Below are positions 1 to 24,597 of a stretch of 24,597 nucleotides of DNA, one piece after another; position 1 is the stretch's first letter; every line of letters begins with the position of its first letter. The notes beneath the pieces were generated by a model. The model was not told the origin of the DNA and did not search any database. It saw nothing but the letters and a program-made list of their open reading frames with translations. This DNA comes from a virus. The position numbers and the translations under genes were made by a program. The stretch lies in the IMG/VR virus record IMGVR_UViG_3300009011_000052, positions 1 through 24,597 of that record, one strand, 5' to 3'.

Positions 1-411
1 CATTTCACTAACTACATCTCAACTCTAAAGCAAACTTATGAGAAGGACGTGGGAGGACACAAGAAACAAAAAGGAAGCGTGACGAAATCTCTAAGACAAC
101 AGGTAATTGATGGTATTGTCAACACAGCAGAAATGCTGGATATGTATGTCTCTAAGAGTAGTATGGAAGATAAGGAACAGTACAAAGCTATGAGAATATT
201 CCAGTCATGGGGAGAATACTCACCTTTCTATCTATGGTCTGTACCTTGGTTCCATGATATGATAAAGGAATTACCTGATAGCAAGAAGGTAGATGAGTAT
301 AAGAGAGAGTTTGAAAGAATATCCACTTCCAAGAATATTCAAAGGCTAATCGAGATTACAGTAGAACAGGTAGAGAAACACTTCAATTTACCACCCAATG
401 TTAAAATTTAA
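1..411 (+). CDS. Hypothetical protein, C-terminal part (5' end outside window)
   Basis: The reading frame is open from the first base to the TAA at 409-411, so this is the last 136 codons of a gene that begins upstream. A GTG at 49 is in frame, but no ribosome binding site precedes it, so it is unlikely to be the start. The visible part is charged and mostly helical, with an aromatic patch (WGEYSPFYLWSVPWFHDM) and no cysteine motif or membrane segment. I do not recognise the family. It lies 74 bases upstream of the helicase in the same orientation, so a replication-related role is possible, but that is inferred only from position. Confidence 0.7.
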   Translation, partial: HFTNYISTLKQTYEKDVGGHKKQKGSVTKSLRQQVIDGIVNTAEMLDMYVSKSSMEDKEQYKAMRIFQSWGEYSPFYLWSVPWFHDMIKELPDSKKVDEYKREFERISTSKNIQRLIEITVEQVEKHFNLPPNVKI

Positions 412-430
412 TAGAAGGGAGAGGACTTTG

Positions 431-478
431 ACCTGCTCGACTTAAATTAGTGTGAAAGCTGATTTGAGAGGGGCAGGT
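431..478 (+). promoter_or_regulatory. Possible leader hairpin upstream of helicase gene
   Basis: ACCTGCTC at 431-438 can pair with GGGCAGGT at 471-478 (8 pairs, one G-U) across a 32-base loop, and ATATTTT follows. The 3' arm lies next to the purine-rich stretch that would serve as the helicase ribosome binding site. It could be a weak terminator or a translational control hairpin; the loop is long, so support is modest. Confidence 0.3.
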
Positions 479-485
479 ATATTTT

Positions 486-1820
486 ATGTCTACAGTGTAT
501 GAATTTTCAGAACCATTCCAACTTAAGATACTGGCTATAATGGCTAGAGAACCAGCATCGTTTGTATCTTACCAAGAGGTATTCAAACCTCAGTATTTCA
601 AGAAAGATGTGCATATTGAAACAGCACGTATGATTATAGACCACTATGAAAGAGAAATGCAGAGGGCTAAACTAAAGGGTACACCCATTGAACCCCCTAC
701 AGTGGAAGTATTCTTTGAGGAGATTCGTAAACTAACCAAGAAGAATAAGAAGAAGTATGAGTTACGTGACCAGTACCATGATGCTGTTATAGGTATTATG
801 GAGGAAGAGCTAACAGACCGTGAATATATCAAGGAGAACATTGTAAAGTTTGGTAGAGAACAGGCTATGAAACTAGCTATCCTTGAGTCTGCCGATGACC
901 TAGAGAAAGGCACAGAGGACTATACTCAGATAGAGGATCGTATATCTGAAGCTATTCGTGTGGGCGAGGATATGTCTGACCTAGGAACAGACTACTTTGA
1001 AGAAGTAGATGAGCGTGCAGAGCAGTATGAAGCTGGTGAAGATGGTGTACGTAGGATACCTACAGGGATGTCAGGACTAGATAAAGCCTTAAAAGGTGGT
1101 CTAGGTGATGGGGAACTGGGTATTGTTATTGCACCTCCTAACCGTGGTAAATCCTTTGCCTTAACAAACATAGGGGCAGGAGCAGTTTTGGAAGGGTTCA
1201 ATGTAGCCCACTACACACTAGAGATGCCTGAGAGACAGGTAGCAAAACGTTATGACCAACGTATGACAAAGAAGGATTTCCATTTCCTACAGAATAACAA
1301 GAGTAAGTTTGCCGATGCTATCAAGAATATCAGTAAGTTCAAAAAGGGTAAGTTGATTATTAAGAAGTATGCAACCAACATGTGTAATATCAACACTATC
1401 CGTTCTCACTTAACTAGGCTTAAGATGGAGAAAGGATTCACACCTGATGTAATCATCATTGACTATGGCGACTTGATACAGCCAAGACGCTCTTACTCAG
1501 ATAAACGTTTTGAGCTAGAATCAATCTACTTAGATATGCGTGATTTGGGTGACGAGTATCAATGTCCTGTTTGGAGTGCATCACAGGCTAACCGTGGAGC
1601 TTTAGATAAGAAAGTTATAACAATCGGTGACCTAGCTGAAGCATTCAACAAAGCTAACATTGCTGACTTCATGGTAGCTCTATGTCAGACAGTAGAAGAA
1701 AAAGAGGATGGGGAGATTAGATGGCATATTGCTAAGTTTAGGGATGGTGAAGCCAACATAACACTAGAGGGTGACATTGACTACCCAACAGCTACAATGA
1801 ATGTATTCGTAAATGACTAA
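486..1820 (+). CDS. Replicative DNA helicase, DnaB / T4 gp41-like
   Basis: This 444-residue protein is a RecA-fold hexameric helicase of the DnaB/T4 gp41 type. Such proteins encircle the lagging strand, unwind the fork and work with a primase. After an N-terminal domain of about 190 residues come a Walker A loop APPNRGKS (216-223), a Walker B strand VIIIDYGDL (322-330) with the Asp-Tyr typical of DnaB, and a SASQANR segment (364-370) matching the DnaB H4 region. Length is normal for the phage family. Start is the ATG at 486; only a weak AGAGGGG lies upstream and may be held in a hairpin. The sbcD, sbcC and primase genes downstream give a complete phage-type fork set. The helicase call is secure; gp41-like versus bacterial DnaB-like is less so. 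Confidence 0.93.
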   Translation: MSTVYEFSEPFQLKILAIMAREPASFVSYQEVFKPQYFKKDVHIETARMIIDHYEREMQRAKLKGTPIEPPTVEVFFEEIRKLTKKNKKKYELRDQYHDAVIGIMEEELTDREYIKENIVKFGREQAMKLAILESADDLEKGTEDYTQIEDRISEAIRVGEDMSDLGTDYFEEVDERAEQYEAGEDGVRRIPTGMSGLDKALKGGLGDGELGIVIAPPNRGKSFALTNIGAGAVLEGFNVAHYTLEMPERQVAKRYDQRMTKKDFHFLQNNKSKFADAIKNISKFKKGKLIIKKYATNMCNINTIRSHLTRLKMEKGFTPDVIIIDYGDLIQPRRSYSDKRFELESIYLDMRDLGDEYQCPVWSASQANRGALDKKVITIGDLAEAFNKANIADFMVALCQTVEEKEDGEIRWHIAKFRDGEANITLEGDIDYPTATMNVFVND

Positions 1821-1831
1821 GGAGGACTAAT

Positions 1832-2407
1832 ATGGAACCTAGAGACATTTGTCCTGAATGCCTACGCAGAGGGCACACAGCAGAGGTATTCATAGGAAGA
1901 GAACTATGCAGATGCCTGAGATGTCATAGAGATGTAGAGCCAGTGGAGGAGACAATTTCCCCTCCCTCTTCTTCTTTTAAAGGGAAGGGGCGGATGATTA
2001 TCTGCACTATACATGGCAGGAAGCCCCTAGAAGAAGCCGATGTGAATTTACTAGCTGTTGGTAAGCCTAAGGGAGAAACTTACTTTGGTTTAGGGTGGAC
2101 ACATGACCCAGGACTAGCACCTAGTAGGGACTTGGTAACCTTCACCAAGGAACATAACCGAAAAGGACACAAGGACGGTTGGTTTGACCGTTACACCGAA
2201 AGGCTTTTGGAAGAGTGGTCAGTTAGGGAAGATGCTAAAAAGTCTCTAGGAAGATTGCTCAAGTGGTTGAAGGAAGGAAAGACAGTTGCGGTATCCTGCT
2301 ATTGTGACCCACATAAGAGAGAGTTCTGTCATCTAAGCATATTAAGAGACATAGTAGAGGATATAGGTTTTGAGGTAGAGGAAGCACAACCAATAAAGTA
2401 TAGATAG
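1832..2407 (+). CDS. Zinc-ribbon protein with DUF488-like C-terminal domain
   Basis: The 191-residue product has two parts. The N-terminus carries CPEC (8-11) and a second cysteine cluster CRCLRC (about 27-32), as in a zinc ribbon. A Ser/Pro/Lys-rich linker follows. From about residue 54 the protein resembles DUF488-type proteins, with the strand-plus-cysteine signature VAVSCYCDPHKREFCHLSIL near residues 152-171 (family pattern: Cys, spacer, Cys-His). DUF488 function is not firmly known. GGAGG lies just before the ATG at 1832, and the gene sits 11 bases after the helicase and 11 before sbcD, so it is probably cotranscribed with them. The zinc ribbon suggests nucleic acid or protein binding; that part is inference. 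Confidence 0.7.
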   Translation: MEPRDICPECLRRGHTAEVFIGRELCRCLRCHRDVEPVEETISPPSSSFKGKGRMIICTIHGRKPLEEADVNLLAVGKPKGETYFGLGWTHDPGLAPSRDLVTFTKEHNRKGHKDGWFDRYTERLLEEWSVREDAKKSLGRLLKWLKEGKTVAVSCYCDPHKREFCHLSILRDIVEDIGFEVEEAQPIKYR

Positions 2408-2418
2408 GAGAGGTTAAT

Positions 2419-3510
2419 TTGAAGATAGCATGTTTCGGGGATTTACACAGCCACAACTACGCACAGTTTGATAAGCATGGTGAGGAGACACCCTCCCAAC
2501 GCTTAGATAACATTATTAAAACATTAAGGGTCATTCGTCAATATTGCAAAGACAACAATATCAGAAATGTACTGTTTGCTGGGGATATGTTTGATGTACG
2601 CTTGAAGGTTAACACTTTCGTACAGAATGCTACCTATGATGAGATGAAGAGATTCAGTGAGGATGGTATCAAGGTACTAGCTATACCAGGAAACCATGAC
2701 CAAGTAGATAACTCTGATACACCACAGCATTCACTTCACACATTCAATGATATTCCTAACATGACAGTTGTATCAGACCTAGGGGTAGAGTGGATAGAAG
2801 ATGATGAAGGACACCAAGTACCTGTTGTATGTGTACCTTATAGTAAGAACATTGAACGAACTAAGCAGTATCTAAAGGATATTACAACTGCCAATATTGA
2901 GTCTCCTATTCTGTTAGGTCACTTAGGAATCAATGGAGCATTTGTAGGTAGCGGTGATTATCCTATGGCTGATGCTTTTACACCTGAGGACTTACAACCT
3001 GACTTCTTCCAGTATATAGTTCTTGCTCACTTCCACCGTAAGCAGTTTATTGGAGGATATAAGCACGCATTATATACAGGTGCTCCAATACAACATAGCT
3101 TTGGAGATGAAGGTGAAGAGAAGGGCTTTATTTTAATTGACACGGACAAACGTTACCATGTAGAGTTTGTATCAATTCCTAACCCAATGTTTGTCACTCT
3201 AACTTCTGATGATTTAAGGAAGGGTAGTGCTGGTATGTTACAGTACCATGCAGACAATGGTGACTATGTACGTGCTCTACTTAAAGAAGATGAAATACAG
3301 CCTTTCATATCACACGCTCCTGTAAACCTACAGTACAAGATAGAGCCTATTAAGACATATGAAGCTCAGTCTAGGTCAGAGGTTAAGATGGGTATGGGGT
3401 TCTCTGAAATCATTACCAAGTATGCTAAAGAGAATGTACCTGAGGGCATGGATTTAGAGGGCTTGACTAAGAAGGGTCTAGAGATACTAGCTAAAGTTCA
3501 GGAGGGCTAA
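2419..3510 (+). CDS. sbcD: SbcD/Mre11-like nuclease (T4 gp47 type)
   Basis: A 363-residue calcineurin-like metallophosphoesterase with all five metal-binding motifs of the Mre11/SbcD/gp47 family: GDLHSH (7-12), GDMFD (55-59), GNHD (91-94), GHLG (167-170) and AHFH (203-206), followed by YTGAPIQHSFG (219-229), which is typical of the family. In T4 the partner is gp46, and the pair resects double-strand ends for recombination-dependent replication; the matching SbcC gene is at 5663. The start is a TTG at 2419 with AGGAGAGG about five bases upstream, so that the protein begins directly with MKIACFGDLH as expected. The C-terminal 120 residues are the variable capping and partner-binding region. 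Function is confident; the sbcD name is by homology class. Confidence 0.93.
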   Translation: MKIACFGDLHSHNYAQFDKHGEETPSQRLDNIIKTLRVIRQYCKDNNIRNVLFAGDMFDVRLKVNTFVQNATYDEMKRFSEDGIKVLAIPGNHDQVDNSDTPQHSLHTFNDIPNMTVVSDLGVEWIEDDEGHQVPVVCVPYSKNIERTKQYLKDITTANIESPILLGHLGINGAFVGSGDYPMADAFTPEDLQPDFFQYIVLAHFHRKQFIGGYKHALYTGAPIQHSFGDEGEEKGFILIDTDKRYHVEFVSIPNPMFVTLTSDDLRKGSAGMLQYHADNGDYVRALLKEDEIQPFISHAPVNLQYKIEPIKTYEAQSRSEVKMGMGFSEIITKYAKENVPEGMDLEGLTKKGLEILAKVQEG

Positions 3511-3512
3511 AC

Positions 3513-3845
3513 ATGTGTACAAGAGTTCCAGTCAGTGTGAATCGTAAGCCTGTTACTATGTTTTCTAAGTCAGGAGCATTTCCATCGGGAGGGTGGTTTG
3601 TATTCAACGTACCTGACGAACCTGCTCCAGAGTATAGAACTAAGAAATCACAAGAGGTTTTATGGTGTCCCTACTGTGGTGAGTGGACTATATTCCAGCA
3701 ACGCTTTGATGAACGTGATGTGTATGACTGTAAAGGATACTGTGGATGGAGTAATACCAAAGACTTCCATGTACGTAAGGCAAACAGCCTATGGAATCAG
3801 AGTATTAAAGACGCAGTAGCCAATCGGTACAGAAAATACAAATAG
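3513..3845 (+). CDS. Small zinc-ribbon protein
   Basis: The 110-residue product has four cysteines arranged as a zinc ribbon: CPYC (52-55) and CKGYC (73-77), with aromatic and basic residues around them. The C-terminus is basic (NRYRKYK). I do not recognise a specific family. The ATG at 3513 follows AGGAGGG in the last codons of sbcD, two bases after its stop, so translation is probably coupled. Nucleic acid binding is likely for such a fold but is inference. Confidence 0.72.
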   Translation: MCTRVPVSVNRKPVTMFSKSGAFPSGGWFVFNVPDEPAPEYRTKKSQEVLWCPYCGEWTIFQQRFDERDVYDCKGYCGWSNTKDFHVRKANSLWNQSIKDAVANRYRKYK

Positions 3846-3856
3846 TGAAAACTTAG

Positions 3857-3890
3857 ACCTCTTACCATTTTATTTGGTAGGAGGTGTTTT
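3857..3890 (+). terminator. Hairpin whose 3' arm is the next gene's ribosome binding site
   Basis: CCTCTTACCA (3858-3867) pairs with TGGTAGGAGG (3875-3884), extended by one A-T pair, with one G-U and a seven-base loop; GTTTT follows. It has the form of an intrinsic terminator. Its 3' arm contains the TAGGAGG that serves the ATG at 3892, so when folded it would also hide that site. Confidence 0.7.
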
Positions 3891-3891
3891 C

Positions 3892-4134
3892 ATGAGAATC
3901 TTACATCAGAATAAGAAGAGGGTAAAGTTGGAAGTATCACCTGAGGAACTATTGCTGATACGACAAGCCCTCTTAAAAGAGCGTAATTATAGGAGTCGCA
4001 CATGGAAAGGTCTATCAGCTAGGTACCCTGAGGAACTCTTGTACCACGCTTTCATGGATGACTCATGTAAACGTATGGTCGGTGTAGTATCTAAGGGAAT
4101 TGAGCAGTTTAAGAATTGGGGAATACTAAAGTGA
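3892..4134 (+). CDS. Small hypothetical protein
   Basis: An 80-residue, basic, mostly helical protein with no recognised motif. The ATG at 3892 is chosen because TAGGAGG lies seven bases upstream; an in-frame TTG at 3874 lies inside the hairpin loop and has no ribosome binding site. The gene is bracketed by hairpins (3857-3890 and 4141-4176), so it may be expressed as its own unit or be attenuated. Function unknown. Confidence 0.7.
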   Translation: MRILHQNKKRVKLEVSPEELLLIRQALLKERNYRSRTWKGLSARYPEELLYHAFMDDSCKRMVGVVSKGIEQFKNWGILK

Positions 4135-4140
4135 TACTCT

Positions 4141-4176
4141 AGGTTCGGAGAACATTCTTCCGAACCTGTTTTATTT
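4141..4176 (+). terminator. Rho-independent terminator
   Basis: A perfect 9-bp stem, AGGTTCGGA (4141-4149) with TCCGAACCT (4159-4167), is followed by GTTTTATTT. It lies seven bases after the stop codon of the gene ending at 4134. Confidence 0.88.
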
Positions 4177-4198
4177 AATGTGAGAGGGGGAGGAAGCA

Positions 4199-4498
4199 AT
4201 GATTGAGGTAGACTTTAATGGAACAAAGTATGAGTTTATACCCCACGATGTAGACCTGACAGAGCAAGCAGGTAAGTATTGTAGAGCAACACACATCATC
4301 AAAGGGTTTGAAGAAGACATAGCACTTCTTATAGAGAAGAAGGGTACAGATATTAGTTTCTTCTTTGGGCTAATGGTTGACTTGGGAAGCATAGGAATGA
4401 TACATGGATTTGAAGATGATTATGTTAATCAAGAAGCTACAGAACTTGTGTTTTATGCTATTCAAAATGACATTATCATGTGGGAGGAAATAGGATGA
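4199..4498 (+). CDS. Hypothetical protein
   Basis: A 99-residue acidic protein that begins with a short beta-rich stretch (MIEVDFNGTKYEFIPHDVD) and continues as a mixed fold. There are no cysteine clusters or membrane helices, and I recognise no family. GGGGGAGG precedes the ATG at 4199. It is the first of a run of four to six overlapping small genes (4199-5661) between a terminator and sbcC. Its last codons overlap the next start (ATGA at 4495-4498). Confidence 0.72.
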   Translation: MIEVDFNGTKYEFIPHDVDLTEQAGKYCRATHIIKGFEEDIALLIEKKGTDISFFFGLMVDLGSIGMIHGFEDDYVNQEATELVFYAIQNDIIMWEEIG

Positions 4499-4734
4499 AT
4501 ATTGTTGATATCATTGTAAACGCTGACATAGGTGAGAGATTTAGAATGTCTGAACCTGCAATAGGTGAAGAGAGTGACGCATACAAGAAATGGTTAGGAC
4601 TAACTGTTGAGAAGGTTCTAGGTGGAGCAATCATAGTAGTAGACAAAAGTGGAGTAAAGCAATATGCAGAAGGTGACTTCCTTAACCTGTCGGGATTAGT
4701 AGTAGACTCTGAGTGGGAAAAGGTAGTGGGCTAA
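4495..4734 (+). CDS. Small hypothetical protein
   Basis: A 79-residue acidic protein starting MNIVDIIVNADIGERFRM. The ATG at 4495 has GGGAGG about six bases upstream; an in-frame GTG at 4480 lies upstream of that site and is rejected. The centre reads like a small beta-barrel (GLTVEKVLGGAIIVVDKSG), but I cannot assign a family. It is coupled to both neighbours: ATGA overlap with the gene before and TAATG overlap with the gene after. Confidence 0.7.
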   Translation: MNIVDIIVNADIGERFRMSEPAIGEESDAYKKWLGLTVEKVLGGAIIVVDKSGVKQYAEGDFLNLSGLVVDSEWEKVVG

Positions 4735-5066
4735 TGGCTCCTTCTAAGAAATGTAAGAGAATGACTGTATACGCAATGGGCATAGATGCAGAGGGCAACG
4801 TTGAATGGGCTAGGAATGGTAACAAATCCCTACCAGGGTGTAAGGATATTCCAGGTAAGTGTGGATGTATACATGCTGAAACTAATCTACTTAAAAGGAT
4901 GCCCAACCCTGTAGCAGTAACCTTGTCCCATTCTCCTTGTATCAATTGTGCTCAAAATCTATTGAGGGCAAGGGTTAAGAAGGTTTCCTATCTTAAAGCC
5001 TATAGAATTACTGATGGTATAGACTATCTCAAAGACAACGGAGTAGAAGTAATTGAGGTCGGATAG
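4734..5066 (+). CDS. Deoxycytidylate/cytidine deaminase-like zinc protein
   Basis: This 110-residue protein has the zinc-site signature of the cytidine/deoxycytidylate deaminase superfamily: HAE (47-49) and PCINC (68-72), with a beta strand before each. In phages, dCMP deaminase makes dUMP for thymidylate synthesis, which fits with the dUTPase at 9915. It is shorter than usual dCMP deaminases (about 120-190 residues), and Asn follows the proline-cysteine pair, so the exact substrate is open; other members act on cytosine in nucleosides or RNA. The ATG at 4734 overlaps the preceding stop (TAATG) and probably relies on coupling; a GTG at 4713 is the alternative start. Confidence 0.8.
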   Translation: MAPSKKCKRMTVYAMGIDAEGNVEWARNGNKSLPGCKDIPGKCGCIHAETNLLKRMPNPVAVTLSHSPCINCAQNLLRARVKKVSYLKAYRITDGIDYLKDNGVEVIEVG

Positions 5067-5184
5067 GCACAAGAAGCCTGATGTTGATAAGTCTGTTTTG
5101 TATATAGAGCCGTTCATGATTGGGATGGCTCTAGCAGGATTAATGGGTGAAGTTTATAGCTGGTATACCATAATAAAGGGGTGA
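5053..5184 (+). CDS. Small membrane protein (43 aa), overlapping
   Basis: A short frame from TTG at 5053 to TGA at 5182-5184 encodes 43 residues: a charged N-terminus (MRSDRHKKPDVDK), then a hydrophobic stretch of about 20 residues (LYIEPFMIGMALAGLMGEVY). GGAG lies about nine bases before the TTG, and the frame fills what would otherwise be a 120-base gap between two tightly spaced genes. It overlaps the end of the deaminase gene by 14 bases. Support is its position, codon pattern and membrane-like composition; no homologue is recognised. Confidence 0.5.
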   Translation: MRSDRHKKPDVDKSVLYIEPFMIGMALAGLMGEVYSWYTIIKG

Positions 5185-5189
5185 TTGGT

Positions 5190-5390
5190 GTGTTTGTAGT
5201 AGTTTGGTATGACTGGTTAGATGAAAGCCATGTGATATACACAGGTGGTAGCGCTGGGGAAGCTGTAGCTAAGTTTGAGTTTGCGGAACGCATGGGAGCA
5301 CCTGTAGAGTATCAGGAATGGAATGATGAAGGAACATTAATCCACTGGAAATATAGGGGGCGTAATCATGAAGATAGACTCATATACTGA
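5190..5390 (+). CDS. Small hypothetical protein
   Basis: A 66-residue acidic protein beginning MFVVVWYDWLDESHVIYTGGS. I chose the GTG at 5190 because AAAGGGG lies eight bases upstream; a GTG at 5181 in the same frame sits inside that site. It has an alternating beta pattern and a conserved-looking Gly-Gly-Ser-Ala turn, but no family is recognised. Its end overlaps the next gene by 23 bases. Confidence 0.65.
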   Translation: MFVVVWYDWLDESHVIYTGGSAGEAVAKFEFAERMGAPVEYQEWNDEGTLIHWKYRGRNHEDRLIY

Positions 5391-5661
5391 AACTGCATTT
5401 CATAATATTAAGTATCACATTCAGACTGACAATGGTATCATCCTACCTGAGAAAAATGACTGGGATATTAAGAGCAACATACAGCTTGCCAAAGACAAAC
5501 TAACTACAGCACACCAAAGACTACTAGACGAACAAGGTATCTACCGCTTTAATGAAGCCCGTATATGGTGTAGAGAAAATAGAAGAGGTGATGCAGAACT
5601 TATGCTTGTATTTGATAAGCTAAGTCTGTATAAGCCACAAAGTGTAAGAGGGAGAGGATAA
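5368..5661 (+). CDS. Hypothetical protein
   Basis: A 97-residue helical protein starting MKIDSYTETAFHNIKYHIQT at the ATG at 5368, behind GGGGGCG. No motif is recognised. It overlaps the gene before by 23 bases and ends one base before the sbcC start, so it is probably translated as part of the same message as sbcC. Confidence 0.7.
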   Translation: MKIDSYTETAFHNIKYHIQTDNGIILPEKNDWDIKSNIQLAKDKLTTAHQRLLDEQGIYRFNEARIWCRENRRGDAELMLVFDKLSLYKPQSVRGRG

Positions 5662-5662
5662 T

Positions 5663-7579
5663 ATGGGTTTAAAGTTTGGAGTAGCAGAAGCAGAGTACTT
5701 CCTATCAATTGTAAAGAAAGTTACCTTTGATTTCCGTGATAGGGGCTTAGTCCTTATTAGTGGTGACAATAAAGATGATGATGCCTTTGAGAGTAATGGT
5801 GCAGGTAAGTCCACATTATTCTCTGAGACAATCGTGTACACTCTGTTTGGGGAAACTATTCGTGGATACAAAGGCAATGAGGTTATCAATGAAGAATATG
5901 GTAAGGGCACAAGAACCTCACTACAAGTATTCGATGATGATGTGGAGTATCTTATTGAAAGGCACCGTAAGCATAAGGAGCACAGCAACCATGTGCGTAT
6001 CTTCCGTAACGGTGAAAATGTTACTCCTAAGAGTGACAAGGATGCCAACCAATACATTATTGACCTTCTAGGTATTGATTATGTATCATTTATCAACTCT
6101 GTTATGTTCGGTCAGGGTATCACTAAGATGTTTGCTAGTGCTACTGACAGTGAACAGAAGAAGATTATGGAACGTATGTTGCAGATTGATATATTTGCAG
6201 GATGCCTAGAACAGGCTAAGAAAGAGCTTAAAGAGTGTAACAATGATATGGATTTGTTACAACATGCTATCTTTACTAGAACAAATACTCTTATTACACA
6301 GCGTGCTAATATTGAGAACCTACAAGAGAAGGAAGCTAGTATGGGCAAGCAGATAGAAGCTACTATCACTGAGTGTGACGAAAGAATAGCTGAGTATAAG
6401 TCTGAACTAGAAGATATGGAGACTACGGAAGACCTAGAGGAAAGCATTGCAAACCTAGATGCTCTAGCTGAAAAGGTACAGGCAAAGATTGACTCCTATG
6501 ACTCTATACAAGAGAGTAGAAACGAACTTGCTACTGACATGCAGGTACTACAGCGTGAGATGAAGGCACTAGAAAAAGAGTATACAGCAGATGGGAGAAA
6601 ACTAGCTGATGTTCAGTCAGGCAAAAACGTTCCAAAAACGTGTTCTGAGTGTGGGCAAGATTTACCTTTGGATGACACCACTCACATCGAAAATCACCTG
6701 AAAGACAATATCAAAAAAGCGATGTCTGAGCACAAGGAAAAGTCTGCTGAATTAGAAGAGTTGAAGGGGCTTGTTGCTAAGATTGATAAGAAGCTAGAGG
6801 GTAGAAAGAAGCAGGTAGACAACCTTCAACTCATTAAGGATAGTAAGGCAGAGAAGCGTGCTGATATTAGGCTTATTGAGAATAAGAAGAAGAACCTAGA
6901 AAGCAACATTGCTTCTAAGGAGAAAGAGAAAGAGCGTGCATTAGCCCTTAAGGACAAGACATATACAGACCTTATAGAGAAGGCTATCAAGGAAGCAGAG
7001 GAGACTAAGGAATTCATACAGGCTGATGAGAAAGCACTAGAGGAACTTAAGGAAGAAGCCAAGCTATATGAGTTCTGGGTTAACAGTTTCTCTAACAAGG
7101 GTATCAAGTCAGTACTTCTTGATAGTGTTACACCATTCCTTAATACTAGAGCTAATCACTACCTATCTAAGCTGGCTCCTTCTATTGAGGTTAAGTTCAA
7201 TACTCAGAAGACCCTAGCTAATGGTGAGAAGCGTGACCAGTTCTCAGTAGAGATTAAGAACCGTCATGGTGGAGGAGCATACAAGGGTAACAGTGGTGGG
7301 GAAAGACGTAGGATTGACCTAGCTGTTATTATGGCTTTGCAGGACTTAGTGGCTTCACGCTCTAACAAGGCTATTGACTTCATTCTGTATGATGAAGCAT
7401 TTGAAGGTATGGATGCTCTAGGCTGTGAACGCTTGATAGAGGTTCTCAAAGACAAGGCTAAGAGCGTAGGAACAATCATGGTTATCACCCACAATGACAG
7501 CCTTAAACAGCTATTTACTAAGACTGTTAAGGTAACTAAGTCAGGTGGAGCTACAGTTATTACGGAGGTGGCGGCATAG
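5663..7579 (+). CDS. sbcC: SbcC/Rad50-like SMC ATPase (T4 gp46 type)
   Basis: A 638-residue SMC-type ATPase, the size of T4 gp46 rather than the roughly 1000 residues of bacterial SbcC. In order: Walker A NGAGKST (45-51), a coiled coil to about residue 310, a zinc hook CSEC (327-330) followed by Gly, the returning coiled coil to about 470, the ABC signature SGGERRR (544-550), Walker B FILYDEAFEGMD (573-584) and a switch histidine in VITHND (His610). With the SbcD-like nuclease at 2419 it should form the Mre11-Rad50-type complex that processes DNA ends. The ATG at 5663 follows AGGGAGAGGA. The two subunits are separated here by about 2.1 kb of small genes. All active-site elements are intact. 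Confidence 0.95.
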   Translation: MGLKFGVAEAEYFLSIVKKVTFDFRDRGLVLISGDNKDDDAFESNGAGKSTLFSETIVYTLFGETIRGYKGNEVINEEYGKGTRTSLQVFDDDVEYLIERHRKHKEHSNHVRIFRNGENVTPKSDKDANQYIIDLLGIDYVSFINSVMFGQGITKMFASATDSEQKKIMERMLQIDIFAGCLEQAKKELKECNNDMDLLQHAIFTRTNTLITQRANIENLQEKEASMGKQIEATITECDERIAEYKSELEDMETTEDLEESIANLDALAEKVQAKIDSYDSIQESRNELATDMQVLQREMKALEKEYTADGRKLADVQSGKNVPKTCSECGQDLPLDDTTHIENHLKDNIKKAMSEHKEKSAELEELKGLVAKIDKKLEGRKKQVDNLQLIKDSKAEKRADIRLIENKKKNLESNIASKEKEKERALALKDKTYTDLIEKAIKEAEETKEFIQADEKALEELKEEAKLYEFWVNSFSNKGIKSVLLDSVTPFLNTRANHYLSKLAPSIEVKFNTQKTLANGEKRDQFSVEIKNRHGGGAYKGNSGGERRRIDLAVIMALQDLVASRSNKAIDFILYDEAFEGMDALGCERLIEVLKDKAKSVGTIMVITHNDSLKQLFTKTVKVTKSGGATVITEVAA

Positions 7580-7803
7580 TGAATAAGATGCAGGTTACAG
7601 AGGAAGAAGCATCAGCCCTAAATAGTTTAGGGTTAGGTGACTCATTTTGGGCACAGTACTTTATCATAGGTCACAGTAAGAATTTCTCAGGTAATGGGAT
7701 ATGCATGGGGCAGACGTTTACAGGAAAGGCTAAGGTACTTAATGGTATGTCACCTTTGGACTTTGCTAGATGTGTTATACTGGGTTACGAGGTGAGGAAA
7801 TGA
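7579..7803 (+). CDS. Small hypothetical protein
   Basis: A 74-residue protein starting at GTG 7579, which shares its first base with the sbcC stop; GGAGGTGG lies about seven bases upstream inside sbcC. An ATG at 7588 is a possible alternative start. The sequence has a hydrophobic aromatic patch (DSFWAQYFIIGHS) but no clear membrane helix. Family unknown. It ends in an ATGA overlap with the next gene. Confidence 0.65.
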   Translation: MNKMQVTEEEASALNSLGLGDSFWAQYFIIGHSKNFSGNGICMGQTFTGKAKVLNGMSPLDFARCVILGYEVRK

Positions 7804-8024
7804 TATCTGAAAAGGCTACTGCAACTATAAACGGTGTAGAGTTTGAGTTTACTGACGTGGAGATGGAGGTAGTCAGGCACTATGGAAAGTCATCTTTTAC
7901 CTTAGAGTACCTAAATCATAGAGAGCACAGAAAGCTAAGAACACCTAGATTAAGCAGACATTTTAAGGAGGTAGTTGTACCGTGGGACGTATTGAAAGTA
8001 AAGAACAAGCTGAAGCGTGGTTAA
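7800..8024 (+). CDS. Small hypothetical protein
   Basis: A 74-residue basic protein starting at ATG 7800 (GAGGTGAGG just upstream, ATGA overlap with the preceding stop). An in-frame ATG at 7770 lacks a ribosome binding site. It begins with a beta hairpin (ATATINGVEFEFTDVEME) and has a basic helical tail (KVKNKLKRG). Its last 43 bases overlap the next gene. Function not recognised. Confidence 0.65.
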   Translation: MISEKATATINGVEFEFTDVEMEVVRHYGKSSFTLEYLNHREHRKLRTPRLSRHFKEVVVPWDVLKVKNKLKRG

Positions 8025-8413
8025 GGTATATAGAACAATCTAAGATTCCAGTGAGTCAGAGATATATAAACGAGCTAAAGAGAAGAGCAGGTTATAAGGA
8101 CATAGACCCTATGGATGCTGTAGTTGAGCAGATGGAGGATATGTTACACACCTCCTTGTTTGGGGATGAGGATGAGTACGATGATGATATCAGTTTAGGT
8201 ATACCATCAAAGTTTGACCCTAACAACCCTATGCATGTAGCCGCAAGACAGCTAGAACATGCAGTAATGTGGGGGCAGTCCTTTGGGGATGAAAATATAC
8301 AAAGGAATCTTGAAATGGTTAATATAGGAAAACCTATGACACCTCTAGAGGGAGATGGGTTTGACGGATTACGTAAACTTATTAGGGAGGATGATAAGAA
8401 TGAAGAAGGGTGA
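7982..8413 (+). CDS. Hypothetical acidic protein
   Basis: A 143-residue protein starting at GTG 7982 with AAGGAGG ten bases upstream. The N-terminal 40 residues form a basic helix region (ESKEQAEAWLRYIEQSKIPV), followed by a very acidic stretch (GDEDEYDDDIS, about residues 61-71) and a helical C-terminus. I recognise no family. It overlaps both neighbouring genes by 14-43 bases, consistent with translational coupling in one transcript. Confidence 0.68.
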   Translation: MGRIESKEQAEAWLRYIEQSKIPVSQRYINELKRRAGYKDIDPMDAVVEQMEDMLHTSLFGDEDEYDDDISLGIPSKFDPNNPMHVAARQLEHAVMWGQSFGDENIQRNLEMVNIGKPMTPLEGDGFDGLRKLIREDDKNEEG

Positions 8414-8744
8414 CGTTTACAGACACTATAAGGGTGGTATTTATACATTTATTGGGATTGCGGTACCTGAGCAGGTATCTATGAAAAACTACTTTGAGGG
8501 TAGCCTTACTGCAACACATAGTGAAACACAAAAAGGAGTGTCTGTACAAAGAGTACCAGCTTTTGATAACTGCTATATCTCTGACCTAGACGAACCGGTT
8601 GTACTATACCGAGAGGGTAGGGATGGTAAGATGTGGGCTAGACCTGTAGATATGTTCTTTGACTACAAGCCTGTACTGTTTGAAAGTAGCACTAGACCTG
8701 AACCAGTGGTAGAAATGGTTAAGAGATTTACAAAGATAATGTGA
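8400..8744 (+). CDS. DUF1653-domain protein
   Basis: The 114-residue product matches the DUF1653 pattern: an opening GDVYRHYKGGIYTFIGIA (4-21) and a closing PVVLYREG...MWARPVDMF (66-86). Proteins of this family are small beta-barrel domains of unknown function found in bacteria and phages. About 35 residues (24-58) between the two halves look like an insertion compared with the usual short domain. The ATG at 8400 is favoured because AGGGAGG ends nine bases upstream; an ATG at 8391 directly abuts that site. A strong terminator follows the stop, so this gene closes the run that began at 4199. Confidence 0.8.
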   Translation: MKKGDVYRHYKGGIYTFIGIAVPEQVSMKNYFEGSLTATHSETQKGVSVQRVPAFDNCYISDLDEPVVLYREGRDGKMWARPVDMFFDYKPVLFESSTRPEPVVEMVKRFTKIM

Positions 8745-8752
8745 CAATTTTG

Positions 8753-8787
8753 GACTTCTGACTTTTAATTAGTCAGGAGTCTTTTTT
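8753..8787 (+). terminator. Rho-independent terminator
   Basis: GACTTCTGAC (8753-8762) pairs with GTCAGGAGTC (8772-8781), with one G-U and one further A-U pair, followed by six T. It separates the DUF1653 gene from the primase gene, whose ribosome binding site begins two bases later. Confidence 0.92.
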
Positions 8788-8800
8788 GGGAGGTAGGAAC

Positions 8801-9841
8801 ATGTCAACAGCATTAGAATATATAGAATCCTCACTAGGAGGAGGGACACCCCACAATACCTCAAAGGGCATGCAGTATTCCTATATGTGCCCTTTATGTA
8901 ATGATCATAAGGATAGGTTGTTTATCAATGTAGACAGACAGGTATTCCACTGCCACAATTGTGAAACGAGCGGTACCTTAATCACGTTCATCTCACTCTT
9001 AGCAGGGATTACATGGCATGATGCACTTGATATATATCGGGAGTATCAAGGAAAAGAATATCAGCTACCTGACTCATTGGAGCAGGAGGTATACGACAAG
9101 CTATCAGAGAAGATGGAGGTGGAGCAAGAGAAGTATATCCATCCCCTACCTGAAGAGTTTGTCCTACTGGAGGATGCAACAGGTAAGGCAGGTAGGCAAG
9201 CTGTGAAGTATGCTAAGAGCAGGGGTATAACTATGAAGATTGCAGAGCAACATTATGTAGGGTACTGTGCTGAAGGGAAGTATAAGAATCGTATCATAAT
9301 GCCAGACTTTGAGCAAGGGGAGCTAATATACTGGCAAGCCCGTACTTGGGAACCACCACCTAAGAATAAGATGATGAAGAAATTCTATAGAAAGGTACTG
9401 AATCCATCCCTAACAGATGAGCAGATAGAAAACGGTGTGATAGCTGTTGATAAGTCTGAAATCATTACTAACATAGACTACATCTTAGAAGATGGGGTAG
9501 CAGTTATCTGTGAGGGTAAGATGGATAGCTATTCCATAGGAGACTATGGTGGAGCCATTCATGGTAAGCATATGTCAGACACTCAGTTTATTAAGCTTGT
9601 AAAGAACAAGAACAAGATAGATTCAGTGTATGTAATGCTAGATGGTGATGCCTTCTCCAATGCAGTTTCCCTAGCAAAACGCCTAGATATGTATTTTGAT
9701 GAGGTCAGAGTTTGTAGGATGCCTACGGTTGATGATGACCCAGGTAGTATTGGACGTAAGGGTATCCTGAAGTCAATCCAAGAGTCTGAACGATATGGAA
9801 GTATGTTCCATGTAAAGTGTCAGTTAAAGGGTTGGATATAA
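8801..9841 (+). CDS. DNA primase (CHC2 zinc finger plus TOPRIM)
   Basis: A 346-residue primase in the DnaG/phage arrangement. The N-terminal zinc-binding domain has CPLC (30-33) and HCHNC (50-54). The central catalytic region leads to a TOPRIM domain with the catalytic glutamate in VICEGKMDSYSIG (E238) and the metal-binding aspartates in YVMLDGDAF (DGD 281-283). It has no C-terminal helicase or helicase-binding domain as long as in bacterial DnaG, as is usual in phages with a separate helicase. It would lay down RNA primers for the helicase encoded at 486. The ATG at 8801 has GGGAGGT seven bases upstream. The gene stands between a terminator and a 73-base gap with no clear structure. Confidence 0.93.
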   Translation: MSTALEYIESSLGGGTPHNTSKGMQYSYMCPLCNDHKDRLFINVDRQVFHCHNCETSGTLITFISLLAGITWHDALDIYREYQGKEYQLPDSLEQEVYDKLSEKMEVEQEKYIHPLPEEFVLLEDATGKAGRQAVKYAKSRGITMKIAEQHYVGYCAEGKYKNRIIMPDFEQGELIYWQARTWEPPPKNKMMKKFYRKVLNPSLTDEQIENGVIAVDKSEIITNIDYILEDGVAVICEGKMDSYSIGDYGGAIHGKHMSDTQFIKLVKNKNKIDSVYVMLDGDAFSNAVSLAKRLDMYFDEVRVCRMPTVDDDPGSIGRKGILKSIQESERYGSMFHVKCQLKGWI

Positions 9842-9914
9842 TTGAGGTACAGGGGAGAGAAGTTTTGAGAGCAGGGTTTTTTTAACATGAACACGCTGAG
9901 AGGAGCAAAGGACT

Positions 9915-10436
9915 ATGAAAATTCCATATTTTTCTGAAATGCCTAATTTTGAGTTAAAGAAAGCGCACATTGATGATGCAGGGTATGATCTACCTATTTG
10001 GGATGAGCGCTTAGTAAATGGTGAGTGGTCAACTACAGGTGAGTATACATTACAACCATTTGAGAGCAAGAAGTTTAAGACTGGTATCTACTTAGGTCTA
10101 CCTACTGGACCACTACCCTTGCCTATGAAAGACAGACACAAGTCTTATGGTGAGTTAGACACACGTAGTGGAACATCAGACCATGTACTGATTTTACTGT
10201 GTCACACCATTGATTCACCTTACAGAGGTAATATTAGACTGGCTATTCTTAACCTAAATCAGAAGCCTGTCACAATTAAGAACGGTGTACGCCTTGCACA
10301 GATTATTGTACACCCATTTGATTTACCCCACTACATGAGCAAGTGTGATACACTAGAACAGTTCCTAGAGGAAGCAGGAACTACAGAACGTGGGGATAAA
10401 GGATTTAATTCTACTGGAGGAGGACTAGGACAATGA
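9915..10436 (+). CDS. dut: dUTPase (trimeric type)
   Basis: A 173-residue dUTP diphosphatase, which hydrolyses dUTP to dUMP and keeps uracil out of new DNA. All five family motifs are visible: I HIDDAGYDL (18-26), II DTRSGTS (82-88), III DSPYRGNIRL (100-109), IV IKNGVRLAQIIV (121-132) and V ERGDKGFNSTGG (158-169). Motif II has RSG where most members have RSS, and motif V has Asn where Gly is common; motif I carries the catalytic Asp. It is somewhat longer than the usual 140-150 residues, because of an insert around residues 33-45 and 62-76. The ATG at 9915 is preceded by GAGAGGAG. An ATGA overlap joins it to the next gene. Confidence 0.92.
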   Translation: MKIPYFSEMPNFELKKAHIDDAGYDLPIWDERLVNGEWSTTGEYTLQPFESKKFKTGIYLGLPTGPLPLPMKDRHKSYGELDTRSGTSDHVLILLCHTIDSPYRGNIRLAILNLNQKPVTIKNGVRLAQIIVHPFDLPHYMSKCDTLEQFLEEAGTTERGDKGFNSTGGGLGQ

Positions 10437-10825
10437 CAAACGTAAACCAACAGAAAGTTAATGAAGCAGTAATGAAAGCGGTAGGTCAGAACGTGCCTGA
10501 CTTATCAAGACTTAAGAAGAAAGCTGAGAAGGAAGCAGAAGCACAGAAAAAATATATGAGAAGTATGATGACTCGTCAAGAGGTACAAGATTACCTAATG
10601 CCTTTTATTCAACAGATGCAGGAAATGCAGACTAATCTACAGATGATCTATATTCAGAACTTAGCACTTCATAAGTTAGCTAAAGAGAACTGGGGCTTGA
10701 CGGATGAACAGCTAGACAAACTAGCTAGAGACGTAGCTGATGAGTTCTATAAGGTGCCTGACTATGCTGAGCCTACTAACACTGAGTCTCCTAAGGAGGA
10801 TGTTAATGAAGAAGCTGGTAATTAA
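10433..10825 (+). CDS. Coiled-coil hypothetical protein
   Basis: A 130-residue, strongly helical protein rich in Lys, Glu and Gln. Residues 25-45 (KKKAEKEAEAQKK) and 50-75 (Met/Gln-rich, QQMQEMQTNLQMIY) form probable amphipathic coiled coils, and the C-terminus is acidic. No family is recognised. The ATG at 10433 overlaps the dUTPase stop and has GGAGGAGGA upstream, so it is coupled to dut; its last codons overlap the next membrane-protein gene by 20 bases. It could be a scaffold or adaptor, but nothing in the sequence proves a role. Confidence 0.72.
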   Translation: MTNVNQQKVNEAVMKAVGQNVPDLSRLKKKAEKEAEAQKKYMRSMMTRQEVQDYLMPFIQQMQEMQTNLQMIYIQNLALHKLAKENWGLTDEQLDKLARDVADEFYKVPDYAEPTNTESPKEDVNEEAGN

Positions 10826-11060
10826 GTCTATTGCATGGTTTGTTGGAGGGGTATTGCTTAGTGCAATACTCCAGCAAGCCCACCCTATGATTACAGCAGA
10901 TACAGCAGTTAAGCAACTAGAGGATTCAGACTCCGCATATCTACAGTTCCAAGCAGTTATGGGCATTAGCTCTACCATCATCTTAGCAGTATACATTGTG
11001 ATTGCACTATTCTTCTTACACTTTGATGTCAAAAAACTACGTAAAAAAGGGGATAAATAA
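10806..11060 (+). CDS. Small two-helix membrane protein
   Basis: The 84-residue product has two hydrophobic segments, about residues 7-24 and 51-72, separated by a polar acidic loop, and a strongly basic end (KKLRKKGDK) that should stay in the cytoplasm. The ATG at 10806 is chosen because AAGGAGG lies six bases upstream. It is immediately followed by the SPFH lipoprotein gene (one base gap), which suggests the two act together at the membrane. Family not recognised. Confidence 0.78.
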   Translation: MKKLVIKSIAWFVGGVLLSAILQQAHPMITADTAVKQLEDSDSAYLQFQAVMGISSTIILAVYIVIALFFLHFDVKKLRKKGDK

Positions 11061-11061
11061 T

Positions 11062-12003
11062 ATGAAAATGTCTAAAAAGTTGGTATTGGTTCCTGTGTTG
11101 GCGATTAGTGTATCAGGACTAGCAGGATGCGGGTTTGTAAAACCATATGATAAGCCTGAGTATGTGGAAATCAAGCCTAACCAAACAGCATTTGTTATCC
11201 CTCTTGAAGGTAAGACTAGTGACCAAGGTAAGCTAGATAGTGAGAAGTTTCTAAAGAAAGCACAAGTTTCTTCTAAGCGTATCCAAGTACCTCACCGATG
11301 GGTTAAGACAGGTAAGTGGCGTGGAAGTGGTAAATATGTTGATACAGTTCGTGTAATTGTAGTAGACCGTTACCCTGAGACTCGTGAGTGGACTGATGGT
11401 AAGCTAGGAGCATTTGTAGGTGAATCTAAGGACTCCATTAAGTTCAAGCAAGGTATGTCAGCTACAGCACAGATTTTAGAGGACGATACATCTACGTTCC
11501 TGTATCAATACTCAGGTAAGAGCCTTAAGAAGGTAATGGATAAGGAAATCCGTAACAAGATTGGCTCAGTTCTACTTGAGAAGTATGGTACTATGAATAT
11601 TGATGACATCCGTGAATCTAAGGCAGACGTTATTGAATATGTACGAAAAGAAGTAGAACCATACTTCAAGAAGCGTGGTATTACTCTATCTAACATTGGT
11701 TATATTGGTGACCTTCAGTACCTACAATCCGATATTCAGGAGTCTATCAATAAGAAGTTTAAGGCAGAGCAAGAACAGAAAGCACAGGCTATCACGAATA
11801 AGACTGAGATTGAAAAGGCTAAGGCTGATGCAGAAGCGGCTAAGACTAGACAATCGTCTATTGAAGCTCAGACTAAGCTACTAGAGATGGAGAACCAAAA
11901 AGAGTGGATTAAGGCATGGGAAAAAGGTGGCTCTCAAGTACCTGAATATATCGGTGGAGATGGAGCACAGAACTTTATGTTCAAAGCCCCTACCAAGAAG
12001 TAA
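11062..12003 (+). CDS. SPFH/band-7-like lipoprotein
   Basis: A 313-residue protein with a lipoprotein signal: positive start (MKMSKK), hydrophobic core and lipobox LAGC (20-23), so Cys23 would be lipidated and the rest would face outside. The body resembles SPFH/prohibitin/band-7 proteins: a beta-rich domain beginning YVEIKPNQTAFVIPLEG, then ITLSNIGYIGDLQYLQSDIQ leading into a long charged helix with Lys/Ala/Glu repeats (about 235-285). Such proteins oligomerise into membrane-associated rings or scaffolds. The ATG at 11062 has AAAAAGGGGA upstream. Its place in a phage-type replication block is unusual; a role in organising the membrane for replication or transfer is only a guess. A terminator follows. 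Confidence 0.82.
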   Translation: MKMSKKLVLVPVLAISVSGLAGCGFVKPYDKPEYVEIKPNQTAFVIPLEGKTSDQGKLDSEKFLKKAQVSSKRIQVPHRWVKTGKWRGSGKYVDTVRVIVVDRYPETREWTDGKLGAFVGESKDSIKFKQGMSATAQILEDDTSTFLYQYSGKSLKKVMDKEIRNKIGSVLLEKYGTMNIDDIRESKADVIEYVRKEVEPYFKKRGITLSNIGYIGDLQYLQSDIQESINKKFKAEQEQKAQAITNKTEIEKAKADAEAAKTRQSSIEAQTKLLEMENQKEWIKAWEKGGSQVPEYIGGDGAQNFMFKAPTKK

Positions 12004-12039
12004 GAGGAAAATAAAAGAAAATAAGGGTAGATAGAGGAT

Positions 12040-12075
12040 ATAGCGCTGATATGAGTCAGCGCTATTTTGTTTTTA
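12040..12075 (+). terminator. Rho-independent terminator
   Basis: A perfect 10-bp stem, ATAGCGCTGA (12040-12049) with TCAGCGCTAT (12056-12065), a six-base loop and a TTTTGTTTTT tail. It ends the transcript containing the SPFH lipoprotein gene. Confidence 0.93.
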
Positions 12076-12099
12076 ACTGGTGGAGGGGAGGTGCCATAT

Positions 12100-12498
12100 A
12101 TGACAAAGAAACTACGAGAAGTAGGAGTAACAAAGAGATTCATAGCACTTGGGGTATCAGCTATGTTGAACGTAATGCTGATATGTTTCCTTGTAGTAGC
12201 TTGTACTTACGGTAATGCTTTTAACGGTAAGTACTCTTTAGGACTTTCTAGTGCTGTGAAGTCCAATTACTTAGTGTTAGTGTATTCGGGAGGTAAAGTA
12301 ACCGATTACTACACTATCAAGAATGGGGTTATTCAGTATTCAAAAGATACAGGAGCAACATACTGGGTGGCAGACGAAGGGCTAATGTGGCTTAAGGCTG
12401 ATGTAGGCGTTAAGGAAGTCAAGAGTCCCGAAGAATACCAAAAGCTTAGGAAAAAGTATAATTTAGATAATGTTGACAAGGCTAATAGAGAAGAGTAG
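12100..12498 (+). CDS. Small membrane-anchored protein or lipoprotein
   Basis: A 132-residue protein with a basic N-terminus, a hydrophobic segment (about 14-34) and VVAC at 32-35, which fits a lipobox; Cys35 may be lipidated, or the segment may be an uncleaved anchor. The rest (36-132) is a small soluble domain, beta-rich then helical, expected outside the cell. I do not recognise it. The ATG at 12100 has GGAGGGGAGGTG upstream; an in-frame TTG at 12067 lies in the terminator tail and is rejected. The gene is flanked by terminators on both sides and so forms a separate unit or is attenuated. Confidence 0.78.
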   Translation: MTKKLREVGVTKRFIALGVSAMLNVMLICFLVVACTYGNAFNGKYSLGLSSAVKSNYLVLVYSGGKVTDYYTIKNGVIQYSKDTGATYWVADEGLMWLKADVGVKEVKSPEEYQKLRKKYNLDNVDKANREE

Positions 12499-12511
12499 TA
12501 CGATTGCACTT

Positions 12512-12547
12512 ATGGGACTTCAATACGGAGTCCCATTTTCCTTTTTT
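12512..12547 (+). terminator. Rho-independent terminator
   Basis: ATGGGACTTC (12512-12521) pairs with GGAGTCCCAT (12527-12536), with one G-U and a five-base loop, followed by a TTTCCTTTTTT tail. Confidence 0.92.
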
Positions 12548-12570
12548 ATAAAAGAAAGGGAGTGTGCGTA

Positions 12571-13098
12571 ATGACAGAAAAGAAGAAGAGAGTCAATAGC
12601 AAACAGAAGGGTTCTGAATATGAACGTAAAATTGCTAAGATTTTGTCTAAGTATTGGGGTGAAGACTTTCATCGTACACCTATGAGTGGAGGACTCCATT
12701 GGAAGGAAGATAATAGGGTTGCTGGGGACATCGTAACTCCACCTGAATCAGTGTATCCGTTTACAACCGAATGCAAGAAAAGGCAAGAATGGTCTATGGA
12801 TCAGTTATTGAAAGGTACAGGTGAAATTGAGGAGTGGTGGAATCAGGCTGTAGGTGATAGTGTTAGGGTAAAGCTTAAACCTTTAGTTATCTTCGCTAAG
12901 AACTTTAGCCCTGACTTCATGATGCTACGTTATGAGGACTTCAAGCCCCTTGAAGACAAGATAGAAAGTCCTAAGTTCAACTATTTCGTTGTTAATAGTC
13001 CTAAGCATGAGCCAAGAGTAATTTGTCAGTTGTCGGATTTTATTAAGCATATCTCAAAATCTGACATACTGGAGGCATATGGACTAGATGAAAAATAG
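12571..13098 (+). CDS. Holliday-junction-resolvase-like nuclease
   Basis: The 175-residue product looks like a PD-(D/E)xK-fold nuclease of the archaeal Hjc / phage resolvase kind. It has the basic start NSKQKGSEYERKIAKIL (9-25) with a conserved Gly and Glu17, then HRTPMSGG (34-41), GDIV (52-55) and ECKKR (67-71); Asp53, Glu67 and Lys69 are the likely metal and catalytic residues. Such enzymes resolve branched recombination intermediates before packaging or segregation, which fits with the SbcCD-like pair upstream. The ATG at 12571 has AAAGGGAG eight bases before it. The gene overlaps the following HNH gene by 11 bases. The nuclease fold is fairly sure; junction resolution is inferred from family. 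Confidence 0.8.
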   Translation: MTEKKKRVNSKQKGSEYERKIAKILSKYWGEDFHRTPMSGGLHWKEDNRVAGDIVTPPESVYPFTTECKKRQEWSMDQLLKGTGEIEEWWNQAVGDSVRVKLKPLVIFAKNFSPDFMMLRYEDFKPLEDKIESPKFNYFVVNSPKHEPRVICQLSDFIKHISKSDILEAYGLDEK

Positions 13099-13594
13099 TT
13101 ACCGCGTAGATGGAGACATAGTGTATATTGAAACACCCGAATATCATGGAAAGACCTATACCATACTAATTAGTGTATCGGACTTGGAGCTAATTGACTC
13201 CTACACTGGATGGTGGAGAGTTAAAGAGAGTCCTTCAGGTATGAGACCTTATACTTCTGTCAATAGGAAGCCTGTGTGGATTCACAAGGTAATATGTACT
13301 TGTGAGGATGGTTTGGTAGTAGACCATAAGAATAGAAATACCTTAGACAATACAAGAACTAACCTACGGGCTGTTACCAAGCAGGTTAACAATCAGAACG
13401 CAAAAATTAATAAGAAAACAAAGAGTGGCATGGCAGGTGTCCAATGGAGAGAGCGTAACAAAAAGTGGCGTGTTCGTATAAGAGTGGACGGAAAAGAACA
13501 TCACATTGGGGAGTTCAAAAGTCTAAACAAGGCTAAGGAAGAATGCTTAAAAGCTAAGAAAAGGCTTCATCCTCATGCTATACTGAATAGTTGA
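13088..13594 (+). CDS. HNH endonuclease with AP2 domain (free-standing homing type)
   Basis: A 168-residue protein with an HNH nuclease core, IHKVIC...VVDHKNRNTLDNTRTNLRAVT (65-97; His66, Asp79-His80, Asn83, Asn92), and a C-terminal AP2 DNA-binding domain (SGMAGVQWRERNKKWRVRIR onward, 113-158). This order is typical of homing endonucleases spread among phages. The gene is not inside an intron here: it starts within the last codons of the resolvase-like gene (11-base overlap), with GGAGG 12 bases upstream. It could be a selfish insertion beside the resolvase gene or may have been adopted. Domain calls are confident; activity is unknown. Confidence 0.9.
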   Translation: MKNSYRVDGDIVYIETPEYHGKTYTILISVSDLELIDSYTGWWRVKESPSGMRPYTSVNRKPVWIHKVICTCEDGLVVDHKNRNTLDNTRTNLRAVTKQVNNQNAKINKKTKSGMAGVQWRERNKKWRVRIRVDGKEHHIGEFKSLNKAKEECLKAKKRLHPHAILNS

Positions 13595-13604
13595 CAGATA
13601 CTAT

Positions 13605-13632
13605 GGGTAGGACTCGTTCCTGCCCTTTTCTT
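13605..13632 (+). terminator. Rho-independent terminator
   Basis: GGGTAGGA (13605-13612) pairs with TCCTGCCC (13618-13625), with one G-U and a five-base loop, followed by TTTTCTT. The rest of the gap to 13758 has no clear promoter; only weak -35/-10-like sequences were seen. Confidence 0.8.
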
Positions 13633-13758
13633 ATGCTATCTACTGTTTCATAATGCCTGTCCATTTGATGTTTTCATTGATGTGGGGCAAAATCATTTTC
13701 AAGAGGGGCGCACACAAGAGCAACCCACTACAAAAACTAATCAAAAGGAGTGTTTCAA

Positions 13759-14472
13759 ATGGCTACAACTACTGGATACGAATACAAAGAAGAGGTTTAC
13801 ACTAACTTAGTGGAGTTATCACAAGCAATGGGGCTTTCTAAGCCACCTACAAAGAAGGAAGTTACTGAAGGTAAATATGCAGACGTAGTAAATGTAATTG
13901 ACCTTGATACAGAAGATGCAATTGAGGTAGCGCAGGAAGAGCAGTCTACAGACGCAGAGACTAAGCAAGAAGCTACTTCATCAGAAGAAACTGATACTGA
14001 GGAGTCTAATGGTGAGGTAGAAGCTAGTGAGGAGGAAGAAGCATGGGAGGATGGCTACCCTGCTAAGAAAGCTGGTGAAGATACACAGGAAGAAGCTAAT
14101 GCAGAAGATGTACTTGAAGTACTAGGTGAGATTGAAAGCTTAGATGAGTTTAAGGAGTTCTTTAAGGATTTGGATACTGATACAGCAGTTATCTGTGTAA
14201 ATGCCCTAGACTTGGAAATCAAGCCTACAGATAACCCTAATATCTACCGTATGAGATTGTCAATGGCTCTACAACGTCACCTATTCCCTGAGCACTTCAA
14301 GCCTAAGAAGTCTGAAAAGAAAACTAAATACGGTGACTATTCTACTGAGGAGCTTGAAGCTATTGCTAAGAAGAATAAGGTAGAGTTTGAAAATAACCCA
14401 CATGAGGGTATCCACCGTATGAGACTTATCATGGCTCTTAAGAAAAGTGGACATCTAGTGGAAAGTAAGTAA
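13759..14472 (+). CDS. Acidic protein with two C-terminal RMRLxMAL helix motifs
   Basis: A 237-residue protein in three parts. Residues 1-50 form a small domain (MATTTGYEYKEEVYTNLVEL start). Residues 51-117 are a highly acidic, disordered-looking stretch rich in Glu, Thr and Ala. The C-terminal half has two related helical motifs, about 140-174 (ending YRMRLSMALQRHL) and 193-229 (STEELEAIAKKNKVEFENNP, then HRMRLIMALKK). The second closely matches the end of the protein at 15838. The helix-extension-helix form resembles SAP/HeH/LEM-type small DNA- or protein-binding domains; this is a resemblance, not a match. The ATG at 13759 has AAAGGAG upstream. The gene stands alone between two terminators. 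The acidic region could mimic DNA or serve as a hub. Confidence 0.8.
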   Translation: MATTTGYEYKEEVYTNLVELSQAMGLSKPPTKKEVTEGKYADVVNVIDLDTEDAIEVAQEEQSTDAETKQEATSSEETDTEESNGEVEASEEEEAWEDGYPAKKAGEDTQEEANAEDVLEVLGEIESLDEFKEFFKDLDTDTAVICVNALDLEIKPTDNPNIYRMRLSMALQRHLFPEHFKPKKSEKKTKYGDYSTEELEAIAKKNKVEFENNPHEGIHRMRLIMALKKSGHLVESK

Positions 14473-14481
14473 TGTGTAGGG

Positions 14482-14508
14482 GTAGGGGTGAAAGCCCCTA
14501 CTTTTCAT
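14482..14508 (+). terminator. Rho-independent terminator
   Basis: GTAGGGGT (14482-14489) pairs with GCCCCTAC (14494-14501) around a GAAA tetraloop, followed by TTTTC. It begins ten bases after the stop codon of the gene ending at 14472. Confidence 0.9.
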
Positions 14509-14601
14509 AACAATATTGGTACAAGCCACAAACAGCTTATATCCCCTAATACATATTGCAACTATCGCCAGAATACACTATTCCACGTTGGAAAAATCTT
14601 C

Positions 14602-14630
14602 TTGACTTTCCTGTAATTTCGTGAGAGAAT
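14602..14630 (+). promoter_or_regulatory. Candidate sigma-A-type promoter
   Basis: TTGACT (14602-14607) and GAGAAT (14625-14630) are separated by exactly 17 bases in the 239-base gap (14473-14711) between a terminator and the gene at 14712. The -35 box matches the consensus at five of six positions and the -10 box at four of six. It would drive 14712, the sigma-like gene and 15838, up to the terminator at 16299. A short inverted repeat, GTGA...TCAC, lies just downstream (about 14638-14655) and could be an operator. The rest of the gap shows nothing clear. Confidence 0.55.
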
Positions 14631-14711
14631 GATTTCAGTGACTTGATTGCATCACAGAAGAGCGAGCAATATAGTAACAAATAACCTAGAGTATAGAAGG
14701 AGATGGGAACT

Positions 14712-14987
14712 ATGGTAAACTTAGAGAATCATGATACAGAGAGAATGAACTGTGAGGTATTGCAAATCGTTTCAGACATCAAGTTATCAAGTACACAAAA
14801 AATGATGACACTTATTATTCGTGACGAGAATAATACAGTGGTAGTATCTCAACAGAAATGGTGGAGACATAAGGAAACTGATAAATGGAAGCCTGGTAAG
14901 GGATTCCAGTTAGACGGTAGAACCTCTATCATGGTCGGCAAGGCTATGTCAGAAGCAGGTTCTAAGATTGTAACTATCAAGAACTAA
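14712..14987 (+). CDS. Small protein, possibly PC4/YdbC-like
   Basis: The 91-residue product starts at ATG 14712, nine bases after GAAGGAG; an ATG at 14703 abuts that site and is less likely. It has alternating strands (MTLIIRDENNTVVVSQQ, 35-51) and a basic aromatic segment (KWWRHKETDKWKPGKGFQLD, 52-71) before a helix. The order, strands then Lys-Pro-Gly-Lys-Gly then helix, resembles the single-strand-binding PC4/p15 fold, but similarity is weak and I would not rely on it. It is the first gene after a good promoter and is followed by the sigma-like gene, which would fit a role in transcription or ssDNA binding. Confidence 0.68.
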   Translation: MVNLENHDTERMNCEVLQIVSDIKLSSTQKMMTLIIRDENNTVVVSQQKWWRHKETDKWKPGKGFQLDGRTSIMVGKAMSEAGSKIVTIKN

Positions 14988-15078
14988 CAACAACCCATAA
15001 ATAGAGATAGAGAGATAGAAAAAGGAAAGTAGTAATATAAAATCGGGGTAACAATTATATATGGGGAGAGAGAAGAAT

Positions 15079-15771
15079 ATGACATTAAACAATAAACCTT
15101 TTACACCTAAATTATCTTGGGAAGCGGTTCTAGCACAGTTTGATAACCTTATTAAGCATGCGGCAGGACAACGAGTAGCAGAAACTACAGTAGATAGCAT
15201 GATTTCAGCAGAGGATTTATACCAAGAGGGTATGATTAAGTTATATGATTGCTGGAACATTTGGTGTAATGACCCTACAGTAGATAAAGATATGGATGAA
15301 TTTGCTCCTATCTTTAAGAAATCCCTATTCCGTGTAACTAAGAAGAAGGGTGTTAACCGAGATAAGCAAGGTAAGCAGGTTATTGTTGACCTAGAAGAGG
15401 ATGGTCTATCTAACATACAAGACCCTAATGTGGAAGATGTCGTTGAGCGCATGTACCGTGACTATGGTATTCAGCACTTAATCGACATCCTTACTTCTGA
15501 CACAGCTAAAAGGGTTTTGTCGGAGTTAATGGAGCCAAGCCATGACACGCTGTATCAAGTGTGGGCAGACATCGCACGTAAGAAGATGGTAAAATCTCAG
15601 ATAGAAGCTAACAAGGCTAAGGGCATTAAGGACACACGTAGAGTCAACATTCCTAAAGACAACACAGTACGCATGAAGCATATTCAGAGAGCCTTGGGTA
15701 TCACTACAAAGCAATATGACATGGCTATGAAAGAGATTCGTGATAAGGCTAGACTAGCTTTAAACTACTAA
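15079..15771 (+). CDS. Sigma-factor-like protein
   Basis: A 230-residue protein resembling the divergent sigma-70-family proteins of large phages. Residues 43-63 (ISAEDLYQEGMIKLYDCWNIW) match the region 2 helix pattern (DLxQEGxIxLxxA). After a charged middle part, residues 199-224 (MKHIQRALGITTKQYDMAMKEIRDKA) look like a helix-turn-helix as in region 4. If active, it would direct host RNA polymerase to the element's own promoters. The ATG at 15079 is chosen because GGGGAGAGAG lies between it and an in-frame ATG at 15061. Region 2 is convincing; the middle and region 4 are weaker, so an anti- or pseudo-sigma role is possible. Confidence 0.75.
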   Translation: MTLNNKPFTPKLSWEAVLAQFDNLIKHAAGQRVAETTVDSMISAEDLYQEGMIKLYDCWNIWCNDPTVDKDMDEFAPIFKKSLFRVTKKKGVNRDKQGKQVIVDLEEDGLSNIQDPNVEDVVERMYRDYGIQHLIDILTSDTAKRVLSELMEPSHDTLYQVWADIARKKMVKSQIEANKAKGIKDTRRVNIPKDNTVRMKHIQRALGITTKQYDMAMKEIRDKARLALNY

Positions 15772-15837
15772 GCCGAGAGAAATTTTACGATTCAAGGAAT
15801 TTAATTAAAGTGATTATCCAATGGGAGGAAGAAGAAT

Positions 15838-16290
15838 ATGATAAACTTAGATGCAAAAGTACTGAAGGTATTAGAAGAGTCTAGTTGTTTTGGAATCGCA
15901 TTTGATGCTACTGCACCTGAATGTGCTATGTGTGACGTAAAATTAAACTGTAAGTCTAAGGTTGAGGGAGCTAACATTCCAACACCTACAACAAAGCCAA
16001 AAGTCAATAAGCCTGCTCCTAAACCTGACAAAGCTGACAAACCGGCTACTAAGAAGAAGGACTCAGCAGTTAAGAAGGAAGCTACAGCTAAGAAAGCTAC
16101 TACTGAGAAGAAAGCACCTGCTAAGAAGGCTACAAGCAAGCCTAGCGGTAATGCTCCAGACTTCAAAGATGTAAAGCTACCTGAATTAAGAGAGATAGCA
16201 GAGAAGGAAGGCGTAGAGTACAAAGAGTACGGAAACGATAACATCACACGCATGCGCCTAGTAATGGCTCTTAAAAAGCACTTCTCTTAA
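15838..16290 (+). CDS. Cys4 protein with Lys/Ala/Pro-rich tail and RMRLxMAL motif
   Basis: A 150-residue protein in three parts. The N-terminus has four cysteines in the order C17, C29, C32, C38 (CFGIAFDATAPECAMCDVKL), a pattern seen in small phage proteins and likely to bind zinc. Residues 45-105 are a Lys/Ala/Pro/Thr-rich, histone H1-like disordered tail. Residues 112-149 repeat the helical motif found twice in the protein at 13759 (LPELREIAEKEGVEY, then TRMRLVMALKK). The basic tail suggests DNA binding or compaction. The ATG at 15838 has GGGAGG upstream. It follows the sigma-like gene and ends the transcript before a terminator. Function is unknown; architecture is clear. Confidence 0.82.
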   Translation: MINLDAKVLKVLEESSCFGIAFDATAPECAMCDVKLNCKSKVEGANIPTPTTKPKVNKPAPKPDKADKPATKKKDSAVKKEATAKKATTEKKAPAKKATSKPSGNAPDFKDVKLPELREIAEKEGVEYKEYGNDNITRMRLVMALKKHFS

Positions 16291-16298
16291 GACTACAG

Positions 16299-16329
16299 AA
16301 GGGGCGTACCTACAAGGTACCCCCTTTTA
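16299..16329 (+). terminator. Rho-independent terminator
   Basis: GGGG and GTACC (16301-16310, one C-C mismatch) pair with GGTAC and CCCC (16316-16324), extended by a G-U and two A-T pairs, with a five-base loop and a TTTT tail. Confidence 0.82.
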
Positions 16330-16346
16330 ATATGGAGGTAAAGATA

Positions 16347-17252
16347 ATGGACAGACAGCCGATAAAGATTAGAAAGCCTATATTCAAACCCTCATGTACA
16401 TGTTATGGTACTGTAGTTGCAGTTGAGGGCAAGCCTTACTATTTAGATATGACAGAGACACCTTTTCATAGATTAGACCAATACTTGAAGAATGTAGAGG
16501 GTACCACTACTCTATATACAGAGGAGTTCATGGAGCCTATCTCAACTTATGCTGAACAGAAAGTGCTACTAGCTCTAGAGAACAAGATACCAGTTGCTAT
16601 CAAGACCAATCAGATAGTTCCTGCTAACATACTTGAAGCAATGAGGGAGGTTCCTCACTGTTCGCTTCACATCAATATTAACTTCCTAGAGGATTCTGTA
16701 AGCAAGATGCTAGCCCCTCACTCAGATGGAGTCTTTGACCTTCGGGAGATGATGTTTCTAGCAAAAGCATGGAGAATCAGTAGTGTGCTTCAAATTGACT
16801 ACATGCCACATTTACTTCATGAGTTAGACCTGTATGAGCTTATTGAGGTTACTAAAGTTTATGCACCACATGTGATAGTACACTTCAAGGACTTCACTTA
16901 TGATGAGTACTTAACAAGTAAATCCCTATGGGAGTCTATTGCACCATCTTCTCTACAGAAGTTTAATGAGTGCTATGAAATGACACCTGAGGGAGGGGCT
17001 ACAGTAACAGACTCGTTTAAAGAGAACTTTCTACCTGAACTAAAGGAATTTGCAAGTTCACGTAAAGTTGGTATTGAGGTGCTTGGTAGCTGGGCTTCTG
17101 TACAGGATAAAGTCAGACACCTGAAAACAACGAACACACCATTTGGAATGCGTCCCTTCTTCTATACAAAAGTTGATAACAAGTTTGTAGAGTCACCAAC
17201 GATTCAAGAGCAAAAACCTTGTGAAGAGTGCGGAAAGCAGAGGTTCCTATAA
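16347..17252 (+). CDS. Radical-SAM-like (SplB-type) barrel protein without visible cluster motif
   Basis: The middle of this 301-residue protein resembles the barrel of spore-photoproduct-lyase-type radical SAM proteins: IPVAIKTNQIV (81-91), HINI (108-111), then SKMLAPHSDGVFDLREMMFLAKAWRI (119-144), corresponding to the LEP...R..A...L...G segment, and VLQIDYMPHLL (147-157). The CxxxCxxC that would bind the iron-sulphur cluster should lie near the N-terminus, but only Cys17 and Cys19 are there (PSCTCYG). A CEEC pair (292-295) is at the C-terminus. It may therefore be a non-catalytic relative or use other ligands. Start: ATG 16347, with GGAGG at 16334; an ATG at 16332 lies on that site. The barrel assignment is moderate. 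Confidence 0.62.
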   Translation: MDRQPIKIRKPIFKPSCTCYGTVVAVEGKPYYLDMTETPFHRLDQYLKNVEGTTTLYTEEFMEPISTYAEQKVLLALENKIPVAIKTNQIVPANILEAMREVPHCSLHININFLEDSVSKMLAPHSDGVFDLREMMFLAKAWRISSVLQIDYMPHLLHELDLYELIEVTKVYAPHVIVHFKDFTYDEYLTSKSLWESIAPSSLQKFNECYEMTPEGGATVTDSFKENFLPELKEFASSRKVGIEVLGSWASVQDKVRHLKTTNTPFGMRPFFYTKVDNKFVESPTIQEQKPCEECGKQRFL

Positions 17253-17253
17253 G

Positions 17254-17463
17254 ATGCTACCAAAGAAGAGGTTCAAAAAGGGAGATAGGGTTTTCGATAA
17301 GGTTTGTGGATTCGGGACTGTCAGTAGGGACAGCTATTACTCTAGAGACTTTGGTACTTGGACTTGTGTAGTGTATGATGATTTTGTAGGTCAAAAGTAC
17401 CCCTTATGTGGGAATGATGAAGAGCTTGTACTGGAAGAGGAGTACAAAAAGGCTAAGGATTAA
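17254..17463 (+). CDS. Small basic beta-rich protein
   Basis: A 69-residue protein starting at ATG 17254, one base after the previous stop; AGAGG lies about 12 bases upstream, and a GTG at 17221 in frame has no such site. The opening KKGDRVFDKVCGFGTVSRD reads like a KOW/SH3-type barrel strand pair, and it ends acidic then basic. It has no known family. Its stop lies in the middle of the bidirectional terminator; it is the last gene of the plus-strand block. Confidence 0.68.
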   Translation: MLPKKRFKKGDRVFDKVCGFGTVSRDSYYSRDFGTWTCVVYDDFVGQKYPLCGNDEELVLEEEYKKAKD

Positions 17464-17476
17464 TCCTTAGCCTTTT
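17447..17476. terminator. Bidirectional terminator between convergent units
   Basis: A fully palindromic stem, AAAAGGCTAAGGA (17447-17459) with TCCTTAGCCTTTT (17464-17476) around TTAA, has A-runs on one side and T-runs on the other, so it works in both directions. It contains the last codons of both the plus-strand gene (stop 17461-17463) and the minus-strand gene (stop 17467-17469). Confidence 0.93.
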
Positions 17477-18297
17477 AATATGCTCTCTAATCTATTCTTA
17501 AACTCTGAGTGAGAGCCAATAATGAACCTCAATGACCATTCATCAGTATACTTGGTAACTGAGTCTTTACGCTTAGTCAAACCCTCCTCTGTAAACAATA
17601 GGATTCGTGGGAATGATGGACTTTTGAATACCTTTGTCCATGGTTGCTTTAGCCACGATTTTGACAGGAAGTATTCTCTATACGAGTCAGTCTTATCCTT
17701 TAATTGCTGTACAGTTTCGGTAGCAAGGTCAACCTCCACAAATAGAGGATAACCCTTTCCATTATACTTAATAAAGCAAAAGATGTCAGGTATAATCTTT
17801 GTATCATTGTAATTATGCTTCTTCTCCACCTCATAGATTGTGACTGTTCCTCCTATCTCCTTCACAACCTCCTTAATCCTACATTCATATTCATTAATCA
17901 TAACCCTATGTTCCCACCCTTGACGCATACTTCTAGCCCCTTGCTCAGTGTAGTATATTGGTTTTGTATAGTTTTCTAGGTCAAGGAGTATCTGACCAGC
18001 TTTGTCTAAGCAAATGTGTTGTTGGCTAGACCCCTGCCCCAAGCCTACAGTGGGATATATCTTGTCTATAATGTGCTTTTGATAAAGTAGTTTCAATCTC
18101 TTATTAAGTCGGTCAGTAGAAGCGAACTCAGGGTACAGTCTTTCTATTTGGTCTCTACGTAGAATCCTACGATCCTTAATAAGCCTGATAAGCCCCATGT
18201 CACGCTCTGTAATATACTTGCAGTTATCACGCACCCATTCTCTTGTAACCTTCTTAACAATAGGACGATAGTACTTTCTGCTTGACGAAACCTCCAT
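17467..18297 (-). CDS. Replic_Relax-family protein
   Basis: A 276-residue protein matching the replication-relaxation (Replic_Relax) family of Gram-positive plasmids and conjugative elements. The N-terminal half (about 28-105) is a winged-helix region (ERDMGLIRLIKDRRILRRDQI...). The C-terminal half has the family hallmark PDIFCFI (170-176), then PLFVEVDLATET (184-195) and a KxxxY segment, which looks like a PD-(D/E)xK-type core. Family members were linked to plasmid replication and DNA relaxation; the biochemical role is not well settled. AGGAGGGG precedes the ATG, and the gene starts two bases after the ATPase gene stops, so it is the last gene of the operon. It may mark the DNA for the neighbouring ATPase; that is inference. 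Confidence 0.82.
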   Translation of the reverse strand: MEVSSSRKYYRPIVKKVTREWVRDNCKYITERDMGLIRLIKDRRILRRDQIERLYPEFASTDRLNKRLKLLYQKHIIDKIYPTVGLGQGSSQQHICLDKAGQILLDLENYTKPIYYTEQGARSMRQGWEHRVMINEYECRIKEVVKEIGGTVTIYEVEKKHNYNDTKIIPDIFCFIKYNGKGYPLFVEVDLATETVQQLKDKTDSYREYFLSKSWLKQPWTKVFKSPSFPRILLFTEEGLTKRKDSVTKYTDEWSLRFIIGSHSEFKNRLESILKG

Positions 18298-18299
18298 TT

Positions 18300-20999
18300 T
18301 TACCCCTCCTCTATAATGTCATCCATAATCTCAATAATTTCTAGGTCTGGCTCTTCACCGTTTGCTTCACATTTCTCCAAATAATTCTCTATTTCTTTTT
18401 CTAGTGACTTCCTAGTTGATTTGCGTTCATCTTCATCTTCAAAGGATTTAGGTTGTGAAAACATTTCTTCATCTTCTGAGCCATTTTCGGGCGTTAAAAC
18501 GTCATGCATACCAAACTCACCACTAGTCTTATATCTGAAGATTTCATCCATTACTTCTAGCTTTGGTCTACCTAGAAGTTCAGCACACTTAGGGAATAGG
18601 TCATCATTGTTGAATCTGTCATACCTATTCTCAGCCATATCTATAGCCTTAGCCATGAAAGCTGGTGTTGCTTCACCCTTAGCGCTATACATCTTAAGCT
18701 TGACTACTAGATGTTGCTTTGGCATCCCCTTTGCTATATCTGCTATCTTGAACTCAGGCTGTATTACAGACTTAAGCTCCTCTAGGTTATCTTCATCTGT
18801 TTGGAATATAAGGTAGTGTGGTCCAGCTTTACGTATCATTTTAGGCAAATCTCTATCAGTTTTCTTAAGTTGCTCCCACCCATGGAACATGAATATCAGA
18901 CCACATCTGTACTTTCTATAACGAGTTAACATATTTCTCCACCGCTCACTACCTTTGATGTAATGGTCAGGCTCATCTAGTAATAAGAAGCAAGGCTTCC
19001 TATCATCTTCATTGATAATGTCTTCTCTACTAATAATAGCTAGATTGAACTTAGCAATCAGGAATGATACCAGTGCAGTCTGTATGTTCTCACCTAGTGT
19101 TTCATTAGCTCTTACTAGAACCATGCACCCTTCATCCATCCATTTACGTATGTCAAATAGGTAGTCACCATTTTCGTCCTTCTTAGGCTTCTGTAGTATA
19201 AAGTTTTTGAGGGCTTTCTTACGCATTACAGGGGCTAATCGTCTGAAGGCTTCATCATATATCATTGCTCTATCCTCTTTCTTGTATCCATCGTGAAAGT
19301 TTTCCCAATCTGCACGTAGCTCAGGGTCTTCAATAGTAGGTATTACCTTACTTCTGAACTCAGCATTATTAAGCATGTTCTCAACGTCTTGGAGTGTAGC
19401 GTCTGGTGTAACAAAAACAGCTTTGACAGCGTTCTCAACCCAAACCCTAGCCCTCATGTTCAACGCATTTCCTGACACTAGCTCAATATAGGCAAGAATC
19501 TCTTCCACAACCAAGTCTTCGACTACATCAGTATTTCTACCTCTGAATATTTCATTCCAACCAATACCCATAGGCATCTCACTGTTAAGTAAGTCTACTA
19601 TTCTCACTCTATGTCGTTGGTCAGGTGATATTCTGTCTAGTACACGTTGTACAGATTTCCCATCAGCCGCATCTATAAGGAATACTCCATACCCTCTGTT
19701 AAAGGCATCTAAGGCAAATGATACAGCAAATGTAGTCTTACCGCTACCTGGCTCTCCTATAACCACACGTGGCATACAAAGTAGGTTCGGGTTCTTGCCT
19801 GAGAAGTATACCAGCTTATGTTCACCATCACTGTCTTCATACGTAGCAAAAGGTATTCCACCATCATCTTCAAATATTTCTTTTGGTACATCCGTTTCTC
19901 CTCTATGCTGTACCAGAGACAGCTCATTGTAGTGTTCAATCTGTGACTTTTGGTCAGGTACCTGCATTATCTTAGCCAACTCTAGGGAGCATAAGTAGTC
20001 TCCATTGAGATGTATACTCATCTTCCTCTCAGTAACCTTGTTAAGCTCTTTCTTCTTAATCCTAGGATTTGTTATCTTTTCTTCTACTAGCTTGTTATCA
20101 GCTTCTAAGGGGTCAAACCCTCCTGATATAGCACGTATCAAGGACTGTCTACGCTCCTTGTCCTCAGACTTAGCTACAACACGTATGTTAGCCTGAAATG
20201 CTTCTGACCTAGTTTTGAATGATGTACTCTTATTCTCTAAGTCCCCGTACTTAGTTTTATTCATCTCGGCTAGTTCTCTATTATTCTCCCATCCAGGAAT
20301 TACTAGGTCACCTAGTAGATTCATGAGTTCCTCAGCCACCATACCTACAACGTAGAGTGACTGATTCATGACCTCCTTAAAGGTTACTTTCTTACCCTTC
20401 TTCCTAGGGATTATGCCTGACTTCTTCATTCTATCTAAGCTATCTCTAGCTGTGTGGTTCCAACTGTTACTTTGTGGTCTTAAGCCTATTTGTAATAGTG
20501 CCATGTCATCTTCTTTTAGGAAATGTTTAGCGTTAAGGAATGAGTCTAAGGGGGAGTATGAATCCTTTGCTGTATTGAGGGATAATAGTGAGTTGTGTTC
20601 CATTGTGAGGTGTGTTATGTCTGTATTGTCTATGTCAAACTCTTGTAGGTAGTTGCTTACTTCTCGTACGTTACATTGCTTCCAAACCTTCATTACCTGT
20701 CTAGTTATAGACTCCTTAATGTTCTCTCTGTCAGGAACTACTAGGTAGAAGTGTATCTGACCCTTATGCAAGAATACTTCCCACCACACGTTGTATTCCG
20801 GTGTATAGGTTAAGCATCCTCCTGTAAGATTTATACGCCTTTCTAATGGTCTGAACAGCCTTGCAAATTCTGCTACTAACCATTTAACATTTTGGTTAGA
20901 GGTCATTCTACTAGGGGATATTTCAAGGACTGCATACCTGACTTCCTCCTTAGCAAACACTCTTATTCTAGTCTTCTCTTGGATGATTTCACCTTGCAT
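18300..20999 (-). CDS. VirD4/TraD/HerA-like DNA-translocation ATPase
   Basis: An 899-residue motor ATPase. An N-terminal domain (about 1-120, with YAVLEISPS and YNVWWEVFL...IHFYLVVP strands) resembles those of HerA/TraC-type transfer ATPases. The motor domain has Walker A GEPGSGKTT (415-423), an intact Walker B CFLLLDEPDHY (670-680), a segment RARVWVENAVKAVFVTP...TLQDVENML (516-542) typical of the TraD/HerA insert, and HGWEQL (706-711) as sensor-like. The C-terminal 80 residues are acidic and probably disordered, as in coupling proteins that bind substrate or relaxosome there. No transmembrane helix is visible, unlike classical VirD4, so membrane attachment would need a partner. The two small membrane proteins upstream are candidates. 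The ATG at 20999 has AGGAGG upstream. DNA or protein export is the likely role. Confidence 0.82.
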   Translation of the reverse strand: MQGEIIQEKTRIRVFAKEEVRYAVLEISPSRMTSNQNVKWLVAEFARLFRPLERRINLTGGCLTYTPEYNVWWEVFLHKGQIHFYLVVPDRENIKESITRQVMKVWKQCNVREVSNYLQEFDIDNTDITHLTMEHNSLLSLNTAKDSYSPLDSFLNAKHFLKEDDMALLQIGLRPQSNSWNHTARDSLDRMKKSGIIPRKKGKKVTFKEVMNQSLYVVGMVAEELMNLLGDLVIPGWENNRELAEMNKTKYGDLENKSTSFKTRSEAFQANIRVVAKSEDKERRQSLIRAISGGFDPLEADNKLVEEKITNPRIKKKELNKVTERKMSIHLNGDYLCSLELAKIMQVPDQKSQIEHYNELSLVQHRGETDVPKEIFEDDGGIPFATYEDSDGEHKLVYFSGKNPNLLCMPRVVIGEPGSGKTTFAVSFALDAFNRGYGVFLIDAADGKSVQRVLDRISPDQRHRVRIVDLLNSEMPMGIGWNEIFRGRNTDVVEDLVVEEILAYIELVSGNALNMRARVWVENAVKAVFVTPDATLQDVENMLNNAEFRSKVIPTIEDPELRADWENFHDGYKKEDRAMIYDEAFRRLAPVMRKKALKNFILQKPKKDENGDYLFDIRKWMDEGCMVLVRANETLGENIQTALVSFLIAKFNLAIISREDIINEDDRKPCFLLLDEPDHYIKGSERWRNMLTRYRKYRCGLIFMFHGWEQLKKTDRDLPKMIRKAGPHYLIFQTDEDNLEELKSVIQPEFKIADIAKGMPKQHLVVKLKMYSAKGEATPAFMAKAIDMAENRYDRFNNDDLFPKCAELLGRPKLEVMDEIFRYKTSGEFGMHDVLTPENGSEDEEMFSQPKSFEDEDERKSTRKSLEKEIENYLEKCEANGEEPDLEIIEIMDDIIEEG

Positions 21000-21010
21000 G
21001 ATAATACCTC

Positions 21011-21286
21011 CTAATGTATGATTTTGTCAATAATCTTAGGGATGATACCTACAGGTTCCATGATAACCTTAGTCATTTCTTCATTAGTAGGGGTTAGTGT
21101 CTTCTTGACTATCCCACCTACTTCATCTTTCAGCTCTAGCCATAATAGGTCTAATGCCCCTTTACTCATTAGGTATAGCCCATCTCCTAGAGTAGCAATG
21201 GCTCCAATGACCGCATCAGGTGCTATGAATACAGCAGTTCCTACCCAAATGGTAATTCGTATAGTCCACTTTATCTTTCCCAGCAT
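21011..21286 (-). CDS. Small membrane protein
   Basis: A 91-residue protein with a long hydrophobic stretch (about 7-40, WTIRITIWVGTAVFIAPDAV and onwards), one or two membrane helices, and an amphipathic C-terminus. It starts one base after the stop of the 43-residue protein and ends 11 bases before the ATPase start. The position suggests a membrane partner for the ATPase, like the small VirB3-type proteins of type IV secretion systems, but there is no sequence match to support a name. Confidence 0.75.
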   Translation of the reverse strand: MLGKIKWTIRITIWVGTAVFIAPDAVIGAIATLGDGLYLMSKGALDLLWLELKDEVGGIVKKTLTPTNEEMTKVIMEPVGIIPKIIDKIIH

Positions 21287-21287
21287 G

Positions 21288-21419
21288 CTACATGCCCCCT
21301 GTTAGGGAGACTACAACAGCGTTAACTGCTATAGCCATTAGTTTGATAATTCCCATACCCACAGTAACCACGATTGCAGAGCCTACATAAATAACCTTTT
21401 TGCTAGTTGTCTCATTCAT
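21288..21419 (-). CDS. Very small membrane protein (43 aa)
   Basis: A 43-residue protein, MNETTSKK then a hydrophobic stretch of about 30 residues rich in Val, Ile, Ala and Gly. Its start at 21419 has GAGGAGAG upstream, and it fits exactly between the ParR-like gene (15-base gap) and the next membrane-protein gene (one-base gap). Composition and size are like pilin-type or single-helix subunits of secretion systems. No family is recognised. Confidence 0.72.
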   Translation of the reverse strand: MNETTSKKVIYVGSAIVVTVGMGIIKLMAIAVNAVVVSLTGGM

Positions 21420-21433
21420 AGTTGACACTCTCC

Positions 21434-21829
21434 TCAGTTGTATAAGTTATTTAGCTTATTTTCTAAATCATCGTTGTCTTCCTCTGTATCCTCTACTTCT
21501 CCTAGGGATAAGAGGGAAGGTGGCTCCTTGTCTTTCTTTGTCGGTTTTTGTGTTACCTTTGTCTCACGAGGTGTTACATTTGTGGTCTCTTCTTGTTTCA
21601 CTTGGTCTTCTTTTGTAATACCTTGTGGGACAGATATTGTCTGACTTGGTGCTACAAAGCCCCTCTTGAAGTAGGAGTCGTCTGTGGGTACATCTGAATA
21701 CCCACTAGACTGCATTCCTAGTATGACCATTTCCCTAATGAAAGCACTCCTATCCCCCTCTAACTGGTCGAGGATAGGTGCTAACCATTCAGTTTTCTTG
21801 TTAAGCTTAAAGGAGTACTGTTTTGCCAT
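21434..21829 (-). CDS. parR: ParR-like ribbon-helix-helix adaptor
   Basis: A 131-residue protein that overlaps the end of the actin gene by 23 bases. The N-terminus has a basic beta strand YSFKLN (5-10), helix A (about 12-24) and helix B RSAFIREMVILGM (27-39), the ribbon-helix-helix layout of ParR-type plasmid adaptors, which bind centromere repeats. A long polar linker follows (41-105), then an acidic tail ending in a short amphipathic helix (DDLENKLNNLYN, 120-131); in known ParR proteins the C-terminus is what touches the ParM filament. The gene order actin then adaptor is that of ParMRC systems. The DNA site it binds is not established. Identity is inferred from fold pattern and position. 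Confidence 0.75.
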   Translation of the reverse strand: MAKQYSFKLNKKTEWLAPILDQLEGDRSAFIREMVILGMQSSGYSDVPTDDSYFKRGFVAPSQTISVPQGITKEDQVKQEETTNVTPRETKVTQKPTKKDKEPPSLLSLGEVEDTEEDNDDLENKLNNLYN

Positions 21830-22850
21830 AAGTTCTCACACCCCACTTATAGTATCCGTTTACTACTGCCCATTGTGGGTCAGGTAGCAACTCTGCATCA
21901 ATATGCTCCTTAATACCTTCAAATAGATTGGCACCACCGCCACCTGCTACTAATACCATCTCAATATCGTGTACTCCATCTTTCCACTTATTGAGAATAT
22001 CAGCCATCATCTTCTCAGAAGTAGCATCAAACGCATACTTGATTAGAGGTTTCATATCAAGGCGCTTACCACCTTTACGGAACTCTCCAGTTCTTACAAT
22101 TGCCTCTACTTCATATAAAGGAATCGTCTTTCCTAACTCTTCCTCTACACGGTCTGCAATAATCTGATATGCATAGTTCATTGCAACTTTGATAGAGAAT
22201 GTATGCTTCTCTACTGGTGACATTGCATCAACAACGTATACATCAGTAGTACCAAAGCCAGGGTCAATAACTGCAATAGTCTTACCTGCGATAGATTTAT
22301 CTCTAAAGTTGCCATCTTCATCTAGTAGGAAGTCTAGTAATGCTCCAAATGGTTGTGGGATAAACTTACCTTCATCTACGAAGACTTCACCTTGGATACC
22401 ACGCTGTCTATCAAACTCCACATGATAAGGGTGAACTTTACCTGTCTTAGTGGTTCCTAAGAACATCTTAGTAATGTCTTCTTTATACATATCATAGTGG
22501 CTTACTGGTAATCCTGAGATTAGCTTAGTCTCAAAGCTACCATGACCAAAGCCCTTAGCTAATGCTGTTCTTGCTAGAACATCAGTAACCTCACTGTTGA
22601 AACGCTTATCCTGTAGCGAGTGCATGATAACATCTGATTGGTCAATAGCTAAGTCTGATACAAAGCTGGAAGACATCTTATCAGTTGCCTTATAGAAGAT
22701 AATATCATCCTTATCCTTATTACCCATATCTAGGTCACGGAAGCGTAGCTTCTTTCCATGACCCACTACAGATTTCATAATATGCTTTCTACCGTTAACA
22801 ATACTTTTTGTATACAAAAACCCTAAATCAATAGCTGAAAGATTCATCAT
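21807..22850 (-). CDS. parM: ParM-like actin ATPase
   Basis: A 347-residue actin-fold ATPase with the phosphate-1 loop AIDLGFLYTK (6-15), the connect-type ISGLP (111-115), phosphate-2 VIDPGFGTTDV (194-204) and adenosine motif VLVAGGGGANLF (299-310). Size and motifs match plasmid-segregation actins (ParM/StbA/Alp). Such proteins polymerise with ATP and push plasmid copies apart through an adaptor, here the ParR-like protein directly downstream. Two ATGs lie at 22848-22850 and 22845-22847; GGAGG is about ten bases upstream. A short inverted repeat GTGA-n5-TCAC sits in the leader (about 22868-22880). It is unusual that the gene is embedded in a membrane-transport operon rather than standing alone with its adaptor. 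Confidence 0.92.
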   Translation of the reverse strand: MMNLSAIDLGFLYTKSIVNGRKHIMKSVVGHGKKLRFRDLDMGNKDKDDIIFYKATDKMSSSFVSDLAIDQSDVIMHSLQDKRFNSEVTDVLARTALAKGFGHGSFETKLISGLPVSHYDMYKEDITKMFLGTTKTGKVHPYHVEFDRQRGIQGEVFVDEGKFIPQPFGALLDFLLDEDGNFRDKSIAGKTIAVIDPGFGTTDVYVVDAMSPVEKHTFSIKVAMNYAYQIIADRVEEELGKTIPLYEVEAIVRTGEFRKGGKRLDMKPLIKYAFDATSEKMMADILNKWKDGVHDIEMVLVAGGGGANLFEGIKEHIDAELLPDPQWAVVNGYYKWGVRTYGKTVLL

Positions 22851-22920
22851 TTATAATTACCTCCGTTTGTGATAGTGTCACTTTGAAAAAACCCTAATCT
22901 CTTAAGTTCTCTCCCACCTA

Positions 22921-23403
22921 TTAGAAATGTACCGCCCCCTTCAACATACTAGCAATCCATCTAAGGAAGGCAAAGAACGCTGGTAGTAGTGCTATTCCAA
23001 TATAAGCGTAACCTACTTGCTTGATACGGTTCCATCCTGCATCCTTATTCTTACCTGTTGCCATCATTACACAACCTATTAATGCATAGAACCAAAGGAT
23101 AGGCTCTGCAATGGCAGTAAACACATCTATAATTTCTGTAAATCCTTGTCGTATTTGCTCTCCTCCGCCTATATGATTTGCGGCTACCATTAAACCTTCA
23201 TGGCTCTTATCTGCAAATGCTCTTTTGGCGATACGGACACCACCTACTGCAAGGACAATAGCTCTAGTAATCAAAGGTACCATCTTCGTCTTACGAACTT
23301 CTTCTAATTCACCTGTATGCTTACTTTTAACAGCCATCTTTGTCTCTATTACTGGCTTTCTAAAGACTTCTCTACCACCAACGTTAATAATCATCTCTGT
23401 CAT
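22921..23403 (-). CDS. Two-helix membrane protein resembling VirB2/TrbC-type subunits
   Basis: This 160-residue protein is the first gene of the minus-strand operon; AAGGAGGT lies seven bases before its ATG. It has a charged N-terminal region of about 40 residues, a weakly hydrophobic segment (41-59) and two strong membrane helices, about 94-116 and 130-154, joined by a short basic loop (GKNKDAGWNRIKQ). This hairpin with a basic loop is the layout of VirB2/TrbC pilins and of Maff2-type proteins of Gram-positive conjugative elements. The match is one of topology more than of sequence, and the N-terminal region is not a typical cleaved signal. It could be the pore or surface subunit of the system whose ATPase lies at 18300. 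Confidence 0.68.
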   Translation of the reverse strand: MTEMIINVGGREVFRKPVIETKMAVKSKHTGELEEVRKTKMVPLITRAIVLAVGGVRIAKRAFADKSHEGLMVAANHIGGGEQIRQGFTEIIDVFTAIAEPILWFYALIGCVMMATGKNKDAGWNRIKQVGYAYIGIALLPAFFAFLRWIASMLKGAVHF

Positions 23404-23715
23404 TAGTACAACCTCCTTAATTGGTCAACGGAACCTCTCTCAGGTGGGCAAAAGGGGAAAATAAACCTCAGTTTCTGGAATCGGCAGGAACACTAGAGGA
23501 AAAAGGGAAAGTACTAGCAAAGGGAGTCTTAATTAAAATAATGCACCTAGTCTTTTCGAGGGGTCGTGTTGATTTGAAAACATCTTACTCTTTCCTAGCT
23601 TGTCAGATGAGTAGGGGTCGTTTTGAAACTAAGAGTAGACTAATAGGAATCTGTGAACCTACAGGATGGATTTTTGCTTGTCATTCCGAAAAAATTAAAT
23701 TTAAGGAGGGATTGT
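23404..23715. other. Divergent intergenic control region with direct repeats
   Basis: These 312 bases separate the minus-strand operon from the plus-strand small genes and hold no credible gene. The left part is purine-rich with repeated AAAGGGA-type runs. Two copies of AGGGGTCGT (23559-23567 and 23613-23621), each followed by TTTGAAA, are 54 bases apart, about five helical turns. TACTCTT (near 23586) and AAGAGTA (near 23630) can pair across the second copy. No strong promoter could be placed for the minus operon, though it must lie here. Plausible roles are operator, centromere or origin; the sequence alone does not decide. Confidence 0.45.
23559..23629. repeat. Pair of direct repeats AGGGGTCGT...TTTGAAA
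   Basis: Copy one is AGGGGTCGT at 23559 with TTTGAAAAC at 23573; copy two is AGGGGTCGT at 23613 with TTTGAAACT at 23622. The gap between the two parts is five bases shorter in the second copy. They may be binding sites for the ParR-like protein or another regulator. Confidence 0.5.
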
Positions 23716-23826
23716 ATGAAAGACTACAGAAACGAACAAGGTACTGGTGCTTTAGGAAGACTTATCTTTAAGCGTGCTATCATTGGTCTTGTTATCCTCC
23801 ATGCCCTAGAATTAATCTTACAATAG
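23716..23826 (+). CDS. Small membrane peptide (36 aa)
   Basis: A 36-residue product, MKDYRNEQGTGALGRLIFKR then a hydrophobic helix AIIGLVILHALELILQ, with a very good ribosome binding site (TTAAGGAGGG) seven bases before the ATG at 23716. Codon use matches the neighbouring genes. A basic segment followed by a single C-terminal helix is what is seen in small membrane regulators and in type I toxins. I do not claim a toxin; no antisense RNA was identified. Confidence 0.62.
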   Translation: MKDYRNEQGTGALGRLIFKRAIIGLVILHALELILQ

Positions 23827-23870
23827 AACCTAGACGAATTGCTCTCCAGCGTTCGGAAAAAACAAAAAGG

Positions 23871-23973
23871 AAGGGAGCACTGACGTTAACTCACTCAGGC
23901 TAGCAACGTATATCACCTCCACGGATGGTATCGGATGACTAAGTACTAGTGAGTGGGCTGAGGTAGCTCCCTT
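23871..23973 (+). ncRNA. Candidate structured RNA
   Basis: AAGGGAGC (23871-23878) pairs perfectly with GCTCCCTT (23966-23973), closing a 103-base segment. Inside, ACTCACT (23889-23895) pairs perfectly with AGTGAGT (23948-23954), and ACGTT/AACGT (23883-23887 and 23905-23909) can form an alternative hairpin. There is no reading frame with a ribosome binding site in this segment. It lies between the 36-aa gene and a promoter for the gene at 24039. It matches no riboswitch class I know. A small RNA or a leader element is possible; strand is assumed. Confidence 0.4.
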
Positions 23974-23986
23974 ATTTGTGTATTAT

Positions 23987-24015
23987 CTGACCTGCATTAT
24001 TCTGATATTTATATT
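23987..24015 (+). promoter_or_regulatory. Candidate promoter for the gene at 24039
   Basis: CTGACC (23987-23992) and TATATT (24010-24015) are 17 bases apart. The -10 box matches the consensus at five of six positions and the -35 at four of six. Transcription would begin about ten bases upstream of the AGGAGGTGG that serves the ATG at 24039. Confidence 0.5.
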
Positions 24016-24038
24016 AGACTAATCAGGAGGTGGATTAT

Positions 24039-24344
24039 ATGTTTCAATATTTCCATGATGTAAATGCTTATGTAGAAGAGCAGAAAGCTTATCAAGCTGA
24101 CGTTGTTAAGCTTGAGCTAGATGAAGCTAACAAAAGGGTCACTGTTAAGGTAGTGGATGCGTATAAGAATGTTATCGCTGGTAGAGCACCTCTAATGGAT
24201 GAGACTTATACAGATAGTATGACTGCTATCAGAGCGTATGAAGAAGTGGCTCACCAATTGTCACAGGGTGACGTTATCAGAAACATACCAGCTGGTAGAA
24301 GTTTACGTAATGCTGGTGACAACAACCGTCAGGCTAGCTACTAA
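24039..24344 (+). CDS. Small hypothetical protein
   Basis: A 101-residue protein starting at ATG 24039, with AGGAGGTGG directly upstream; an in-frame GTG at 24030 lies on that site. It begins with MFQYFHDVNAYVEEQ, has a central beta hairpin (VVKLELDEANKRVTVKVVD) and a basic, Asn/Arg-rich tail. No family is recognised. It has its own promoter-like sequence and a perfect terminator that starts in its stop codon, so it is a single-gene unit, probably well expressed. Confidence 0.78.
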   Translation: MFQYFHDVNAYVEEQKAYQADVVKLELDEANKRVTVKVVDAYKNVIAGRAPLMDETYTDSMTAIRAYEEVAHQLSQGDVIRNIPAGRSLRNAGDNNRQASY

Positions 24345-24371
24345 AAAGAGTGCCTTAAGGCACTCTTTTTT
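24343..24371 (+). terminator. Rho-independent terminator
   Basis: A perfect 12-bp stem, AAAAAGAGTGCC (24343-24354) with GGCACTCTTTTT (24359-24370) around TTAA, followed by more T. It overlaps the stop codon of the gene at 24039 and could also act in reverse. Confidence 0.94.
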
Positions 24372-24460
24372 AAAAATAATTTAATTTTTTAAAAAGAGTA
24401 TTTTAATACATAAAAAAGTAATTTAAAAAAGAGTATACTTTTTATATAAACTTTTATATT
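24372..24460. repeat. AT-rich tract with AAAAAGAGTA repeats
   Basis: This stretch is almost entirely A and T. AAAAAGAGTA occurs at 24391-24400 and 24426-24435, 35 bases apart; AAAAAGAGTG also begins the terminator at 24343. The second copy runs into an imperfect palindrome around AGTATACT. It may be a DNA-unwinding or protein-binding region or an UP-type promoter upstream of the gene at 24557. Positions 24461-24556 hold no gene and only short inverted repeats (such as CCCTACAGCAGGG). Confidence 0.45.
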
Positions 24461-24556
24461 ACCCAACTAGCTCACAATAGGAGTACCCTACAGCAGGGAG
24501 AAAACTTCTGATTTGTGGGCTTAATTTATGACTGAAACCCAAAGGAGGAGATTCAT

Positions 24557-24597
24557 ATGGCAGAACAACAAACAAGAGTATATTTTGGTGAGAATCC
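24557..24597 (+). CDS. Start of a gene running off the window
   Basis: The ATG at 24557 has AAAGGAGGAG six to eight bases upstream, among the best ribosome binding sites in the window. Only MAEQQTRVYFGEN is visible, too little to identify. The 212-base untranslated gap before it and the strong site suggest a well-expressed gene. Confidence 0.7.
   Translation, partial: MAEQQTRVYFGEN

Follow-up and report, generated by a model that had tools for sequence, protein, structure and literature searches.

We suggest that a seven-gene operon of SPO1-like phages encodes a membrane-anchored, conjugation-derived machine for handling DNA (for its transport or its anchoring), to which a ParM-ParR pair would deliver the phage DNA. 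From sequence and predicted structure we give this reading a probability of about 0.5. The core of the module, which consists of a putative ribbon-helix-helix protein, a pilin-like protein and an ATPase, recurs across nine ATPase clusters and in many unrelated Bacillus phages. The coupling of the actin pair to the ATPase is also recurrent but it is not obligatory, ParM being an optional part. Parts of a conjugation machine are unexpected in tailed phages, and SPO1 is a classical model phage with a tractable laboratory host. The core is found in many Bacillales phages and is uncharacterised in SPO1. If the reading is right, actin-based DNA movement would be linked to a membrane DNA motor, and phages would have either a transfer route or a stage, after replication and before packaging, at which their DNA is handled; neither is described in the literature that we found.

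The operon in SPO1-like phages

The window, i.e., the whole stretch of DNA that was analysed (24,597 nucleotides), is a 24.6 kb fragment of the genome of an SPO1-like phage (Herelleviridae), a Bacillus phage of the virulent type. It is filed as a virus contig in IMG/VR, and its genes outside the operon belong to phage replication and the phage head (DnaB, SbcC/D-like, primase, dUTPase, sigma-like and head decoration proteins). The operon together with its flanks, which match phrog_15477 and phrog_15783 (27.1-like, head decoration), is colinear with SPO1 27.1-29.2. The preliminary description had taken the element for a plasmid; this origin is ruled out by the PHROG matches, the virus record and the colinearity with SPO1. 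The seven minus-strand genes that it had described between 17467 and 23403 were all found in place, and they are, in the order of transcription:

22921..23403, minus strand: pilin-like (T4SS-pilin-like, VirB2/TrbC-like) membrane protein, 160 aa, orthologue of SPO1 gp29.1
22851..22920, minus strand: gap before parM, 70 nt, possible internal promoter, no iterons
21807..22850, minus strand: ParM-family actin, 347 aa, orthologue of SPO1 gp27.9
21434..21829, minus strand: ParR-like adaptor, 131 aa, 23 nt shared with parM, orthologue of SPO1 gp27.8
21288..21428, minus strand: small protein with a single transmembrane segment, 46 aa from a GTG start or 43 aa from an internal ATG, orthologue of SPO1 gp27.7
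21011..21286, minus strand: 91-aa membrane protein, in the position of SPO1 gp27.5/27.6
18300..20999, minus strand: VirB4-like (predicted), HerA-superfamily ATPase, 899 aa, orthologue of SPO1 gp27.4
17467..18297, minus strand: Replic_Relax protein, 276 aa, PD-(D/E)xK-like motif pattern, orthologue of SPO1 gp27.3

The tight packing was likewise borne out, with junctions of -23, 5, 1, 11 and 2 nt and the gap before parM as the sole wider spacing. Hexamers similar to SPO1 middle promoters, with 1-3 mismatches, are seen as a weak signal in this gap in four SPO1-like phages, and scans for sigma-70 promoters and terminators gave signals that were not above chance. In SPO1, L018 and L019 (the latter two being IMG/VR contigs) this gap also holds a conserved motif, TTGACAACTGAATA, that is missing from the window. 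On the minus strand at window positions 23855-23990 there is a long stem-loop with a GCUCCC end and a U-rich tail (z-score -2.3), which has no match in Rfam and may be a terminator or a leader RNA ahead of the operon. Elsewhere in the window, the proteins encoded at 13750-14472 and 15838-16290 have in common a short repeated segment of the LREIAEKEGVEY..RMRLVMALKK type, which recalls a SAP or Rho-N-like domain.

The operon corresponds to SPO1 genes 29.1, 27.9, 27.8, 27.7-27.5, 27.4 and 27.3, with the order and strand shared and the orthologues 33-61% identical. A search for the same gene order in other plasmids had been proposed; the order does recur, but in phages. It is complete in SPO1, L018 and L019, and the order and strand of the four larger genes (those of the Replic_Relax protein, the ATPase, ParM and the pilin-like protein) are constant in 18 of 18 annotated SPO1-type records, while beyond this group ParM is optional. 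When the window was compared with SPO1, L018 and L019, the five larger genes were 54-83% identical at second codon positions and 32-46% at third positions; the 46-aa gene shows a similar, less clear pattern. All operon genes tested are under purifying selection, and since this holds for each of them the module is no relic in the SPO1-like lineage. As the gene order is shared by SPO1, the two IMG/VR contigs and the 18 SPO1-type records, and the genes are under such selection, the order cannot be put down to chance. In phiBsKO1-1, an unannotated SPO1-type record beyond the 18, the whole module appears as short broken frames, the result of sequencing errors or decay.

Identity of the encoded proteins

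Profile searches of each protein, which had been proposed as a check, placed ParM and the Replic_Relax protein above the Pfam cut-offs, whereas the pilin-like protein of the window stayed under the cut-off for T4SS_pilin (0.015) and the ATPase was left without a Pfam family. The identity of ParM is secure on sequence: it matches ALP_N at 9.8e-20, MreB-like_C at 6.2e-16 and phrog_691 (partition protein) at 2.5e-65, and solved ParM structures at 6e-13 and weaker. The Replic_Relax protein is equally secure by its profile (PF13814, 2.4e-19, 70.6 bits against a cut-off of 25.3) and also matches phrog_9381, 'replication initiation by nicking'. In the Pfam search no HUH or Tyr relaxase was matched in the window operon, the Replic_Relax family being found in its stead. 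The residues that are invariant in the family alignment (D171, E188-x-D190, K202 and Y206) appear to resemble a PD-(D/E)xK nuclease pattern.

The ParR-like assignment rests on the gene's position, its overlap with parM and a protein alignment (A10). The L018 orthologue matches Plasmid_stab_B (StbB/ParR) at 0.0012, under the cut-off, and in hhalign the SPO1-type ParR and the RHH-like family of the other loci share a register with a score that is not significant. No parC iterons or repeats were found near parM, the 70-nt gap included, or upstream of the window operon, and with no parC found the ParMR part is not a complete ParMRC system. In the Bacillus contig L050, direct repeats with 11-nt spacing form a parC-like array directly upstream of parM (6265-6346).

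The pilin-like protein of the window is weak alone. Within its family of 19, however, T4SS_pilin is matched at E<=0.05 by 17 proteins (best 2.7e-7) and TrbC/VirB2 by seven (best 6.2e-7), and these profiles make a convincing case that the family is related to TrbC/VirB2 and to T4SS pilins. The predicted model has two confident helices which form a C-terminal hairpin, and a fold search of the PDB with this model returned no relative. The signal-peptidase motif (AxA) was dropped as evidence for a pilin, being present in 26 of 29 sequences with 23.6 expected from shuffles. Regarding the small membrane proteins, of which two are encoded in the window and three in SPO1, L018 and L019, the 46-aa protein matches phrog_15178 at 9e-10 and its SPO1 homologue at 1e-8; the 91-aa protein has a single hydrophobic segment and no homologue detectable in the Pfam, PHROG or SPO1 comparisons.

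The ATPase has a P-loop near residues 415-422 and a Walker B DE at 675-676. It is a member of phrog_5156 (6.6e-260), no curated Pfam family is matched above cut-off, FtsK_SpoIIIE included, and profile searches of the PDB weakly reach HerA/DptH/VirB4-class chains and nothing stronger. A model was predicted in AlphaFold2 from 28 sequences (pLDDT 77), and its best 13 matches in the PDB were all R388 VirB4, with E down to 2.5e-15 and ~900 aligned columns; the VirD4 protein TrwB ranked after it with ~430 columns. TM-scores normalised to the target are 0.68 for the VirB4 C-domain (4ag6), ~0.6 for TrwB and <0.5 for HerA. Normalised to the whole query they are ~0.3, which suggests that the domain arrangement differs or that the model is imprecise. 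The predicted structure is thus VirB4-like over its whole length, and the VirD4/TraD-like identity first given to this protein was abandoned, as the structure search puts VirB4 first. With VirB4 as the top structural match and no match to FtsK_SpoIIIE, an FtsK/SpoIIIE identity was rejected too. A large terminase was considered from a weak match to phrog_2666 'terminase' and set aside, this family including a VirB4-type protein; its PHROGs label 'terminase large subunit' is probably wrong, because its member gp155 of phage G is a TraG/VirB4-type ATPase.

Spread of the module and linkage of the actin pair

By clade-wise alignments 57 ATPases were gathered from annotated phages, plasmids, IMG/VR and bacterial genomes. 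Scans of viral contigs with single proteins or with all-lineage alignments gave no match, and the clade-wise alignments did. At 45% identity the ATPases fall into nine clusters from Bacillales phages, prophages and plasmids, and the pilin-like gene lies directly upstream of the ATPase in six of them, with weak matches at this place in others. Most loci, ParM-less ones included, also have upstream a small protein that carries the motif 'NFSxYVKxLI'; we read it as a probable ribbon-helix-helix protein from its sequence, and one relative gives a weak match to an RHH-type family. An M23 endopeptidase, a wall enzyme, is inserted in the module in five lineages, in all cases from one subfamily. The ATPase occurs twice in the 99.7 kb plasmid NZ_CP104066.1, at a distance of ~48.9 kb, and two smaller matches have the same spacing; the record may be a dimer of a ~49 kb phage-plasmid.

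Phage G shows this family in a richer setting. Within ~8 kb (85-93 kb) it carries a T4SS_pilin (gp150), TrbL (gp153), a two-TM protein (gp154), the TraG/VirB4-type gp155, a phrog_5156-type ATPase (gp156) and Replic_Relax (gp146), and the T4SS_pilin, TrbL and VirB4-type matches are all above cut-off. By sequence, gp150-gp156 would make a near-minimal T4SS-like set, and the cluster ties the ATPase family of the operon to genuine T4SS genes. Another parallel is found in Bastillevirinae (L062, L063 and L067; Goe3 and Bobb), where ParM, a small gene, an M23 endopeptidase of the subfamily found in the ATPase module, two membrane proteins and a true FtsK/SpoIIIE stand in one stretch. This order parallels that of the operon with a different motor.

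The arrangement that first drew attention to the operon, in which an actin-adaptor pair is flanked by a VirB2/TrbC-like membrane protein on one side and a translocase-type ATPase on the other, was seen, and its linkage recurs. Whole-record searches of 27 ATPase-bearing records found ParM in 13 (one each), at 1-3.1 kb from the ATPase where the distance was measured and on the opposite strand in one of them (L043). In MMB025 ParM (3770-4589) is split into two ORFs by a frame break. ParM adjoins the ATPase in 13 of the 14 genomes that have both, the exception being phage G with 295 kb between them; the chance of random placement within <=5 kb, taken as a product over five lineages, is ~1.5e-5 as a rough figure. 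Independent occurrence of the pair and the ATPase, which had been named as an observation that would speak against a joint role, was partly found. Fourteen of the 27 records have no ParM, and several phages have ParMR without this ATPase. One of them is KKP_3916, whose ParMR comes nearest to that of the SPO1 group (45%) among those from elsewhere; yet where both are present they are linked in all but the one genome. In API480 and MTATph1, too, the surroundings of ParM showed no ATPase of this family. In the ParM tree, which has long branches, the SPO1-type proteins group with KKP_3916 and the D6E/Tyrovirus type forms a separate supported clade; a topology that unites every linked ParM in a single clade is rejected (p-AU 1e-4). 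The linked ParMs thus have no common clade of their own, and the actin pair has joined or left the module more than once.

Possible function and comparison with known systems

How these parts might act together can be pictured as follows. The pilin-like and small proteins would form a membrane complex on which a hexamer of the ATPase would be seated. ParR would bind the phage DNA, and ParM filaments would carry or push it to the complex, where the ATPase could then move the DNA across the membrane or anchor it there, and the Replic_Relax protein may relax or nick it. During infection the likely use would be to position and hold replicated phage genomes at the membrane, or to export them, with the actin pair as an add-on to the core. 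The Pfam searches recognised none of the seven operon proteins as VirB6, VirB8, VirB10, a separate VirD4 or a classical relaxase, and TrbL/VirB6 was found in phage G only. A complete canonical channel is therefore not encoded in the SPO1-type operon, which is not a complete conjugative T4SS and resembles part of one joined to ParMR. Since the equivalents of VirB6, VirB8 and VirD4 are missing, we favor positioning or anchoring, perhaps with translocation, over full conjugation.

One other explanation, which we hold to be possible at about half the weight of the first, is maintenance as a plasmid prophage or in a carrier state, the phage genome being held as a segregated plasmid by the action of ParMR, Replic_Relax and the ATPase; in strictly lytic phages this would mean pseudolysogeny or inheritance from a temperate ancestor. 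Related gene sets were so read in Novomoskovsk and Bolokhovo (PMC9658697), Izhevsk (PMC7685451) and Kirov (PMC10454425), a Xer recombinase adjoins the module in PJN02, and plasmid prophages have ParMR as a standard component (PMC8026635). Yet partition has no need of a VirB4-like ATPase, a pilin-like protein or a wall hydrolase, the core occurs without any ParM, the genes are under purifying selection, and SPO1 is described as lytic in the excerpt used of PMC10531801.

That unrelated plasmid-derived genes were simply gathered in one module of a phage genome is unlikely. ParM and the ATPase are indeed found apart in many phages, and in phage G they lie far from each other, but the adjacency in 13 of 14 genomes, the repeated association of ParMs that are not sisters and the parallel order of ParM, small gene, M23, membrane proteins and FtsK in Bastillevirinae all argue against such a coincidence. 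Quite unlikely, too, is the passage of phage DNA from an infected cell to its neighbour by a conjugation-like channel: VirB2-like, VirB4-like and relaxation-type proteins and, in relatives, an M23 wall hydrolase do share one operon, and phage G has TrbL/VirB6 in addition, together with another ATPase of the VirB4 type, but SPO1-type operons have no recognisable VirB6, VirB8 or VirD4, a lytic phage is already spread by its virions, and no report of transfer was found in the literature searched. Similarly unlikely is its boldest form, in which lytic SPO1-type phages would build a reduced, actin-fed T4SS that exports their DNA to neighbour cells as a virion-independent way of spread.

The positioning or anchoring machine that we prefer can be compared with several known systems. 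Parts of the module were already noticed in siphoviruses, as plasmid-prophage genes; a description of the module in full or of how widely it occurs, or one that treats the SPO1 operon as T4SS-like, was not found in the literature searched, whose scope did not include the SPO1 genome paper. SPO1 27.3-27.9 and 29.1 (Okubovirus) share orthologues, order and strand with the operon, whereas in the records and literature searched these genes are annotated singly, as hypothetical, partition or replication genes, and a description as a T4SS-like unit was not found. In Tyrovirus a single stretch, gp11-18, comprises ParM, a ParG-like RHH protein, a protein of T4SS type and Replic_Relax, and its authors regarded this stretch as plasmid-like and possibly derived from a conjugative plasmid (PMC9703825). 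In Novomoskovsk and Bolokhovo, TrbC/VirB2 stands with RHH, FtsK-like and Replic_Relax proteins as possible remnants of a plasmid prophage (PMC9658697), and Izhevsk (PMC7685451) and Kirov (PMC10454425) have similar gene sets with a similar reading. The Tyrovirus and Novomoskovsk/Bolokhovo phages differ in being siphoviruses or temperate, and their genes were read as those of a conjugative plasmid or plasmid prophage with no survey across phages. AlpC of prophage CGP3 is likewise actin-like, encoded by a phage and in the service of viral DNA, and the excerpt used of that paper (PMC4446434) reports no linkage to a translocase or pilin. With R388 TrwK/VirB4 and the VirB2 of T4SS the operon would share the ATPase fold over its whole length, as predicted, and the pilin family similarity, at ~10% sequence identity; it differs in having no recognised VirB6/8/10, VirD4 or classical relaxase and in the addition of ParMR. 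Finally, R1-type ParMRC also has a ParM actin with an overlapping downstream adaptor gene, whereas in the operon no iterated parC was found and the pair is embedded in a larger set of genes.
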